From NCBI RefSeq assembly GCF_000024105.1, contig NC_013171.1, forward strand, positions 1,608,501 to 1,672,500: 64,000 bases of DNA, given 5' to 3'. The stretch's first letter is position 1; every line of letters starts with the position of its first letter. Under the pieces are notes generated by a model. It ran no database searches. It was not told the origin of the DNA and saw nothing but the letters and a program-made list of their open reading frames with translations. The stretch is from Anaerococcus prevotii DSM 20548 (GTDB lineage Bacteria > Bacillota > Clostridia > Tissierellales > Peptoniphilaceae). This document shows, in pieces, positions 1 through 64,000 of the stretch. A program made the translations under genes and the position numbers.

Positions 1-126
1 GATAAGTCTAATATTGAAGATAAAATCCTTGTCGTCAAAAGTTTTGCTGGCAAGATTTATTGCATCTGTATTAAATTGTTTTATAGAATTAATGTCTGTG
101 TTCATCTGACGTCTTATAATATCCAT
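1..126 (-). CDS. hypothetical protein, N-terminal fragment
   Basis: This is an open frame running off the left edge of the window. It begins with ATG (start base 126) behind an AGGGAGAG ribosome site and codes for 42 residues starting MDIIRRQMNTD. No family is recognisable in this much sequence. It is divergent from the rubredoxin pair. The real gene continues outside the window. Confidence 0.55.
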   Translation of the reverse strand, partial: MDIIRRQMNTDINSIKQFNTDAINLASKTFDDKDFIFNIRLI

Positions 127-217
127 ATCGCTCTCCCTATATTTTTAATACCCAAAAGTCTAAAAAGTATTCTTCTAGCCAAATGATTCTTAAACAATGT
201 TTAAAATTTCCAAATAG

Positions 218-226
218 TGGTATAAT
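218..226 (+). promoter_or_regulatory. extended -10 promoter of rubredoxin 1
   Basis: TGG followed by TATAAT (221-226) forms a TGn extended -10 box 36 bases ahead of the ATG. There is no good -35. An equivalent TGGTATAAT stands in front of the second rubredoxin gene, so the duplication carried the promoter. Confidence 0.6.
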
Positions 227-261
227 ATAAACATAAAACGAATGAAAGGAGACATTCTAAT

Positions 262-420
262 ATGAAATACGTATGTACAGCATGTGGATACATTTATGAT
301 CCAGCTGAAGGAGATGTAGACAACGGTATCGAAGCAGGTACAGAATTTGAACAACTACCAGAAGATTGGGTTTGCCCAGTTTGTGGTGTTGGCAAAGACA
401 TGTTCGAAGCTCAAGAATAA
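262..420 (+). CDS. rubredoxin (copy 1)
   Basis: A 52-residue rubredoxin, a small cytoplasmic one-electron carrier with a single iron held by four cysteines. Two CxxC knuckles are visible: CTACGY near residues 5-10 and CPVCG near 38-42, with the usual spacing, and the length is full for the family. The ATG is preceded by AAAGGAGA. In clostridial relatives such proteins pass electrons from an NADH:rubredoxin oxidoreductase to oxygen- or peroxide-reducing enzymes. A candidate reductase lies at 23.8 kb. Copy 2 follows downstream with 48 of 52 residues identical. The gene has its own promoter and terminator. Family identity is certain; the electron partners are inferred. Confidence 0.95.
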
Positions 421-428
421 AGATATTA

Positions 429-452
429 GGGGAAGCCTTGTGTTTCCCTTTT
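429..452 (+). terminator. terminator after rubredoxin 1
   Basis: GGGGAA pairs with TTTCCC and is followed by TTTT. A second 7-bp hairpin (AGCCTAT/ATAGGCT, 457-479) follows directly without a clear T-run. Confidence 0.6.
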
Positions 453-531
453 CTTAAGCCTATTTTTAAGGATAGGCTATTACAAACTAGAAGATCCGAC
501 TTAAGAAAACGATGTTATTTTCTTCAAAACA

Positions 532-540
532 TGGTATAAT
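532..540 (+). promoter_or_regulatory. extended -10 promoter of rubredoxin 2
   Basis: TGG-TATAAT (TATAAT at 535-540), 36 bases ahead of the second rubredoxin ATG. It has the same layout as the first copy. Confidence 0.6.
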
Positions 541-575
541 ATAAGAGGAATTTGAATGAAAGGAGATATTCTAAT

Positions 576-734
576 ATGAAATATGTATGTACAGCATGCG
601 GATATATCTATGATCCAGCTGAAGGAGATGTAGACAACGGAGTTGAAGCAGGAACAGAATTCGACCAACTTCCAGAAGATTGGGTTTGCCCAGTTTGTGG
701 CGCTACAAAAGATATGTTCGAAGCTCAAGAATAA
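576..734 (+). CDS. rubredoxin (copy 2)
   Basis: A second 52-residue rubredoxin with intact CTACGY and CPVCG iron ligands. It differs from copy 1 at four positions (I/V, E/D and two residues just after the second knuckle). The ATG at 576 is chosen over an upstream TTG because it has the same AAAGGAGA-TATTCTAAT spacing as copy 1. The conserved upstream segment shows a recent tandem duplication including control DNA. The role is electron transfer, probably in oxygen or peroxide detoxification in an anaerobe (inference from the family). Confidence 0.95.
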
Positions 735-745
735 GATTATTTAAG

Positions 746-764
746 GAGGGCCTAGCCCTCTTTT
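746..764 (+). terminator. terminator after rubredoxin 2
   Basis: GAGGGC-CTA-GCCCTC hairpin followed by TTTT. Confidence 0.8.
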
Positions 765-786
765 AATTTGAAAATTTTGGGCATAG

Positions 787-826
787 AAAAACTCCAAGTT
801 ACCTTAACTTTAGGCTTGGAGTTTTT
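787..826. terminator. bidirectional terminator
   Basis: ACTCCAAG (791-798) pairs with CTTGGAGT (814-821) and is flanked by A5 on the left and T5 on the right. It therefore serves both strands and overlaps the stop codon of the minus-strand surface protein. Confidence 0.8.
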
Positions 827-1649
827 ATGCTTCTTTCTTTTTGGTCTTTATGACCTTTAGTAATATTACTGCCATTAGAGCTAGGGCAAATACCCCTATG
901 AGATGGATATAAATCCTATCTGCACCTGCTCCCTCATCCTTTAACTCAGCTCTCGTCTTAAGATTTATCTCTTTATTCTTGTCCTTATTATCATTTGGAC
1001 CGACTTCAAGAACCAGGGTCTCATTTTTTTGATCTTCTAGATAGGTATTGGTAGCTGTATCTTGATTTGAACTTTCTATGTAGGACTCTTCCTGATCTGT
1101 TCTCGGACTTGACTCGCCATCAGCTTCCATCTTAGAGTCTTTTTCTAAAGTTTCTACACTTTGCCCTTTACTAGTGCCTACTCCTGGCTTTGGTTTTTCC
1201 TTTGTTTCTTGCTTTTTATCTAGCTTATCATGCTCATTTTTTTCAGATTTTGGCTTAAGCTTAGTCTGCCTTGTATTTTCTTTAGCTGGAGCCTTGACTT
1301 CCTTGATAGGAGGCTGATTTTTAGCTTTTTCATCATTATTTTCTTCTTTATTAGTCACTTGGTCTGGATTTTCCTTTGGACTTTCTTGATTATCCTGTCC
1401 CTTATCTCCAGAAGCCTTATCAGCACCCGACCTAGATTCATCCACTGATTCACTAGGAGTCTTAGTACTTTGAGCCGGCTCTTCTGTAATTATTAACTTG
1501 TCTTTCTCCTCTCCAGTCTCACCCTGACTTTCGCTAATTTCTGTAGGATTTTCAGGGCTTTCTCTGTCGGCTAGAGAAATCTGTTCACATAAAAAAATAA
1601 GCGATAAGCTAAGGGCTAGACCTAGGAGGATTTTCTTGTACTTTCCCAT
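825..1649 (-). CDS. surface protein with low-complexity body and sorting-like tail
   Basis: A 274-residue protein of no recognised family. An N-terminal signal peptide or membrane anchor (about residues 5-27) is followed by some 200 residues very rich in Glu, Lys, Asp, Ser, Gln and Thr, expected to be disordered and extended. It ends with a hydrophobic segment (about 245-266) and a KTKKKEA tail. That end has the architecture of a sortase sorting signal, but the pentapeptide is LKDEG instead of LPXTG. It may be a membrane-tethered wall spacer or a divergent sortase substrate. It stands alone between terminators. Function unknown. Confidence 0.75.
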   Translation of the reverse strand: MGKYKKILLGLALSLSLIFLCEQISLADRESPENPTEISESQGETGEEKDKLIITEEPAQSTKTPSESVDESRSGADKASGDKGQDNQESPKENPDQVTNKEENNDEKAKNQPPIKEVKAPAKENTRQTKLKPKSEKNEHDKLDKKQETKEKPKPGVGTSKGQSVETLEKDSKMEADGESSPRTDQEESYIESSNQDTATNTYLEDQKNETLVLEVGPNDNKDKNKEINLKTRAELKDEGAGADRIYIHLIGVFALALMAVILLKVIKTKKKEA

Positions 1650-1736
1650 ATTTTCCCCACAATCTCTTACTTATATCTTACACTCTTAAAGAACAATACT
1701 CAAATTTCTCACATATTTTAACAAGCTTTCTAGAAT

Positions 1737-1758
1737 AAAAAAAGAGCCAAAGGCTCTT
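1737..1758 (-). terminator. terminator of the YitT-family gene
   Basis: AAGAGCC-AAA-GGCTCTT hairpin with a seven-T run on the minus strand. It overlaps the stop codon. Confidence 0.85.
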
Positions 1759-2713
1759 AGTTATTGTCAGATATTTCATCTGTTTGATACCAGCCCTTGC
1801 CCATAACTGTCGATGTGTTTAGGACTGTTATAAAGGCTTTTGGGTCTATGTTTTTGATAAATACCCTAAACTTAGGTGCTTCCATCTTGCTTGTAGTGCA
1901 TAGGTAGACTGTAAAGTCTCTTCCCATATATAGGCCCTTGGCATTAATCACGGTCGCAGACCTGTTTAGGTCATCTTTTATGAACGATCCTACTTCCTCG
2001 GTCTTTGATGTTATGATTATAAACATCTTGGCCTGATTCATAGATGAAATAATTATATCTACACAAAGTCCCTTGACAAGGAGACCAAAGATAGAAAATA
2101 GTCCAATCTCTATGCCAAATACCCAAATTGAAGCAAATGTAAAGAGCGAATCTACGAAAAGAAGCGACTTACCTACTTCTAGATGGGTATACTTTTTGAC
2201 TATCATGGCAATGATATCAGTTCCGCCAGAGCTAGCTGCTATGTTAAACAAGATAGCAGATCCAACCGAGCTCATTATGAGGGTGAAAAATAGCTCGAGC
2301 ATGGTGTTATCAGTAAGGGTCCCATTGATTGGAATAATCTTATCCAAGGCAAGGGCTGCTAGAGAGTTAAGGATTGCAACATAGCCGGTCCTTAAGGTAA
2401 ATTTCTTTCCCAGAACAAAAAAGGCAATTGCAAGTAGGGTTAAGTTGATAAACAAGGTAAGCTGGGGCCTAGTGAAGGGCACAAACATACTCGCTATGAT
2501 ACTCATTCCCTCGACTCCTCCTATTACGAAGCTGTTAGGATATTTGAAAAAGTGGGTTCCGCAGGCCATAAAGATCGCTGCGAAACTCATCAAAAATATC
2601 CTCTTCTGCTTGCTCATAGGGTCGTGATTGTATATCCTCTTATTCCTATCTTCTATATAGGAGTTTATGGAATACTTGCGTTTTTTTTCTTGTGGGCAAG
2701 GACCTTCTTGCAA
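1757..2713 (-). CDS. YitT family membrane protein (DUF161/DUF2179)
   Basis: A 318-residue integral membrane protein. About five or six hydrophobic helices (residues 40-230) form the YitT_membrane region with GGVEGMS and SSGGTDIIA motifs. A soluble C-terminal DUF2179 domain (about 235-310, MFIIITSKTEEV...) follows. The family is common in Firmicutes and its transport role is unproven. The TTG start at 2713 is preferred because AAAGGAG sits six bases upstream; a later ATG (MSKQKR) would shorten the N-terminus by 32 residues. The ribosome site lies inside the end of the upstream F420-ligase-like gene, so the two are probably cotranscribed. Confidence 0.9.
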   Translation of the reverse strand: MQEGPCPQEKKRKYSINSYIEDRNKRIYNHDPMSKQKRIFLMSFAAIFMACGTHFFKYPNSFVIGGVEGMSIIASMFVPFTRPQLTLFINLTLLAIAFFVLGKKFTLRTGYVAILNSLAALALDKIIPINGTLTDNTMLELFFTLIMSSVGSAILFNIAASSGGTDIIAMIVKKYTHLEVGKSLLFVDSLFTFASIWVFGIEIGLFSIFGLLVKGLCVDIIISSMNQAKMFIIITSKTEEVGSFIKDDLNRSATVINAKGLYMGRDFTVYLCTTSKMEAPKFRVFIKNIDPKAFITVLNTSTVMGKGWYQTDEISDNN

Positions 2714-2724
2714 TTTTATCTCCT

Positions 2725-3906
2725 TTAATTATCTGAATAGTTGTCGAAATATCCTTGGATTAGGATAATTGGTGTTCCCTTATCTCCAGAACCACTTGTT
2801 AGGTCGCAAAGTGAACCTAAAAGATCTGTGATTTGTCTTGGAGTTGTACCGAGTGTTTCGTTCTTTCCGATCAACTTATCAGCCTTGTGGCTAATTTTTT
2901 CTCTAATAGCCTTATCTCTTTCTTCGCCAGAAAGCTCTTCTAGTTCTGTGTCAGCTATATATTTGATCTTGATTTCGTTAGGTGTACCTACTAGGCCATC
3001 TGTGAATGCTGGGGAAACAACTGGATCAGCAAGCTCCCAGATTTTTCCTACTGGGTCTTTGAAGGCTCCGTCGCCGTAGATCATAACTTCGATTCGCTTA
3101 CCAAATTCATCTATTAGTCTTTTTTGTAGGCTATCTACGAAGCTTTGTCCATCTCTTGGGAAGAGTTTAACCTTATTGTCAGTAGATAGGTTAGATCCTA
3201 AAAGTCCATAATCTGCGTTAAAGCCAGATCCGTCGATTGATTCAGTCATGATTTCATCAAGTTTTAGTACTTTTTTGGCTCCATTTTCTTCAAGTTGTCT
3301 TTTGACAAGATTTCTTGTGTGGATTGAAGATACTAGGACTTGATCAGTGAATTTGAGGACGTCTACAGGATTGTTTAGAAAATGAATTTCTGAGTTTGGT
3401 GCAATTTCCTTGTAGAAGTCTGGGTAAGAGATACCAGTAAACTCGTGTTTGTAATCTCCTGCAAGCTTCTTGTACTCATCCATATCGAGCACGTCTTGGT
3501 ATGGATTTACGTCTGAGTTAAAGAGGTCCATCTCATCCATTAGCCAGTTTCCTACTTCATCTTGTGGGTAGGATAGGCAGATGTGAAGTTTCTTACCTGT
3601 TAGGGCGAAGGCCTTCAAGAGAATTGAGAATCTATTTCTGCTTAGGATTGGAAATAGGATTGCTAGCTCATCTCCATCGAACTTCTTGTTGACATCTTCT
3701 GCGATTTGTTCTATTGTTACGTAGTTTCCTTGAGCACGAGCTACAAGAGATTCTGTAATGCAGACTACATCCTTATCACGAAGAGTGATATCACCCTTAT
3801 CGCTTGCTTTTTTTACTACATCGAAAACTGTAGATACTAGATCATCGCCTTCTTTGATTATTGGGGCTCTAAGTCCCATTGATACTGTTCCAATTATTCT
3901 TTCCAT
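2725..3906 (-). CDS. coenzyme F420-0:L-glutamate ligase family protein
   Basis: A 393-residue protein of the CofE-like family (FbiB/F420_ligase fold), which in archaea and actinobacteria adds glutamate to F420-0. Recognisable elements are the N-terminal GLRAPII and VVCITESLVARAQGN segments, and GDGAFKDPVGKIWELADPVVSP in the middle, around a nucleotide or metal site. No other F420 genes are visible in the window and this kind of organism is not known to make F420. The true substrate is therefore probably a different gamma-carboxylate acceptor. The gene is the first of a two-gene operon with the YitT-family protein and has a clear promoter. Confidence 0.85.
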   Translation of the reverse strand: MERIIGTVSMGLRAPIIKEGDDLVSTVFDVVKKASDKGDITLRDKDVVCITESLVARAQGNYVTIEQIAEDVNKKFDGDELAILFPILSRNRFSILLKAFALTGKKLHICLSYPQDEVGNWLMDEMDLFNSDVNPYQDVLDMDEYKKLAGDYKHEFTGISYPDFYKEIAPNSEIHFLNNPVDVLKFTDQVLVSSIHTRNLVKRQLEENGAKKVLKLDEIMTESIDGSGFNADYGLLGSNLSTDNKVKLFPRDGQSFVDSLQKRLIDEFGKRIEVMIYGDGAFKDPVGKIWELADPVVSPAFTDGLVGTPNEIKIKYIADTELEELSGEERDKAIREKISHKADKLIGKNETLGTTPRQITDLLGSLCDLTSGSGDKGTPIILIQGYFDNYSDN

Positions 3907-3928
3907 ATTTTAATCCCCTTTCGTTTGA

Positions 3929-3957
3929 ATTATACAATAATTAAATATCCATTACAA
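3929..3957 (-). promoter_or_regulatory. sigma-A-type promoter of the F420-ligase-like gene
   Basis: On the minus strand, TTGTAA (3952-3957) and TATAAT (3929-3934) are separated by 17 bases, with a GAAAGGGG ribosome site downstream. Confidence 0.75.
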
Positions 3958-4128
3958 TACAGCCTAATAAAGAATTTCGTCTTACTTTCAAGGTTTTTCT
4001 AGTAAAGGAAAATAGTAAATAAAATTTTTTATATTTTTTAGACAAACGAAAGTTCTCCAATAATTTGTTATTTTTACTAGTATTTCTCGATTTTTTGTAA
4101 AACGATATCAAATTTACCTATGAATTCT

Positions 4129-4160
4129 AAAAAAAGATGCTAAAATTAACTTCTAGCATC
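4129..4160 (-). terminator. terminator of the barnase-to-zinc-ribbon operon
   Basis: GATGCTA/TAGCATC stem with T7 on the minus strand, overlapping the stop of the last gene of the operon. Confidence 0.8.
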
Positions 4161-4517
4161 AAATTTATGTTTACACTTTGGACATTTGACCTTGATCTTG
4201 CCCTTATGCTTGGGAATCCTAAGTTCCTGCTTGCAAGATGGGCATTTGATATACTTAAAGTCCTTGTCCTTCTTGTTTTTCTTCTGTGTCTTTACTTCGC
4301 TTTTGATTGGGTCAATGAATTTCTCCTTAAACTTCCTATTCTCCGCTACTCTCTTGTACTTGTTGGTAGATAAAACCCTAAAAAGAGCGTAGGCTACTAA
4401 AAGCATAGAGAGTCCGCTTAGTACAGAAGAGTTTGCAAAATAGGATATTAGGCTAAGGATAATCCCTGCCCAAATCAAAAATATGCCGTATTCATCAATT
4501 CCTGCTCTATTATTCAT
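4146..4517 (-). CDS. membrane protein with C-terminal zinc ribbon
   Basis: A 123-residue protein. Two membrane helices (about residues 11-27 and 31-49) are followed by a Lys-rich linker and a zinc ribbon with KCPSC at 91-95 and KCPKC at 111-115. The ribbon resembles the small CPxC zinc fingers that sit at the ends of many uncharacterised Firmicute membrane proteins. It overlaps the sirtuin gene upstream by eight bases, so translation is probably coupled. No specific function can be given. Metal binding is inferred from the paired CPxC motifs. Confidence 0.8.
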   Translation of the reverse strand: MNNRAGIDEYGIFLIWAGIILSLISYFANSSVLSGLSMLLVAYALFRVLSTNKYKRVAENRKFKEKFIDPIKSEVKTQKKNKKDKDFKYIKCPSCKQELRIPKHKGKIKVKCPKCKHKFDARS

Positions 4518-5250
4518 CTAAGCCCTCAACTAACTCGTCCATAATCTTGGATATATCTCCTTTTATCACATAATCTGCCCTAGCATCCCTGCTGGTTGGG
4601 TCCTTGTTAATTAAAACAAGCTTATTACCCTTGTAGAAATCCAATAGTCCTGCCGCAGGATAAACTACTAGAGAAGTCCCTCCCACTATTAGGATATCGG
4701 CATTAGCTATAAGATTTACTGCATAACTAATATTGTTTTGGTCAAGCCCCTCGCCGTAAAGGACAATGTCAGGGCGAACAATCCCACCGCAAGCATCACA
4801 AGTTGCCACATCAGCAAAGCCTTTTACATAATCGAGGTCGAAGCTTTTGCCGCACTTGGTGCAATAATAATCACGGAGATTGCCGTGAAGTTCGATTACA
4901 TTTTTACTTCCTGCTTCTTGGTGGAGGCTGTCTATATTTTGGGTGATAACTCCCTTAAGCTTACCCATCTTCTCAAGCTTCGCAAGAGCTAGGTGGGCCT
5001 TGTTTGGCTTTATACCTTCAAGCATGAGATTGTTCTTACAATAGGCCATAAACTCATCTGGATGGTCTACGAAAAACTCATGGCTTAGCATATATTCAGG
5101 TGAATACTTGGAGTCATTTTCCCTATTGTAAAGGCCTGTAGCTGATCTAAAGTCAGGCACGCCTGATGCTGTCGATACTCCAGCTCCTCCAAAAAACACT
5201 ATATTATTGGAATCTTTGATTAATTCTTTAACTTTATTAATTTCTTCCAT
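4510..5250 (-). CDS. cobB: Sir2-family NAD-dependent protein deacylase
   Basis: A 246-residue class U/III sirtuin that removes acyl groups from protein lysines with NAD+ as cosubstrate. The NAD-binding GAGVSTASGVPDFRS lies at 22-36, QNID at 104-107, the catalytic His at 122 (ELHGNL) and the zinc cysteines at 130, 133, 151 and 154. GGTSL at 190-194 contacts NAD. The length is full for a bacterial CobB. It sits nine bases behind an ABC-2 permease and overlaps the zinc-ribbon gene. The operon link suggests co-expression only. Confidence 0.95.
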   Translation of the reverse strand: MEEINKVKELIKDSNNIVFFGGAGVSTASGVPDFRSATGLYNRENDSKYSPEYMLSHEFFVDHPDEFMAYCKNNLMLEGIKPNKAHLALAKLEKMGKLKGVITQNIDSLHQEAGSKNVIELHGNLRDYYCTKCGKSFDLDYVKGFADVATCDACGGIVRPDIVLYGEGLDQNNISYAVNLIANADILIVGGTSLVVYPAAGLLDFYKGNKLVLINKDPTSRDARADYVIKGDISKIMDELVEGLDE

Positions 5251-5259
5251 AAGATCCTC

Positions 5260-5994
5260 CTATGATAAATCTAGCTTCTGGTCGACGTATCTTTTGTTTA
5301 CAAAAAACAATATTACATTCACTAGGACATAATAAACTAGGGGAGTGATGATCTTGTAAAGGCCTCCCTCTCCAATAGCAAAGGGGAAGATAAAGGCAAG
5401 CCCCATACCAGGATATCTTACAAGCCTTCCATTTACGAGTACAAGAGCCGAAAACTGGGTTATGATTATGGCAGGTATTATTATCAAAGTTAAGTTGATA
5501 ATCATGAAAATCCAAGACACTCTTCCAGTAAAGCGAGTCCTTGCCATATTCAAATTCAAAACTTGACCTAGCAATACATCTACTAATAGACCAAAGAGCA
5601 TGTAGTAGATAAAATCTCCTCCTATATTGTAGCCTAAAAGATAGAGGCTCATAGTAAAAATAATCCCGCTTATTAGATAGAAGGCTACTAGGCCACAAAG
5701 CTTGGCCAAAAGGAAGGTACTCGTAGTAATTGGCAGGCTAAAGGTAAGCCTCGCTCTTTGCGTAAAATAATCCTTGTAAAGGAAGTTGATTACAAAAATC
5801 AAATTCACTCCTACAAAAAATATTATACTTGATATAAATAATATATCTGTTATAAGCCTATTCCTGAGAAAAAAGCTTAAGCCCACAAAGGATTTGACAA
5901 GGATTATAGAAAGCATGATTATAAGTTGGATCAACAAGATAGTAAAAATATAGGTCTTGTTAGTTTTTAGATCGTATTTGATAAAGTTTCTCAT
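5260..5994 (-). CDS. ABC-2 type permease
   Basis: A 244-residue, six-helix membrane protein that forms the translocation pore for the ATPase encoded just upstream (four-base overlap). Hydrophobic segments alternate with short loops, and the first 15 residues are cytoplasmic (NFIKYDLKTNKTYIF), as in YtrC/D-like ABC-2 permeases. The neighbouring GntR regulator fits the YtrA-type arrangement seen in cell-wall-antibiotic-responsive exporters. The substrate is unknown. Confidence 0.85.
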   Translation of the reverse strand: MRNFIKYDLKTNKTYIFTILLIQLIIMLSIILVKSFVGLSFFLRNRLITDILFISSIIFFVGVNLIFVINFLYKDYFTQRARLTFSLPITTSTFLLAKLCGLVAFYLISGIIFTMSLYLLGYNIGGDFIYYMLFGLLVDVLLGQVLNLNMARTRFTGRVSWIFMIINLTLIIIPAIIITQFSALVLVNGRLVRYPGMGLAFIFPFAIGEGGLYKIITPLVYYVLVNVILFFVNKRYVDQKLDLS

Positions 5995-6692
5995 AATAAG
6001 CCATACACTTCCTTGTAATAATCAGAAATTTCCATCATGTTTTCTTCTCTAATAGCAATCGCATCCTTGTGCATAAGGACCTTGCCCTTATCTAGAAAGA
6101 TGATATCCTCGAAGAGATTTTCCAAATCGCCTATCTGATGGGTCGTTATAATAAAAGTCTTATCCTTCGCCATCTTTTCTATAATCATATCGATTACTGC
6201 CTGTTTGGCAACTGGATCGACCCCATCTACAGGCTCATCCATTATGAAAATATCGGCGTCTCTCGATAAATTAAGGCTAATAAGAAGCCTTTCCCTAAGA
6301 CCCTTGGACAGATCCTTGGTCATCTTATCACGAGGAATACTCAGATAATCAAGGAGCTTATCGCTTTGGTTTTTGTCAAAGTCCTTATAGAAGTCTCCAT
6401 ACATATCTATTGTCTCCCTTACAGTAAGCTTCTCATAAAGATAATATGAATCTGGTAAATATGAGATCATAGACTTAGTCTCGATACCAGGACTTTTCCC
6501 ATCGATTAAAATCTTTCCAGAATCCTTTTTCAAAAGACCTACTATAAGCTTAAGGAGGGTCGACTTTCCTGATCCATTAGGACCCAAGAGACCCACGACC
6601 TTGCCCTTTTCTATTTCTAGACTTAAATCATCAATAGCAAGGGTCTCCTTGTATTTTTTTGTTAAATTATCAATTGTAATAATCTTATCCAT
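5991..6692 (-). CDS. ABC transporter ATP-binding protein
   Basis: A 233-residue nucleotide-binding subunit. Walker A is GPNGSGKST at 37-45, the signature is LSKGL at 128-132 (a variant of LSGGQ), Walker B is IFIMDEP near 148-154 and the H-loop His is at 185 (TTHQIG). The degenerate signature is common in YtrB-like ATPases. It overlaps the regulator upstream by eight bases and the permease downstream by four, so the three form one transport module. Confidence 0.93.
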   Translation of the reverse strand: MDKIITIDNLTKKYKETLAIDDLSLEIEKGKVVGLLGPNGSGKSTLLKLIVGLLKKDSGKILIDGKSPGIETKSMISYLPDSYYLYEKLTVRETIDMYGDFYKDFDKNQSDKLLDYLSIPRDKMTKDLSKGLRERLLISLNLSRDADIFIMDEPVDGVDPVAKQAVIDMIIEKMAKDKTFIITTHQIGDLENLFEDIIFLDKGKVLMHKDAIAIREENMMEISDYYKEVYGLL

Positions 6693-7035
6693 TGGCCATT
6701 CCCCTCATTTCTAATAACCTTAGGGCCTTGTCATAATCAAGGCCAAGGGATTTCATATTATCCAAAAACTCGTTTATAAATCTATTGGAAAACTCATCCT
6801 TCAGTCTTCTTATAATATCATCATTTGCAATAATATAATAATAGTCAATAGCCTCAAAGACGAAGCCTGCCTTAATCATGCTCGCGATTGCAAGGTCCAC
6901 GTAGTGTGGATTTACCTTAAACTTGTTGGTAAAAAAGGTCTTGGCATAAAGCTTATCCCCGTCCTTGAGTTTTCCTGAAATAATCTCCAAGGCAATAAAA
7001 TCTCTGATTTCTTCTTGTTTTGTCCTATAAGTCAT
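6685..7035 (-). CDS. GntR family regulator, YtrA-like
   Basis: A 116-residue short GntR-type repressor. An N-terminal winged helix (about residues 5-75; EIRDFIALEIISGKLKDGDKL fits the family start) is followed by only about 40 residues, as in the YtrA subfamily that controls adjacent ABC exporters. The recognition helix region (NKFKVNPHYVDLAIASMIKAG) departs from the usual VSRxTVRKAL pattern, so its operator may be unusual. It lies six bases behind the barstar gene and probably autoregulates the operon. Confidence 0.85.
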   Translation of the reverse strand: MTYRTKQEEIRDFIALEIISGKLKDGDKLYAKTFFTNKFKVNPHYVDLAIASMIKAGFVFEAIDYYYIIANDDIIRRLKDEFSNRFINEFLDNMKSLGLDYDKALRLLEMRGMANG

Positions 7036-7041
7036 AAGCCC

Positions 7042-7296
7042 TCAACTAATAAAATCTATATCCAAATCGTACATCTTTACCCCATCGAGGAAAACACGCA
7101 TTAGCTTATCCCCATAATCGCCGAGGTTTGTAAAAATTTTCTTGTAATTGATTATCCTAAAAGAGGCGTCGACGTAAATAAGCTGGTCGAAAAGGGCGTC
7201 CAGGTTTTCTACCTTATAATCAAAATCGAAATTCTCATTTAAAATCTCGTAGAATCTTTCCTTGTCAGTAAACAAGTTCGCATCAATATTAATCAT
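7042..7296 (-). CDS. barstar family ribonuclease inhibitor
   Basis: An 84-residue barstar-like protein that would bind and block the active site of the barnase encoded immediately upstream. The hallmark ENLDALFD at 30-37 preserves the two acidic residues (D33, D37) equivalent to barstar D35 and D39, which contact the nuclease. The genes overlap by four bases, giving coupled production of toxin and cytoplasmic antidote. Family assignment rests on this motif, length and partner. Confidence 0.92.
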   Translation of the reverse strand: MINIDANLFTDKERFYEILNENFDFDYKVENLDALFDQLIYVDASFRIINYKKIFTNLGDYGDKLMRVFLDGVKMYDLDIDFIS

Positions 7297-7766
7297 GGAT
7301 GTATCCTTTCAAATGTCTCGTAATGGTCCTTGGTGTAGTAGATGTTTATATCTTCATCGAAAATTATCCTCTCGGCTCCTCGCCTTCCGCCCTTGTAGTT
7401 GACGTCAGCTTCCTTATAATTTCCTTCGGGAAGATTTCCTTCGAAGTTTCCGAAATGATCTCCACCGATCACAGCCTTGTCCGTAACATCCCACAAATTA
7501 CCATCCTTAGGAGACCAACCTAAATCTATTGCCTCCTTCTTGGTGATATAATTTGGAGGAAGATGGTTAAATTCGACAAGGTATGAGGAAACATCCTCCA
7601 AGCTATAGTAAGATCCATCCTCATCTAGAATCTTTCCTTCTTCTCCAATATTTTCTTCTATTATCTCTTCATTTATCTTAATATCCTTATCATTTGTAAG
7701 CCTACAAGATGTAAAAATCAAGGCCAGGATAATTAAAAGATAAGAAAAATACTTTTTGACTTTCAT
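7293..7766 (-). CDS. barnase-type ribonuclease, lipoprotein
   Basis: A 157-residue microbial RNase (N1/T1-type, barnase branch) that cleaves RNA after guanosine. Residues 50-157 match barnase throughout, including LPPNYITKKEA, the IGGDHFGN stretch and KEADVNY. All catalytic residues are kept: Glu119 (barnase E73), Arg129 and Arg133 (R83, R87) and His148 (H102). The N-terminus is a lipoprotein signal with LIFTSC and Cys21 as the lipidation site, then an acidic linker of about 28 residues. The enzyme would thus stay tethered outside the membrane instead of being secreted freely. It is the first gene of a seven-gene operon. Confidence 0.93.
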   Translation of the reverse strand: MKVKKYFSYLLIILALIFTSCRLTNDKDIKINEEIIEENIGEEGKILDEDGSYYSLEDVSSYLVEFNHLPPNYITKKEAIDLGWSPKDGNLWDVTDKAVIGGDHFGNFEGNLPEGNYKEADVNYKGGRRGAERIIFDEDINIYYTKDHYETFERIHP

Positions 7767-7787
7767 TTTTCATCTCCTTATGGTATC

Positions 7788-7796
7788 ATTATAACA
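7788..7796 (-). promoter_or_regulatory. extended -10 promoter of the barnase operon
   Basis: Minus-strand TGT-TATAAT (TATAAT 7788-7793), about 22 bases ahead of the start codon and followed by AAGGAG. No convincing -35 is seen. Confidence 0.6.
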
Positions 7797-7855
7797 GATT
7801 CTCTTGGAGGAGAGGAAGGAATTTTAGAAAATATTTAAAATTTCTCAAAAAAGAT

Positions 7856-7884
7856 TTGACAAAAAGAAATATATGTCGTATACT
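7856..7884 (+). promoter_or_regulatory. promoter of tRNA-Pro
   Basis: Consensus TTGACA (7856-7861) and TATACT (7879-7884), 17 bases apart, 18 bases before the tRNA. Confidence 0.85.
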
Positions 7885-7902
7885 ATAATAGTCAGTTGAT
7901 AA

Positions 7903-7979
7903 CGGGGTGTGGCGCAGCTTGGTAGCGCGCGTGTTTTGGGAACATGAGGTCGAAGGTTCGAATCCTTTCACCCCGACCA
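7903..7979 (+). tRNA. tRNA-Pro (UGG)
   Basis: A 77-base cloverleaf with acceptor stem CGGGGTG/CACCCCG, discriminator A and an encoded CCA end. The anticodon loop TTTGGGA reads UGG, which decodes proline codons. The T-loop is TTCGAAT. It has its own strong promoter and terminator. Tandem copies of its 3' portion follow. Confidence 0.97.
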
Positions 7980-7986
7980 GAATTTA

Positions 7987-8014
7987 AGCTAGGTTTTATG
8001 ACCTGGCTTTTTTT
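7987..8014 (+). terminator. terminator of tRNA-Pro
   Basis: AGCTAGGT/ACCTGGCT stem with a TTTATG loop, followed by a run of seven Ts. Confidence 0.85.
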
Positions 8015-8062
8015 GTACGAATTTTTAAGTAACTACTATATATTATTAATTATAACATTATT

Positions 8063-8378
8063 GATGTTTGCGGCTTTGAGAAGGTGAGGATCGAAGATCC
8101 GAATCCTTTCACCCCGACCATAAATTTAAACTAGGTTTTAAAACCTAGTTTTTTTGTGCTCATTTTTAAGTAATCACTATATATTAATAATTGTAGGAAT
8201 TATTGATGTTTGCGGCTTTGAGAAGGTGAGGATCGAAGATCCGAATCCTTTCACCCCGACCATAAATTTAAACTAGGTTTTAAAACCTAGTTTTTTTGTG
8301 CTCATTTTTAAGTAATCACTATATATTAATAATTGTAGGAATTATTGATGTTTGCGGCTTTGAGAAGGTGAGGATCGA
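8063..8378 (+). repeat. 142-bp tandem repeats carrying tRNA-Pro 3'-end pseudo-copies
   Basis: Two full 142-bp units (8063-8204 and 8205-8346) are almost identical. A partial third unit starts at 8347 and diverges near 8379. Each unit contains a decayed tRNA-Pro 3' half ending CACCCCGACCA, with a changed T-arm, followed by a perfect terminator palindrome (AAACTAGGTTTT/AAAACCTAGTTT plus a T-run) and an AT-rich spacer. The tRNA itself plus its terminator and spacer (about 7940-8062) is the divergent founding unit. No 5' tRNA half is present in the copies, so they cannot be functional tRNAs. Confidence 0.85.
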
Positions 8379-8628
8379 TGGTGCTAATGCTTTCATAGTA
8401 AATTAACATTTGGAAAGAGATATCTCGACTTCGCTTCGCTTCGCTCGACGGTAGTTTTCGGATTCAGGACAAGCATAGCCTGTCCTTTATCTCGAAAAGC
8501 CTCGATTAAGGTCTGCCATCAATTCACTTACGTTCACTGTGGCCAGTACAATTAGATATAAGGGGTGGTTTGGTGACATAAGGGGAGTTTTACCTCCTAG
8601 GATCAGTTCTTTTTAAACTTTTCTACTA
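8379..8628. other. non-coding stretch after the tRNA repeats
   Basis: About 250 bases without a supported gene. It holds a short CTTCG run (8433-8450), a hairpin AGGACA/TGTCCT near 8466-8486, and the word ATCTCGA twice. I see no promoter or ORF worth calling. Confidence 0.5.
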
Positions 8629-8668
8629 AAAAATCCCTCGGTTTTTTATTTTCCAAGGGATTTTTGTT
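8629..8668 (-). terminator. terminator of the pilus operon
   Basis: AAAAATCCCT (8629-8638) pairs with AGGGATTTTT (8656-8665), with T-runs on both sides. It lies directly behind the last sortase gene. Confidence 0.85.
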
Positions 8669-9547
8669 TTATTTGTTTTTTCTTGTGTATTTTATTCTTT
8701 TAATTAGTCTCACTAGTAGGAGGATTATTAGGATTATTCCAAGGCCTGCTCCTAATTTTGTTAGAAGGCTTGCTCTTTGTACTCTTTTTACTGGAGTTTG
8801 GTCTTCTTTTTTATCTTCTTTCTTTTCTTCTCCATTTGCTTCTTTTGGCTCTTCGTATCTTATGCAGTTTACTAGGAGTCTGTCTGGGCGTGGTGGGTAG
8901 AAGGGTGAACAGGTTAGGAGGGTTAGGACGTCTTGGTCTCCTCTTTTTTCTAGTCTATCCCAATCATATGGGCCTATTACTTCTTTGTCGCTTACCTTGT
9001 AGTGGAGGGTCTCAGTTGCTCTTTTGATGTAGACGTCATCTCCTTCGACTAGTTCGTCTACATAAAGAAACATGGTATCTCCCCACCAGTCTCTGTGGCC
9101 TGCTATGACTGACCTTGTTCCCTTTCCTCCTACAGGAATGCTTGTTCCTTCTACTTGGGCAACTCCTCTTGATATGTGATCAAGTGTCGCATCAAGATAG
9201 ATTGGGAGATTCTTGCCGAGTTTTGGGATTTCTAGGTAGGCGAAGACTTCGTTTGAGTTTTTGAAGTAGTTGTAACGGTTCTGGTTGTCTTCTGTAGTGA
9301 AAGGATCTAGGATGCTGGTGTCGGAGTTTTTGACTAACTCATTGTATTTTTCGGCAGCCTTGTTTTCTTCTTCGATTTCTTCTTTTGGTCTATTTGCTTG
9401 CTCTTTCTCGAATTCTTCTACTCTCTTGTTATAGGAGATCTCGTTTGCAGTCCTATTTATCAAGGGCACTGTTACAAAAAGTAGGCCAATAAGGATAAGA
9501 AGATATCCTATGAAGCTAATTTTTGTTAGTTTTGATTGTTTTTTCAA
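8669..9547 (-). CDS. class C sortase (third in operon)
   Basis: A 292-residue pilus-type sortase that joins pilin subunits through sorting-signal threonines on the outer face of the membrane. An N-terminal membrane anchor (12-30), a lid DPF (81-83), catalytic His151 (AGHRD), Cys213 (TLLTCSP) and Arg223 are present, and there is a second membrane helix (267-282) with a basic tail. Both anchors and the lid define class C. It carries a GHRDWWG insertion region unlike the other two sortases of the operon and may act on a different substrate or step. It overlaps the upstream sortase by 32 bases. Confidence 0.93.
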   Translation of the reverse strand: MKKQSKLTKISFIGYLLILIGLLFVTVPLINRTANEISYNKRVEEFEKEQANRPKEEIEEENKAAEKYNELVKNSDTSILDPFTTEDNQNRYNYFKNSNEVFAYLEIPKLGKNLPIYLDATLDHISRGVAQVEGTSIPVGGKGTRSVIAGHRDWWGDTMFLYVDELVEGDDVYIKRATETLHYKVSDKEVIGPYDWDRLEKRGDQDVLTLLTCSPFYPPRPDRLLVNCIRYEEPKEANGEEKKEDKKEDQTPVKRVQRASLLTKLGAGLGIILIILLLVRLIKRIKYTRKNK

Positions 9548-10391
9548 TATCTTCTACCTCTTTTCTTAAGTTTAGTGATTTTCTCTTTTCTCTTGTGGAT
9601 ACAATTATCAAAAATACCAGTATAGGCATTAGTATTAGCAATAATTGGAAAAAGTCTGGTTTAAATCTCGGCGTATTGGCAATACCATCATCTATAGCCT
9701 CTTGGTAAGGAATCCTGTAGCCTCTAACCAAAAGCCTGTGTGAGTTTATCATATATGGTGTACAGGTCAAAAGTGTAGCGTAGTCCTTACCTTCTTGGAC
9801 TAGGACGGGCTCGAAGTTGGTTGGCTCGACTACCATAATTTGATCGACCCTGTAGGCCAGAGTTCCCTGGATATTGTGGAAGTAGAAAATATCTCCTTCA
9901 ACTAGTTGGTCCAAGTACCTAAACAAAACGGCTTCAGGAAGGCCCCTGTGGGCTGTAATTACCGTGTGGGTAGACTTACCCCCTACAGGAAGAGAAGTCC
10001 CCTCCAAATGGCCGCAACCCTTCTGTAGGACCGTCTCGCTGGTTCCGGCATAGACAGGAAGGTCCTGGTTGATCTTTGGTATTTCGACGTGGCCTATCAT
10101 CTCATTTACTTCAAGCATATGAGCGTAGTAGGCCCTAGCTTCTTCTTCCTTCTTGCTGTAAGGGTCGGACAGCCTTGAAGGATCTAGGGTCTCATTGTAG
10201 GCCCTTGCAAGCTCCATCCTCTTGTTTACCTCTTCTTCGTTTATTTCCTTACTCTGCTTTACAAACTCGATTATCTCGTCTTCTGCCTTGATTTCATAGA
10301 ATTTCTGGGAAATCATCGGGTAGGAAAATATTAGAAGTCCCACCAAGAAGATTAGACCAAACTTTATCTTATCTTTTAGTTTAGTCTTCAT
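9516..10391 (-). CDS. class C sortase (second in operon)
   Basis: A 291-residue pilus sortase. It has an N-terminal membrane anchor (11-27), lid DPY (76-78), His148 (TAHRGLP), Cys210 (TLLTCTP) and Arg219 (SHRLLVRG), with a C-terminal transmembrane helix near 250-266. It is close kin of the first sortase upstream, with the same EMIGHVEIPKINQDLP and THTVITAH-type blocks, which points to a duplication. It overlaps both neighbours. Confidence 0.94.
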   Translation of the reverse strand: MKTKLKDKIKFGLIFLVGLLIFSYPMISQKFYEIKAEDEIIEFVKQSKEINEEEVNKRMELARAYNETLDPSRLSDPYSKKEEEARAYYAHMLEVNEMIGHVEIPKINQDLPVYAGTSETVLQKGCGHLEGTSLPVGGKSTHTVITAHRGLPEAVLFRYLDQLVEGDIFYFHNIQGTLAYRVDQIMVVEPTNFEPVLVQEGKDYATLLTCTPYMINSHRLLVRGYRIPYQEAIDDGIANTPRFKPDFFQLLLILMPILVFLIIVSTREKRKSLNLRKEVEDIEKTIKTNKN

Positions 10392-11331
10392 CTTCTTTCA
10401 CCTTCTTGGACTTATTCATCAATTTATCTTGTCTTCTTCTGATATCTTCAATCCTTGTGTAATATTTCTTGTTATCTCTTCTTAGCTTCCATAGGTAGAT
10501 TATCAATATAATAATCAAGAATAGGGCTATGAAGAATAAGAGTCTAAAGATCCAGTTTGCCTTGGTCGTTCTGATTAACTCCTCGTCTACAGCAGGTACA
10601 TATGGCACCCTGTGGCCTCTAACAATGAGTCTGTGAGAGTTAATCATTATTGGAGTACAAGTAAGAAGGGTTACATAATCATGACCCGGGTCGATTAATA
10701 GGTCTGAGAAATTGGTTGGCTCTATAACCTTGATTTGATCGACCTGATAGGCTAGGGTTTCTGAAATATTGTGGACGTAGAACTTATCGCCTATCTCAAG
10801 CTCTCCCAGGTGGGTAAAGAGAGTTGCCTCAGGCAAACCAGAGTGGGCTGTAAGGACAGAATGAGTAGAGTTACCGCCGATTGGAAGAGAGGTTCCCTCC
10901 AAGTGCCCTACTCCCTTTTGGAGGACTTCCTCAGCAGTTCCTGCATAGATTGGCAGGTCTTGGTTGATCTTTGGTATCTCAACGTGGCCTATCATCTCGT
11001 GGACTTCAAGCATTCTCGCATACTCTGCCCTTCCCTTTTCCTGCTTGTCCTTGGCATAAGGGTCTTCGGAGACAGCATTGTTCAAGGAGTCGTTGTAAGC
11101 ACGGGCAAGTCCCATCCTTCTTTCGATTTCTTCTGTCGCTAGCTTGTCGGTACCTTCGTTAAAGACTGATACTTGGTTGTTGGAATCAATCCTGTAGTAG
11201 AGTCTATTTACAAGAGGATAGAGAGCTACCAAGAAACCCAAGAAGAAAACAAGCCTAAAGGTCCACTTGGCCCTTCTGGAAGGTTGTTTCTTAATATTTT
11301 TATTTTCTTTATTTTTACGTAAAATCGCCAT
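10381..11331 (-). CDS. class C sortase (first in operon)
   Basis: A 316-residue pilus sortase directly behind the pilin gene. It has an N-terminal basic stretch and anchor (24-41), lid DPY (90-92), His163 (TAHSGLP), Cys225 (TLLTCTP) and Arg234 (SHRLIVRG), a C-terminal helix near 265-285 and a charged tail. As the pilin-proximal copy it is the best candidate for shaft polymerisation; that is inference from position. Confidence 0.94.
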   Translation of the reverse strand: MAILRKNKENKNIKKQPSRRAKWTFRLVFFLGFLVALYPLVNRLYYRIDSNNQVSVFNEGTDKLATEEIERRMGLARAYNDSLNNAVSEDPYAKDKQEKGRAEYARMLEVHEMIGHVEIPKINQDLPIYAGTAEEVLQKGVGHLEGTSLPIGGNSTHSVLTAHSGLPEATLFTHLGELEIGDKFYVHNISETLAYQVDQIKVIEPTNFSDLLIDPGHDYVTLLTCTPIMINSHRLIVRGHRVPYVPAVDEELIRTTKANWIFRLLFFIALFLIIILIIYLWKLRRDNKKYYTRIEDIRRRQDKLMNKSKKVKEDED

Positions 11332-11386
11332 CTAAAATCCTTTATAAGCAAAATAGATACGATATCCCTACCGCATCTATCTTAAG

Positions 11387-13219
11387 CTATGCAAGTTCTT
11401 GTTTTTTATCTTGATTTCTGATAATGATAAATCCTGCCACGATCATAATCAAACCAATAGCAAAATAAATCCAAATTCTAATATCTCCAGTCTTAACTAA
11501 TGGACCACGACTCCTTGAGGTAAGTGTCTTGGTTGGAGTAGAAGGAGTTTCTGGTGGTGTTGGTGGTGTTGGAGGAGGCGTTTCCTCTTTTGGTGGCTTG
11601 TGTTCATTTTCTATAAGAGCAGGCGTATTCAAAGATGATGCTGCGCTTATATCAAATTCTGTAAATTCAACAACTGGATTGTAATCTTCTGGAAAGCCTA
11701 CTTCTTTTAGTCTATAGTGGCCATATTCTAGATCTGTTACCTCTAAGGCTCCATTAGCATCTGATTCTACGATGTATTCTGAGCCATCTCTAACTACTGT
11801 CATATACTTATCGTCTACTAGCTTTTGAACCTTAAACTTAGCTCCAGCTAGCTTTTTGCCGTGGTCATCTTTGTCTACTTTGATAAACTTATGACTTCCC
11901 TTAGGATTTTCTCCTGGTGGTGTTGGATTTTCGTTTTCAGGCACGTTTTCAACCTTTAGAGATTCAGCTTTACCGTTAACTTTTATATTGTGGTTTTCAT
12001 CAACGCTAAATTCATAAGAATCCTCAGACTTTATATATCCTTCTGCAGCAGTTATCTCTTTAAAATAATAGTCTCCTGCTGGCAATTCACGAAGATAGAT
12101 CTTACCACCAGATTTGGTTTCGATATCTGTAAGATCTCCTGCTTCATCATAAATATATTCGCCAGAAGTTTCTCCTTGTCTAAACTTAAGTTTATCTTCG
12201 CCGTCTTTCTTATAAACAGAAAACTTTACTCCATCAAGCATTTTTCCAGTATCTTTAGCATATTTGATTAATGTTGGGATTCTCTTATTTTTAAATATAA
12301 TATCGCCTTCACCAGGCTTTTTGGCTTCAGAGATAATACCTTCATTTAAAGTTTTATCATAACCTTCAATAGCCTTAACTTCTTTGAATACATAGTAAGA
12401 ATTTTCTTCAAGACCAGAAACTGTTATTTCTCCGTCTGTGTTGGTTTGTAATACTGTAGCAAGTTTTTCATCTTCTATTTCGGATTTGAACTTATAAGTA
12501 CCAAAGCTTCCCTCTACTTCAATCGGAATATCATTATACTTTTCTTCAGAAATATTATTATCTTCAGCTGTATTTCCTACTCTCTTAAATAATTTAAACT
12601 GAACCTTATCTAACTTGATATTAGGATTATCAGCATCTACCTTTATTATTTTTAAATCCTTAGTCTTTGGACTATCTTTAAGATTAATAAGTAATTCATT
12701 ATTCTTAAATTCATCATTAGGTACTTTTAATACTGTTGTAGTAAGCTTAGAAGATTTTCCTGAATCAATTCTATCCTTCATCTTAGCGAAAGATTCTTCA
12801 CTTTCTTTTATAAGATAATAAGATTCTTCATTTTCTTCCTGTTCTATTTGTAGGCTAATTCTTTCTTTATCGCCATTTTCATTGATTTTAGACTCTTCGC
12901 TTGTAAGGATTTCTTCCCCGAGATCTTTTATGATATCTTCTTCCTTCATATCATCATATTTTTTGGCCATAGAAAGTCTATCAACCTCACCAGCCTGATC
13001 TTTTTTTAGCTTATCTTGTGGTATTTTCCAAAGCTTAACCTGTCTTGCACTAGATTCTTTAACCGAAGTATCTTTGATTGAAAAATCAAGGTGTATGGTA
13101 TAAGTCACTTTTTTCGCCTCTTCCTCAGCCAAACCCACAGGCGCAAGGAAAAAGGCTTGAATAAGCATTAGAATTGGTAGGATGAATGCCACCAGTCTAA
13201 ATTTTCTCTCCCTTTTCAT
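11387..13219 (-). CDS. SpaA-type pilin shaft protein, LVKTG-anchored
   Basis: A 610-residue secreted pilin with a signal peptide (1-31, cleavage after GLA). It has Cna-B/SpaA-like beta domains with three E-box motifs whose glutamates (about E280, E388 and E506) typically catalyse Lys-Asn isopeptide bonds. A DSPK near 182-185 sits where the pilin-motif lysine is expected. A Pro/Thr stalk (541-564) precedes the sorting signal LVKTG (574-578), a membrane helix and a short tail. Val replaces the usual Pro of LPXTG. It is the only pilin visible in the operon; no tip adhesin or basal subunit is encoded beside it. Confidence 0.92.
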   Translation of the reverse strand: MKRERKFRLVAFILPILMLIQAFFLAPVGLAEEEAKKVTYTIHLDFSIKDTSVKESSARQVKLWKIPQDKLKKDQAGEVDRLSMAKKYDDMKEEDIIKDLGEEILTSEESKINENGDKERISLQIEQEENEESYYLIKESEESFAKMKDRIDSGKSSKLTTTVLKVPNDEFKNNELLINLKDSPKTKDLKIIKVDADNPNIKLDKVQFKLFKRVGNTAEDNNISEEKYNDIPIEVEGSFGTYKFKSEIEDEKLATVLQTNTDGEITVSGLEENSYYVFKEVKAIEGYDKTLNEGIISEAKKPGEGDIIFKNKRIPTLIKYAKDTGKMLDGVKFSVYKKDGEDKLKFRQGETSGEYIYDEAGDLTDIETKSGGKIYLRELPAGDYYFKEITAAEGYIKSEDSYEFSVDENHNIKVNGKAESLKVENVPENENPTPPGENPKGSHKFIKVDKDDHGKKLAGAKFKVQKLVDDKYMTVVRDGSEYIVESDANGALEVTDLEYGHYRLKEVGFPEDYNPVVEFTEFDISAASSLNTPALIENEHKPPKEETPPPTPPTPPETPSTPTKTLTSRSRGPLVKTGDIRIWIYFAIGLIMIVAGFIIIRNQDKKQELA

Positions 13220-13337
13220 ATCTCCTCCTAGAATTTATGTATGTTTTTTCTTCTTAAGCTTATAGATTTTGTGTAAGAATTTATAATAATATATTACAAT
13301 CTTAAATATTTCTAACAAAAGCTTTCTTTTTACTATT

Positions 13338-13346
13338 ATTATAACA
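13338..13346 (-). promoter_or_regulatory. extended -10 promoter of the pilus operon
   Basis: Minus-strand TGT-TATAAT (TATAAT 13338-13343) without a good -35. It leaves a leader of about 110 bases before the pilin gene. Confidence 0.5.
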
Positions 13347-13400
13347 TAGTTTGCTAAATAAGACCATATCTTTTAAAGATAATCTTTGCTTATAAAAGTA

Positions 13401-13424
13401 AAAACGCGAGTTTTATCCCGCGTC
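13401..13424 (-). terminator. terminator of the glycerol operon
   Basis: A short ACGCG/CGCGT stem with a T-run on the minus strand, 34 bases behind the DUF1667 gene. Confidence 0.55.
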
Positions 13425-13456
13425 TTTAGTTAATATATTTTAGAGAAGATTCTATT

Positions 13457-13813
13457 TTATCTATTGGCAGTAGCTACAAGCTTTATTCCTGTGCCTGCTA
13501 TTGAATCGATTATCACATCCCCTACTTTGATAGGAGCCTTGGCAACGGCTTCGTTAATTTCAACCATTGCTTCTTTCATTTTACCCTTTGGTATTGCATC
13601 ACTAGTCTTCACTGGCACAGAATAAGCAGATCCGCCCTCAACTTTAACAGTTGATGTTACGGTTCTTACTGGATTTTTCACTTCGTTTCTTGCGTAAACC
13701 TCACCTCTTTTGCAGGTGTTTCCAGTGATATCTGTTATTGTTCCATCATCTTCCATGGTTACTGTTACAGAACAGCCTAGAGGACAATTGATACATGTTA
13801 ATTCCTTTTTCAT
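13457..13813 (-). CDS. DUF1667 domain protein of glycerol-3-phosphate dehydrogenase cluster
   Basis: A 118-residue DUF1667 protein. An N-terminal cysteine cluster (C7, C10, C14, and C33 in NTCKRGE) looks like an iron-sulfur or metal site. DUF1667 genes typically follow the GlpA-like dehydrogenase and a second flavoprotein in clostridia, and that order is kept here with a four-base overlap. It is inferred to be the small electron-transfer subunit of the anaerobic glycerol-3-phosphate oxidising complex. Confidence 0.9.
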   Translation of the reverse strand: MKKELTCINCPLGCSVTVTMEDDGTITDITGNTCKRGEVYARNEVKNPVRTVTSTVKVEGGSAYSVPVKTSDAIPKGKMKEAMVEINEAVAKAPIKVGDVIIDSIAGTGIKLVATANR

Positions 13814-15069
13814 ATTTCCTCCAATTTGATTTCTATTTCCTTAGCTCCTTCTGGAAGGTCTTCTTTCTTTAGGATTAGATCTTCCATTTCTCCTGGAGCA
13901 TAGACTAATTTTCTTTTCTTTGCTACTTCTTTGCCATCAACGTACATTTTTAGGATTCTGTTTTGGTAGACATTATTTACTCTAAATCTAACTATTGCAG
14001 TATCAGCCATTGTATCTGGGTTAATGTATTGTGGCAAGGTGTAGGATACGCCTTCACCAGCTGTTAGATATATAGGATCTGCCTTAGATTCTTCGAATTT
14101 ACCTTCGATGTAGTGGGCTGCGTTTTCTGCTGCTAGCTCACTTTCGTCTGTTACATAATCTACTAGGTCGTGAACGTGTAGGACGTTACCGCAAGCGAAT
14201 ACTCCTGGGATATTTGTCATTAATCTATCTGATACGATAGCTCCCTTGGTTTTTGGATCTATTTCGATTCCCGCTTCTTTTGTTAGTTCGTTTTCTGGAA
14301 GAAGGCCTACTGATAGAAGTATGGTATCACAGTCGTAGTGTTTTTCTGTACCTGGTATTACTTTCATGTTCTCGTCAACTTGGGAAAGGGTACAGCCTTC
14401 TACTCTGTCTTTTCCTTCGATGCCTGAGATTGTTGTGTTAAAGTAAAGTGGTATGTCAAAGTCATCTAGACATTGAACTATATTTCTTTTTAGTCCACCA
14501 GAATATGGCATAATTTCTGCAACACATTGAACTTCGGCACCTTCTAGGGTCATTCTTCTTGCCATGATTAGGCCGATATCACCAGATCCTAGGATTACGA
14601 CTTTCTTGCCTGGCATATAGCCTTCGAGGTTGATCATCCTTTGAGCAGTTCCTGCTGAATATACTCCAGCTGGTCTACTTCCTGGGATGTTTAGGGCTCC
14701 TCTTGGTCTCTCCCTACAACCCATAGCAAGGATTACTGCCTTTGGTTTTAGGGTAAACATTCCGTTTTCTTCATTCATTAGTGTAAGGGTCTTGTCATTT
14801 GCAAAGTCCATTACTATTGTGTTTAGGAGGACATCTATGTCTCTTTCTTCTACTAGGTCAGCAAATCTTTGGGCATATTCTGGTCCTGTTAGCTCTTCTT
14901 TGAATCTGTGTAGGCCGAATCCATTGTGGATACATTGGTTAAGGATTCCTCCGAGCATTTCGTCTCTTTCTACTACAAGGATGTTTTTTACACCCAAATC
15001 ATAGGCCTTGGCAGCTGCAGCAAGACCTGCAGGACCTCCACCTACTACTACTAAATCATAATTTTTCAT
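13810..15069 (-). CDS. FAD/NAD(P)-dependent oxidoreductase, GlpA partner subunit
   Basis: A 419-residue two-dinucleotide-binding-domain flavoprotein. The FAD site GGGPAGLAAAA lies near residues 9-19, the second Rossmann motif ILGSGDIGLIMARR near 158-171, and the FAD-closing segment PGVFACGNVLHVHDLVD near 288-304. The C-terminus is a small beta domain. In anaerobic Firmicutes this protein sits between glpA-like and DUF1667 genes and is thought to pass electrons from glycerol-3-phosphate onward. It lies ten bases behind glpA. Confidence 0.9.
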   Translation of the reverse strand: MKNYDLVVVGGGPAGLAAAAKAYDLGVKNILVVERDEMLGGILNQCIHNGFGLHRFKEELTGPEYAQRFADLVEERDIDVLLNTIVMDFANDKTLTLMNEENGMFTLKPKAVILAMGCRERPRGALNIPGSRPAGVYSAGTAQRMINLEGYMPGKKVVILGSGDIGLIMARRMTLEGAEVQCVAEIMPYSGGLKRNIVQCLDDFDIPLYFNTTISGIEGKDRVEGCTLSQVDENMKVIPGTEKHYDCDTILLSVGLLPENELTKEAGIEIDPKTKGAIVSDRLMTNIPGVFACGNVLHVHDLVDYVTDESELAAENAAHYIEGKFEESKADPIYLTAGEGVSYTLPQYINPDTMADTAIVRFRVNNVYQNRILKMYVDGKEVAKKRKLVYAPGEMEDLILKKEDLPEGAKEIEIKLEEI

Positions 15070-15079
15070 TGTGCCCTCC

Positions 15080-16501
15080 TTACTTTACATGACCTTTGAT
15101 ATAGTAAGAATCCTTGTGGTTTTTGACTATATCATCGTAATTTTCATCAAGCTCTCTAGCGAGTATTTCCATAACTCTTGGTAGGCAGAAGCCTCCTTGG
15201 CATCTTCCTGCTGTAGCTCTTACTCTTCTTTTGACTCCGTCAACTGTTCTAGCTCCTAGTGGTCTGTTGATAGCATCTACTATTTCACCTTCAGTCACTT
15301 TTTCACATCTACAGATGATCTTGCCGTATCTTGGATCTTCCTTGATTAGCTTATCGTGTTCTTCTAGGCTTAGTTCACTTGTTTTTGGTGTAGGTTTTCT
15401 ATCATAGACAAAGTCCTTGTTATCTTCTAAGTTTAATTTTTCGCTTACAAGATTTGCCATATATTCACCTATAGCTGGAGCTGAGGTTAGTCCTGGTGAT
15501 TCTATTCCTATACAATCGAAGAATCCATCAAGGCTTTCCTTAAGGATAAAGTCTCCACCCTTCTCGTGAGCTCTGTTACCTGAAAATGATGTTATTACCA
15601 TTCTTACAGGTACGTTTTTAACTGTATCATTTGATTTTTCGATAACTTCTTCTAGGTGTTCTCTAGTTGATCTTAAGTCTCCCTTGTCATCTACAAAGTC
15701 TGATGTTGGGCCTACTAGGGTATTTTCATCAATTGTTGGTGAAACTAAGATTCCCTTACCTTTTTCTGTAGGTAGGTTGAACATAACGTGGTTTACAAAG
15801 CCTTTGGTATCCTTATCTAGTAAGAGATATTCACCACGTCTAGCTTTTATTTCAAACTTCTCATCGCTAACTCTGTTGTGGATTTCGTCTGAGTAAAGTC
15901 CTGCTGCATTGATGACTGCCTTAGTTTCGTATGTAGCATTTTCTGTAACAACTTCCCAATATCCGTCTTTTGGATTTGTTTCTGTTACTTTTTCATTAAA
16001 TTTATAGTCAACTCCATTTATGTTGGATACTTCAGCAAAAGCAATGTTCATAAGAAATGGATCTATTATTCCAGCTTCTTTACAATATAGGGCGTAGCAT
16101 ACATCGTCTGAGACATTTGGCTCCATTTCACGAACTTGGTCTCCATCAAGAATTTCCATACCACCTACGCCATTTGCTATACCTTGATCGTAAAGTTCTT
16201 TTAATTTAGGATAATCTTTTTCGTCGTGGCATAAAACAAAAGTTCCGATTTGTTTGTAAGGAAAAGATAGCTTCTTAGCCTCATCAGCCATCATATGATT
16301 TCCTTTGACATTCATCTTAGCTTTCATTGTTCCAGGAATTGCGTCGTAACCACCGTGGCAGATTCCTGAGTTTGCCTTAGATGTTTCTGTACATACATCT
16401 TCGTTTTTTTCTAATAATAGGAATTTTCCTTTTTTCTTTGACAATTGGTAGGCTATTGATGTTCCTGTGACTCCACCGCCTATAATTATAGCATCATACA
16501 T
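15080..16501 (-). CDS. glpA: anaerobic glycerol-3-phosphate dehydrogenase-like flavoprotein
   Basis: A 473-residue DAO-fold flavoprotein that oxidises glycerol-3-phosphate to dihydroxyacetone phosphate. The FAD motif GGGVTGTSIAYQL is at the N-terminus. A C-terminal BFD-like [2Fe-2S] domain carries C397, C399, C434 and C439 (CRC...CQGGFC). The ATG at 16501 has GGGAGG six bases upstream. It heads its own transcription unit: promoter and attenuator leader lie between it and glpK. Family identity is strong; a related substrate cannot be excluded. Confidence 0.9.
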   Translation of the reverse strand: MYDAIIIGGGVTGTSIAYQLSKKKGKFLLLEKNEDVCTETSKANSGICHGGYDAIPGTMKAKMNVKGNHMMADEAKKLSFPYKQIGTFVLCHDEKDYPKLKELYDQGIANGVGGMEILDGDQVREMEPNVSDDVCYALYCKEAGIIDPFLMNIAFAEVSNINGVDYKFNEKVTETNPKDGYWEVVTENATYETKAVINAAGLYSDEIHNRVSDEKFEIKARRGEYLLLDKDTKGFVNHVMFNLPTEKGKGILVSPTIDENTLVGPTSDFVDDKGDLRSTREHLEEVIEKSNDTVKNVPVRMVITSFSGNRAHEKGGDFILKESLDGFFDCIGIESPGLTSAPAIGEYMANLVSEKLNLEDNKDFVYDRKPTPKTSELSLEEHDKLIKEDPRYGKIICRCEKVTEGEIVDAINRPLGARTVDGVKRRVRATAGRCQGGFCLPRVMEILARELDENYDDIVKNHKDSYYIKGHVK

Positions 16502-16526
16502 ATAATCCTCCCTTTTATAATAGAAA

Positions 16527-16571
16527 AAGGCGAGCTAAAGTAGGGTAATACTTTAGCTCGCCTTCTCTAAT
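16527..16571 (-). promoter_or_regulatory. GlpP-type antitermination leader before glpA
   Basis: On the minus strand, the motif ATTAGAGAAGGCGAGC (16556-16571) runs into a 14-16 bp terminator stem (AAGGCGAGCTAAAG/CTTTAGCTCGCCTT) followed by T5. The same 16-base motif, 15 of 16 identical, precedes the terminator in front of glpP. In Bacillus, GlpP with glycerol-3-phosphate binds glp leader RNA and prevents termination. The same mechanism is inferred here. Confidence 0.8.
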
Positions 16572-16586
16572 TTATATTCTGTTTAT

Positions 16587-16615
16587 ATTGTATCACATTT
16601 TTTCTAATTTGTTAA
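16587..16615 (-). promoter_or_regulatory. promoter of glpA
   Basis: Minus-strand TTAACA (16610-16615) and TACAAT (16587-16592), 17 bases apart, with a TGn extension. The -35 box abuts the glpK stop codon. Confidence 0.75.
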
Positions 16616-18702
<2,087 letters not shown>

Positions 18703-18720
18703 ACAACCTCCATGAACACA

Positions 18721-18762
18721 GAAAACGAGCGTGCAAATTTACTACAGCTCGTCTTCTCTAAT
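18721..18762 (-). promoter_or_regulatory. GlpP-type antitermination leader before glpP-glpK
   Basis: Minus-strand motif ATTAGAGAAGACGAGC (18747-18762) enters an ACGAGC/GCTCGT terminator stem (18725-18730 and 18747-18752) with a T4 run. It lies 19 bases before the glpP start and ahead of its ribosome site. Confidence 0.8.
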
Positions 18763-18778
18763 ATATTCTCTTACTAGT

Positions 18779-18807
18779 AGTTTACCATAAATATTTTATT
18801 CTTGCAA
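18779..18807 (-). promoter_or_regulatory. promoter of glpP-glpK
   Basis: Minus-strand TTGCAA (18802-18807) and TAAACT (18779-18784), with 17-base spacing and a TGG extension. Confidence 0.75.
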
Positions 18808-18904
18808 TCATTTTCATAAATATTTTTATAGAAGCAGACAAGAGCCCGTAGTTTAAATCATTCAAGGTGAAAATTTTTAAGAAAAATAAGGAAAATGTTT
18901 AGTT

Positions 18905-19507
18905 TTACCTAAAATCTTCCTTCTTTCCTTCGCTAACCCCTTCTCCAGATAGGACTTGGGGGATTGTTTTTAATATTATTTTTAAGTCATTTAAGAAAGT
19001 TACATTTGCTGCATACTCACCATCTGTCTCGGCCTTTTTCTTGGGAGGGAGATTATCCCTGCCCGAAATTTGGCTAAGTCCTGTAATTCCTGGCCTTACA
19101 CTCAAGGCACCGAACTTTCTCCTTAAGTTAATTAGCTCTTCTTCCTTAAGGATAACCGGCCTTGGGCCAACTATGCTCATATCTCCCCTTATTATATTTA
19201 TAAGCTGGGGAAGCTCGTCTATGGATGTCTTTCTGATGAAACGGCCCACTTTTGTTATGTAGCTATCCGCATTATCAAGCTCCCAAGTTGCGGCGTTGTT
19301 TGGCGCCTCTGTCGACATCGACCTAAATTTGATGCAGGAGAAAGCCTTACCTTCCTTACCAGACCTATCCTGGATGAAGAAGACTTTTCCCCTGGGCTCT
19401 TCGATTTTGATGGCGAGAGCTGTAAGCAAAAATATTGGAGAGAGGATTATAAGACCCAAAAGAGCCAAAATCCTATCCAATATATTCTTTACGTAATTTT
19501 CATACAT
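18905..19507 (-). CDS. bacterial sugar transferase (polyprenyl-phosphate type)
   Basis: A 200-residue phosphoglycosyl transferase of the WbaP/PglC core type. It moves a sugar-1-phosphate onto undecaprenyl phosphate at the membrane to start a glycan. An N-terminal hydrophobic re-entrant helix (about 10-33), KFRSM near 62-66, RKTSIDELPQL near 92-102 and the signature VGPRP (about 115-119) are present. It lacks the large membrane domain of WbaP. No other polysaccharide genes lie beside it, so its product is unknown. Confidence 0.92.
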   Translation of the reverse strand: MYENYVKNILDRILALLGLIILSPIFLLTALAIKIEEPRGKVFFIQDRSGKEGKAFSCIKFRSMSTEAPNNAATWELDNADSYITKVGRFIRKTSIDELPQLINIIRGDMSIVGPRPVILKEEELINLRRKFGALSVRPGITGLSQISGRDNLPPKKKAETDGEYAANVTFLNDLKIILKTIPQVLSGEGVSEGKKEDFR

Positions 19508-19546
19508 AGTTTTCTCCGTCTAATCCTTACTTATATTATCCTTATT

Positions 19547-20245
19547 TTACTCCATAAGTAGGGATATTTCATCATCACTTAACTCCCTATACTCGCCTTC
19601 TGCCAAGTGTTCGTCTAGGGATAAGTCTCCTATGGCAATTCTTTTGAGCTTTTCCACCTTGTTGCAACAATTTGAAAATAGTCTTTTTACTAAGTGAAAC
19701 TTACCTTCCGTAACCTTGACTATTGCCTTTTTCTCTTCTAATATCTCAAGCTTGGCACTTCTTGCTGTGTAGTCATCTTCTTTGATATAGACTCCTTCTT
19801 TGAATAAGTCTATTAGGCTCTCATCTATCTTATCTCTACATTCTACAAGATAGGTTTTTTCTATATTAGAATTTGGGCTTGTTACCTTGTGGATGAACTT
19901 ACCATCTGTTGAAAGAAGGAGGAGGCCTGTAGTATCCTTATCGAGCCTTCCTGCTATTGATAAGTCGATTACTTTATAGAAATCATCCAAGAGATCTATT
20001 ACAGTTGGGTCTTTGTCTTCTGTCGCCGAAAGAAAGCCCGCAGGCTTATTCATCATAACATAAATATTTTCGAAATAATCTACGAAATGACCCATATAGT
20101 ATACTTCATCGACTTCTGGGTCGACCTGGGTTGCTGTATCTTTTACTACTTCGCCATTTACAAGGATAGCTCCCTTCTTGGCATTTTTCTTTATATTTTT
20201 TCTGGTATCTAGGCCAGAGTTTCCTATCATCTTATCTAGTCTCAT
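19547..20245 (-). CDS. rsuA: pseudouridine synthase, RsuA/RluB family
   Basis: A 232-residue rRNA pseudouridine synthase. An N-terminal S4-like RNA-binding domain (MRLDKMI...NGEVVKD, 1-60) precedes the catalytic domain. MMNKPAGFLSA and the catalytic GRLDKDTTGLLLL (Asp in RLD) are intact. Full-length for RsuA, which acts on 16S rRNA position 516; the exact target is inferred. It overlaps the PadR gene upstream by four bases. Confidence 0.9.
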   Translation of the reverse strand: MRLDKMIGNSGLDTRKNIKKNAKKGAILVNGEVVKDTATQVDPEVDEVYYMGHFVDYFENIYVMMNKPAGFLSATEDKDPTVIDLLDDFYKVIDLSIAGRLDKDTTGLLLLSTDGKFIHKVTSPNSNIEKTYLVECRDKIDESLIDLFKEGVYIKEDDYTARSAKLEILEEKKAIVKVTEGKFHLVKRLFSNCCNKVEKLKRIAIGDLSLDEHLAEGEYRELSDDEISLLME

Positions 20246-20568
20246 TTTATCCCCTTACTTAATACATTTCCCGTAGCATAACTTAACTCGTCAAAGGACT
20301 TGTAAAAGCTATCGAGATAGTCCCTGCCCTTTGGGCTTATATAGTAATATTTTCTCTTTGGCCCAATCGTAGATTTCTTATAAGCTCCAAAGATATATCC
20401 CTTTTTGGAAAGTCTCTGTAGGATTGGGTAGACCGTTCCTTCAGTCATGGCATAAAAGCCAGAGTTCTTTAGTTCTTCTACGATTTCATAGCCATAAGTT
20501 TCGTTGTTTTTTATAATATGGAGTATAACGCCTTCTATTACTCCCTTTAGCATTTGAGATTCAATCAT
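20242..20568 (-). CDS. PadR family transcriptional regulator
   Basis: A 108-residue PadR-type winged-helix protein. The family blocks LKGVIEGVILHII, YGYEIVEEL, MTEGTVYPILQRL and GPKRKYYYISPKG are all visible, with a short C-terminal dimerisation helix. Such regulators repress nearby genes in response to small molecules. The nearest cotranscribed gene is rsuA, and no transporter is adjacent, so the target is not evident. Confidence 0.92.
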   Translation of the reverse strand: MIESQMLKGVIEGVILHIIKNNETYGYEIVEELKNSGFYAMTEGTVYPILQRLSKKGYIFGAYKKSTIGPKRKYYYISPKGRDYLDSFYKSFDELSYATGNVLSKGIK

Positions 20569-20608
20569 TTTATCACCTATCTATATTGTATAACATAGTA
20601 GGTGGATT

Positions 20609-23164
20609 TCAAGCTCGCTCGCAGAAGTGCTTCATAGGACAGAACTTACAAGCTTTCCTATCTTCGGTCTTATGATTGAAGTTTTCTCTAACGATCTCCC
20701 TAGCCACATCATCTATAGCAGCCATGTCAAAACCTTCATCCTTTACTTCGATTAGGTCGTCTTTTTCTATAAAATATAGGTAGATTTTCCCTACTTCCTT
20801 GCCATTAGCTAGGAGGAGCTGTCTATAGGTTAGAAGTTGCTTTTTGTATTTGGCGAGACTTTTCTCATCAAAAGACCCAGTCTTTAGGTCCATGATTGAG
20901 GAATCTTCTAAAATAAGGTCAATATTTCCTTGAAGGATATAAAAATCTCTATCCGCCTTGTAGTTCGCCTCGCTTAGCTTCACATTAAATCCCCTGTTTA
21001 GTAGGTTTGAAACTGGCTCAATGTATCCCTTATTTTCCCACAAGAAGCTTGTCATATCCTTCTTGTCAAAGGAAGGAGAGTAGATATATTGAGCTAGATT
21101 GTGGACCTTTGATCCAAAGATTAGGCTTTCGGTCTTCTTAGTCCTAAAGGAAAGTTTCCTTACAAATTTATACTTTAGGGGGCAGGTCATATAGACATCG
21201 ATGTCTGTGGTAAAGGCTAGGATTTTCTTATCATCTTTTCTCTCTTCCATCTTAAAGTCAATAGAGCTTAACTTGGATGAAGAATCGAGGGTATATGCGA
21301 AGTTTTTTATTCTTCGATCTGTCGAATTATCCAGAAGGACCAAGAGGTTTTTTGCCCTGGTGAAGGCCGTGTAATATTTTCTATAGAAATCCAATTCCTT
21401 TTTCTCTAGGCTATCCTTTTCAACAAACCTATCTGTAAACTTATCATAATCTCTTCTCGGATAATCTCCTAGGCTAGATACGAATACTGCCTCAAACTCC
21501 AAGCCTTTGGACTGGTGGATGGTCATGAAGTTTATGGAATCGTCGTAGACATCATCCTCATCGAACTCTCCTATGGCGTTTTTCTTAAAATAAATAAAAA
21601 TATAGGAGAAGATGAACTTCTGATAATAACTATTAGTTTCTTCAAAAATCTCATCATAGTCTACAGCAAGATTTATGAATTTGCTGATATTTTTGAAAAT
21701 AAGATCCTTCTTATCTTGATTCTTATCCTTAAGGATATCCTTAAAGGTCTCAAGGCCCATAAGCTTGTAAATAAGGTCTGATATAGAATAAGATTCTGAA
21801 AAATCTTCTATGAAATTTCTAAGCTTCCTATTTTCCTTGAACTTATCATCTTCATAGATTTCCTTAAGGAAGTTCCTATAGTCAAGTTTCTGCCTTTGCC
21901 CATAGGTCATCTTTCCTCCCCGAAAATCGGTATTGATAGGACCTGTCCTTGCTATTTTAAGGAGGACAAAAATTATTAGGCGAATTTCTTCTCTTCTAAA
22001 GTAGCCATCGCTTTTCCTGTTGATTACTTTAATCCCAGCATTTTCGAATTTCTTCTGGAGGATTGAAGGATATGAATTGTTAAAGCTTGGAAAGAGAAAG
22101 GCAATTTGTCCGAGTTTTATTTTCTTTGATAAGAGCTTAACTATCATTACGATATTGTCCATCTCATCTGCCCTAGCCCTTACTATGGTATTGGGATTTT
22201 CCTCTGCCTTATTTGACTTAAGGTCCTTCTTGCTAGAACCCTTGGCCTCATCCATAAAGGCCCTGGCCTTATCAATTATAACTTGATTTGACCTATAATT
22301 AATATTCAGAAAGTATTTACTCGCCCTAATTCCAGTCCTCTGGTAGAATTTCTCATCAAAATGGGTTAGGTTTCTCGCATCGGCTCCCCTAAAGGAATAA
22401 AGGGCCTGGTCGTCATCTCCAAAGACTATGATATTGCCATTTTTCGTAAGATTGATTGCGATTTCTTCCTGGATTAAGTTGGTGTCCTGGTATTCATCAA
22501 TTACAACAAGGTCTATCTCTTCTCTTATTTTCTCCCCTATTATAGGGTCTTTAAGCAAGTCCAAAAAGCGTTTTAAGATAAGCTGGAAATTAATTAGGCC
22601 TAAGGAATCTAGAAGCTTTTCATAGGTCGTAAATATTTCGTAGGCGAGCTTGTCTTGAGGAGAAGCTGAATCCCTAAGAGATAAGGGGTCTATCATTTGA
22701 TTGATAAGGGTTTGGAAGATATCAAGAATGGTCGCCGTAGCATAATCTTTTACTATAAAGTCCTCAAAGTGAGGGAGGCTCGTGAAAATCTCTAGATTTT
22801 CTTCTACTATAAATTCCTCCATGTTGGAGTCGATTATAGTAAGATTAAAGAAATTATCGTCAAGCCTCCTGTATTTGCTAATAAAGGATATGGCAAGAGA
22901 GTGGAAGTTACCTATCTTCATATCCTCAAGATCTGTATCTAGGCCATCTTTTCTAAGCCTAGTAATAATTCTCGTATTAAGCTCACGGGCCGCCTTTTTA
23001 GTGAAAGTAGTGATTAGGACTTTGTTTGCGGGAAATTTACCCTCCTTGATGGCTTCTGCTACAAAGCCTACTATAGTGTGGGTCTTGCCTGTGCCGGGAC
23101 CTGCTATTACCACAGCTGGGAGCTTAGCATTTTTAATTATTTCTTCTTGACCAAGGTTTCTCAT
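20609..23164 (-). CDS. UvrD-like ATP-dependent helicase with C-terminal iron-sulfur nuclease
   Basis: An 851-residue superfamily 1A helicase. Walker A is GPGTGKT at 22-28, the DEYQD box, GDDDQALYSFRGA and MTIHQSKGLEFE follow, and the C-terminal 200 residues form a PD-(D/E)XK nuclease with IMDLKTG. The closing cysteines (839, 842, 848) together with CPLKYKF upstream make an AddB/Cas4-type 4Fe-4S site. This fits a DNA repair helicase-nuclease acting on breaks, but it is much shorter than AddA. It overlaps the acetyltransferase gene by four bases. Confidence 0.92.
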   Translation of the reverse strand: MRNLGQEEIIKNAKLPAVVIAGPGTGKTHTIVGFVAEAIKEGKFPANKVLITTFTKKAARELNTRIITRLRKDGLDTDLEDMKIGNFHSLAISFISKYRRLDDNFFNLTIIDSNMEEFIVEENLEIFTSLPHFEDFIVKDYATATILDIFQTLINQMIDPLSLRDSASPQDKLAYEIFTTYEKLLDSLGLINFQLILKRFLDLLKDPIIGEKIREEIDLVVIDEYQDTNLIQEEIAINLTKNGNIIVFGDDDQALYSFRGADARNLTHFDEKFYQRTGIRASKYFLNINYRSNQVIIDKARAFMDEAKGSSKKDLKSNKAEENPNTIVRARADEMDNIVMIVKLLSKKIKLGQIAFLFPSFNNSYPSILQKKFENAGIKVINRKSDGYFRREEIRLIIFVLLKIARTGPINTDFRGGKMTYGQRQKLDYRNFLKEIYEDDKFKENRKLRNFIEDFSESYSISDLIYKLMGLETFKDILKDKNQDKKDLIFKNISKFINLAVDYDEIFEETNSYYQKFIFSYIFIYFKKNAIGEFDEDDVYDDSINFMTIHQSKGLEFEAVFVSSLGDYPRRDYDKFTDRFVEKDSLEKKELDFYRKYYTAFTRAKNLLVLLDNSTDRRIKNFAYTLDSSSKLSSIDFKMEERKDDKKILAFTTDIDVYMTCPLKYKFVRKLSFRTKKTESLIFGSKVHNLAQYIYSPSFDKKDMTSFLWENKGYIEPVSNLLNRGFNVKLSEANYKADRDFYILQGNIDLILEDSSIMDLKTGSFDEKSLAKYKKQLLTYRQLLLANGKEVGKIYLYFIEKDDLIEVKDEGFDMAAIDDVAREIVRENFNHKTEDRKACKFCPMKHFCERA

Positions 23165-23667
23165 AGGACTTTCTCATAGCAGATCCTATCTTTAGGAACG
23201 CCGTCCTCATCAATTTGTACAATGCCAATTTCCTCGAAGGAAAACTTATGAAGGAGCCCCCTCATCCTGAAATTATCCTCGTGGGTGTCTATTCTAATAG
23301 CTTCTTTGCCAGATTTTTCCGTAAAGTCTATCAAAGCCTCCATAAACTTAGTTCCAAGCTTTGGGACAATTCCCCTATTATCAACCATCAGGGTATGGAT
23401 TACAAAATAACTATCCGTCTTAAACTTACCCTCATGGACATTGTAGGAAGGATCGACTCCGTCGAAAACATAGGCATAGGCTAGGGCCTTTCCATCCTTG
23501 TCAAATATATAGGCATCATCTTTTGCTATTTGCTCTCTTATAATATCCTCGTTGGGATTGGTCTTCTGCCATTGATCTATCCCATCATCACGAAGAGACT
23601 TCCTCGCCATTTCTATAATTTTCCCAATTGATTCTATATCTTCTGAGCTTGCTTTTCTAAATATCAT
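23161..23667 (-). CDS. GNAT family N-acetyltransferase
   Basis: A 168-residue GNAT protein. The N-terminus MIFRKASSEDIESIGKI is the usual strand-helix start. The acetyl-CoA region is VIHTLMVDNRGIVPKLGTKFMEAL, with RGIVPKLG in the place of the RGxGxG loop, so the pyrophosphate loop is somewhat divergent. Substrate unknown. It is the first gene before the helicase. Confidence 0.85.
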   Translation of the reverse strand: MIFRKASSEDIESIGKIIEMARKSLRDDGIDQWQKTNPNEDIIREQIAKDDAYIFDKDGKALAYAYVFDGVDPSYNVHEGKFKTDSYFVIHTLMVDNRGIVPKLGTKFMEALIDFTEKSGKEAIRIDTHEDNFRMRGLLHKFSFEEIGIVQIDEDGVPKDRICYEKVL

Positions 23668-23720
23668 AAGTCCCCCCTTTTCCTACTACTATACCCTACT
23701 CCTTTAGGGCTTTGTTTAGT

Positions 23721-23749
23721 TTGTCAGATAATTTAACAAACTGTATAAT
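23721..23749 (+). promoter_or_regulatory. promoter of the rubredoxin-reductase-like gene
   Basis: TTGTCA (23721-23726) and TATAAT (23744-23749) with 17-base spacing. Confidence 0.8.
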
Positions 23750-23784
23750 ATAGATATAAATAATAAAGATAGGAAAGGAATATT

Positions 23785-24966
23785 ATGTACGATTATCTAA
23801 TTATAGGAAACGGAATTGCTGGCCTATCAGCAACCGAAGAAATAAGAAAAAAGGATTCAGACGCTTCAATTCTAATTGTTTCAGAAGAAAAACCATCTAC
23901 CTACTGGAGAACTAGACTATCCGAGCTAATCTGTAAAGACTTCGAAGAAGACGAAATTTTCGTTAAAAAAGAACCTTGGTATAGCGAAAAACACATAGAA
24001 GAAAGACTTTCTACAAAAGTAGAAAAGATAGATCCAGAAAAAAGAATTGCATATCTGGGCGATGGAGAAGAGATTGAATTTGGCAAGGCCCTAATCGCAA
24101 CAGGAGCTAGAGCCTTCGTTCCACCAATCACAAACGTAGACTCCAAGGGAGTCTTTGCCATAAGAACTGTAGATGACCTTAGAAGCTTCAAGGAATATGT
24201 AGCCGACAAGAAGGAAGTTGTAGTTATAGGAGGAGGAATCCTAGGACTAGAAGCAGCCTTCTCTGCCCAAAAACTCGGCCTAAACATCACAGTAATAGAA
24301 AGCTTCGACTATCTACTAGCAAGACAACTTGACCGTGAGCTTTCAGAAAAACTTGAAGAAAACTTAAACAATATGGGAATTACGACCTACACAGGGAAAA
24401 ACACCCAAGAAATCCTCACAAAAGACGGGGCAGTTTGTGGAGTAAAGCTTGCTGATGGAACTGAAATTCCTGCAGATGCTATAATGGTTCAAGCAGGCAT
24501 CAGATCAAATATCAAGATGGCCCAAGAATCAGGCCTTGAAACTGACAGAGGAATTATGGTAAACGACCACCTAGAAACAGGTCATGAAGGAATCTTTGCT
24601 GCAGGAGACTGTGCACAAATCGGCCAATTCACCATAGGACTTTGGACATCAAGCCAAGAAATGGGTAAAATCGCAGGTAATAACATGACAGGAGATAGCG
24701 AATCTTATAAGCAACCAAAACCATTCTCAACCCTAATGCTAGGAGATATCAAGCTATTTTCAGCAGGCATGAACTCAGGTGAAGGAATCGAAGAAGAAAA
24801 GAAAGAAATCGACGGCAAAATCTACAAACTCTTCAAAAAAGAAGATGCCTACGTAGGCGGCATCCTCTGGGGAGATATCAAATACCAAAATGATGTCAAA
24901 AATATAGTATTTAAGGGAGCAAATATCGAAGAAACTAAACTAGGCACAGAGATCTTTGGAAAATAG
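23785..24966 (+). CDS. FAD/NAD(P)-dependent oxidoreductase, NADH:rubredoxin oxidoreductase-like
   Basis: A 393-residue flavoprotein of the NirB-N/rubredoxin reductase group. The FAD motif IIGNGIAGLSATEEI lies at 6-20, the conserved STYWRTRLSELI segment follows, the NAD(P) motif VIGGGILGLEAAF is near 147-159, and GIFAAGDCAQ near 267 closes the FAD site. Length and domain order match clostridial NADH:rubredoxin oxidoreductase, which would supply the two rubredoxins at the start of the window. Other acceptors are possible. It is monocistronic, with its own promoter and terminator. Confidence 0.87.
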   Translation: MYDYLIIGNGIAGLSATEEIRKKDSDASILIVSEEKPSTYWRTRLSELICKDFEEDEIFVKKEPWYSEKHIEERLSTKVEKIDPEKRIAYLGDGEEIEFGKALIATGARAFVPPITNVDSKGVFAIRTVDDLRSFKEYVADKKEVVVIGGGILGLEAAFSAQKLGLNITVIESFDYLLARQLDRELSEKLEENLNNMGITTYTGKNTQEILTKDGAVCGVKLADGTEIPADAIMVQAGIRSNIKMAQESGLETDRGIMVNDHLETGHEGIFAAGDCAQIGQFTIGLWTSSQEMGKIAGNNMTGDSESYKQPKPFSTLMLGDIKLFSAGMNSGEGIEEEKKEIDGKIYKLFKKEDAYVGGILWGDIKYQNDVKNIVFKGANIEETKLGTEIFGK

Positions 24967-24989
24967 ATATAGGAAAATTCAACAAACTA

Positions 24990-25020
24990 AAAGGCAGAGA
25001 TTAAGTTCCCTGCCTTTTTT
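24990..25020 (+). terminator. terminator of the flavoprotein gene
   Basis: AAAGGCAG/CTGCCTTT stem followed by a run of Ts. Confidence 0.85.
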
Positions 25021-25102
25021 TCTGTTAGATCTGAGTTACAAAACAGAATGTTTTCAGAATGAATGTAATAGAGCGTTTTATATATGATAAATTAAAACTA
25101 TA

Positions 25103-25573
25103 TCATCTATAATATTTGTACTCTCTTATCCAAGTAGCTAGCCATCCTCCTATAGACAAAACAAAACCTGCTATTAATTCAGCAAAAAACATAGGGGTTG
25201 TGAAGATAAAATCGTTTGAAAAAGCGATTAATAAGTTAATCAAAATAAAAATCCCTATTAGAATTAAGTTAATCTTCACCCAAAAATCGTAAGAATTCAC
25301 ATAATTCTTTTCACTTTTAAGAGATATTTTTGAATAATAACCTGAAATCTTCCAAGAACTTCCATATAGTTTTTTAACGAGGTCATAAGGAGGCCTAGCA
25401 AAAAACCTCACAATATAAACAATCATAAGTATAATAGAAAAAGCAAAAACTAAGTAAATTGAATTTCCATTATTCTTCAAAGTGTTAAATATATATTCTT
25501 TGTAAAACTCAGTTATGCCAAATATCGATAAAAGCATAATAAGATCTATCAAAATAAATTTATTTTTTCTCAT
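25103..25573 (-). CDS. hypothetical four-helix membrane protein
   Basis: A 156-residue protein with four hydrophobic segments (about 6-22, 38-58, 99-117 and 124-146) and a charged loop (60-95) rich in Lys, Ser and Tyr. I do not recognise the family. It is AT-rich, stands alone and is followed on its 5' side by a long gene-free stretch, which suggests an accessory gene. Confidence 0.65.
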   Translation of the reverse strand: MRKNKFILIDLIMLLSIFGITEFYKEYIFNTLKNNGNSIYLVFAFSIILMIVYIVRFFARPPYDLVKKLYGSSWKISGYYSKISLKSEKNYVNSYDFWVKINLILIGIFILINLLIAFSNDFIFTTPMFFAELIAGFVLSIGGWLATWIREYKYYR

Positions 25574-26055
25574 TACATACCCCCCTTAATCAGTAGCTTT
25601 ATAGTTTAGATCAGTACGCTTCCCTAGACTAAGCACAATTAATGCAGAATTTATCTTCTGATAAATAAAAATAAGGCATTGGAAGATTTTTCATTTTTTA
25701 TAATATTATATGGCTCAAAAAGTACTTAAAACTATTAGATCATCAATAGATGCCAATTTAGACTCACATTAATCCAATTAATTTCTATACTGATTAATAA
25801 AAAATATTATCCTCAAAAATAATATACCCCTTTAATGATAATATTTTTTCTATAAGCTAAAATAACAAATTGCCATTCTTCGCGGTCCTATATTTTATTA
25901 CATTTACAATAGAATTATAAAATATCTATAAAAATTTTAACACCCTAAATATGTCCTTGACAATTACCGAGTTTTGTGATGATGTATTTTATTATTTCAA
26001 TTATCAAATTAACCTAAACAGAATAAACTAAATATTTGTAATGAAATTACACACT
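25574..26055. other. AT-rich gene-free stretch
   Basis: About 480 bases between the hypothetical membrane protein and groEL. I find only very short frames (for instance 20 codons from 25710) without ribosome sites, and no convincing RNA or repeat. Confidence 0.5.
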
Positions 26056-26082
26056 AAAAAACGAGAAGGATGGACCTTCTCG
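26056..26082 (-). terminator. terminator of groESL
   Basis: CGAGAAGG/CCTTCTCG stem with T6 on the minus strand. Confidence 0.9.
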
Positions 26083-26101
26083 CTTATATTTCTTATTTAT
26101 T

Positions 26102-27742
<1,641 letters not shown>

Positions 27743-27752
27743 CTAGTATATA

Positions 27753-28034
27753 TTATTGTACAACTGCTAGTATATCGTTATATTTAACTACGATGAACTC
27801 TTCATCATCAAGCTTTACATCTGTTCCTGCGTATTGGGAATAGATTACCTTATCTCCTACTTTGAGAGAGTCCTTTTTCTTCTCGTCATTTTCAATATCG
27901 GCAGATATTGCTACGATTTCTGCATATTGTGGTTTTTCTTGAGCGCTTTCTGGAAGAACTATTCCAGATGCTGTTGTCTTTTCAGCTTCTGCTTTTTGTA
28001 TAACTACTCTATCACCGATTGGTTTTAGCATCAT
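27753..28034 (-). CDS. groES: co-chaperonin GroES
   Basis: A 93-residue Hsp10 lid for GroEL. Family blocks are LKPIGDRVVIQ, the mobile loop EKTTASGIVLPESAQEKPQ and VGDKVIYSQYAGT. The first ATG behind AAGGAG at base 28034 is chosen. An in-frame start ten codons further upstream would fall inside the CIRCE operator and before the ribosome site. Confidence 0.97.
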   Translation of the reverse strand: MMLKPIGDRVVIQKAEAEKTTASGIVLPESAQEKPQYAEIVAISADIENDEKKKDSLKVGDKVIYSQYAGTDVKLDDEEFIVVKYNDILAVVQ

Positions 28035-28057
28035 TTTAATCTCCTTTGTTTTTACAT

Positions 28058-28084
28058 TTAGCACTCACACGTCTTAAGTGCTAA
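28058..28084 (-). promoter_or_regulatory. CIRCE operator (HrcA site)
   Basis: TTAGCACTC-N9-AAGTGCTAA is the CIRCE inverted repeat with one mismatch in the outer arm (consensus GAGTGCTAA). It lies in the leader of groES and implies HrcA repression. Confidence 0.93.
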
Positions 28085-28095
28085 CTCACAATATT

Positions 28096-28123
28096 AATAT
28101 ACTAAGAGCTAAAATTTTTGCAA
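28096..28123 (-). promoter_or_regulatory. promoter of groESL
   Basis: Minus-strand TTGCAA (28118-28123) and TATATT (28096-28101), 16 bases apart, just upstream of CIRCE. Confidence 0.65.
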
Positions 28124-28126
28124 GTT

Positions 28127-29359
28127 TTATTTTTTGTTTGTGTAAAAGGCAAGTCTTTGGACTAGTTTTGGGATTTTCTCTTCTCCTACTCCGCATATGG
28201 CAACTCTGATTCCCTTGGCTGAAGGAATTGTGAAGATATTTTCTTTTTCCAAATCTTTTACTATATCGAAGGCCTTATCAGTTGGGATAAAGGTGAAAAA
28301 GCCTCCAAAGTAAGGAATCATTGTAAGCTTATTCTCCTTGGCAGCTGTCACAAATACGTCTGCTCGACTCTTTAGCATATTCCTTAAGTCTACAAGTTCC
28401 TGCTCGTAGATTTTCTTGTTTTCAGCCCTTTCAAGCTCAATTAGGATATTTTGGGCAGCGTGGGTTCCATTTGACCAGTTACATCTTGCAGAATGGGCAA
28501 GACTTGCCTCAAACTCTTCTATGATCTCTTTACTAGATGATATGCCCACAGCAGCTCCACTTCTTAGGCCGTAGGCTGTGTGGGACTTACTCATAGAAAA
28601 TGCAACTACTACGAAGAGATTACGAGGAAGATTTGAAAACTTCTCAAAAAACTTCCTCTGCTGATCTCCATCTCCTGCAAATTCAAGATAAGCCACATCA
28701 ACTATAAGGGTGATTTTCTTATCCTTATCCTCTGCCTTCTCCTTAAGGAAAGTGATTACCTCATCCCACTCCTCATCTGATAGAGAGTAACCTGTCGGGT
28801 TATTGCCTGGAGAGTTGATAAGAGAAGCTATCCTATCAGAATCCCTAATCCCTTCATCAATAGCTTCCTTGTAGACATCTATATTAAAGGCAAAATCATC
28901 TGTGAAAAACTCAAATGTCTTAAAGTTTCTTCCAAATTCCTCGCAAATCTTCCTATAAGGAGCCCAATAATAATCGTGGCAAATCAAAGGGTCTCCCTCA
29001 TCTAGATAGGAAAATATGGCAGACCTAATAGCTCCAGTTCCTCCCGGAGTTGCTATCGCAGAAATATATCCTTCTGGTTTGTAAGGACCGAAGAGAGTAT
29101 CAATTACGATTTTCCTATAGTCCTTCTCTCCCTCGATTGGGGCGTAGGATGCTATATGACTCCTATCCATCTCATCAAGCCTATCATAAACTGAAGGAAG
29201 GGCTATTATCTTTCCCTTATCGTCTAGAAGAGTTCCCAAAGCTGCATTAATCACAGCCTCTCTTCCGTATTTTTCTATAGCGGCGTTTGCCTTGTTATTT
29301 ATATCAAAGGCGAGGTCAGGTCCATTGTTCCAGGTCGCCCTTTTAATTGTCATTGGCAT
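28127..29359 (-). CDS. PLP-dependent aminotransferase, class I/II
   Basis: A 410-residue fold-type I aminotransferase resembling aromatic or aspartate aminotransferases. Recognisable parts are ATPGGTGAIRSAIFSYL, the NSPGNNPTGYSLSDEEW substrate loop, DVAYLEFAG with the pyridine-contacting Asp, and the Schiff-base lysine in FSMSKSHTAYGLRSG. Substrate preference cannot be told from sequence. Monocistronic, minus strand. Confidence 0.9.
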   Translation of the reverse strand: MPMTIKRATWNNGPDLAFDINNKANAAIEKYGREAVINAALGTLLDDKGKIIALPSVYDRLDEMDRSHIASYAPIEGEKDYRKIVIDTLFGPYKPEGYISAIATPGGTGAIRSAIFSYLDEGDPLICHDYYWAPYRKICEEFGRNFKTFEFFTDDFAFNIDVYKEAIDEGIRDSDRIASLINSPGNNPTGYSLSDEEWDEVITFLKEKAEDKDKKITLIVDVAYLEFAGDGDQQRKFFEKFSNLPRNLFVVVAFSMSKSHTAYGLRSGAAVGISSSKEIIEEFEASLAHSARCNWSNGTHAAQNILIELERAENKKIYEQELVDLRNMLKSRADVFVTAAKENKLTMIPYFGGFFTFIPTDKAFDIVKDLEKENIFTIPSAKGIRVAICGVGEEKIPKLVQRLAFYTNKK

Positions 29360-29428
29360 AATTTCCTCCTAATAATCTTCATTATACTATCATATGAAAG
29401 AATCGTATAGTGATAAAAAGGAGTGACT

Positions 29429-29863
29429 ATGAATTACGATAAGAAAGATTTAAAAAATAAACTGTCCGACATTTCCTATAGGGTAACCCAAGAAAATGCC
29501 ACAGAAAGACCCTTCTCAAGTATCTATGATGACTTCTACGAAGAGGGAATCTATGTGGATATAGTAAGCGGCAAGGCCCTTTTCTCATCACTTGATAAGT
29601 ACGATGCCGATTGCGGCTGGCCTTCCTTTACTAAGGCGATCGACGAAGGCGAAATAAAGGAAGAAGTCGACCTAAGCCACGGTATGGTGAGAAAAGAGGT
29701 GAGGAGTAAGTCCGCCGACAGCCACCTAGGCCATGTCTTCCCTGACGGTCCTAAGGATAAGGGAGGGCTTAGATTCTGTATAAATGGAGCAAGCCTTAGA
29801 TTTATCCCAAAGGAAAAAATGGAGGAAGAAGGCTATTGCGAGTATCTAAAATTGTTTAATTAA
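29429..29863 (+). CDS. msrB: peptide-methionine (R)-S-oxide reductase
   Basis: A 144-residue MsrB that repairs R-methionine sulfoxide in proteins. The family signatures CGWPSF, SHLGHVF and the catalytic-cysteine box [10 protein letters not shown] are present. The CxxC zinc pairs of many MsrB proteins are absent, so it is the zinc-free form. The ATG at 29429 is favoured over an upstream GTG because AAGGAG lies five bases ahead. It fits the oxidative-stress theme of the rubredoxins. Confidence 0.95.
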
Positions 29864-29972
29864 GAATTTGATTTACTTGACATCGGTATTGTAAAAATAA
29901 TTCTATTGAACTTTCAACCAATATGCTGTATAACATACGTGACTAGAAAGAAAGTTCTTCCATTTTGGACGC

Positions 29973-30012
29973 AAAAAAGACAGGAGAAACCAACACACTC
30001 CCGTCTTTTTTA
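29973..30012 (+). terminator. terminator, msrB side
   Basis: AAAAAGAC-A-GGAG pairs with CTCC-C-GTCTTTTT. Confidence 0.7.
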
Positions 30013-30067
30013 TTTGGATAATTTTTTTAATTTTTGTATTAGGCCAAATCATATTGAATAAACATTC

Positions 30068-30100
30068 AAAAAGACCGATTATCCTAGGACGATCGGTCTT
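30068..30100 (-). terminator. terminator of the murE operon
   Basis: AAGACCGAT/ATCGGTCTT stem with T5 on the minus strand, just behind the SAF-domain gene. Confidence 0.85.
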
Positions 30101-30104
30101 ACTT

Positions 30105-31397
30105 TTACAATTTCATGGAATTTTGTCTTCTTCTTAGTCTTGTGATAGTTGCCTTTTCGTCAAGCTCTACCATGGACATATCTATTACTGTTCCCTTTTC
30201 TATATCTTTTACTGCCTTTGTCTTATCTGTAATCAAAGCTATTGGCAAGAGGTCTTCGGCAAGGCTTCTATCGTGGCTTGTAAGCTTACCGTAAACTGTC
30301 TTTGATCCTACTCCTTCGAGTCTTTCTCCAGCCTTGATGTCTCTTTTGGCAATAGTTACTGTGTCAGCTACTTGGCCGTGAAGAGGAACTATTGTCGCTT
30401 CGTTTTCTACTACAGCCTTATAGATAGTAATTGGAGTTTCAAGACTTGTTAGGTGGTATGGTCTGTACATCAAGTAGTTTGGACCATCTCCAAAGCCTAA
30501 GAACTTCATTAGATCTCTAACGTCTTCTTGATCACTTGTTACTATGATAAATACTCCTGGAGCCATTCCACGAGAGAATTCTACAACTCCGTATCTTGAT
30601 AGCTTGCCTCCGTCTGCCTTTAGTCTAAAATCTTCTACAGCAGTTTCAGGGCTTGTATCAATTCCATGGCAGCCAAATACATCTGGCAGGAAGCCTAGGG
30701 CGTTTGATACAGAGTTAAGCTCTAGCATGGTATTTGTTCCATCTACAAAGCTTGTAAGCATCTTTGCTGATAGACCCTTTTCTTTGGCTTTTTCTGCCAA
30801 ACTTTCTGGTGTTGCATCACGGTCTAGTGGGTTGTTCTTTCCCTTGGCAGCGACCAAGACTTCAAGTCCCATTCCGTAAGCGTATTCTACAAGGTCGATT
30901 ATAGCTCCTGGCTCATCGCCAAGGATTCCTGTGTAAACCACTCCTGCCTTCTTGGCCATATCGTGAAGGACAGGTCCAACTACAGCGTCACATTCTACAT
31001 TGAAGGTGATCATGTGTTTGTGGTATTGGATAGTCTTTCTTGCTATAACTGCACCAAAAGGAGGGTTGCCTGTACAGTCAATTACCGCATTTATTTGCAT
31101 GAGCTTATAGGCTAATCTGTAGTTAGTAGATACACAAACGAAGCCTTTTTCTAAAACTTCGTATCCTTCATTATAGTCATCTGTAAATATTATTTTATCT
31201 TCAGAGATTCCTGCATTTACTAGGGCCTTGATAGCTTTTTGTGGAGTTCTATCTACTACAAGCTTAACTTCCATTGCATCCATCTTTGATAGTTGGCTGA
31301 TTAAGGAAGCTCCCATCTTGCCGCAACCGATTATGGCAAGCTTGATGCTTTCTCCGTTATCTTTCATTTCTTTTAGTTTTCTATTTATCTTAAACAT
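30105..31397 (-). CDS. NAD(P)-binding oxidoreductase with C-terminal SAF domain
   Basis: A 430-residue homoserine-dehydrogenase-like protein. An N-terminal Rossmann fold (LAIIGCGKMGASL, about residues 19-31) is followed by a catalytic region with INAVIDCTGNPPFG and GDEPGAIIDLVEYAYG, and a SAF domain near the C-terminus (TIAKRDIKAGERLEGVG). This family occurs in various sugar-acid and polyol clusters without one fixed function. Here it overlaps a BaiN-type flavoprotein gene downstream of murE, which gives no clear pathway. ATG with AAGGAG upstream. Confidence 0.82.
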   Translation of the reverse strand: MFKINRKLKEMKDNGESIKLAIIGCGKMGASLISQLSKMDAMEVKLVVDRTPQKAIKALVNAGISEDKIIFTDDYNEGYEVLEKGFVCVSTNYRLAYKLMQINAVIDCTGNPPFGAVIARKTIQYHKHMITFNVECDAVVGPVLHDMAKKAGVVYTGILGDEPGAIIDLVEYAYGMGLEVLVAAKGKNNPLDRDATPESLAEKAKEKGLSAKMLTSFVDGTNTMLELNSVSNALGFLPDVFGCHGIDTSPETAVEDFRLKADGGKLSRYGVVEFSRGMAPGVFIIVTSDQEDVRDLMKFLGFGDGPNYLMYRPYHLTSLETPITIYKAVVENEATIVPLHGQVADTVTIAKRDIKAGERLEGVGSKTVYGKLTSHDRSLAEDLLPIALITDKTKAVKDIEKGTVIDMSMVELDEKATITRLRRRQNSMKL

Positions 31398-32598
31398 TTA
31401 TACTCCTTATCTTGTCACAGGCTAACTTCGCTGAGGAAAAAGCCCACTGTATATTGTACCCCCCACAGGAACCAGATACATCTAGGATTTCCCCACAAAA
31501 GTACAAATCTTGGTAAATTTTTGATCTCATTGTCCTATCATCGACAAATTTTGTATCGACTCCTCCGATCGTCACCTGGGCATTTGTCTTATCGTGGATG
31601 TCTTTTACAGTAAATCTCATCCCTTTCAGGATTTTAATCAGCATATCCATATCCTTATCGCTTAGGTCTTTACCGAGCATGTCTATCGATATTCTTGCCT
31701 TTTTGACTATATCATCTATAAGCCTATCATTGATGAGGCCTAGGAGGATCTCTCCTATAGTTCTTTTAGGAAAAGTTTCGGCAAGGTCCTTTATCCTTTT
31801 TCTCAAATCTTCTCTGCTGTAGGCTGGAAAGAGGTCTAGGCTTATCATAGGTTTTTGACTTTTCTTAAGACCTATACTTATCTCATTAGATAAATCCAAA
31901 ATAGCCGTACCAGTTAGGCCGTAAGATTGAAAGATAACATCGTCTGTGGATTCCTTGATGAGCTTATCTCCTAGATAAAGACTAGCCTTTGCAGTGACCC
32001 TGGTCCCCTTGGCCTTTTTGGAAAGCTTCTCCCTTGTTTTGTAATTTGTTATTCCATAAGTTAAGTCCGTAATCTTTTGTTTATCCTTAATAATTTCAAA
32101 GACAGATCCATCAGAACCTGAGTTTTTGAGGGTGATTCCTCCACTTGCAAGGACTAGGATATCATATTTGTACTTATTCTTATCACTTTCAATTAACTTC
32201 TTTTCTAGGTCAATGCCAGTAATCTTCTCATTAAAGATGAATTTGCCCTTATCCTTGGCGGACAGATACAAGATATCCCTAACAGACCTTGCGGACATGG
32301 TAGCAGGATAGTTCCTCCCGCTTGGAAGGGACTTAGAATCTATGCCAAGCTTTCCGAAGTATTCTATAAGGTCAGAATTTCTGAAATAATCTAGGGCGTA
32401 AGTAGGAAAGTCGGGATTTTCTCCTTGGTAAAAGTCTCTAGAATAATTGAGATTGGTAAAGTTACATCTACCATTTCCTGTCGCAAGGAGCTTCCTGCCT
32501 GCCTCTTCATTAGAGTCGATTACTGTAACATCAAGACCTTCGGCGAAACTTGCGAAGGCAAGACCTGCTACTCCTGCTCCTATTACAAATACTTTCAT
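31390..32598 (-). CDS. HI0933/BaiN-family flavoprotein
   Basis: A 402-residue NAD(P)/FAD-dependent oxidoreductase of the HI0933 (YhiN/BaiN) family. The FAD motif VIGAGVAGLAFASFA is at 4-18, the family marker GRKLLATGNGRCNFTN at about 39-54, and the C-terminal GGVDTKF and FCGEILDVSGSCGGYN are typical. Members of the family reduce carbon-carbon double bonds in some gut bacteria; the substrate here is unknown. It overlaps murE by four bases and the SAF gene by eight. Confidence 0.92.
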   Translation of the reverse strand: MKVFVIGAGVAGLAFASFAEGLDVTVIDSNEEAGRKLLATGNGRCNFTNLNYSRDFYQGENPDFPTYALDYFRNSDLIEYFGKLGIDSKSLPSGRNYPATMSARSVRDILYLSAKDKGKFIFNEKITGIDLEKKLIESDKNKYKYDILVLASGGITLKNSGSDGSVFEIIKDKQKITDLTYGITNYKTREKLSKKAKGTRVTAKASLYLGDKLIKESTDDVIFQSYGLTGTAILDLSNEISIGLKKSQKPMISLDLFPAYSREDLRKRIKDLAETFPKRTIGEILLGLINDRLIDDIVKKARISIDMLGKDLSDKDMDMLIKILKGMRFTVKDIHDKTNAQVTIGGVDTKFVDDRTMRSKIYQDLYFCGEILDVSGSCGGYNIQWAFSSAKLACDKIRSINV

Positions 32599-34028
32599 AT
32601 CCTAGCCAAGGCCTTCTTTATGGTTTCTCTCTCGCTGTAAGGAGTCTTCTCATTTCCATGATATTTCATAAAATTCTCCTCACCCTTGCCTAGAAGAAAG
32701 ACATAATCACCAGGGCGAGCCTTCCTAAAGGCGTATTCCATAGCATCTGTCCTATCTTTTTTTATTACATAAGCTTGCTTGTAATCATCAAGTCCTACTA
32801 TTATCTCCTCGTTGATGTGGTCTATATCATCAAACTTGGGATCATCTGTAGTAAGGACTGCGAAGGTGTCAAACTTACCACAAGCATTTCCTATAAGTCT
32901 CCTAAAATGAGCGTTCCTGTCCCCATTTATGCCAAAGACTGCAATTTTCTTGGCCCCTTCTGGGACTGACTCGAAAAGAGCTTCGTAGGCACGAGGAGTA
33001 TGGGCGAAGTCTAGGATGATATTTATGCCCAAATCATTTTCTATATATTCAAATCTCGACTTAACTCCCTTAAATTTCTTGTAGGCAGCAGCGATTTCTT
33101 CCATGCTTGCCCCCATTTGGTTAAGGCAGGCGCAAGCTGCTAGGGTGTTGTAGATTTCATAATTTGCGATTTTTCTTATGACAAATTCACAGCCTTTAAT
33201 CTTAAAGGAAATTTTTCCATCTTCTTTTCTAATATCTTCCGCCCTGTAGTCGGCGTTTTTCTCGTCTATAGCGAAAGTTACAGTATTTGAGAAAAGTTCC
33301 TTAGCTTTTTTCCCATAAGGATCGTCGATATTGGCTATGGTCGTCTTGGCATTTTCAAACAAAATCATCTTGGCCTTGAAGTAATTGTCCATAGTCTTGT
33401 GATAGTCCAAGTGCTCTTCGGATAGATTGGTAAATATACCGTAGGAAATATCTAGTCCGTAGAGTCTTTTCTGGTCAAGGCCATGGCTTGATGCCTCGAG
33501 AGCTAGGTGGTGGATGTTTTTATCAAGACACTTAGCAAGGATCCTATTTACCTCTGTGATATCTGGAGTTGTGTTTGATGTAGGGATAATCTCATCTCCT
33601 ACCACTGCGTTATTTGTCCCTATACTTGCACTTTCCCCAAAGATTTCTCCCATGAGAAAGGAAATAAGCCTTGATGTAGTTGTCTTGCCATTTGAGCCAG
33701 TAACAGCTACAAGGTCCATTTTCTTTGATGGAAAATCGTAGATGAGATTAGATATTTGGGCGAGAGTTTTTCTTGGATCAGTTACTTTGATATAGGAGAT
33801 CCCTTCTTCTCTTTTTATATCTGCTGTATGAATTATAAGGCTTGAGCCCTTTTCTATGGCAGATGCTATATAATCGTGCCCATCGCTAAGTGAGCCCTTG
33901 ATGGCTACAAATATAGTTCCTTCATTTACCTTTCTCGAATCATTTGTAACTTGTTTAATAGCCTTATCATTTGCTTTTTTATAATCTATATAAGATATAT
34001 GTGAAATAATATCTTCAAAACTTATCAA
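32595..34028 (-). CDS. murE: UDP-N-acetylmuramoyl-peptide ligase MurE
   Basis: A 477-residue Mur ligase that adds the third stem-peptide amino acid in peptidoglycan synthesis. It has a Mur N-terminal domain, the ATP loop VTGSNGKTTTSRLI, TTPDI and EASSHGLDQKR, the central HLDYHKTMDNYFKAK, and the C-terminal FGINGDRNAHFRRLIG. The site that selects the amino acid reads TTDDPKFDD in place of DNPR (DAP enzymes), so lysine or ornithine is more likely. The TTG at 34028 behind AAAGGAC is preferred to an in-frame TTG six codons upstream. Confidence 0.93.
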   Translation of the reverse strand: MISFEDIISHISYIDYKKANDKAIKQVTNDSRKVNEGTIFVAIKGSLSDGHDYIASAIEKGSSLIIHTADIKREEGISYIKVTDPRKTLAQISNLIYDFPSKKMDLVAVTGSNGKTTTSRLISFLMGEIFGESASIGTNNAVVGDEIIPTSNTTPDITEVNRILAKCLDKNIHHLALEASSHGLDQKRLYGLDISYGIFTNLSEEHLDYHKTMDNYFKAKMILFENAKTTIANIDDPYGKKAKELFSNTVTFAIDEKNADYRAEDIRKEDGKISFKIKGCEFVIRKIANYEIYNTLAACACLNQMGASMEEIAAAYKKFKGVKSRFEYIENDLGINIILDFAHTPRAYEALFESVPEGAKKIAVFGINGDRNAHFRRLIGNACGKFDTFAVLTTDDPKFDDIDHINEEIIVGLDDYKQAYVIKKDRTDAMEYAFRKARPGDYVFLLGKGEENFMKYHGNEKTPYSERETIKKALARI

Positions 34029-34169
34029 AATAATTTGTCCTTTCAATACTTGTTCTAAGTAAGTATTTTACCTTTGTAGGGGCAAAGTTTCATCAAGAAG
34101 GAATTTGAGAAATTGAATTTCCTTTTTACCAATAATTTGATAAAATATTCCTATAGAAAAGAGGTTAGA

Positions 34170-35009
34170 ATGAAAAAAGATAAGTCGATAATTTATAAGG
34201 CAAGTCTCATCATAGGACTTGTGATCTTTGTAATATCCTTCACCTTTAGGTATTCCTACATAGATATCCTAGGCTTTGATAGGCCCCTAAAGCTAGCAAG
34301 TTTTATCCTTATGGCCCTAGGGCTTATTGGAAGTATAAGTGCCTTGATTGATGGAGTAAACAAGGACTTCGCCCATCCCATAATCCTCCTCCTTATCCTT
34401 AATGTAGTGATGGTCTTTACCTACCCAATCCTCCTTGGAGCAGAAACCTTCATCACCCATCCTACAAATCCCTACGAGGATAAGTCGCCTAATAAGGGAA
34501 ACTCTACCAAGAGAAGATATGATGCTAGCTTTATCATAGAAGGTGAAATCTATTCTATGCCAGTTAGGCTAAAGGACTTCACAGACAGGGGATTTTCCTA
34601 CAAAATAAAAGAAGATGAAGAAGGCAAAAAAGCTAATATTAGACGACTTGGAGAAAGCACTAAGAAAAAACCGACCTGGTTTACGGACGGAGAAGTAAAA
34701 GATGCCTTCAAGGAATTTTATCTCTTAGAAGCCTTTTTTGAAGAGTCTGATATTAGTGAAGAGACTCCAATTACTCACTTAAAGGCTTCTGTTATAAATA
34801 ACAACAGAGACTTTGAGGTAATGGGTATCAAGCTTGAAGATTCCATAGATGATGTAGCGAAAAATTTCAAAGATAAAATAAAAGAAGATCCAGGAAATAA
34901 AGAAAATCCTAGCAAGAAATACTATCTAGAAACAAAAGATTCCTACAAAATTACCCTAACTTCCCTTAAGGGAGTGATCCAATCCATAGAAATTAGTAAA
35001 ATTGATTAA
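34170..35009 (+). CDS. hypothetical membrane protein
   Basis: A 279-residue protein of unknown family. Three hydrophobic helices (about 10-28, 38-58 and 68-88) are followed by an extracytoplasmic or cytoplasmic domain of about 190 residues rich in Lys, Glu and Asp with no recognised motif. The ATG at 34170 with GAGG upstream is preferred over an upstream in-frame TTG. It is divergent from murE and ends at a bidirectional terminator. Confidence 0.7.
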   Translation: MKKDKSIIYKASLIIGLVIFVISFTFRYSYIDILGFDRPLKLASFILMALGLIGSISALIDGVNKDFAHPIILLLILNVVMVFTYPILLGAETFITHPTNPYEDKSPNKGNSTKRRYDASFIIEGEIYSMPVRLKDFTDRGFSYKIKEDEEGKKANIRRLGESTKKKPTWFTDGEVKDAFKEFYLLEAFFEESDISEETPITHLKASVINNNRDFEVMGIKLEDSIDDVAKNFKDKIKEDPGNKENPSKKYYLETKDSYKITLTSLKGVIQSIEISKID

Positions 35010-35016
35010 TAAAAAT

Positions 35017-35052
35017 AAAGGAGCAAGCCAAATCCATGCTTACTCCTTTTAA
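35017..35052. terminator. bidirectional terminator
   Basis: AAAGGAG (35017-35023) pairs with CTCCTTT (35043-35049), with inner AAG/CTT pairing. It separates the converging membrane protein and glutaredoxin genes. Confidence 0.7.
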
Positions 35053-35053
35053 A

Positions 35054-35284
35054 TTAAATATTTAGTTTTGCTTCAATAGCTTCCTTGTCAAAGCCAACTA
35101 TATCTTCTCCGTCGATATTAATAACTGGTACTCCCCTGTAGCCCTTGCTTACAAGGTAATCTACAGCGTCCTTGTCCTTGTCGACATTAAGTTCTGTAAA
35201 TTCGATGCCTTTTTCGTTGAAATATTGTTTAGCTGCCTTACAGAAAACACATGTATTTGATGTATAAATTTTAATATCTGCCAT
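35054..35284 (-). CDS. glutaredoxin-like protein
   Basis: A 76-residue thioredoxin-fold redox protein. The active site is CVFC at 12-15, with the cis-proline loop GVPVINIDG near 52-60 and the downstream GFD, typical of NrdH/glutaredoxin-like proteins. It would reduce disulfides, with an unknown electron source. It lies 34 bases behind ksgA on the same strand. Confidence 0.93.
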   Translation of the reverse strand: MADIKIYTSNTCVFCKAAKQYFNEKGIEFTELNVDKDKDAVDYLVSKGYRGVPVINIDGEDIVGFDKEAIEAKLNI

Positions 35285-35318
35285 ATTCTCCTCCGTTCTC
35301 TCTATATATACCCATTAA

Positions 35319-36161
35319 TTATAGGGTCTCAATGGTTTTTGTCAAATTTATAAAATCGTCCAAGGACAAGTTTTCTGCCCTCAGGTTATTTTTTATACCC
35401 AATTTATCGAAGGCTAATCTTAATTTTTCCTTTTCGCAAGCATCAGATAGGGAATTTAGGATAGTCTTTCTCCTCTTGTTAAAGCCTGCATGGACTAGGG
35501 CAAAAAGTTTCTTTTCATCTACATCGTCTCTGTATTTTCTAAGATTTAGCTTAAGGACAGTCGAGTCAATCTTAGGCTGAGGCATAAATACTGACTTAGG
35601 AACATTAGTAATCTTTTCTGCATCTGAGTAATATTTGATAAAGACAGAAAGAGAAGAGTAGTCCTTACTTTTCTCATCAGCAAGCATCCTATCAGCAACT
35701 TCCTTTTGAACCATGATGGTCATATCCCTACAAGGAAGGTCAGTTTCTATAAGTTTTTCTATGATAGGAGTCGTTATATAATAAGGGAGATTGCTTACTA
35801 CTTTGAAGTCTTCTCCAGCAAACTCTTCTTCTATGATTCTTCCGAGGTCGGCCTTTAGGATATCCTCGTGAATTAGTTTAAAATTATCAAACTCTTCCAT
35901 ATTTTCTCCTATAATAGGAATAAGAGAGCTATCAATCTCGATTGCTACTACCTTCTTTGCAGTCTTTGCCATCTCATAGGTGATTGTTCCAATTCCCGGT
36001 CCGATTTCTAGGACGTTAGAAGAATCCACATCTGCTGCATCTACGATTTTTTCTACGAAATTCTTATCTATCAAGAAATTTTGGCCCAGAGATTTGGAAA
36101 ATCTAAAGTTATATAGGTCTATTATGTCTTTTACAACTTTAGGTGAGTATAATTTTTTCAT
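35319..36161 (-). CDS. rsmA: 16S rRNA dimethyladenosine transferase
   Basis: A 280-residue KsgA/RsmA methyltransferase that dimethylates two adjacent adenosines near the 3' end of 16S rRNA. It carries FSKSLGQNFLIDKNFVEKIV, the SAM motif VLEIGPGIGTITYEMA and the catalytic NLPYYITTPII. It overlaps rnmV by four bases in the conserved metG-tatD-rnmV-ksgA order of Firmicutes. Confidence 0.97.
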   Translation of the reverse strand: MKKLYSPKVVKDIIDLYNFRFSKSLGQNFLIDKNFVEKIVDAADVDSSNVLEIGPGIGTITYEMAKTAKKVVAIEIDSSLIPIIGENMEEFDNFKLIHEDILKADLGRIIEEEFAGEDFKVVSNLPYYITTPIIEKLIETDLPCRDMTIMVQKEVADRMLADEKSKDYSSLSVFIKYYSDAEKITNVPKSVFMPQPKIDSTVLKLNLRKYRDDVDEKKLFALVHAGFNKRRKTILNSLSDACEKEKLRLAFDKLGIKNNLRAENLSLDDFINLTKTIETL

Positions 36162-36688
36162 AAATTGTCTACCGCCCTTTCAAATTCTTCACGGCTTATA
36201 CCAAAGGAGTTGAGCTTGGAAAGAAGTTGTTTGGAATTATAATAACCAATACCTAAAATATCTCCGAGCTTTTCCCTTCTCTCTTTAGAGCCTTTTCCAA
36301 AAGAGAGGTCGTTTTTTATCAAATCTGCCATGGTAAAAGTCTCTACTCTCTCCTTAGTCTCTGCCTTGGCCCTTCTTAGGGCTTCGATTATAACTTCTGG
36401 CTCTGCATTTTCAACACCGAGGTCGTTTTTCTTGATAGCCTTTTTCCTATCGATATAGGCATGCTTGGCATTTGGTATGTGCTTTGCAATCCTTGACCTA
36501 ATCTTTTTGCCTGCATAGTCTGGGTCTGTTAGGATGATTATCCCACATCTTTTATCGACTTCCTTAAGTCTTTCGATTAGGTCTTTACCAAAAGCAAGGC
36601 CGTTTGTTGCAATCATCTCGCAGTCAACCGCTCTTTTGACATTTGATATATCATCTTTTCCTTCTACTACTATAGTTTCTTTTATCAT
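36158..36688 (-). CDS. rnmV: ribonuclease M5
   Basis: A 176-residue Toprim nuclease that matures 5S rRNA. The Toprim motifs VVEGKDDISNVKRAVDCEMIAT and ILTDPDYAGKKIR (metal-binding DxD) are at the N-terminal half, and GIGYYNSKQLLSKLNSFGI is at the C-terminus. Full length, overlapping both neighbours. Confidence 0.96.
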   Translation of the reverse strand: MIKETIVVEGKDDISNVKRAVDCEMIATNGLAFGKDLIERLKEVDKRCGIIILTDPDYAGKKIRSRIAKHIPNAKHAYIDRKKAIKKNDLGVENAEPEVIIEALRRAKAETKERVETFTMADLIKNDLSFGKGSKERREKLGDILGIGYYNSKQLLSKLNSFGISREEFERAVDNL

Positions 36689-37446
36689 AAGCCGAAAAAT
36701 TCCTCTGCATTTTTGCTAGTTTTCTTTTCAAGTTTCTTAAGCTTCATTCCCCTAAGTTTAGCTATTTCTCTTGCAACTTCGATCACTTTTCTAGGATCAT
36801 TTCTTAATCCCCTGTAAGGCTCTGGAGTAAGGTAGGGACTATCTGTTTCAAGCATTAGTCTATTGATATCGACATGACTTGCGGCAAGTTTTTCATTTTC
36901 TCCATTGGAAAAGGTAACGACTCCTCCAATTGAAATATAAAAGCCAAGGTCCATATACTTATCCAAAAGATCTAGACCTTCTGAAAAGCAATGGATTTGG
37001 ACCTTAAGGTCCCTAAAGTCCTTTAGGATCTCGTAGGCATCTTCTCCCACATCTCTTGTATGAACTACTACAGGAAGGTCTAGCCTTCTCGCCATTTCTA
37101 ATTGCTTGATAAAGACTTCTTTTTGCTCGTCCTTATTGTCATCTCTCCAGTAATAATCAAGGCCTATCTCGCCTATGGCTACAACTTTAGGATTTTGGGC
37201 AAGATTTTCTATTATTTCTAGGTCATTTTCATTCATCCTAGAGACTTCTTCAGGATGGATTCCTACTTGGGCGTAGAAATTAGAAAATTTACCCGCAAGC
37301 TCAACTGCCAATTTGGAATCTTTGACATTGCATCCTGGATTTATTACTGCCTTTACATTAAAATTTGACAGGTCTCTTAGTATAAAGAGCCTGTCATCAT
37401 CAAAGGTCTCATCTGTAAGATGGGCATGAGTATCTATTAGGGCCAT
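36685..37446 (-). CDS. tatD: TatD family metal-dependent hydrolase
   Basis: A 253-residue TIM-barrel deoxyribonuclease-type hydrolase. The metal ligands are visible in IDTHAHLTDETF, AIGEIGLDYYW, VVVHTRDVGEDA and MLETDSPYLTPEPYRG. In this operon position it is the usual neighbour of metG and rnmV. Its start overlaps the metG stop codon. Confidence 0.95.
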   Translation of the reverse strand: MALIDTHAHLTDETFDDDRLFILRDLSNFNVKAVINPGCNVKDSKLAVELAGKFSNFYAQVGIHPEEVSRMNENDLEIIENLAQNPKVVAIGEIGLDYYWRDDNKDEQKEVFIKQLEMARRLDLPVVVHTRDVGEDAYEILKDFRDLKVQIHCFSEGLDLLDKYMDLGFYISIGGVVTFSNGENEKLAASHVDINRLMLETDSPYLTPEPYRGLRNDPRKVIEVAREIAKLRGMKLKKLEKKTSKNAEEFFGL

Positions 37447-39392
37447 TAGCTTACCTTTGCTCCTGGCTTTAAGTCTTCTAGAGTTGATAGGAGGGATAGG
37501 TCATCATCAAAGTCTGCTGCAAGAAGCATGCCTTGAGATTCGATTCCACGCATCTTCCTTGGAGCGAGATTTCTTACGACGATTACATTTTTACCTAATA
37601 AATCTTCTGGAGCATACCATTTCTTGATACCAGAAACTATTGTTCTTGGCTCATCTTCTCCTATATCTACCTTAAAGACTAAGAGCTTGTCTGCATTCGG
37701 ATGTTCCTTAGCTTCTAGGATCTTACCTACAACTAGGTCGACTTTGGTGAAGTCTTCGAAGTCTATATATTCTTCCTTAGATTCTTCATCTTCCTTCTTA
37801 TTCTTATTAAGTCTTTTCTCTATAAGGGCACCATTTGCCTCATGAAGCTTAACAAGTTCCTTGTCTATGTCAAGTCTATCGAATAGATTAGCTCCCTTAC
37901 TTACCCTAGCTCCTTCTTCAAGAAGGCCAAACTCTCCTGCTGATTCAAAGCCCTTATTATCAGTGCCGATTTTTTCTAGGATTGTTGCTGTTGTGTTTTT
38001 CATAACTGGCTCGATTAGTTGGGCTACTATTCTGATAGTTTCAGCGAGATTGTATAAGACTCTGTCTAGTCTTTCTTTATTAGCTTCGTCACGACCCAAG
38101 ATCCATGGCTCAGTCTCGTCTACGTATTTGTTGGCACGACGAATTAGGGTCCAAACAGCTTCAAGGGCAGCGTTAAAGTTAAACTCATCCATTAGCTTGT
38201 TAAACTTAGTGTAAGTTTCTTCTGCAAGGGTGATGAGCTCATCATCAAAGCTATCTGATACTGTTCCCTTTCTTACTTCTCCTCCGTTATATTTAGCTAT
38301 CATTGATGTAGTTCTTGATACTAGGTTACCTAGGTCATTTACTAGGTCAGAATTATATCTTTCCATGTATTTTCTAGCTGAGAAGTTGCCGTCAGATCCA
38401 AAGTTAAACTCACGTAGCATGTAGAATTTAAGGGCATCTACCCCATAAAGGTCTACGAGTGGTTCTGGATACATGATATTTCCCTTGGACTTACTCATCT
38501 TGTCATTGTCAAAAAGAATCCAACCATGGGCAAATACCTTCTCTGGAAGTGGAAGATCTAGGGCCATTAGTAGGGCTGGCCAGATTATTGTATGAAATCT
38601 TACTATATCTTTTCCGATTAGATGAACTCCAGCAGGCCAGTATCTTTCAAATTTAGCCTTATCATCTCCATAGCCTATGGCAGATAAGTAGCATGATAGG
38701 GCATCAATCCAAACATAGACAACGTGTTCATTATCAAAAGGCACATCAACTCCCCAATCGAAGGAATTTCTTGTAACAGATAGGTCAGAAAGTCCCTTGT
38801 CGATGAAGTTGTTTAGCATTTCCTTTTGCCTAAATTGTGGCTCCAAGAATTCTGGATGTTCTTTGAAAAGCTCTTTCAATCTGTCTGTATATTTGGAAAG
38901 TCTAAAGAAATAAGTTTCTTCTTCTTGATATTCTACTTCCCTACCGCAATCTGGGCAGTGGCCATCTTCTAATTGAGACTCAGTCCAGAAGGTCTCACAA
39001 GGTGTACAATAATATCCCTTATATTCTCCCTTGTAGATATCTCCCTTCTCGTAAAGTTTGGTAAAGATTTCAGCGACATCCTTTTCGTGTTGGTCTTCGG
39101 TTGACCTAATGAAGGTATCGTAGTCGATTTCAAGCTTTTTCCAAAGCTCTTTTGTCTCTTCCGCTATGATATCGACAAACTTTTGAGGACTAGTACCAGC
39201 ATCTAGGGCTGTTCTCATGATCTTTTGTCCGTGTTCGTCTGTTCCTGTAGTTAAGTAGGCATCAAAGCCCTTTAAGTTTTTATATCTTTTGAGCACATCT
39301 GCTATGACTGATGTGTAAGTATTTCCGATATGCAAGTTTGAGTTTGGATAGTATATCGGTGTTGTAATGTAATAAGCTTTCTTCTCTGTCAT
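37446..39392 (-). CDS. metG: methionyl-tRNA synthetase
   Basis: A 648-residue class I synthetase. It contains TPIYYPNSNLHIGNTY (HIGH-type), a zinc knuckle with CTPC and CPDC (about residues 130-150), the KMSKS loop in DNDKMSKSKGN, and a C-terminal tRNA-binding OB domain (about 540-648) with KVDLVVGKILEAKEHPNADK. First gene of the four-gene operon. No T-box or other leader was seen upstream. Confidence 0.97.
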   Translation of the reverse strand: MTEKKAYYITTPIYYPNSNLHIGNTYTSVIADVLKRYKNLKGFDAYLTTGTDEHGQKIMRTALDAGTSPQKFVDIIAEETKELWKKLEIDYDTFIRSTEDQHEKDVAEIFTKLYEKGDIYKGEYKGYYCTPCETFWTESQLEDGHCPDCGREVEYQEEETYFFRLSKYTDRLKELFKEHPEFLEPQFRQKEMLNNFIDKGLSDLSVTRNSFDWGVDVPFDNEHVVYVWIDALSCYLSAIGYGDDKAKFERYWPAGVHLIGKDIVRFHTIIWPALLMALDLPLPEKVFAHGWILFDNDKMSKSKGNIMYPEPLVDLYGVDALKFYMLREFNFGSDGNFSARKYMERYNSDLVNDLGNLVSRTTSMIAKYNGGEVRKGTVSDSFDDELITLAEETYTKFNKLMDEFNFNAALEAVWTLIRRANKYVDETEPWILGRDEANKERLDRVLYNLAETIRIVAQLIEPVMKNTTATILEKIGTDNKGFESAGEFGLLEEGARVSKGANLFDRLDIDKELVKLHEANGALIEKRLNKNKKEDEESKEEYIDFEDFTKVDLVVGKILEAKEHPNADKLLVFKVDIGEDEPRTIVSGIKKWYAPEDLLGKNVIVVRNLAPRKMRGIESQGMLLAADFDDDLSLLSTLEDLKPGAKVS

Positions 39393-39484
39393 AATAGTCC
39401 TTTCTTAATCTTACGATTATACTAGCTTTATGATACTTCAAATCATGCCAAAAATCATTTTTAGAAATTAATATTGTAAAAAAC

Positions 39485-39513
39485 TTATCAAATTCATAAT
39501 TATCTGGTATAAT
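39485..39513 (+). promoter_or_regulatory. promoter of the amino-acid symporter
   Basis: TTATCA (39485-39490) and a TGG-extended TATAAT (39508-39513), 17 bases apart. A 7-bp inverted repeat AATACGA-N5-TCGTATT (39511-39529) overlaps the -10 and the start point and looks like an operator. Confidence 0.75.
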
Positions 39514-39575
39514 ACGACAATATCGTATTTATTAGAAAATATGTTTATATTTACATAAAAATAAAAGGAGGAAAA

Positions 39576-40955
39576 ATGGATTTTATTTTACGAGCAGCTG
39601 ACTTTATGTGGGCAAACGTTATAGGGTATGTGCTTTTGGCAGTAGGACTCTACTATTCTCTAAGGCTAGGCTTTCCACAATTTAGACATGCACGCTTAAT
39701 CAAAAAAGTTATCAAGAAGAATCTTAAGGCAAGCGACGGAGTAAGCGGATTCGCAGCCCTTGCCACAGCGGTAGGAGGACAGGTTGGAACAGGTTCTCTA
39801 GTAGGAGTGGCGACAGCCATAAGTCTAGGTGGACCTGGAGCGGTATTTTGGATGTGGATTACAGCGCTTTTGGGCATGGTAATCACATTTGCAGAAACTG
39901 TCCTAGGACAAATCTACAGGGTAAAGATCGAAGATGGGTCTTACAGGGGAGGACCAAGCTATTATGTGCAATTCGGTCTTAAATCTAGGTTTATGGGAAT
40001 AGTCACAGCTTTCTTTTACATCTTGGGAGTGGGTCTTTGTATAGCCTTTATGCAATCAAACTCAATAAGCCAAGCCTTTACAGGAGTTGTTGATCTAAAC
40101 CCAATTATTCCTGGAATCGCCGTTACCATAGCAGCCTTTATAATCACAATCGGTGGAGTTAAAAGACTTACTGACTTTTCGTCAAAAGTCGTTCCGGTAA
40201 TGGCCCTTGCTTATATCATAGTAGTTTTAGTAATTATAATTACTCATATCAGCAAATTCCCAGCTGTTTTAGGAATGATTTTTACAAGTGCCTTTAAGCC
40301 TCAGGCAGCCCTCGGTGGAATGGTAGGACATACTGTAATGGATGCCTTTAGACAAGGTGTTGCTAGAGGACTTTTCTCAAACGATGCTGGAAATGGTATA
40401 GCAGGTATCATGCATGCAGCAGCAGACGTAGACCACCCAGCAGAGCAAGGATTTCTTGGAATGTTTGGTACCTTCGTTACTACAATCATAATTTGCTCCC
40501 TATCAGCCTTCGCCCTACTTTTAACAGGAGTTGTGGGAAACCCTGATAGTGGTGTAGGAATAAACCTCGTCCAAGACGCCTTCCAAAGCATCTTGGGAGT
40601 TCCTGGCAGATGGCTAGTGTTTTTCGCCATGCTAATGTTTGGCTTTACAACACTAATAGCAGACCTATTCTATGGTGAGAGTAATGTAAGGCTAATCTTT
40701 AAGGACAAATACAAAATCCCTCTTTGGATCTATAGGATTATCGCCTTCATCATGTTTTTGGTGGCAACTCAAATGGACCTTGAGCTCGTTTGGGGCTTTA
40801 TAGATGTCTTTGTAGGAATAGTAGTCTTTATCAACGTTATAAGCTTATTCTTCCTATTTAAGGATGTAAAAGGAATCTTAGATGACTACCAAAATCAACT
40901 TAAAGAAGGAAAAGAAAATCCAGTTTGGAAAAGAGATAAAGAATATCATCTATAA
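39576..40955 (+). CDS. alanine/glycine:cation symporter family protein
   Basis: A 459-residue AGCS (DagA/AlsT) carrier with about ten or eleven membrane helices. It imports alanine or glycine with Na+ or H+. The family signature GFAALATAVGGQVGTGSLVGVATA is near residues 57-80, and FSNDAGNGIAGIMHAAADVDHPAEQG near 267. Monocistronic, with its own promoter, possible operator and terminator. Confidence 0.95.
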   Translation: MDFILRAADFMWANVIGYVLLAVGLYYSLRLGFPQFRHARLIKKVIKKNLKASDGVSGFAALATAVGGQVGTGSLVGVATAISLGGPGAVFWMWITALLGMVITFAETVLGQIYRVKIEDGSYRGGPSYYVQFGLKSRFMGIVTAFFYILGVGLCIAFMQSNSISQAFTGVVDLNPIIPGIAVTIAAFIITIGGVKRLTDFSSKVVPVMALAYIIVVLVIIITHISKFPAVLGMIFTSAFKPQAALGGMVGHTVMDAFRQGVARGLFSNDAGNGIAGIMHAAADVDHPAEQGFLGMFGTFVTTIIICSLSAFALLLTGVVGNPDSGVGINLVQDAFQSILGVPGRWLVFFAMLMFGFTTLIADLFYGESNVRLIFKDKYKIPLWIYRIIAFIMFLVATQMDLELVWGFIDVFVGIVVFINVISLFFLFKDVKGILDDYQNQLKEGKENPVWKRDKEYHL

Positions 40956-40961
40956 GCTAAG

Positions 40962-40991
40962 GCAGGCCCTATCTATGTGGGGCTTGCTTTT
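40962..40991 (+). terminator. terminator of the symporter gene
   Basis: GCAGGCCC pairs with GGGCTTGC, followed by TTTT. Its right arm overlaps the -35 of the tyrS promoter. Confidence 0.8.
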
Positions 40992-41012
40992 AACTTTAAG
41001 ACCGTGTATACT
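40984..41012 (+). promoter_or_regulatory. promoter of tyrS
   Basis: TTGCTT (40984-40989) and TATACT (41007-41012) with 17-base spacing. Transcription would begin near 41019 at the T-box leader. Confidence 0.75.
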
Positions 41013-41018
41013 GTATAC

Positions 41019-41168
41019 AGAATAAAACTTACAATGAAACCCAGTAGTTGTCCTTAGGGATAGCGAATTACACTTCATTTTGTTTAAGACCTGCCTAGAG
41101 TCTATCCTGGGCGCTGAGTATAAAAAAAGCTGGTACCGCATTAGTTGCGCTTTTATGCTCTTTTTTTG
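41019..41168 (+). promoter_or_regulatory. T-box riboswitch of tyrS (tyrosine)
   Basis: A leader with the T-box core GCTGGTACCGC (41129-41139), whose TGGT bulge fits a tRNA ending ACCA. An A7G/CT7 terminator stem (41122-41129, 41160-41167) follows. Stem I is only about 47 bases (AATGAA 41033-41038 to TTCATT 41074-41079). It holds AGTA on the 5' side, a GTTGTCC/GGATAGC helix with a TTAG loop, and GAAT-TAC-A on the 3' side, giving UAC (tyrosine) as specifier. Uncharged tRNA-Tyr would stop termination. Confidence 0.85.
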
Positions 41169-41200
41169 TACCTACTTTTAAGATATAGAAAGGATGTTAG

Positions 41201-42451
41201 ATGAAATTTACTTACGAAAAAGAATATGACAATGTCTTCGATGAGCTTGTAGATCGTGGCTACTACGAACAAGCAACCAACGAGGAAGAACTTAAGAAAT
41301 TACTAAAGGAAGAATCAGTTAAATTCTACTGTGGCTTCGATGCTACAGCAGATTCTCTAACCGTGGGCCATCTTATCCAAATTATGGTAATGATGCGTAT
41401 GCAAAACTACGGCCACAGACCTGTTGCCCTTCTTGGTGGAGGAACTACCCTAATAGGAGACCCTTCAGGTAGGAGCGATATGAGAAAGGTCATGACAGAA
41501 GAGATGATCGATCACAATGCAGAATGCTTCTACAATCAATTCCAAAGATTCTTAGACTTCTCCGAAGGCGGAGCGACTATGCTAAACAACAAAGACTGGC
41601 TCCTTGACCTAAACTTCGTTGAGTTTTTAAGAGATGTGGGAAGCGAGTTCTTGGTTAATGAAATGATCAAAAAAGACGCCTACAAAAACAGAATGGCTGC
41701 AGGTGGTTTAACATTTTTCGAATTCTCCTACATGCTACTTCAATCTTACGACTTCCTTAAGATGTACAGGGAAGATGGGGTAAAGCTTGAAATGGGTGGA
41801 TCTGACCAATGGTCCAACATCATAGGCGGAGTTGACCTAATCAAAAAGCACGAAAACGGCCAAGCTTACGGCATGACCTTCTCCCTCCTTACAACTGCAG
41901 ATGGAGTGAAAATGGGTAAATCTCAAAAGGGAGCTGTTTGGCTAGATGAAAAGAAGACCAGCCCTTACGAAATGTACCAATACATGAGAAATGTGGATGA
42001 TAGGGACGTGGAGAAATTCCTCCTCCAACTTACCTTCCTTCCAACAGAAGAATGCAGGAAGCTAGGCTCTGCGAAAGATGCAGCTGAAATCAACAAGGCC
42101 AAAGAAATTCTAGCCTACGAGGTAGTAAAACTCGTTCATGGCAAGGAAAAGGCAGATGAGGCAATAGCAGCAGCCAAGGCCCTCTTTACCGGAAAAGGCG
42201 ACGAAAGCGCAATGCCAACAACTCAAATTGCAAAATCAGACCTACCAAAGGGACTTCTAATCCTAATGACTGAAACAGGTCTAACCAAATCAAATGGTGA
42301 AGCAAGAAGAATCATCAAGCAAGGTGGAGTTTCCATCAATGATGAGAAAGTAGCCGATCCAAGTATAGAAGTTACAGAAGACCTCTTCGAAGACGGAAGA
42401 ATAATAATCAAAAAAGGTAAGAAAAACTTCCACAAAGTAGAACTTATCTAG
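41201..42451 (+). CDS. tyrS: tyrosyl-tRNA synthetase
   Basis: A 416-residue class Ic synthetase. It has CGFDATADSLTVGHLIQ, where TVGH replaces the more usual HxGH, GDPSGRSDMR, GSDQWSNIIGGVDL and the KMGKS loop. A C-terminal S4 RNA-binding domain (about 350-416) contains GEARRIIKQGGVSIND. ATG with AAAGGA upstream. Controlled by the tyrosine T-box in front. Confidence 0.97.
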   Translation: MKFTYEKEYDNVFDELVDRGYYEQATNEEELKKLLKEESVKFYCGFDATADSLTVGHLIQIMVMMRMQNYGHRPVALLGGGTTLIGDPSGRSDMRKVMTEEMIDHNAECFYNQFQRFLDFSEGGATMLNNKDWLLDLNFVEFLRDVGSEFLVNEMIKKDAYKNRMAAGGLTFFEFSYMLLQSYDFLKMYREDGVKLEMGGSDQWSNIIGGVDLIKKHENGQAYGMTFSLLTTADGVKMGKSQKGAVWLDEKKTSPYEMYQYMRNVDDRDVEKFLLQLTFLPTEECRKLGSAKDAAEINKAKEILAYEVVKLVHGKEKADEAIAAAKALFTGKGDESAMPTTQIAKSDLPKGLLILMTETGLTKSNGEARRIIKQGGVSINDEKVADPSIEVTEDLFEDGRIIIKKGKKNFHKVELI

Positions 42452-42456
42452 ATAAG

Positions 42457-42480
42457 AGCAGGCCTTGGGTCTGCTTTTTT
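42457..42480 (+). terminator. terminator of tyrS
   Basis: AGCAGGCC/GGTCTGCT hairpin (with G-U) followed by T6. Confidence 0.8.
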
Positions 42481-42519
42481 AATAAGATAAGTACTAGAAT
42501 ATTTAACAAAAGGATAAAA

Positions 42520-43131
42520 ATGACAGAAAAAGAAAAGATGCTAAAAGGCTTACTCTATGATGCAAATTATAACAAAGAGCTCTTGGCTGATAGATTAAAG
42601 GCCAAGGACCTTTGCTTTAAATACAATACGACTCTTCCCTCAGATGAGGAAAGCTTAAGAAAAATCATCGGTGAACTTAAGATTAAAACTAAGGGAAATT
42701 TCTTCCTTACCCCTCCCTTTTATTGTGACTATGGCTACAATATATCTGTGGGAGAGAATTTCTATGCCAATCATAATCTCATTATACTTGACGGAAACAG
42801 AGTAAGTTTTGGCGATAATGTATTTATCGCTCCTTCCTGCACCTTTTCTACAGCAGGCCATCCTCTCGACAAGGAAAGAAGAAATAAAGGCCTCGAATAC
42901 GCCCACCCTATCACAGTAGGCGATGATGTGTGGTTTGGGGCAAATGTCACAGTCCTTCCTGGAGTTAAGATTGGTTCCAATGTAGTTATAGGAGCAGGAA
43001 GCCTTGTAAATAAAGACATCTCAGATAACTCTCTAGCCTTTGGCAATCCTTGCAAAGTAGTTAGGAAAATTACAGAGAAAGACATTGAGAATCTCTGGGA
43101 ATATAAGGAAAATCATGATTTGGAAGAATAA
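42520..43131 (+). CDS. sugar O-acetyltransferase (maltose/galactoside type)
   Basis: A 203-residue hexapeptide-repeat acetyltransferase of the Maa/LacA/NodL group. An N-terminal Mac domain (EKEKMLKGLLYDANYNKELL) is followed by left-handed beta-helix repeats. The catalytic His is in STAGHPLD, and VWFGANVTVLPGVKIG is the family signature. It transfers acetyl from acetyl-CoA to a sugar hydroxyl. AAAGGA lies seven bases ahead of the ATG. No sugar operon adjoins it. Confidence 0.94.
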   Translation: MTEKEKMLKGLLYDANYNKELLADRLKAKDLCFKYNTTLPSDEESLRKIIGELKIKTKGNFFLTPPFYCDYGYNISVGENFYANHNLIILDGNRVSFGDNVFIAPSCTFSTAGHPLDKERRNKGLEYAHPITVGDDVWFGANVTVLPGVKIGSNVVIGAGSLVNKDISDNSLAFGNPCKVVRKITEKDIENLWEYKENHDLEE

Positions 43132-43184
43132 TTTTTCAAAAGAAAAATAGAATCATAATTATTTCGACATTTTATGAAATATAC

Positions 43185-43554
43185 GAGTAGCTTCGCCTGC
43201 TCTCAGACTGTAGACAAAATCAAAATCACCCTTATTTCGACCAGGTAAATAGCCATTGAATTGGCTATTTACCCCTCTGACTAGTGCGAAAGCACGGAAA
43301 AGTTACTAAGTAACGAGTCAGAGTACGGAGTGAGTGGAGAAATCTAATGAGATCTCTCCGTGCGTTCGTTTCACTCTCACTAAAACATATCGCAACATAT
43401 TAGTATATATGTCAATTTTTAAGTTTTAGGGTTAAATGTGCCAGTTAAGGCACATTTAACTAGTCGAGATAAGGGTAACTTAACGATAAAATAAATTTCG
43501 ATTAAAGTTAGTTGTCTACACTCTAAGAGTAGCTTCGGCTGCTCTTTTTTTTTT
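43185..43554 (+). ncRNA. candidate structured RNA or palindromic mobile element
   Basis: A non-coding, almost fully paired segment. Terminal 33-base imperfect inverted repeats (43185-43217, 43512-43544) include GTAGACAA/TTGTCTAC. Inside them are a 14-bp helix ACCCTTATTTCGAC/GTCGAGATAAGGGT (43228-43241, 43463-43476), a perfect 12-bp hairpin (43244-43273), and a three-way junction closed by CTCTGACT/AGTCAGAG (43275-43323) holding a GAAA tetraloop. ACGGAG/CTCCGT (43325-43361), CTAAAAC/GTTTTAG (43380-43429) and a second perfect 12-bp hairpin (43431-43460) follow. The 3' end is GAGTAGC-TTCG-GCTGCTC with ten Ts, a strong terminator. No promoter is obvious. A miniature transposon is the main alternative. 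Confidence 0.55.
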
Positions 43555-43564
43555 GCATTTATAG

Positions 43565-43673
43565 TTAGATTAATATCTAATATAGGTCTATTGATATTAG
43601 ATAATAATTGATCTATAATTAAATTAATCAAATTTATTTCTAATCTATTTATTAAACTTAGATATAAATCTAA
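43565..43673 (+). promoter_or_regulatory. palindromic operators of the ArsR-type regulator operon
   Basis: Two sites have identical arms and spacing, TTAGAT-N4-ATCTAA, at 43565-43580 and 43658-43673. The second lies 14 bases before the ATG, overlapping the approach to AAAGGAG. A looser TTAGAT-N8-ATCTAT lies between them (43597-43616). The pattern suits a dimeric winged-helix repressor binding its own promoter. Confidence 0.7.
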
Positions 43674-43686
43674 TAAAGGAGTCAGT

Positions 43687-44886
43687 ATGAAAGAAAATCC
43701 AAACAAATTTAAGCTAATAAAAAAACCCCTTCTGATAAATGAAGCAGGGCTTGTGATCTATTATTATACAAATTGGCTAGCCGCCTCAAACAAAAACCAA
43801 TACAGCTTTGACGCTTCCTGTCCCGGCTTTTCTTTTTCAAAAGATTGGCTTCTAATGTCTATCGAGGATGTCTTTGGTTTCGAGAAGGCTTATGTCGATT
43901 TTGTAAAGAAGGTTAAGGCTGAGTCTTTTCCCTACTTGGAAGACTTCTTCACCGAAGAAAATAAAGATATACTAAATCTTTTTTATATTTTTACCGAAAA
44001 TGACGAAAATTATCTGCCCTTTTTTGCAGGGATCTTCCAAAATCTCAATATTTTTGACCTGGAAGATTTGACTTATGAATGTTTTAAGGAAGTCTATGAC
44101 TTTCGCTTCCTAAGATATATGGGAATTGAAATAAGTGATGAAAATCATAAGGATCTAAAGAGTCTAATCGATTCTAAAAAGAAGATTCTTAAAAGAGATT
44201 TCCCATATCTTTTGTCTAAGCTTCCATATAAGGATGAGCTTTCTATGGATCTTGTGAGATCTTTTACCAATACTAGGTCCATCTACGATAGGCTCCTTCC
44301 TCTGCTTGATAAGCTTTGCGAGATAATAAAGGAAAATATCCCCTTAATTAAGAGTGATCTTAATAAGCATTTGGACCATCTAGCAGAAGATGACTTCAAG
44401 CTTATAAGAGATCTCAGTGATCAAGTGGGTATAAATCCTCTTCTAAAAAAAATAGAATCTCCCCTTAATGTTTATAGTCTTATCATGGCTCCTAATATGG
44501 AAATGATTCAATATATGTCAGAAGATATGGACTTTGCCTTTATAAAGTTTGGTATATTTGCAGATAAGGAGAAAAAGAATGTAGGGAAGTTAAAACTCTT
44601 AAGCCAGTACCTTAAGGTTTTGGGAGATCCTACTAGGATTGACATCTTGGATTTGCTTATGGAAAAGTCCTACTATTCTAAGGAGCTTTCCGACAAGCTT
44701 TTCATTACTCCTGCCACCCTCTCCTACCATCTAAGTCAACTCCATGTTTGTGGCTTTGTAGGTGCTTACATCGAAGGCAGGAGGACTTATTACTATTTGA
44801 GAAAGCCTGGCTTTAAGAAAATTATAGATGACCTTAATGATTTTTGTAAAAATATAAGGGAGGAAAATCATGAAAGTAAGGAATGA
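43687..44886 (+). CDS. ArsR-type winged-helix regulator with large N-terminal domain
   Basis: A 399-residue regulator. The last 90 residues are an ArsR winged helix (LKVLGDPTRIDILDLLMEKS, then ELSDKLFITPATLSYHLSQL and the wing EGRRTYYYL). The first 300 residues are a helical domain of unknown type, probably the ligand sensor. No ArsR-type metal cysteines are seen. It is the first gene of an operon with two ABC exporter halves and overlaps the next gene by 17 bases, so it probably controls the exporter through the TTAGAT palindromes. Confidence 0.85.
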   Translation: MKENPNKFKLIKKPLLINEAGLVIYYYTNWLAASNKNQYSFDASCPGFSFSKDWLLMSIEDVFGFEKAYVDFVKKVKAESFPYLEDFFTEENKDILNLFYIFTENDENYLPFFAGIFQNLNIFDLEDLTYECFKEVYDFRFLRYMGIEISDENHKDLKSLIDSKKKILKRDFPYLLSKLPYKDELSMDLVRSFTNTRSIYDRLLPLLDKLCEIIKENIPLIKSDLNKHLDHLAEDDFKLIRDLSDQVGINPLLKKIESPLNVYSLIMAPNMEMIQYMSEDMDFAFIKFGIFADKEKKNVGKLKLLSQYLKVLGDPTRIDILDLLMEKSYYSKELSDKLFITPATLSYHLSQLHVCGFVGAYIEGRRTYYYLRKPGFKKIIDDLNDFCKNIREENHESKE

Positions 44887-46738
44887 AAATCTGAGAGAAA
44901 ATCTCGCCCAAAATCTCGATTCAGAAGAGAAGATAAAAGCCTATTTGAGGGCAAATAACTTATCTAATTTCAAGCTTTTACGTATTGCCTATAGCCCCTT
45001 TAGGGATAATTTAAAGATAAAACTTTCCTTGTTGATTTATCCCTTTGTAAATGGACTGATACCTATCTTACAAGCCTTTATCATGTACTTTTTGGTAGGG
45101 CTTATAAGTAAGGGGACGGACCTTAGGACTATGATCCTTGTAATCACAGCCTATAGCCTTATAATTTTCGCCTTTTCCTTGATTTCTAAGCAAATCGAAC
45201 GTAGAACTTTTCCGACCTATATGGATACTAGGCTTAATTTCTTTGTAAGGGCTGCAGGAAGTATTATGAAGATGGATTATGGTCTTGGGGAAAATTCCCT
45301 CTTTATGGGAGAATTTACCAGGGGCTTTGAGCCATTTTCAAATAATAGCCAAGGGCTTGAGGGAATCTATCATGATATGTATCCACTCCTTTCAAGTATG
45401 GTTTCTTTTGTGGTAATTTCAGTAATTATGGCAAAGCTTAATCCCCTAATCTGTATTTTCGCCCTAATTTCCATCCTAATCCAACTTTTAATTAGAAATT
45501 ATACTGATAAATACAGGCACGAGCATACAGGAGAGCTTAACAAGGTAAGAAGAAAAACTGCTTCCTTTTATAGCGAGGCAAGCGATTTTCGTTTTGCCAA
45601 GGATATTAGGATTTTCTCCTTCAAGGAAAGATTTATTGAAGGCTTTAAGCCCCTAGTAGCTGATGTAGTAAGAATCTCTAGAGTTTTCATCAAGCCTGAG
45701 ATATTCTTATCTCCTATCCTTGCCATAGCCCTTGTTGGGATAGAGGCTATTTGTTTTTATTTCTTGACAGGAAAAATCATAACTCATGAGATAAGTCTAA
45801 AGGACCTTACCCTAATGATTACTTCTGTTGCAATCTTAAGCAGAGTCTCCCTTGCCCTTGTAACAAACCTTGCCCAAACTAGGGCCAATCTCATGTATGT
45901 AGGAGACGGCTTTGATATGATAAGAGATGACCTAGAATCAACTTGTGGAAATAAGAAGATTACAGGCTCTATGGCAATAGAATTTAAAAATGTGTCCTTT
46001 TCTTACCCTCTTTCTAGTAAAAAGGTCCTAGATGATCTCTCCTTTACTATAAAAGAAAGAGAGAAAGTCGCCATAGTTGGGGTAAATGGAGCTGGCAAAT
46101 CTACCATAGTTTCCTTAATCCTAGGTCTATATAAGCCGACTCAAGGGGAGATTTTAATAAATGGAATAAATGCCAATGAGCTTGACCTTAAGGAAAGATT
46201 TAAGGCCTTTGCTACAGTCCTTCAAAATGTAGAGCCTCTTTCTGTATCTATAGCAGAAAATGTGGCAGGGACTTGTAAGAATATCGATAGGGAAAAAGTA
46301 ATAGAAGCAATAAATAAGGCGGGCCTTTCCTACAAGCTCGACCAGCTTCCTAAGGGGATAGATACACAAATGACTAGAAATATCTACGAGGATGGAACGC
46401 TTTTTTCTGGAGGAGAAAACCAAAAGCTTGCCATAGCTCGTGCTATTTATAGGACAGATGCCAAAGCTCTTATCATGGATGAGCCAACAGCTGCCCTTGA
46501 CGCCTTGGCTGAGGAGAAGATTTATAAGGATCTAGAAAATATAAGTCAAGGAAAGACTCTGATTTTTATCTCCCACAGGCTAGCTTCAACCAGGTTTTGC
46601 GATAAAATCATGCTTCTTGATGGCGGAAAGATAAGAGAGATGGGAAGTCACGAGGAGCTCTTAGCTAAAAACGGTCTCTATAAAGAAATGTACGAATCCC
46701 AAAGAAAATACTATAAGGAGGAAGATAATGAAAAATAA
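44870..46738 (+). CDS. ABC exporter half-transporter (catalytic partner)
   Basis: A 622-residue membrane-ATPase fusion. The membrane domain covers about residues 40-340, with a short cytoplasmic N-terminus, and the nucleotide-binding domain follows. Walker A is GVNGAGKST, the signature FSGGENQKLAIARA, Walker B ALIMDEP and the H-loop SHRLAS. All nucleotide-site motifs look competent. It pairs with the next gene (11-base overlap) as a heterodimeric type IV exporter. Substrate unknown. The ATG follows GGGAGG. Confidence 0.92.
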   Translation: MKVRNENLRENLAQNLDSEEKIKAYLRANNLSNFKLLRIAYSPFRDNLKIKLSLLIYPFVNGLIPILQAFIMYFLVGLISKGTDLRTMILVITAYSLIIFAFSLISKQIERRTFPTYMDTRLNFFVRAAGSIMKMDYGLGENSLFMGEFTRGFEPFSNNSQGLEGIYHDMYPLLSSMVSFVVISVIMAKLNPLICIFALISILIQLLIRNYTDKYRHEHTGELNKVRRKTASFYSEASDFRFAKDIRIFSFKERFIEGFKPLVADVVRISRVFIKPEIFLSPILAIALVGIEAICFYFLTGKIITHEISLKDLTLMITSVAILSRVSLALVTNLAQTRANLMYVGDGFDMIRDDLESTCGNKKITGSMAIEFKNVSFSYPLSSKKVLDDLSFTIKEREKVAIVGVNGAGKSTIVSLILGLYKPTQGEILINGINANELDLKERFKAFATVLQNVEPLSVSIAENVAGTCKNIDREKVIEAINKAGLSYKLDQLPKGIDTQMTRNIYEDGTLFSGGENQKLAIARAIYRTDAKALIMDEPTAALDALAEEKIYKDLENISQGKTLIFISHRLASTRFCDKIMLLDGGKIREMGSHEELLAKNGLYKEMYESQRKYYKEEDNEK

Positions 46739-48494
46739 GTTAAAAGCCTTGTGGCTATTTGCCAAAATTATAGGAAGAAATGACCCCTTCTATCTAATAA
46801 TTATCCTCCTCAATGCCCTAATCAATTCGGCTAAGAGCCTAGTAGATATCTTTGTGCCAATGATTTTCATCAATCAAATCACAAATCCCAAACCTATCCC
46901 TGATTTTATAAGACTTGTAAGTTTTATAGTTATAGGAAAAGTCCTCCTAGAAATAATAGCTAGGATATCTAGCAGGGAAGAATTTGTAAGGCGTCAGGGG
47001 ATAAACGACTATCTAACCTTCGAGCTCGCCAAAAAAGCCATGGACTTATCCTACGAAAATATTGAAAATCCTCACACCTTAGACCTTAAAGAAAAGGCCA
47101 ATGCTGCCATCAATATGGGATCAATACATAATCTCTTGTGGTGTTTAAGAGAAATAATAACGAGCCTATCAACAATGCTTGCTACAGCTATCATCATAGT
47201 AAATTTCTCCCCTTACCTAGTGGCTTTTTCCATAGGAATTTCTTTACTGATAATTGTAGCGAGCATCAAAGAATCCGCTTATATTAGAAAATTTGACTTG
47301 GAAATAGTGGATGTAAATAGGAGATTCTCCTACTATTTCTCTCTTATGGGTGGACCTAGTTTTCAAAAGGAAATAAGAGCCTATGACCTAGGAGACTTGA
47401 TAAACTCAAAGGTCACCGGCTACCTTAGAAAGATGCTCAATGAATTTAACAAGAGATATGCCTACGAGGCCAACATTGGGGCTATCAAAGTTTTCTTAGA
47501 AACTATTCTAAGATTTATATCCTACACCTATGTGGCTATGAGGACTCTGTCAGCATCCTATGGCCCACAGATTACCTTCGGCGAGTTTTCCCTAATAATT
47601 TCTGCCAACGAAAACTTTATGAAGGCCTTCCAGGACATGTTTACTGAAACAGGCGACTTTATCCTAAGTCTAACCAACCTCATCCCCCTCTATGATTTCA
47701 TAAATCTAGAAGGCTCTAGTGAAAGAAAGAATAAAAAGGCAGGGGACTTCGAAAGCCTTGAGTTTAGAAATGTAAGCTTTACCTATCCAGGAAGTGACAG
47801 GCAAATCCTCTATGACATTTCCTTTAAGATAGAAAGGGGCGAGAAAATATCCATAGTTGGAGTAAATAACGCTGGAAAGACAAGCCTTGTAAAATTAATA
47901 GGAAGATTTTATGAAATAGATAAGGGAGAGATTCTCTACAATGGAGAAAATATCAAAGATATCGATAAGAAATCTCTCTATAAAAAAGTGTCTGCTGTTT
48001 TCCAAGATTTTTCCATAATGCCTTTTACAATCAAGGAAAATATAATAGGAAATAAGGCCTATAAGAAGGAAAAAATAGATGAGATTCTAAAAGAGCTAGG
48101 TCTTGATAGAAAGATAGCTGATTTAGAATATGGACTCGACACCTATATGAACAAGGAAATTTACGAAAAAGCGACCGACCTATCCCTAGGTCAAAAGCAA
48201 AAGCTTGCCATAGCTAGATGCCTTTACCAAGATCCCGACCTAATCATATTAGATGAGCCGACAGCAAGTCTCGATCCCCTAGCAGAAGCTAAAATCTACG
48301 AAGAGTTTAACGAGATGACTAAAGGTAAAACTGTAATATTCATATCTCATAGGATGAGTTCATCAAGATTTACCGACAAAATCCTCCTCCTAGACGAAGG
48401 AAAAATAGCAGCCTACGATACCCACGAAAATCTAATGCAATACGACAACACCTACTCCAGACTATTTAAGTCCCAGGCTAAATACTATAAGTAA
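46728..48494 (+). CDS. ABC exporter half-transporter (degenerate partner)
   Basis: A 588-residue membrane-ATPase fusion with a membrane domain in about the first 320 residues. The nucleotide site is altered: Walker A reads GVNNAGKTS (Asn for the second Gly) and the signature reads LSLGQKQKLAIARC (Leu for Gly), while Walker B LIILDEP and SHRMSS are normal. Such asymmetry is usual in heterodimeric ABC exporters. Last gene of the operon, followed by a strong terminator. Confidence 0.92.
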   Translation: MKNKLKALWLFAKIIGRNDPFYLIIILLNALINSAKSLVDIFVPMIFINQITNPKPIPDFIRLVSFIVIGKVLLEIIARISSREEFVRRQGINDYLTFELAKKAMDLSYENIENPHTLDLKEKANAAINMGSIHNLLWCLREIITSLSTMLATAIIIVNFSPYLVAFSIGISLLIIVASIKESAYIRKFDLEIVDVNRRFSYYFSLMGGPSFQKEIRAYDLGDLINSKVTGYLRKMLNEFNKRYAYEANIGAIKVFLETILRFISYTYVAMRTLSASYGPQITFGEFSLIISANENFMKAFQDMFTETGDFILSLTNLIPLYDFINLEGSSERKNKKAGDFESLEFRNVSFTYPGSDRQILYDISFKIERGEKISIVGVNNAGKTSLVKLIGRFYEIDKGEILYNGENIKDIDKKSLYKKVSAVFQDFSIMPFTIKENIIGNKAYKKEKIDEILKELGLDRKIADLEYGLDTYMNKEIYEKATDLSLGQKQKLAIARCLYQDPDLIILDEPTASLDPLAEAKIYEEFNEMTKGKTVIFISHRMSSSRFTDKILLLDEGKIAAYDTHENLMQYDNTYSRLFKSQAKYYK

Positions 48495-48497
48495 AAC

Positions 48498-48533
48498 AAT
48501 TCCCTCTAGGAATAGAAATCTAGAGGGATTTTG
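48498..48533 (+). terminator. terminator of the exporter operon
   Basis: TCCCTCTAG (48501-48509) pairs with CTAGAGGGA (48520-48528), followed by TTTT. Confidence 0.85.
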
Positions 48534-48561
48534 CTTTAAAAGAGACAAGTCTTTAACAAAC

Positions 48562-49158
48562 TTACATGAAAGGATAAATATAGCCAAGCTCCATGGCCTT
48601 GTTGTAGGCTTCTACTATGTTTTTGGCTCCTAGTTTTTCATAGATATTTGCTATATGGTTGTAGAGGGTTCTCTCGCTTATGTAGAGTTTTTGAGCTATG
48701 TCCTTTTTCCTACTCCCCTTGATTAGCTCTTCTAGGACTTCTAGTTCCCTATTTGTTAGGGGATCTTTTATTGACTTTGTGCTTTCTTTTGACTTCCCTT
48801 GGTAGACATTTTTTATCATTCTTATTAAGTCGTCTCTTTCTATAGACTTGTTGATAAAATCTTTAACTCCTAGGCCAAAGGCAATATCCTTGTAGTTTGC
48901 AAGGTCATAGGAGGTCAGAACTATTATCTTTTCTTTAGGATTTTGGGACAAGATATTCCTAATTAGGTCAAGGCCTGTAATTTCTTCTTTTAGATTGATA
49001 TCTATTAGCAAAATATCATACTTATCTTGGTCGATTCTTACTAAGAAATCATCTATATTAGAAATATAATCGCATACTTCTATAGTTTCTTCCTCTTCTA
49101 AAAGAATCTTAAGAGACTGGCCAAATATTTTATGATCGTCTAGTAATATTATTTTCAT
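48562..49158 (-). CDS. NarL/LuxR-family response regulator
   Basis: A 198-residue two-component regulator. The receiver domain (1-115) has the acidic pocket DD at 7-8, the phospho-acceptor Asp53 (LLIDINL) and the conserved Lys in FINKS. The LuxR helix-turn-helix (about 133-195, LTNRELEVLEELIKG ... ISERTLYNHI) binds DNA. It overlaps the kinase gene upstream by 29 bases and likely controls the adjoining ABC genes. Confidence 0.94.
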   Translation of the reverse strand: MKIILLDDHKIFGQSLKILLEEEETIEVCDYISNIDDFLVRIDQDKYDILLIDINLKEEITGLDLIRNILSQNPKEKIIVLTSYDLANYKDIAFGLGVKDFINKSIERDDLIRMIKNVYQGKSKESTKSIKDPLTNRELEVLEELIKGSRKKDIAQKLYISERTLYNHIANIYEKLGAKNIVEAYNKAMELGYIYPFM

Positions 49159-50296
49159 TTTCCCTTATCTCCAAAACCACTTCAGTAGTGAGTATATCTT
49201 TATTTATCTTGTAAGTAATGGCTCCCGAATTTGCCTCTAGCAAGAGTTTGACTAAGAAAACTCCTCTTTTGGAATTCTTAATAGAGGCAAAGTCCCCAGT
49301 ACCTACTCCGTCGCTTTCTATTTCCATGACTAAAGAATCCTCCTTAGTATAAAGCTTGTAATTAATATAACTTGCCTGAGAATGTTTGTATATATTATTA
49401 ATCAATTCCTTTGATATGATAGAAATTAGCCTTGTATTTTCTGGATCCTCTAGCAAATCACTTTCTATCGTTTTTGTAATTTTTATATCCTTATCCTTGT
49501 ATAGGGAGGATATATTAGAAAAAACCGCCGATAGGGTGAGGTCTAGGTTGGCCTTTTCAAAAAGCGAAGACTGGTAGAATTTCATAATATTTCTAAGCTT
49601 TCCTTCAAGGTCAGATAGGATATCTCGAGCGTATCCTATGTCAGGATTCTTTAAGGAAAGATAGTTCCTACTAGCAAAGATATCCTGGATGATGTCATCG
49701 TGGATAGTCCTTGCAAATTCATCCCTTTCTTCTGCAAGATAGTGGGAAAGATAGTGGATCTTGTAGTTTTTCTCGTAGATATTCTCCTTCTCCCTTAGGA
49801 AGACTATAAAGAAAAACTCTATTAGCAAAAATACAATTTGCATAAACAAGTTAATTACTATGGTGTCTATATCAAATAGGTATATGACTATAAAGAAAAA
49901 CACAATAAATCCACCAGTAAGCCTTTGGGCTGAAGCCCTTGATATTGGCAATATATTTATTTTTCTCGCAAGGTCTGTATCCATATATTTTTTAATAAAT
50001 AGCAAGGTCGAACTTACGCTGATTAAGGCCAAGATAATTCTGTGATTTATGCCCTTGCATAAGATAAGTGATAGGGGGAGTAGGGATGATATTATAGCTA
50101 GGTTTGAATGTCTTTCTTGGATATCATCATTTGAAATCTCCGTATATATTAGGCCATATAGGATAAAAAACAGACTAATAGAAAAATAATTTATGATAGC
50201 TAAGTCATCAATCATTAGTTTATTTTTAAAAAGTATTCCCCAAAATATGAGGAGGAATATATGGCCTAAGGCAATTTTTTCTAATCTCTTTATCAT
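49130..50296 (-). CDS. NarL-type sensor histidine kinase
   Basis: A 388-residue membrane kinase. Five or six N-terminal helices (about 10-168) replace an extracellular sensor. HisKA_3 follows with the phospho-acceptor His199 (ARTIHDDIIQDIF), then a HATPase domain with the N-box SKELINNIYKHS and a G-box DGVGTGDF. The intramembrane-sensing layout resembles kinases that respond to membrane or wall stress, often through a partner ABC transporter. It lies two bases behind the permease gene. Confidence 0.92.
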   Translation of the reverse strand: MIKRLEKIALGHIFLLIFWGILFKNKLMIDDLAIINYFSISLFFILYGLIYTEISNDDIQERHSNLAIISSLLPLSLILCKGINHRIILALISVSSTLLFIKKYMDTDLARKINILPISRASAQRLTGGFIVFFFIVIYLFDIDTIVINLFMQIVFLLIEFFFIVFLREKENIYEKNYKIHYLSHYLAEERDEFARTIHDDIIQDIFASRNYLSLKNPDIGYARDILSDLEGKLRNIMKFYQSSLFEKANLDLTLSAVFSNISSLYKDKDIKITKTIESDLLEDPENTRLISIISKELINNIYKHSQASYINYKLYTKEDSLVMEIESDGVGTGDFASIKNSKRGVFLVKLLLEANSGAITYKINKDILTTEVVLEIRENENNITRRS

Positions 50297-50298
50297 AT

Positions 50299-50937
50299 CT
50301 AATAGTAGCTAACTACAATCCTTTCTTTATTAGTTTTCTTGTACAAAAATACGATTATTGCAGATAAAATAAGAATCTTACTTATCAAATACAATTCTAT
50401 CATATTTGTTAGCATGTAGGCTATTAGGGAGATCATCATGACTCCAATTGATAAGCCTATTAGTCGGATTTGGAGGGAATTTATTTTATTCATATTTGTC
50501 GTATGAAGGATTAGCAAAACTATTATTGTTGTGTAGAGCAGGCTAGTTAGTAAGAAGTTTAGAAGGACTCCCAGGCTTATACCAAGTCTAGATAAATTCA
50601 ATATAAGGCTTGGAAGGACTATAATTAAGGTACCTAGATATATACTAAGGAGGTAATTGACTAAAATTTTCCCTATAGAAAGACCATTAGCAAGTAAAAA
50701 TTCAATCCTTTTGCTAATCTTATCTGCTAACAAGGTATTTTTAGATAATTCCACCCCAAACATTACAAAAAGAATTAAGATTCCGTCGATTTTAATTATA
50801 TTTATGACCTTATTTGTTTCGAAACCTCCCCCATCCCCTAAAAACAGAGCCATAAAGGAGCAGAATAGGGCCATAAGAGCCATCAATAAGGCATTTTTAT
50901 CTAAAAGTTTTCTTAAATCGATGATTATTAAATTCAT
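50299..50937 (-). CDS. ABC-2-like membrane permease (second)
   Basis: A 212-residue protein with about six hydrophobic helices and a short cytoplasmic N-terminus (MNLIIIDLRKLLDKN), arranged like the permease encoded upstream. The second of two ATGs (base 50937) is chosen because GAGGGG then lies eight bases away; the first ATG (50943) is only two bases from it. Probably the second membrane subunit of the exporter with 50934-51647 and 51644-52306. Substrate unknown. Confidence 0.75.
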   Translation of the reverse strand: MNLIIIDLRKLLDKNALLMALMALFCSFMALFLGDGGGFETNKVINIIKIDGILILFVMFGVELSKNTLLADKISKRIEFLLANGLSIGKILVNYLLSIYLGTLIIVLPSLILNLSRLGISLGVLLNFLLTSLLYTTIIVLLILHTTNMNKINSLQIRLIGLSIGVMMISLIAYMLTNMIELYLISKILILSAIIVFLYKKTNKERIVVSYY

Positions 50938-51647
50938 GACCATGACCCCTCTTTATTAATTACAGTTTCATTATTCATCTTCCTTAAGCTTCTCATAGAA
51001 GAAATTACAAATATCAATCCTAATCCTATATTTATTCCTATAATAATATAGACAAGATTTAGGTTATATGAGTCTATAAGTGATAGGATTTTCTCTGAAA
51101 ATGTGCCTGTCATATAAATTAAAATTGTCGTTGTAAAGAAAACTATGTTTTTGAAAAACTTAAAGTTCTTTTGGGATAAGCTTATGATGTTAAAAAATAG
51201 GATTTCAAAATATGTCATTCCTATCATTGTAACAAAAATGCCTACAATCCACTTAAACTCCATCTTTAAATCTATTAGGACATAGGTTAGGAAAAACAAG
51301 ATAAAGGGCACGATGGAAGAAAGTCTCCACATTTCTATCCCATAGGCTTTGATCAAATCCTTAATATCTATGCCTGATCCTAGGATAAATTCTATACGCT
51401 TGTTTACTTTATCCTTGACTGTTAAATTGACGACCATGGAATTGGACATGATTAGTGAAATTCCAAACATTAATACATATAACATTAATATAATATAATT
51501 ATCTCCTCTAGAAGCAAAAATTCCCCTATATAGTAAGAAAACAAAGCCAAGAGAAAGCAAAGTAAATAATAATAAATTTAAAATAAAATCCTTGTCTTTA
51601 GATAAATAATACCTGCAAGCCCTATTAATATTCATCTTATCATTCAT
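50934..51647 (-). CDS. ABC-2-like membrane permease (first)
   Basis: A 237-residue membrane protein with about six hydrophobic segments and N-terminal basic or aromatic residues (RACRYYLSKDKDF). Its gene overlaps the ATPase gene by four bases and the second permease slightly. The ATG at 51647 has AGGAGG upstream. The paired permeases plus one ATPase resemble peptide-immunity or antibiotic-export transporters, an inference from layout only. Confidence 0.78.
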   Translation of the reverse strand: MNDKMNINRACRYYLSKDKDFILNLLLFTLLSLGFVFLLYRGIFASRGDNYIILMLYVLMFGISLIMSNSMVVNLTVKDKVNKRIEFILGSGIDIKDLIKAYGIEMWRLSSIVPFILFFLTYVLIDLKMEFKWIVGIFVTMIGMTYFEILFFNIISLSQKNFKFFKNIVFFTTTILIYMTGTFSEKILSLIDSYNLNLVYIIIGINIGLGLIFVISSMRSLRKMNNETVINKEGSWS

Positions 51648-52306
51648 TTCCTGCCCTCCTCTATAAATAAATCTTCTAAGCTTTCTTCTCTTATGTCTGC
51701 CATATCCTTTGTAAAAAGTAGGTCTCCTGATTTTATCATTGAAACCTTATCAGCAATCTTTTCAATCTCAGCAAGGTCGTGGCTGGTAATAACTATAGTC
51801 TTAGCTTCTTCCTCTAATAATTTTATAAGCTTTCTAATCTCGACTCTCGATATTGGATCTACTCCACTTGTCACCTCATCTAGATAGATTATGTCCCTAT
51901 TCATCATCACAATGATTAGTAGAGATAGTTTCCTCTTCATGCCCTTGGAATATGTAGCAACCTTCCTATCCAGATCCTTAGTAATATCTAGCAAGTCAGA
52001 ATATTTTTCATAAGACTTTGCCTCATAGCCAAAATACAAGCCATATAATTTAATATTTTCAAGTCCCGTCTTATCCTCGTACAAATAGTCATTTTCTAGT
52101 AAGATTGCATGAGTTCCCCTAACATTTACCTCTCCACCATCTTTTTCATAAAGACCTGTCAGTATCCTAAGTAGGCTTGTCTTGCCAGACCCATTTGGAC
52201 CGACTAGGGCATGAACCGTGTTGGCTTCAATTTCTAGGGAAAAATTATTGAAGAGCCTTTTGTTTTCAAAATTCTTGCTCATATTTTTAACTTCGATAAC
52301 CTTCAT
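51644..52306 (-). CDS. ABC transporter ATP-binding protein
   Basis: A 220-residue nucleotide-binding subunit. Walker A is GPNGSGKTS, the signature YSKGMKRKLSLL, Walker B IIYLDEV (Val in place of the usual Pro) and the H-loop TSHDLAEI. The ATG at 52306 behind AAGGAG is chosen; an open extension upstream adds 27 hydrophobic residues and lacks a ribosome site. First gene of the ABC and two-component operon. Confidence 0.9.
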   Translation of the reverse strand: MKVIEVKNMSKNFENKRLFNNFSLEIEANTVHALVGPNGSGKTSLLRILTGLYEKDGGEVNVRGTHAILLENDYLYEDKTGLENIKLYGLYFGYEAKSYEKYSDLLDITKDLDRKVATYSKGMKRKLSLLIIVMMNRDIIYLDEVTSGVDPISRVEIRKLIKLLEEEAKTIVITSHDLAEIEKIADKVSMIKSGDLLFTKDMADIREESLEDLFIEEGRK

Positions 52307-52396
52307 ATCTCTACTCCTTAGCTTAATATATTCTTCTAATCCTATTTTATAAGAAATAGTGAGCAAAAACATGAGTAAAAACTGCAAACTTGAACT

Positions 52397-52420
52397 AAAA
52401 AAGAGCGGTCATTACCGCTC
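52397..52420 (-). terminator. terminator of the mrp-DUF1002 operon
   Basis: GAGCGGT-CATT-ACCGCTC hairpin with T6 on the minus strand. Confidence 0.9.
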
Positions 52421-52437
52421 CTTAATCTTAAGATTTT

Positions 52438-53415
52438 TTAGTTTTCGCTAGATCCATCTTCGCTAGACCCGTTAAAGGCATTTGTTATGGACTCAAATAT
52501 CGATCTAAAGAATTCTACTATGGAATCCCATAGGCCGCTGTCTTTGGCTTCTTGGGCAACCTTATCTATATTATCCTTGTTATCTTCATAGAACTTGCCG
52601 GCCTTACTTGTGATATCTCCTGCAAGTTTTGTGAGATTTTCCCTAACTTCGGCGCTATCTATGGCAGAAGTTGTTTGGTAATTTTCAAAGTAATTAACTA
52701 GGATTTGGATGTTGTTATTTGATAATACATTGTCCATATTTACATTATTTAGGGCATCCCTGATGTAGATTGCTATCTGATCTGCGGATGCATTCTCGCC
52801 ATTTTCTTTCTTGTAATCGCTAAGTTTTTGTTTTACTTCAATTACTACTGTATCGAGCTTATCGGTATCGAAGTTTTCTTTTCCTTGGTTTTCTTTTGCA
52901 ACTTCGCTTACTGTCTCAAGCTCTTCTTGGGCTGTTTGAGTCCTTTGAGTGTCAAGGTCCACTCCTCGCATTTCTTCAGATTTGTAGACTCCGACTAGGG
53001 CAGACTCTCCAGTAACAGGTCTTGGGCTTGCTACTATTATATCCGCATTACTTATGCCTGCTGTGATTGCAGCATTAGTGTATTGACCTTCTGTAATCTC
53101 CGTAATATTTCCTGGTGTCTTGATCTTTACAGAAATTCCCTTAGCCTTGGTAGATCTTTTGACTAGGACTGAAGATATCATGTTAGAATCTGCTGTTCCG
53201 TAGCCTAGATATTTTTCTAAATCACTTCCATCAACATAGGAAATATTAGAATCTTCCCTAACTCCCATAGACTTATTTACTGTAGCCTTCTCATCTTCTG
53301 TTAGGGCTACTCCATAGATTACGTCGTCCTTTTTGGGATCAAAGTCACTTGCCATAGCAAGATTTGGGAGAAGGATTATAAGGGACATAAGCCCTGCTAG
53401 AATTTTCTTAAACAT
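52438..53415 (-). CDS. DUF1002 secreted protein
   Basis: A 325-residue exported protein. The signal peptide is residues 1-22 (LPNLAMAS), followed by the DUF1002 domain with YGVALTEDE and GYTNAAIT/ISNADIIVASPRPVTGESAL-type blocks (about 35-250). The C-terminal region ends in a Ser/Asp/Glu-rich tail. The function of DUF1002 is not known. It lies eight bases behind the Mrp gene and is probably cotranscribed. Confidence 0.9.
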   Translation of the reverse strand: MFKKILAGLMSLIILLPNLAMASDFDPKKDDVIYGVALTEDEKATVNKSMGVREDSNISYVDGSDLEKYLGYGTADSNMISSVLVKRSTKAKGISVKIKTPGNITEITEGQYTNAAITAGISNADIIVASPRPVTGESALVGVYKSEEMRGVDLDTQRTQTAQEELETVSEVAKENQGKENFDTDKLDTVVIEVKQKLSDYKKENGENASADQIAIYIRDALNNVNMDNVLSNNNIQILVNYFENYQTTSAIDSAEVRENLTKLAGDITSKAGKFYEDNKDNIDKVAQEAKDSGLWDSIVEFFRSIFESITNAFNGSSEDGSSEN

Positions 53416-53423
53416 ATTATTAC

Positions 53424-54212
53424 CTATAGGCTTTCAATCTTTTCTATAATTGGACTTAACTCTTTCATATCTATATCTTCTGCAAGACCTGAGTCGATTT
53501 TTTCTGCTATTTGTGGGTCGATTGGAAGCTTGGCTAGGGTGTCTATGTCGTATTTTTCTGCTACTTCATCTAGCCTACTCTTACCGAATATCTCGTGCTT
53601 ACTTCCACAATCTGGACATTCGAAATAAGACATATTCTCAACCATACCTATGACTTTCTTGCCCATCATCTTAGCCATCTTGATAGACTTTTCTACAACC
53701 ATCTCTACTAGGCCTTGTGGTGTCGCTACTGCAACTACGCCATCTATTGGTAGGGATTGGAAGACTGTAAGTGGTACGTCAGCAGTTCCTGGAGGCATAT
53801 CCACTATCATATAATCGATCTCTCCCCAGTCTACATCTGTATAGAATTGTTTTAGGACATTGGTCACGATTGATGATCTCCAAACAACTGGGTCAGTCTT
53901 TTGGCGTAAAATCATGTTTACAGAAATTAGCCTTATTCCGTCACGGGTGATAGCAGGATACATGAGTCCTTCCTTGGTTCCCCTAACTGGCTCATCTATA
54001 CCAAAGGCTTCTGCCATGGAAGGCCCTGTGATATCAGCATCAAATACTGCAACCTTGTAGCCTTTCTTGCTAAGGCTTGAGGCAAGGAGAGAGGATACTG
54101 AAGACTTACCAACTCCTCCCTTACCACTCATTACAGCTATGACCTTACCCACAGAAGAGCCTTCGTGAAGCTTGATTTTGAATTTATCTAAATTTATATT
54201 TTTCTTTTGCAT
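53424..54212 (-). CDS. Mrp/NBP35 family P-loop ATPase
   Basis: A 262-residue iron-sulfur cluster carrier ATPase (Mrp/ApbC). The deviant Walker A SGKGGVGKSS is near residues 27-36. DADITGPSMAEAFG, DYMIVDMPPGTADV and the cluster-binding CPDCG motif (near 212-216) follow. It scaffolds and delivers Fe-S clusters in the cytoplasm. The ATG at 54212 behind AAGGAG is preferred to a start seven codons upstream. Confidence 0.94.
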   Translation of the reverse strand: MQKKNINLDKFKIKLHEGSSVGKVIAVMSGKGGVGKSSVSSLLASSLSKKGYKVAVFDADITGPSMAEAFGIDEPVRGTKEGLMYPAITRDGIRLISVNMILRQKTDPVVWRSSIVTNVLKQFYTDVDWGEIDYMIVDMPPGTADVPLTVFQSLPIDGVVAVATPQGLVEMVVEKSIKMAKMMGKKVIGMVENMSYFECPDCGSKHEIFGKSRLDEVAEKYDIDTLAKLPIDPQIAEKIDSGLAEDIDMKELSPIIEKIESL

Positions 54213-54353
54213 ATAATCTCCTTTTCTTAGCATCTGATATTTCCTCAGATGTAGGATTATTATACTTTTAAATTATCATATGTTAAGTTAAATAAATTAG
54301 TCTTCTTAGATAGAATTAAGCTACTTGTACTTAGACTAATGAGACAATCTTAA

Positions 54354-55355
54354 TTAAAAATCAATCTTCATATCTCCATCCTTGATCAGCCCCTTATTTT
54401 TCATTAGCCTATAAATTATATAAGAAAGGATGGCTGGAAGGATTATGTGAAGGAGAATTACCTTAAATATCGCACTAATTCCCATGGCATTAATCGTTCC
54501 GATTTGTCCTACTAGACCACTTGTACCCATTCCTGAACCTAGAGGAGTGTTTTTCATCTTAAAGACTAGGGTCCCGATTGGAGCAAGAATGGCACTTGCA
54601 AGGGTTGGCGGAAGCCAAATCCAAGGGTTCTTGATTATATTTGGTACCTGAAACATGCTAGTCCCCAGCCCTTGGGCGAGAAGTCCCTCCAAGCCATTAT
54701 CCTTGTAGGAAATTACAGCAAAACCAATCATTTGGGCACAACAACCGACTGTGGCCGCTCCTCCTGCAAGGCCTTCTAGACTAAGCATCATACAAATTGC
54801 CGCAGATGAGATCGGTAGGGTAAGGGCCATACCAATAGTAAATGCGACTACAATTCCCATAAAAAATGGTCTAAGCTCGGTCGCCTTCATGATAAATAAT
54901 CCTATTGCCTTCATAAAACTAGCTACATAAGGTCCTATCAAATCACCCACCAAAATCCCTACTATAATCGTGACACTGGGAGTAATTATTATATCAAGCT
55001 TGGTAGATTTTGAGACAAGCTTACCAAACTCAACTCCAAAAATCGTGGCAAGGAAAACTCCCACAGGCCCTCCCAGCTCATAGGCTCCGAGTCCTACAAT
55101 AGTAGAAGCAAAAAGGACAAGCTTGGGTGCATTAAGACTTGCGGCAATAGCAACTGCAATAGCTGCTCCACTAGCAGAGTTTGCCAAAGGCCATAGCCTA
55201 TCTGTAAGATATGGTATATGTAAGCTTTGACCTAGACTATTTAGGATAGTCCCAACCAAAAGAGAGGCAAAAAGACCAAAGGCCATAGCTCCCAAAGCAT
55301 CAATAAAATAAGTTCTCCAGGATAAATTTATCCCCTTTTTTCTTAAAAATTCCAT
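54354..55355 (-). CDS. PTS IIC-like membrane protein (PfoR family)
   Basis: A 333-residue integral membrane protein of the PTS_EIIC_2/PfoR group with about eight or nine helices. Recognisable stretches are GLFASLLVGTILNSLG, LANSASGAAIAVAIA, ISSAAICMMLSLEGLAGGAATVGCCAQMIGF and GTSMFQVPNI. The family lacks IIA and IIB domains, and its transport role is unclear. The ATG at 55355 directly follows GGAGG at a normal distance. Confidence 0.88.
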   Translation of the reverse strand: MEFLRKKGINLSWRTYFIDALGAMAFGLFASLLVGTILNSLGQSLHIPYLTDRLWPLANSASGAAIAVAIAASLNAPKLVLFASTIVGLGAYELGGPVGVFLATIFGVEFGKLVSKSTKLDIIITPSVTIIVGILVGDLIGPYVASFMKAIGLFIMKATELRPFFMGIVVAFTIGMALTLPISSAAICMMLSLEGLAGGAATVGCCAQMIGFAVISYKDNGLEGLLAQGLGTSMFQVPNIIKNPWIWLPPTLASAILAPIGTLVFKMKNTPLGSGMGTSGLVGQIGTINAMGISAIFKVILLHIILPAILSYIIYRLMKNKGLIKDGDMKIDF

Positions 55356-55445
55356 AATATCCTCCAAAATATTTTCAAATAATATTGTAACACAAATTTA
55401 TTCTATTGTATATACAGTGGCAAATATTTTGGAGTTTAGTATTAT

Positions 55446-55557
55446 TTTTAGGCTCTGACTAATTTGCAATTATTAGAGTATAAGTCAAATATAATAAGCT
55501 GAATCATATTGTTTTTGTTTATGCTATACTTGTTCGGGTAACAAGGTAAAGTAAGGA
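55446..55557 (+). repeat. 112-bp direct repeat, copy A (duplicated leader)
   Basis: This segment recurs at 56092-56203 with about 80-85% identity by eye. It includes a TGC-TATACT extended -10-like box near 55521-55530 and a conserved CGGGTAA...AAAGTAAGG end. Each copy precedes a small ORF, so it is probably a promoter or leader duplicated with its gene. Confidence 0.75.
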
Positions 55558-55600
55558 TTTAAATTAATCAGTAGGATATTATTAGAGGTTATAGATTAAT

Positions 55601-55924
55601 ATGATTAAGAAATCAAATTTATTACCATATATTTTTATGATAGCTTCAAGTGTAGGCTATTATAGTAATATTGGGAGAGAAGATTCATTATTTTATTTTT
55701 GGATTACCATATTTGTAGTATCATTAATACTTTTAATAGTAAATAATAAGGATTTATTTAAAAAATATAAATCTAATATTGTATACTATGATATGTTGTT
55801 TGTTCTAGGAGTAATATTCATACCACGCATAAACTTACCTTATGGGGCTTCTAGATTAATTATGGCTATTTTAGGAGTTATATATGCACTTTTAATTAGT
55901 CGAAAGAAAAATTGTCTTAAATAA
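55601..55924 (+). CDS. hypothetical small membrane protein
   Basis: A 107-residue protein with about four hydrophobic helices (8-24, 32-48, 62-75, 85-100) and a basic tail (SRKKNCLK). No family is recognised. Size, topology and the surrounding decayed peptide genes would fit an immunity protein, but nothing in the sequence proves it. The ribosome site is weak (AGAGG, 14 bases away). Confidence 0.55.
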   Translation: MIKKSNLLPYIFMIASSVGYYSNIGREDSLFYFWITIFVVSLILLIVNNKDLFKKYKSNIVYYDMLFVLGVIFIPRINLPYGASRLIMAILGVIYALLISRKKNCLK

Positions 55925-55951
55925 TAATGAGCAAAGGTAGATTATTTTAAA

Positions 55952-56089
55952 TGAGCTGAACCCCAAAATCTGAAAAACGGATGGAGGGGTTTTTAGTATG
56001 CCAAAACATACACAAGAATTTTTAAAAAATTTAGTTCTAAAATTACAGAATTTATAAGTTGGCATTTACACAAAAAATTTGACAGTACC
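55952..56089 (+). mobile_element. IS3-type end remnant, copy 1
   Basis: A 138-bp relic with an IS3-like left end (CTGAACCCCAAAA...GGATGGAGGGG), the first codons of an orfA-like frame (MPKHTQEFLKNLVLK, then stop) and a right end whose complement reads GGTACTGTCAAATTTTTTGT. Nothing lies between the start of orfA and the right end, so it is an internal deletion derivative. A second copy is at 57154. Confidence 0.7.
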
Positions 56090-56091
56090 CT

Positions 56092-56203
56092 TTTTTAGAC
56101 TCTTACTAATTTGTATTTATTAGAGTGTAAGTTAAATATAATAGACCGAATCATATTGTTTTTGTTTATTCTATATTAACTCGGGTAATAAGCTAAAGTA
56201 AGG
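56092..56203 (+). repeat. 112-bp direct repeat, copy B (duplicated leader)
   Basis: The partner of the repeat at 55446-55557, starting two bases after the IS3-type relic. The -10-like box is weaker here (CTATATT). Confidence 0.75.
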
Positions 56204-56230
56204 TTTTTAATAAGACGAGTCTTATTAAAA

Positions 56231-56356
56231 ATGAAATTAAGGAAAGTTACTTTATTAGCTTCACTTGTCTTACCTGCTCCTACCTTAGCAAACCAGCTTT
56301 TGATGCTAAAACTAAAGAAGAGAGTTTACAGTCTAAGCTTTTTTAAAATGAAATAA
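56231..56356 (+). pseudogene. decayed secreted small peptide gene
   Basis: The frame opens with a good signal peptide (MKLRKVTLLASLVLPAPTLA) and then drifts into 21 residues without character, ending at 56356. Dropping one base after the Ala codon gives PAFDAKTKEESLQSKLF and a stop, a far more protein-like mature start. This indicates a frameshift in a former exported peptide gene. Confidence 0.5.
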
Positions 56357-56366
56357 AGGAAAAGTA

Positions 56367-56570
56367 ATGAAATCTAAATTTACTTATTTTATAACATTTC
56401 TAATTGCCTTGTTCAATTTGATTTTCTTTGTTAGGCTTGCTTTTAAAGAAAAAAGATATCAAGTAGTGGAAAATAAGTTTAAGAAATTTATGTATATATC
56501 GGGCTTAATTTTGGGAATGGCATGTTCATTCTTAGTTATGTATATTGAAATATCTTATATATTTAAATAA
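56367..56570 (+). CDS. hypothetical two-helix membrane peptide
   Basis: A 67-residue protein with two hydrophobic helices (about 6-24 and 42-64) separated by a basic loop (KEKRYQVVENKFKK). AAAGGA stands seven bases before the ATG. Small two-helix proteins in such clusters are often immunity or export helpers; no family is recognised. Confidence 0.55.
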   Translation: MKSKFTYFITFLIALFNLIFFVRLAFKEKRYQVVENKFKKFMYISGLILGMACSFLVMYIEISYIFK

Positions 56571-56662
56571 TTTTTTAAAAGTAAAAACAGGAACGATATG
56601 GATTATAATTCATGCTCTTCATGTTTTCTATCCTTATAAATAAATAAGGTAAATGGGTATAT

Positions 56663-56821
56663 ATGTATACAGCGCAAACTTATAAATTTTATAGAAATTA
56701 CAAAACCAGAGCTATAAAGCTTGTAAAAATGATTCCTTAAGTTCAACAAGTTGCTAATGTAATTACTAAAGGATGGGCTGATTCAATAGCTAGAGGACCG
56801 GCTTATTTTGGAGGGAGATAA
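56663..56821 (+). pseudogene. small peptide gene with in-frame stop
   Basis: A 53-codon frame starting MYTAQTYKFYRNYKTR is interrupted at codon 26 by TAA and then runs on as VQQVANVITKGWADSIARGP... to a second stop at 56821. The Gly/Trp/Ala-rich second half looks like a bacteriocin-type peptide. Read-through would give 52 residues. It may instead be chance coding. Confidence 0.4.
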
Positions 56822-56831
56822 AAAATAATCA

Positions 56832-57128
56832 ATGAAAAATAAAGAAAAGAAAAGAAATTTTCTAAATAAGATGGATGATATTTATAATGATAAAAATATA
56901 CACTTATCTGAAAAAACAAAAAAAGAAATTTTAAAACAAACTAAAGATTTAGTTGATAATAAAACCAATATAAATTACGCATCTTATCATCTCTATCCTC
57001 TTATTAAGAATGAATCTTATGATAATGAATCTGAAAATTTAGATGAATTTTTAAAGCTTATTCTTAAATATAGATGGAAAAGTTATTTTGGAATGATACT
57101 AGGTTCTGCGTTTTCTGGTTTTAGATAA
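56832..57128 (+). CDS. hypothetical helical protein, immunity-like
   Basis: A 98-residue, Lys/Asn/Glu-rich, predicted all-helical cytoplasmic protein. It directly follows the broken peptide frame (ten-base gap). Length and helix content recall four-helix bacteriocin immunity proteins, but no signature is seen. The GGAGG upstream is somewhat distant. Confidence 0.5.
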   Translation: MKNKEKKRNFLNKMDDIYNDKNIHLSEKTKKEILKQTKDLVDNKTNINYASYHLYPLIKNESYDNESENLDEFLKLILKYRWKSYFGMILGSAFSGFR

Positions 57129-57153
57129 TTTGAATTAAAAAGGAGAGGGAATG

Positions 57154-57290
57154 TGACCTGAACCCCTAAAATTCAGAAAACGGATGGAGGGGTTTTTAGT
57201 ATGCCAAAATACTCAAAAGAATTTTTAAAAAATTAGTAAAAAATTACAAAATTTTTAAGTTAGAGTTTATACAAAAAATTTGACAATACC
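57154..57290 (+). mobile_element. IS3-type end remnant, copy 2
   Basis: A 137-bp relic nearly the same as 55952-56089: CTGAACCCCTAAAA left end, MPKYSKEFLKN then stop, and a right end whose complement is GGTATTGTCAAATTTTTTGT. The two relics bracket the broken peptide genes. Confidence 0.7.
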
Positions 57291-57310
57291 TTCAACTTTA
57301 TTAAGAATTA

Positions 57311-57631
57311 TTAATCTTGATTTCCAATTAATTTACTAATAATATTGTATGCTTCGATATGGCCTAGATTTTTTAAATCATTCAGACACTCTATTGCTTC
57401 TAATTTTTTACCATCATCAACTAGTTTAATTATTCTTTCTATATCTTCATCAGATAAATCTAATTTTTTCAAAGTTTTATAATCGACATTGCCATCCATT
57501 TCTGATATTATTTTACTTAAATTATCTACTTTCTTTGACAAGATATTATATTTATCTCTTAGATAAACACCTTGTGCAATAAACATGATTATTAATACAG
57601 CATCAGCTATTGCTCTAATTTTATTATCCAT
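57311..57631 (-). CDS. membrane-anchored protein with L7/L12 C-terminal-like domain
   Basis: A 106-residue protein. It has an N-terminal helix (about 8-24), a coiled-coil-like stretch (28-48), then LSDEDIERIIKLVDDGKKLEAIECLNDLKNLGHIEAYNII at about 59-99. That last part follows the pattern of the ribosomal L7/L12 C-terminal domain (IKLVREGKKIEAIK...GLGLKEA). Similar fusions occur in uncharacterised Firmicute proteins. Function unknown. Confidence 0.65.
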   Translation of the reverse strand: MDNKIRAIADAVLIIMFIAQGVYLRDKYNILSKKVDNLSKIISEMDGNVDYKTLKKLDLSDEDIERIIKLVDDGKKLEAIECLNDLKNLGHIEAYNIISKLIGNQD

Positions 57632-57809
57632 AGCCCCCCTATTTATTATTTAATTAACACCTTTAATTAAAAATTACCCGAAATTACATATTGTTAAAAC
57701 TAAATTAAGTTGAATTAAATATATTTTTAAATAATAATTATTTTACATAGGTATTTAAAGAAGATAAATAGGGCATAGGCTTTTTGCTAATAGGATTTTC
57801 TTATAGGCC

Positions 57810-58310
57810 CTAGTCTATTAGTATCCCCTTTTCCCTAAGCTTATCCTCTATACTTTCTTTGGCGAAGTCATTATCCACCCTTATGGTGTGATAGTGGATA
57901 TTTTCTGTTAGATTTTTTAGGGGAGTTGATTCGTCTATTGATTTGATAAAGACATCTACGCCCTTTCTTGATTTGATATTTAGCTCTTTCTTGATAAGTC
58001 CATAGGTCTTGTGGTTGATGAAGACATCTAGGATTTCTCCTCCCCTATCTACTATGATGTTTAGCTCATCTCCTATTTCTTCGTCCCTGTGGGAGCATTT
58101 TATGATAAATTGTATCTTCGAAGACTGGCTTAGCCAGTATCCCTTGTTGTTTGATTTTATCTGATAGCCACTTGCCTTAAGGATAGAGATATCCTTGACT
58201 ATAACCTGGCGACTTAGGCCGAATTTCTCTGCTAAGCTTCCTCCAGATATGGGGCTGGTCCTATCTTGTAAGATTCTTATAATTTCTAGTTGTCTGTCTT
58301 TGATATTCAT
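57810..58310 (-). CDS. niaR: NiaR-type transcription repressor (HTH_11 plus 3H domain)
   Basis: A 166-residue regulator of NAD biosynthesis or niacin uptake. An N-terminal HTH_11 (LEIIRILQDRTSPISGGSLAEKFGLSRQVIVKDI) is followed by a 3H domain whose conserved histidines appear in CSHRDEE, FINHKTYG and NIHYHTI. In relatives, nicotinic acid is the corepressor. No niacin genes lie next to it in the window. Confidence 0.92.
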   Translation of the reverse strand: MNIKDRQLEIIRILQDRTSPISGGSLAEKFGLSRQVIVKDISILKASGYQIKSNNKGYWLSQSSKIQFIIKCSHRDEEIGDELNIIVDRGGEILDVFINHKTYGLIKKELNIKSRKGVDVFIKSIDESTPLKNLTENIHYHTIRVDNDFAKESIEDKLREKGILID

Positions 58311-58345
58311 ATTAACCTCTATATCACTTTACCCCAAAAATAAAT

Positions 58346-58374
58346 TTGACATTATATTTTTTTGAGTGTAATAT
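58346..58374 (+). promoter_or_regulatory. promoter of the T-box/amino-acid transporter operon
   Basis: Perfect TTGACA (58346-58351) and TAATAT (58369-58374), 17 bases apart. Confidence 0.75.
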
Positions 58375-58380
58375 ATAAGC

Positions 58381-58640
58381 AACAACAGTGATAAGAGGAG
58401 TAACCAAAGATTTTAGAATAAAGAGAATCCTAGCTGGTGTGAATGGAGATTTTAAATTTTGGTGAAAAAAGCCTTTGAGTTTTGTCGGGGATATTTGATC
58501 TGACAGCGGGACTTGCCCGTTATAGCAAGAGAGTATGATTGTACTTATTGAGTAGCTTTTCGTGAGATGAGCTAAAATTAAGGTGGTAACGCGAATTTTC
58601 GTCCTTATTGCTTCCGTTTGGAGCAGTAAGGACTTTTATT
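58381..58640 (+). promoter_or_regulatory. T-box riboswitch, probably lysine-specific
   Basis: A canonical T-box leader: GGAGTAA at the 5' side of Stem I, the distal AGAGAATCC...GCTGGTGTGAATGG loop motifs, and the antiterminator core AAGGTGGTAACGCG (58580-58593). An 11-bp terminator GTCCTTATTGC/GCAGTAAGGAC (58601-58611, 58623-58633) with a T-run follows. After the ACCAAA/TTTGGT helix the 3' side of the specifier loop is GTGAA-A-AAA-G, so AAA or AAG (lysine) is the likely specifier. Confidence 0.88.
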
Positions 58641-58672
58641 TTACAATCAAATTTATTAAGAAAGGAATTATT

Positions 58673-60238
58673 ATGAAAAAGCTAGTAAAGATTATCCTTG
58701 CACTTATCCTAATCATTACGCCCCTTGGCCAGGTTAATGCAAGCGAAGAAGACACATTCAGAGTGGGTATGGAAGTAAACTACGCTCCCTTTAACTTCTC
58801 TGAAGTAAGTGATGAAAATGGAGGCTATCCTGTAGCCAACTCCCCGGGCGAATATGCCAACGGTTATGACGTCCAATTTGCCAAGAAGATCGCCGATGGT
58901 CTAGGCAAGAAGCTTGAAATCTACAAGATCGAATGGGACGGACTAATTCCTGCCCTAACTAGTGGCAAGATCGATGCAATAGTAGCTGGTATGAGCCCAA
59001 CCGCTGAAAGGCTAGAGCAAATCGACTTTTCTGTTCCCTACTACCATGCCAAGATGGTTGTAGTTACCCAAAAGGACTCAAAGTATGAGGATGCTAAGTC
59101 CATTAACGACTTCGAAGGAGCAAAGATTACCGCCCAACTAGGGACCTTCCATGTAGCTATGATAGATCAAATGGCAGGTGTTAACAAACAAGAGTCCATG
59201 GACTCCTTCCCTACAATGATTGCTGCTGCAAATGCTGGGACTATTGATGGATATATCTCAGAGGAGGCTGGAGCTGAATCTGCTGTGGCTGCCAACCCAA
59301 AGCTTACTTATGTAACTTTTGATGAAGCTAATGGCTTTGAGACTAAGGATGAAGATACAACAGTAGGAGTAGGGATTGCCAAAAATTCTCCTCTTACAGA
59401 AGAAGTGAACAAGGTTCTTTCATCTATGGATATAGAAAAGGAACAAGAAGAGATTATGGGAGTAATGACCAAGCTTACTGCAGATGAGGAAGAAAGCGCA
59501 GGCTTTATCGATGAAGTTAAATCGATTTGGGCGACCTACTCTACTCTTTTCCTAAAGGGTGTAGTTAATACCCTAATCATAGCCATAGTTTCTACAATCC
59601 TAGGTTTCCTCTTAGGCCTTTTGGTTGCAGTTATTAGGGGAATGGAAGTCAAAAAGACAGATAATGCCTTTACCTACTATCTCCACAAAATAATCAACTG
59701 GATCTTGGGAGCTTATGTTGAAATATTTAGGGGAACCCCAATGATGGTTCAATCTGTAATCATCTTCTACGGACTTAAGCAATATTTCGATATAGACCTA
59801 TCGACTATGTTTGCAGCAATCCTTATCGTTTCAATCAACACAGGAGCCTACCTATCTGAGGTAGTCCGTGGAGGAATCAATTCGATTGACAAGGGACAAT
59901 TTGAAGCCTGCAAGGCTATAGGCATGACCCATTTCCAAACTATGGTTCACGTAATCCTACCTCAAACAATCCTTACAATTCTTCCTTCTATTGGAAACGA
60001 GTTTGTAATAAATATCAAGGATACATCAGTCCTTAACGTAATTTCTGTAACAGAGCTATTCTTTATGAGTAAGTCTGTCGCAGGATCAACCTACCAATAC
60101 TTCCCAACCTACTTGATAACAGCAGTGATTTATTTCGTCCTAACCTTCACTATTACGAGAATCCTTCTTGTCCTTGAAAGAAGATTTAGGGATACTGACT
60201 TTATCATGGAATCATCAACAGGAGCAAACAATGTCTGA
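58673..60238 (+). CDS. amino-acid ABC transporter, fused substrate-binding and permease protein
   Basis: A 521-residue fusion. A signal peptide (1-22) is followed by a type 3 solute-binding domain (about 25-270: [35 protein letters not shown]). A HisM/GlnP-type permease domain (about 295-510) ends the protein, with the EAA-like loop [24 protein letters not shown] that docks on the ATPase. The ATG at 58673 behind AAAGGA is used; a longer frame begins inside the T-box. The T-box specifier suggests lysine (or cationic amino acid) uptake. Confidence 0.93.
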
Positions 60239-60971
60239 GATAATTAGAGTAAACAATTTAGAGAAAAAATTCGGGGACAACCTAGTCCTTAAGGATATAA
60301 ATATGGCGGTAAATGAAGGAGAAGTAGTCTCTATCATAGGATCTTCTGGATCTGGTAAGTCGACCCTCCTTCGCTGCCTTAACCTCTTAGAATCTCCTAC
60401 AAGTGGAAAAATTCTCTACAGGGGCGACAACATCCTAGACCATAAGTTCGACCAAAGAAAATACAGGTCTAGGGTCGGCATGGTATTTCAAAACTTCAAT
60501 CTCTTTGCCAACAAGACCGTCCTTGAAAACTGTATGCTAGGTCAAATCAAAGTCCTAGGCAGAAATCACAAGGAAGCTGAAGAAATTTCTAGAAAATACC
60601 TAGAAAGCGTTAATATGCAAAACTATGTCAACGCCAAGCCTAGCCAAATCTCCGGTGGTCAGCAACAAAGGGTAGCCATAGCCCGTGCCCTTTGCATGAA
60701 CCCTGACCTCCTACTTTTCGATGAGCCAACAAGTGCCCTAGACCCAGAGACAGTAGGCGAGGTCCTAGATGTAATGACCAAGCTTGCAAAAAGCGGGATG
60801 ACTATGATTGTAGTAACCCACGAGATGGACTTTGCAAGAGATGTATCTAGCAGGGTCTTGTTCATGAACAAGGGAATCATCCTAGAAGACGGCACTCCAG
60901 AAAAAATATTTACAAACCCAGACCACGATAGGACCAAGGAGTTCCTAAAGAGATTTTTGGGAGAAAATTAA
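60231..60971 (+). CDS. amino-acid ABC transporter ATP-binding protein
   Basis: A 246-residue polar-amino-acid-type ATPase. Walker A is GSSGSGKST at 37-45, the signature [15 protein letters not shown], Walker B LLLFDEP and the H-loop VTHEMDFA. The ATG at 60231 has CAGGAG six bases ahead and overlaps the fused permease gene by eight bases. It energises the transporter encoded upstream. Confidence 0.95.
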
Positions 60972-60998
60972 ATTATTAAGTTTAAAAATGTGATAATA

Positions 60999-61038
60999 AG
61001 CGGAGGATTAGATTAAAGATCAGATCTTCTGCTTTTTA
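60999..61038 (+). terminator. terminator of the amino-acid transporter operon
   Basis: AGCGGAGGAT pairs with ATCTTCTGCT (two G-U pairs), followed by T5. Confidence 0.65.
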
Positions 61039-61126
61039 CTTACAAATTTTTCACTTATCTTTTATTTTTTGCCTTCCTAACTAGTACAATAATTTTATCA
61101 AAAACTTATTTAGTAAAGGAGTTTAG

Positions 61127-61432
61127 ATGATAGATAAATATATAAATCATATTAGGGGGATAGTAAAGTTTGATGGAGTAGATCCTGATGAGTTAGAAAT
61201 AATGGTTAAAGATAATAAAATTATATTTTTATACGAGAGCCACTTTTCCCTAATAAGTATGAGCCTATTAAATTTCCTAGGCAAGGAAGGTATAAAATTT
61301 GATTTTGTTCTCGGTGCCAACTCTGAGGAAGACTTTGCAAAAGATAAAATAAATAGCATACAGATTACTGTTAATATCGGGGAACTAAGCAAAATGAATA
61401 ACTACTTGATTGATTTTAAGGACCTTGATTAG
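61127..61432 (+). CDS. hypothetical protein
   Basis: A 101-residue soluble, acidic protein of mixed strand and helix character. AAAGGAG lies before the ATG, and a terminator shared with the convergent antiporter follows. No family recognised. Confidence 0.6.
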   Translation: MIDKYINHIRGIVKFDGVDPDELEIMVKDNKIIFLYESHFSLISMSLLNFLGKEGIKFDFVLGANSEEDFAKDKINSIQITVNIGELSKMNNYLIDFKDLD

Positions 61433-61483
61433 TAAAATTATTTTCTATAAGTATCTCTCAATTAAAATATTCGACTAGAAGCT

Positions 61484-61516
61484 AAGGGCAGGATTTAACA
61501 TTTCCCGCCCTTTTGT
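61484..61516. terminator. terminator between hypothetical gene and antiporter
   Basis: AAGGGC-A-GG pairs with CC-C-GCCCTT and is followed by TTTT on the plus strand. It lies between two convergent genes. Confidence 0.65.
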
Positions 61517-61545
61517 TTTCCTAGTTACTAGAATAATATTATTTA

Positions 61546-62736
61546 TTAAATATTATATTTAGGATTTTTCAATAACTTCTTGTAGGTCTTATCTGTAAGT
61601 ATGGCTCCAAGGGGAGCGGTGTAGAGGATTGCTATTACTGATATGGCAAGGATTAACTTACCGCTTGCAATCCCGTATCCTAGAGCGACCGGTCCTATGG
61701 CTGCTTGGACTGTGGCCTTTGGTAGGTAGGCGAAGCCTGAGAATATCTTCTCAGATTTTTCAAGATTTGAAGGAAGAAGAGCCAAATATACTCCAAGCAT
61801 CCTAAATATTAGTCCTCCTGTGATTAATAGAAGGGCTGGTAGGATTTCTTCTCCTATTATGGAAAGGTCTACCGTAATTCCCACTAGGACAAAGAGGAAG
61901 ATCTCAAAAAGTTCCCAAAGGCTTCCATAAACATCCAAAAGCTCATCTGCAAGGTCTTGGTCGAGCTTTTTAATCGTCATAGTCGTAGAAATAATAGCCA
62001 CAAGGCCAGAGAAGGCTATATAGCCCTTAGCCAAATCTTCTATCTCCAAGATGAAAAATGATAGACCCATAAGGACTATTACCTTATAAATTTTGCCCAA
62101 ATTTATTTTTGAATAAATTATATCAAGGATATATCCTAGTATGATTCCAAAAAGAATTCCTGTAATAATTGATATAGGAATATTTAGAAAACTTCCCATA
62201 GAGGCTTGACCTCCTAACTTTAGATTGATAAAAACCGTAAAAAATACTATGGTGTAGACATCATCTATGGAAGAGCCTGCAAGGATTATCTCGGGGATTT
62301 TCTTATCTTCTCCATAGCCTTCTTCTATAAGCCTTATCATCCTTGGCACAACTATGGCAGGAGATACTGCCGCAAGGACAGCTCCAAGGATGGCACTGTC
62401 GATATAGGGAAGGTTAAAGATTTTATTTGCAAGAAATGTTATAGCGACCATCTCAAAACTTGCTGGAAGGAAGGTCATTAGAATTGCAGGAAGACCGACC
62501 TCCCTTAATCTATCAAAAGATAGGCTAAGGCCAGCTCTCGATAGGATTACAACTAGGGCAATCTGCCTTAAGTCCTTTGAAAGAGCTCCTATATCTCCTT
62601 TTACTAGTCCCAAGAGATTGGGGCTTATGATGATTCCTGCTAGAAGCATACCCAAGATGGGGGCGAGTTTGATTTTTGAAAAAAGCTTAGAGCCGATAAG
62701 ACCTGCTATCATTATAAGTCCGACATTTGTTAACAT
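61546..62736 (-). CDS. cation:proton antiporter
   Basis: A 396-residue, roughly 11-12 helix exchanger of the CPA superfamily. Typical stretches are LGMLLAGIIISPNLLGLV, the RAGLSLSFDRL region, ILGAVLAAVSPAIVVPRMI and the ASSIDDVYTIVFF segment with paired acidic residues in the expected ion-binding helix. It would exchange Na+ or K+ for protons. The ATG at 62736 with AGGAGG is used; an upstream in-frame start lies inside the leader hairpin. Confidence 0.88.
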   Translation of the reverse strand: MLTNVGLIMIAGLIGSKLFSKIKLAPILGMLLAGIIISPNLLGLVKGDIGALSKDLRQIALVVILSRAGLSLSFDRLREVGLPAILMTFLPASFEMVAITFLANKIFNLPYIDSAILGAVLAAVSPAIVVPRMIRLIEEGYGEDKKIPEIILAGSSIDDVYTIVFFTVFINLKLGGQASMGSFLNIPISIITGILFGIILGYILDIIYSKINLGKIYKVIVLMGLSFFILEIEDLAKGYIAFSGLVAIISTTMTIKKLDQDLADELLDVYGSLWELFEIFLFVLVGITVDLSIIGEEILPALLLITGGLIFRMLGVYLALLPSNLEKSEKIFSGFAYLPKATVQAAIGPVALGYGIASGKLILAISVIAILYTAPLGAILTDKTYKKLLKNPKYNI

Positions 62737-62746
62737 TTTTCCTCCT

Positions 62747-62789
62747 AAAAAAGCTGATGGCCCTACAATCAAGTAGAAGTCATCAGCTT
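62747..62789 (-). terminator. terminator or attenuator in front of the antiporter
   Basis: On the minus strand, AAGCTGATG (62781-62789) pairs with CATCAGCTT (62751-62759). An inner CTAC/GTAG helix is enclosed and a T6 run follows, ending only five bases before the AGGAGG ribosome site. It could terminate rnhA transcripts or act as an attenuator of the antiporter. Confidence 0.7.
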
Positions 62790-62852
62790 ATAGCGTTTAT
62801 TTTACAGGGAAGAACTTCATTTCCCTAAATTTATTTTACTTTTTATTTACCC

Positions 62853-63437
62853 TTATTCAACTAGGGCACCCTTTTTAGCGAGCCTATCTGCCCAGTCGTT
62901 GTACTTATCGTTGGAATGTCCCTTGACCTTGACAAAGCCTATCTTTAGGCTCTTTCTCGCTTCTTTTACAAAGTTTTTGTAAGAGATAGTAAGTGCGTTA
63001 TTGGCCTTCCATTCGTCATTGGCCCAGGAGGAAATTCCCTGGTAGTCGTGATAGATTATTATTTTTTCTCTTTTTTCTTCCAGGGCCTTTTTTATAGCAA
63101 GCTCACTTGCCCTGACCTCTCCTGCTACATTCCTGTGCTTGTAAAAGTCATCTGTGTAGGATTCGTAGAGCTCTTCTTCTCCGTCCTTACTTATGTAGAC
63201 AACCCCTGCCCCGTAGATCTTCTCCTTAAGATTATAAGACCCATCCACATAGGCTATTATTGTTTCATCGTCTACTTCAATCGTCTCTTTTCTATCTTCC
63301 ATAAAGGCTATAGCATCTTCCTTTTTCTTAAAGGACTTGTAGCTCGCATTGGAAAATCCCTTTACTTCCTTAAGGCAAGAATCCCAGGATGTGTATATCC
63401 CAGGATTCCTTCCCCTTTTTACTGCGTAATATTTCAT
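62853..63437 (-). CDS. rnhA: ribonuclease H with N-terminal hybrid-binding domain
   Basis: A 194-residue RNase HI that removes RNA from RNA-DNA hybrids. An N-terminal viroplasmin-like hybrid-binding domain (YYAVKRGRNPGIYTSW...GFSNASYKSFKKKEDA, 1-48) is followed by the catalytic domain. Acidic residues are in AYVDGSYN, AGEVRASEL, IYHDYQG and NDWADRLAK, with KGHS as the His loop. It overlaps the amylase gene by four bases. Confidence 0.95.
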   Translation of the reverse strand: MKYYAVKRGRNPGIYTSWDSCLKEVKGFSNASYKSFKKKEDAIAFMEDRKETIEVDDETIIAYVDGSYNLKEKIYGAGVVYISKDGEEELYESYTDDFYKHRNVAGEVRASELAIKKALEEKREKIIIYHDYQGISSWANDEWKANNALTISYKNFVKEARKSLKIGFVKVKGHSNDKYNDWADRLAKKGALVE

Positions 63438-64000
63438 AAGCTTTCCTTATTGGCCCAGTAGGTTACAGAGCCTGGACCTACAGTGAATACTCCATTTCCA
63501 TTTTCATCAATTGTGATGTCCTCGTTTTTGCCAGAAAGGTCCACATAAGTCGCTCCTGCCTCGCTCTCTCCTACAAACATTTGCTTTTCAGCCATGTCTT
63601 TGATTGAAATTAGAACAGCAAGTGGCTTATGGTCTTCGTCTCCTCTTCTGACCCAACCTATAACTGAAGGGTCGTCGAAGTAATTGTCTTCCTCGCCGTA
63701 ATTATAATTTTTCCTAACCTTAAGCATATTGTTTATTAGATCGTATTTGGCCTCTGTCTTTACCTCTCCTATTAGTCCATAATAGTCTCCTGCGAAGATA
63801 CATGGATAGCCGTCTTTTCTGAATAGGATCATGGCATAGGCAATCTCCTTAAACCAATCCTCAACCCAGGAGTCTAGAGACTGGCCTGGTTGGCTGTCGT
63901 GGTTATCTACAAAGGTCACAGCTTGGGCAGGGAAGTCTGCCACGATTGTATTATCGAAGATCTTTCTCATGTCGTAGTTACCCATGGACTTGCTTGCTTC
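63434..64000 (-). CDS. alpha-amylase, C-terminal part
   Basis: 188 residues of a glycoside hydrolase family 13 enzyme; the frame stays open to the right edge (five codons beyond the ATG at 63985), so the gene continues outside. Region IV is clear in VTFVDNHDSQPG (transition-state-stabilising Asp). GYPCIFAGDYYGL follows, and the C-terminal beta domain is recognisable (GVFTVGPGSVTYW). It looks like a cytoplasmic alpha-amylase of the AmyA type acting on glycogen or maltodextrins. Confidence 0.93.
   Translation of the reverse strand, partial: EASKSMGNYDMRKIFDNTIVADFPAQAVTFVDNHDSQPGQSLDSWVEDWFKEIAYAMILFRKDGYPCIFAGDYYGLIGEVKTEAKYDLINNMLKVRKNYNYGEEDNYFDDPSVIGWVRRGDEDHKPLAVLISIKDMAEKQMFVGESEAGATYVDLSGKNEDITIDENGNGVFTVGPGSVTYWANKESL

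Follow-up and report, generated by a model that had tools for sequence, protein, structure and literature searches.

The window analyzed here is a stretch of 64,000 nucleotides from Anaerococcus prevotii DSM 20548. Within it, an intergenic segment of 370 bp (43185-43554) lies between an acetyltransferase-like gene (42520-43131, plus strand) and a gene for a 399-aa protein (43687-44886, plus strand) whose C-terminal part resembles HTH regulators, both names being readings of the sequences. From the sequence of the window, the segment had been predicted to be densely paired in nested fashion, to lack an ORF, and to represent either a large structured RNA with its own terminator or a miniature inverted-repeat element (MITE). 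The pairing was borne out: the segment folds at -144.9 kcal/mol, whereas 100 dinucleotide shuffles gave -78.4 ± 5.2 kcal/mol and not one folded as well (z = -12.8), and each helix named in the prediction was found. These comprise an outer 8-bp helix, a long closing helix P1 formed by CCCTTATTTCGAC (43229-43241, plus strand) and GTCGAGATAAGGG (43463-43475, plus strand), two hairpins of 12-13 bp, a three-way junction with GUGC-GAAA-GCAC, and a last hairpin capped by UUCG and followed by ten T residues. One mechanically called ORF of 95 aa on the minus strand does overlap the segment, but there is no sign that it is a gene. In the Rfam search that had been proposed as a check, no family matched segment 43185-43554 at the gathering threshold or at a permissive threshold; the best score below threshold was 20.5 bits (cut-off 45), which does not place the segment in a known structured RNA family. 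Elsewhere in the window, Rfam thresholds were passed by a T-box leader (58379-58609, plus strand) and a fluoride riboswitch (62767-62833, minus strand), and 142-bp direct repeats with a 24-bp palindrome (8057-8395) were noted just after a tRNA gene (7903-7976).

Comparison with relatives divides the segment into host and inserted DNA. The orthologous sites in A. marasmi Marseille-P3557 (93% identical over 790 bp) and Anaerococcus sp. SUG34 (86%) carry no element, only a single hairpin, GAGTAGCTTCGGCTGCTC or near-identical, followed by a run of T residues. The window has two copies of this hairpin on the plus strand, GAGTAGCTTCGCCTGCTCT on the left (43185-43203), which carries one substitution, a G-to-C difference from the right copy, and has no T-tract after it, and GAGTAGCTTCGGCTGCTCT on the right (43527-43545), which runs into the T-tract of the host terminator (43545-43554). 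Between them lies a 322-bp block (43204-43525, plus strand) that is missing as a unit from the orthologous sites and occurs elsewhere with the same ends. It is bounded by terminal inverted repeats, CAGACTGTAGACAAA at the left (43204-43218, plus strand) and, from comparison of ends among copies, TTGTCTACACTCTA on the top strand at the right (43512-43525, minus strand), where the usual form is TTTGTCTACNCTCTG. Thus, while the predicted helices exist, two of them, the outer 8-bp helix and the hairpin capped by UUCG, are not parts of the element; they are the two copies of the host terminator. SUG34 provides a second empty site, at the locus occupied by copy L031 in genome G000.

The block is one of many dispersed copies. 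Among 41 genomes searched, matches were found in 15, of which 13 are within Anaerococcus, with up to 31 matching pieces each; close copies are present in A. marasmi (G018) and SUG34 (G004). Across 249 genomes of the order, solid matches were confined to Anaerococcus, and weaker matches to the core alone extended to two more genera of the family and to one genus elsewhere in the order. Copies begin with CAGA[CG][TC]GT[ACT]GACAAA and end with TTTGTCTAC[N][CG]TCTG, with occasional substitutions, and measure about 160-420 bp, with no gene inside. Short, non-coding, bounded by inverted repeats (CAGACTGTAGACAAA and TTTGTCTACNCTCTG), flanked by target duplications in 44 copies and absent from empty sites in two relatives, the element also has its ends in common with an autonomous element, an IS1182-family insertion sequence found in G042, G006, G043 and other genomes. 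The MITE alternative was therefore the one upheld. The original prediction had itself held that many dispersed copies with target-site duplications would speak against an RNA gene; the searches it proposed for both returned them, the duplication being a whole hairpin.

Each copy sits between two copies of one hairpin, whose sequence differs from locus to locus. For 56 candidate pairings of left and right flanks, the median pairing score was 16, compared with -4 for mismatched pairings, and flank similarity exceeded the 99th percentile of mismatched flank pairings in 47. In the 44 clean copies, drawn from about a dozen Anaerococcus genomes, the duplication was 15-28 bp long (median 18.5), the hairpin centre coincided exactly with the centre of the duplication in 23 and lay within 1.5 bp of it in 38, and stems of at least 7 bp were found in 24, compared with 2.3% of shuffles. 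A T-tract at the right or an A-tract at the left accompanied 37 of the 44 (both in 13). Given that the duplicated hairpins are locus-specific, centred on the duplication and mostly associated with T- or A-tracts, what is hit and duplicated whole is an intrinsic terminator or, at the least, some stem-loop; the seven clean copies with no clear T- or A-tract indicate that some targets may be stem-loops other than terminators. At one terminator, the MITE type in G000 (L022) is not the one in A. marasmi (L277); at another, the element points one way in SUG34 (L016) and the other way in A. marasmi (L043). Unlike flanking hairpins were seen for a few copies (L185 and L202). The same is true of an IS1182-family copy in G014 (L226) which, unlike other IS copies, lies between two different hairpins, perhaps as a result of recombination between two copies.

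The IS1182-family element carries, unchanged, the left terminal repeat of the window copy as its own left end, and the exact left end AGACTGTAGACAAA adjoins a transposase in G006, G015 and G007. The G006 transposase scores 436 bits against the NCBIfam model for the IS1182 family (NF033551, cut-off 270), and the Pfam domains of the partner transposase are DUF772 and DDE_Tnp_1_6. In G042, five nearly identical 1597-bp IS copies, four with an uninterrupted frame, have ends that match the MITE ends, and hairpin duplications of 21-26 bp surround all five, perfectly in four. A 1558-bp IS copy in G043 has terminal repeats of the same kind and a perfect 23-bp hairpin duplication. Other short elements with a different interior, of 195 bp (L166, L207 and L209) or 118 bp (L215), have the same ends and target. 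Other IS1182-type elements of Anaerococcus (523 aa, ends GGGGCTGTTGCA) were considered as the partner and rejected because their ends differ. A point against this pairing is that no intact partner transposase is present in G000, A. marasmi or SUG34, all of which bear the MITE, so that the partner IS is a putative source of the recent moves; the remnants there are a fragment of 71 aa in G000 and, in A. marasmi, a degenerate transposase. Long direct repeats are listed for members of the IS1182 family. Literature searches on the core palindrome sequence, on MITEs together with IS1182 and on Anaerococcus MITEs found nothing relevant.

The interior of the element is modular. All copies have a core palindrome, in the window GGAGAAATCT AATG AGATCTCTCC with CGTTCG/GAGTGA arms (43325-43378, plus strand), to which either or both of two optional modules may be added. 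Module A (43243-43324, plus strand) consists of a 12-bp hairpin and the three-way junction with its GAAA loop. Module B (43379-43460, plus strand) is a diverged, inverted counterpart. In reverse direction its layout is that of A, with a 12-bp hairpin followed by a three-way junction that bears an AGTGC-GAAA-GCAC-like hairpin and a second hairpin. A enters after TTATTTCGACC and B before TAGTCGAGATAA, points that face each other on the two arms of the central hairpin. Four forms result, core only (about 160 bp), core with A, core with B, and core with both, as in the window. Orthologous copies differ by one module, A for L031 (G000, core) compared with L017 (A. marasmi, core with A) and B for L032 (G000, core) compared with L041 (A. 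marasmi, core with B), in flanks 93-96% identical over 1.5 kb per side. Since these pairs have the junctions seen in every other copy, the differences point to module exchange between copies in situ, for which gene conversion is a plausible route, rather than to fresh insertions or deletions. Loss of modules by simple deletion between short repeats was judged unlikely, both junction forms being constant across species. Two longer copies in G001 (L187 and L188) have the module-B side partly duplicated in tandem, and in L188 the right end is duplicated too.

The core palindrome (CGACCGA...AGTGAG.GGAGAAATCT...GAGATCTCTCCATGCGTTCG...GTCGAGAT) also occurs with no IS1182-type ends, in G042 (L292), G002 (L294) and other genera of the family (L293 and L297), in clusters and in tandem arrays (about 155 or 220 bp); the MITE seems to have captured this older repeat. 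We also noted an IS110-family element (410 aa, NF033542) in A. marasmi, with four close copies (L300, L302, L304 and L306) and a whole one in L173. The four are all inserted at one site of the core palindrome, GA[TC]CTCT|TCTCC, three in MITE copies and one in a palindrome outside a MITE. The left non-coding end of the IS110-family element contains TGAGATCTCT, which reads in the sense of the left target half, and CGCGGAGA, complementary to the right half; the two are candidate target guides of a bridge RNA. The terminator after a tyrosyl-tRNA synthetase-like gene in the window (42452-42480) is empty here; the A. marasmi site has a copy of the MITE that is itself split by this IS110-family element (L039 and L306).

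Some of these properties would also suit a functional structured RNA selected in the host, be it an sRNA, a 3´ UTR regulator or a riboswitch-like element. The fold is very stable, the GAAA loop and three-way junction are retained, and, in a check for compensatory changes that the original prediction had suggested, the module-B hairpin covaries (97.5% of cells paired, both sides changed in 6 of 12 pairs, a result reached by 0 of 500 shuffles and similar in a second analysis). However, these double changes are of Watson-Crick type and no G-U intermediates are seen. A DNA palindrome being maintained, or selection acting on both strands, accounts for this no less well than an RNA function does, although in so small a sample this is only a hint. 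The lack of an Rfam match, the dispersion with target duplications and empty sites, the insertion either way round with respect to the terminator (11 forward, 7 reverse and 9 at two-way terminators) and the free variation in module content all argue against such an RNA, which we consider improbable. Given the covariation, the fold may nevertheless have some role, whether at the DNA or the RNA level.

Two further explanations concern the flanking hairpins. Two unrelated neighboring terminators with a hairpin-rich spacer between them, and no transposition, would account for a terminator-like hairpin at each end, but the hairpins are copies of each other, the relatives have only one, and the intervening block recurs at other loci with other hairpins; the empty site refutes this reading, to which we give almost no credence. 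That the element replaces its target hairpin and brings terminator hairpins of its own is scarcely more credible: the likely partner does belong to the IS family of IS1272, where replacing insertion is published (PMC5678879, PMC4923244), yet each locus has flanking hairpins of its own, and these match the one hairpin found where the site is empty, which refutes it. We are confident that 43204-43525 is a 322-bp non-autonomous IS1182-type MITE, one that is probably moved in trans and whose insertion into terminators is probably guided by their stem-loop form.

Mobilization would depend on an IS1182-family DDE transposase supplied in trans that recognizes the 15-bp terminal repeats. The transposase would insert the MITE at the stem-loop of an intrinsic terminator with joins at both feet of the stem, such that gap repair would copy the complete stem-loop to both sides, and the target would be chosen by its palindromic form, as hairpin or cruciform, and not by its sequence. 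Both the recognition of a DNA hairpin or cruciform and the joins at the stem feet are deduced from the products as seen in the sequences. A forward transcript would pass the left hairpin, which has no T-tract, cross the element and stop at the right hairpin and T-tract; at a two-way terminator, the opposite transcript would stop at the left hairpin copy. As termination would be kept for forward and, at two-way terminators, opposite transcripts, insertion is probably close to neutral. As for the strong fold of the interior, it could be explained by capture of an older palindromic repeat between the two terminal repeats, together with two optional inverted modules exchanged among copies. We lean slightly toward the combined model in which an IS1182-family transposase recognizes the terminator hairpin or cruciform, attacks both stem feet and duplicates the terminator, and in which the MITEs captured an older palindrome that is the programmed target of a bridge-RNA-guided IS110-family element. 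If true, this would represent a self-repairing safe-harbor strategy that leaves termination intact for the genes on both sides, with three mobile layers stacked at one terminator.

The closest known systems are IS1272 and TnSha1 of staphylococci, members of the IS1182 family that target stem-loops, often terminators, with no sequence specificity, and for which several insertions in both orientations have been found in one terminator (PMC4923244, PMC5678879). The Anaerococcus elements share the family of the transposase (that of the partner), the targeting of stem-loops and the repeated hits in both orientations on one terminator. In contrast to IS1272 and TnSha1, whose insertion deletes or replaces the stem-loop with no target duplication (PMC5678879, PMC4923244), the Anaerococcus IS and MITEs duplicate the whole stem-loop. 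As judged from sequence, they look like a branch drawn only as hypothetical, in which attack at the 5´ feet duplicates the stem-loop (Fig 13, pathway b, of PMC5678879). The mover is probably a relative of IS1272, and the element is classed as a MITE of an IS1182 partner group, not as an IS1272-type insertion. Group IIC introns also insert beside intrinsic terminators, but these are retroelements with a ribozyme, and no Rfam intron model matches the MITE segment.

A likeness in kind, by architecture only, is seen with the BOX elements of Streptococcus pneumoniae, which the parts of PMC3049150 that deal with them describe as modular, MITE-like and strongly folded, with the structure boxA-(boxB)n-boxC and optional internal modules. 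There the variation is in tandem boxB copies, whereas the MITE has one module type, inverted, on either arm of the core hairpin, usually at most one per arm. Among other short interspersed repeats in the same parts of that source, RUP of S. pneumoniae has terminal repeats and target duplications and SPRITE resembles a terminator, but duplication of a whole terminator is not reported there (PMC3049150), and for the MITE the terminator is the target and not the repeat itself. Hairpin targeting with deletion of the hairpin is known from IS1272; here the hairpin is duplicated, with empty sites and many stem-loop-centred duplications providing natural, sequence-level evidence for an outcome of IS1182-family transposition that a published model drew only as a hypothesis. 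This suggests a way for a transposon to occupy terminators without disabling them, provides defined targets and ends for the study of structure-guided target choice, and illustrates that a nested transposon, and not an RNA gene, may lie behind a very strong predicted intergenic fold.
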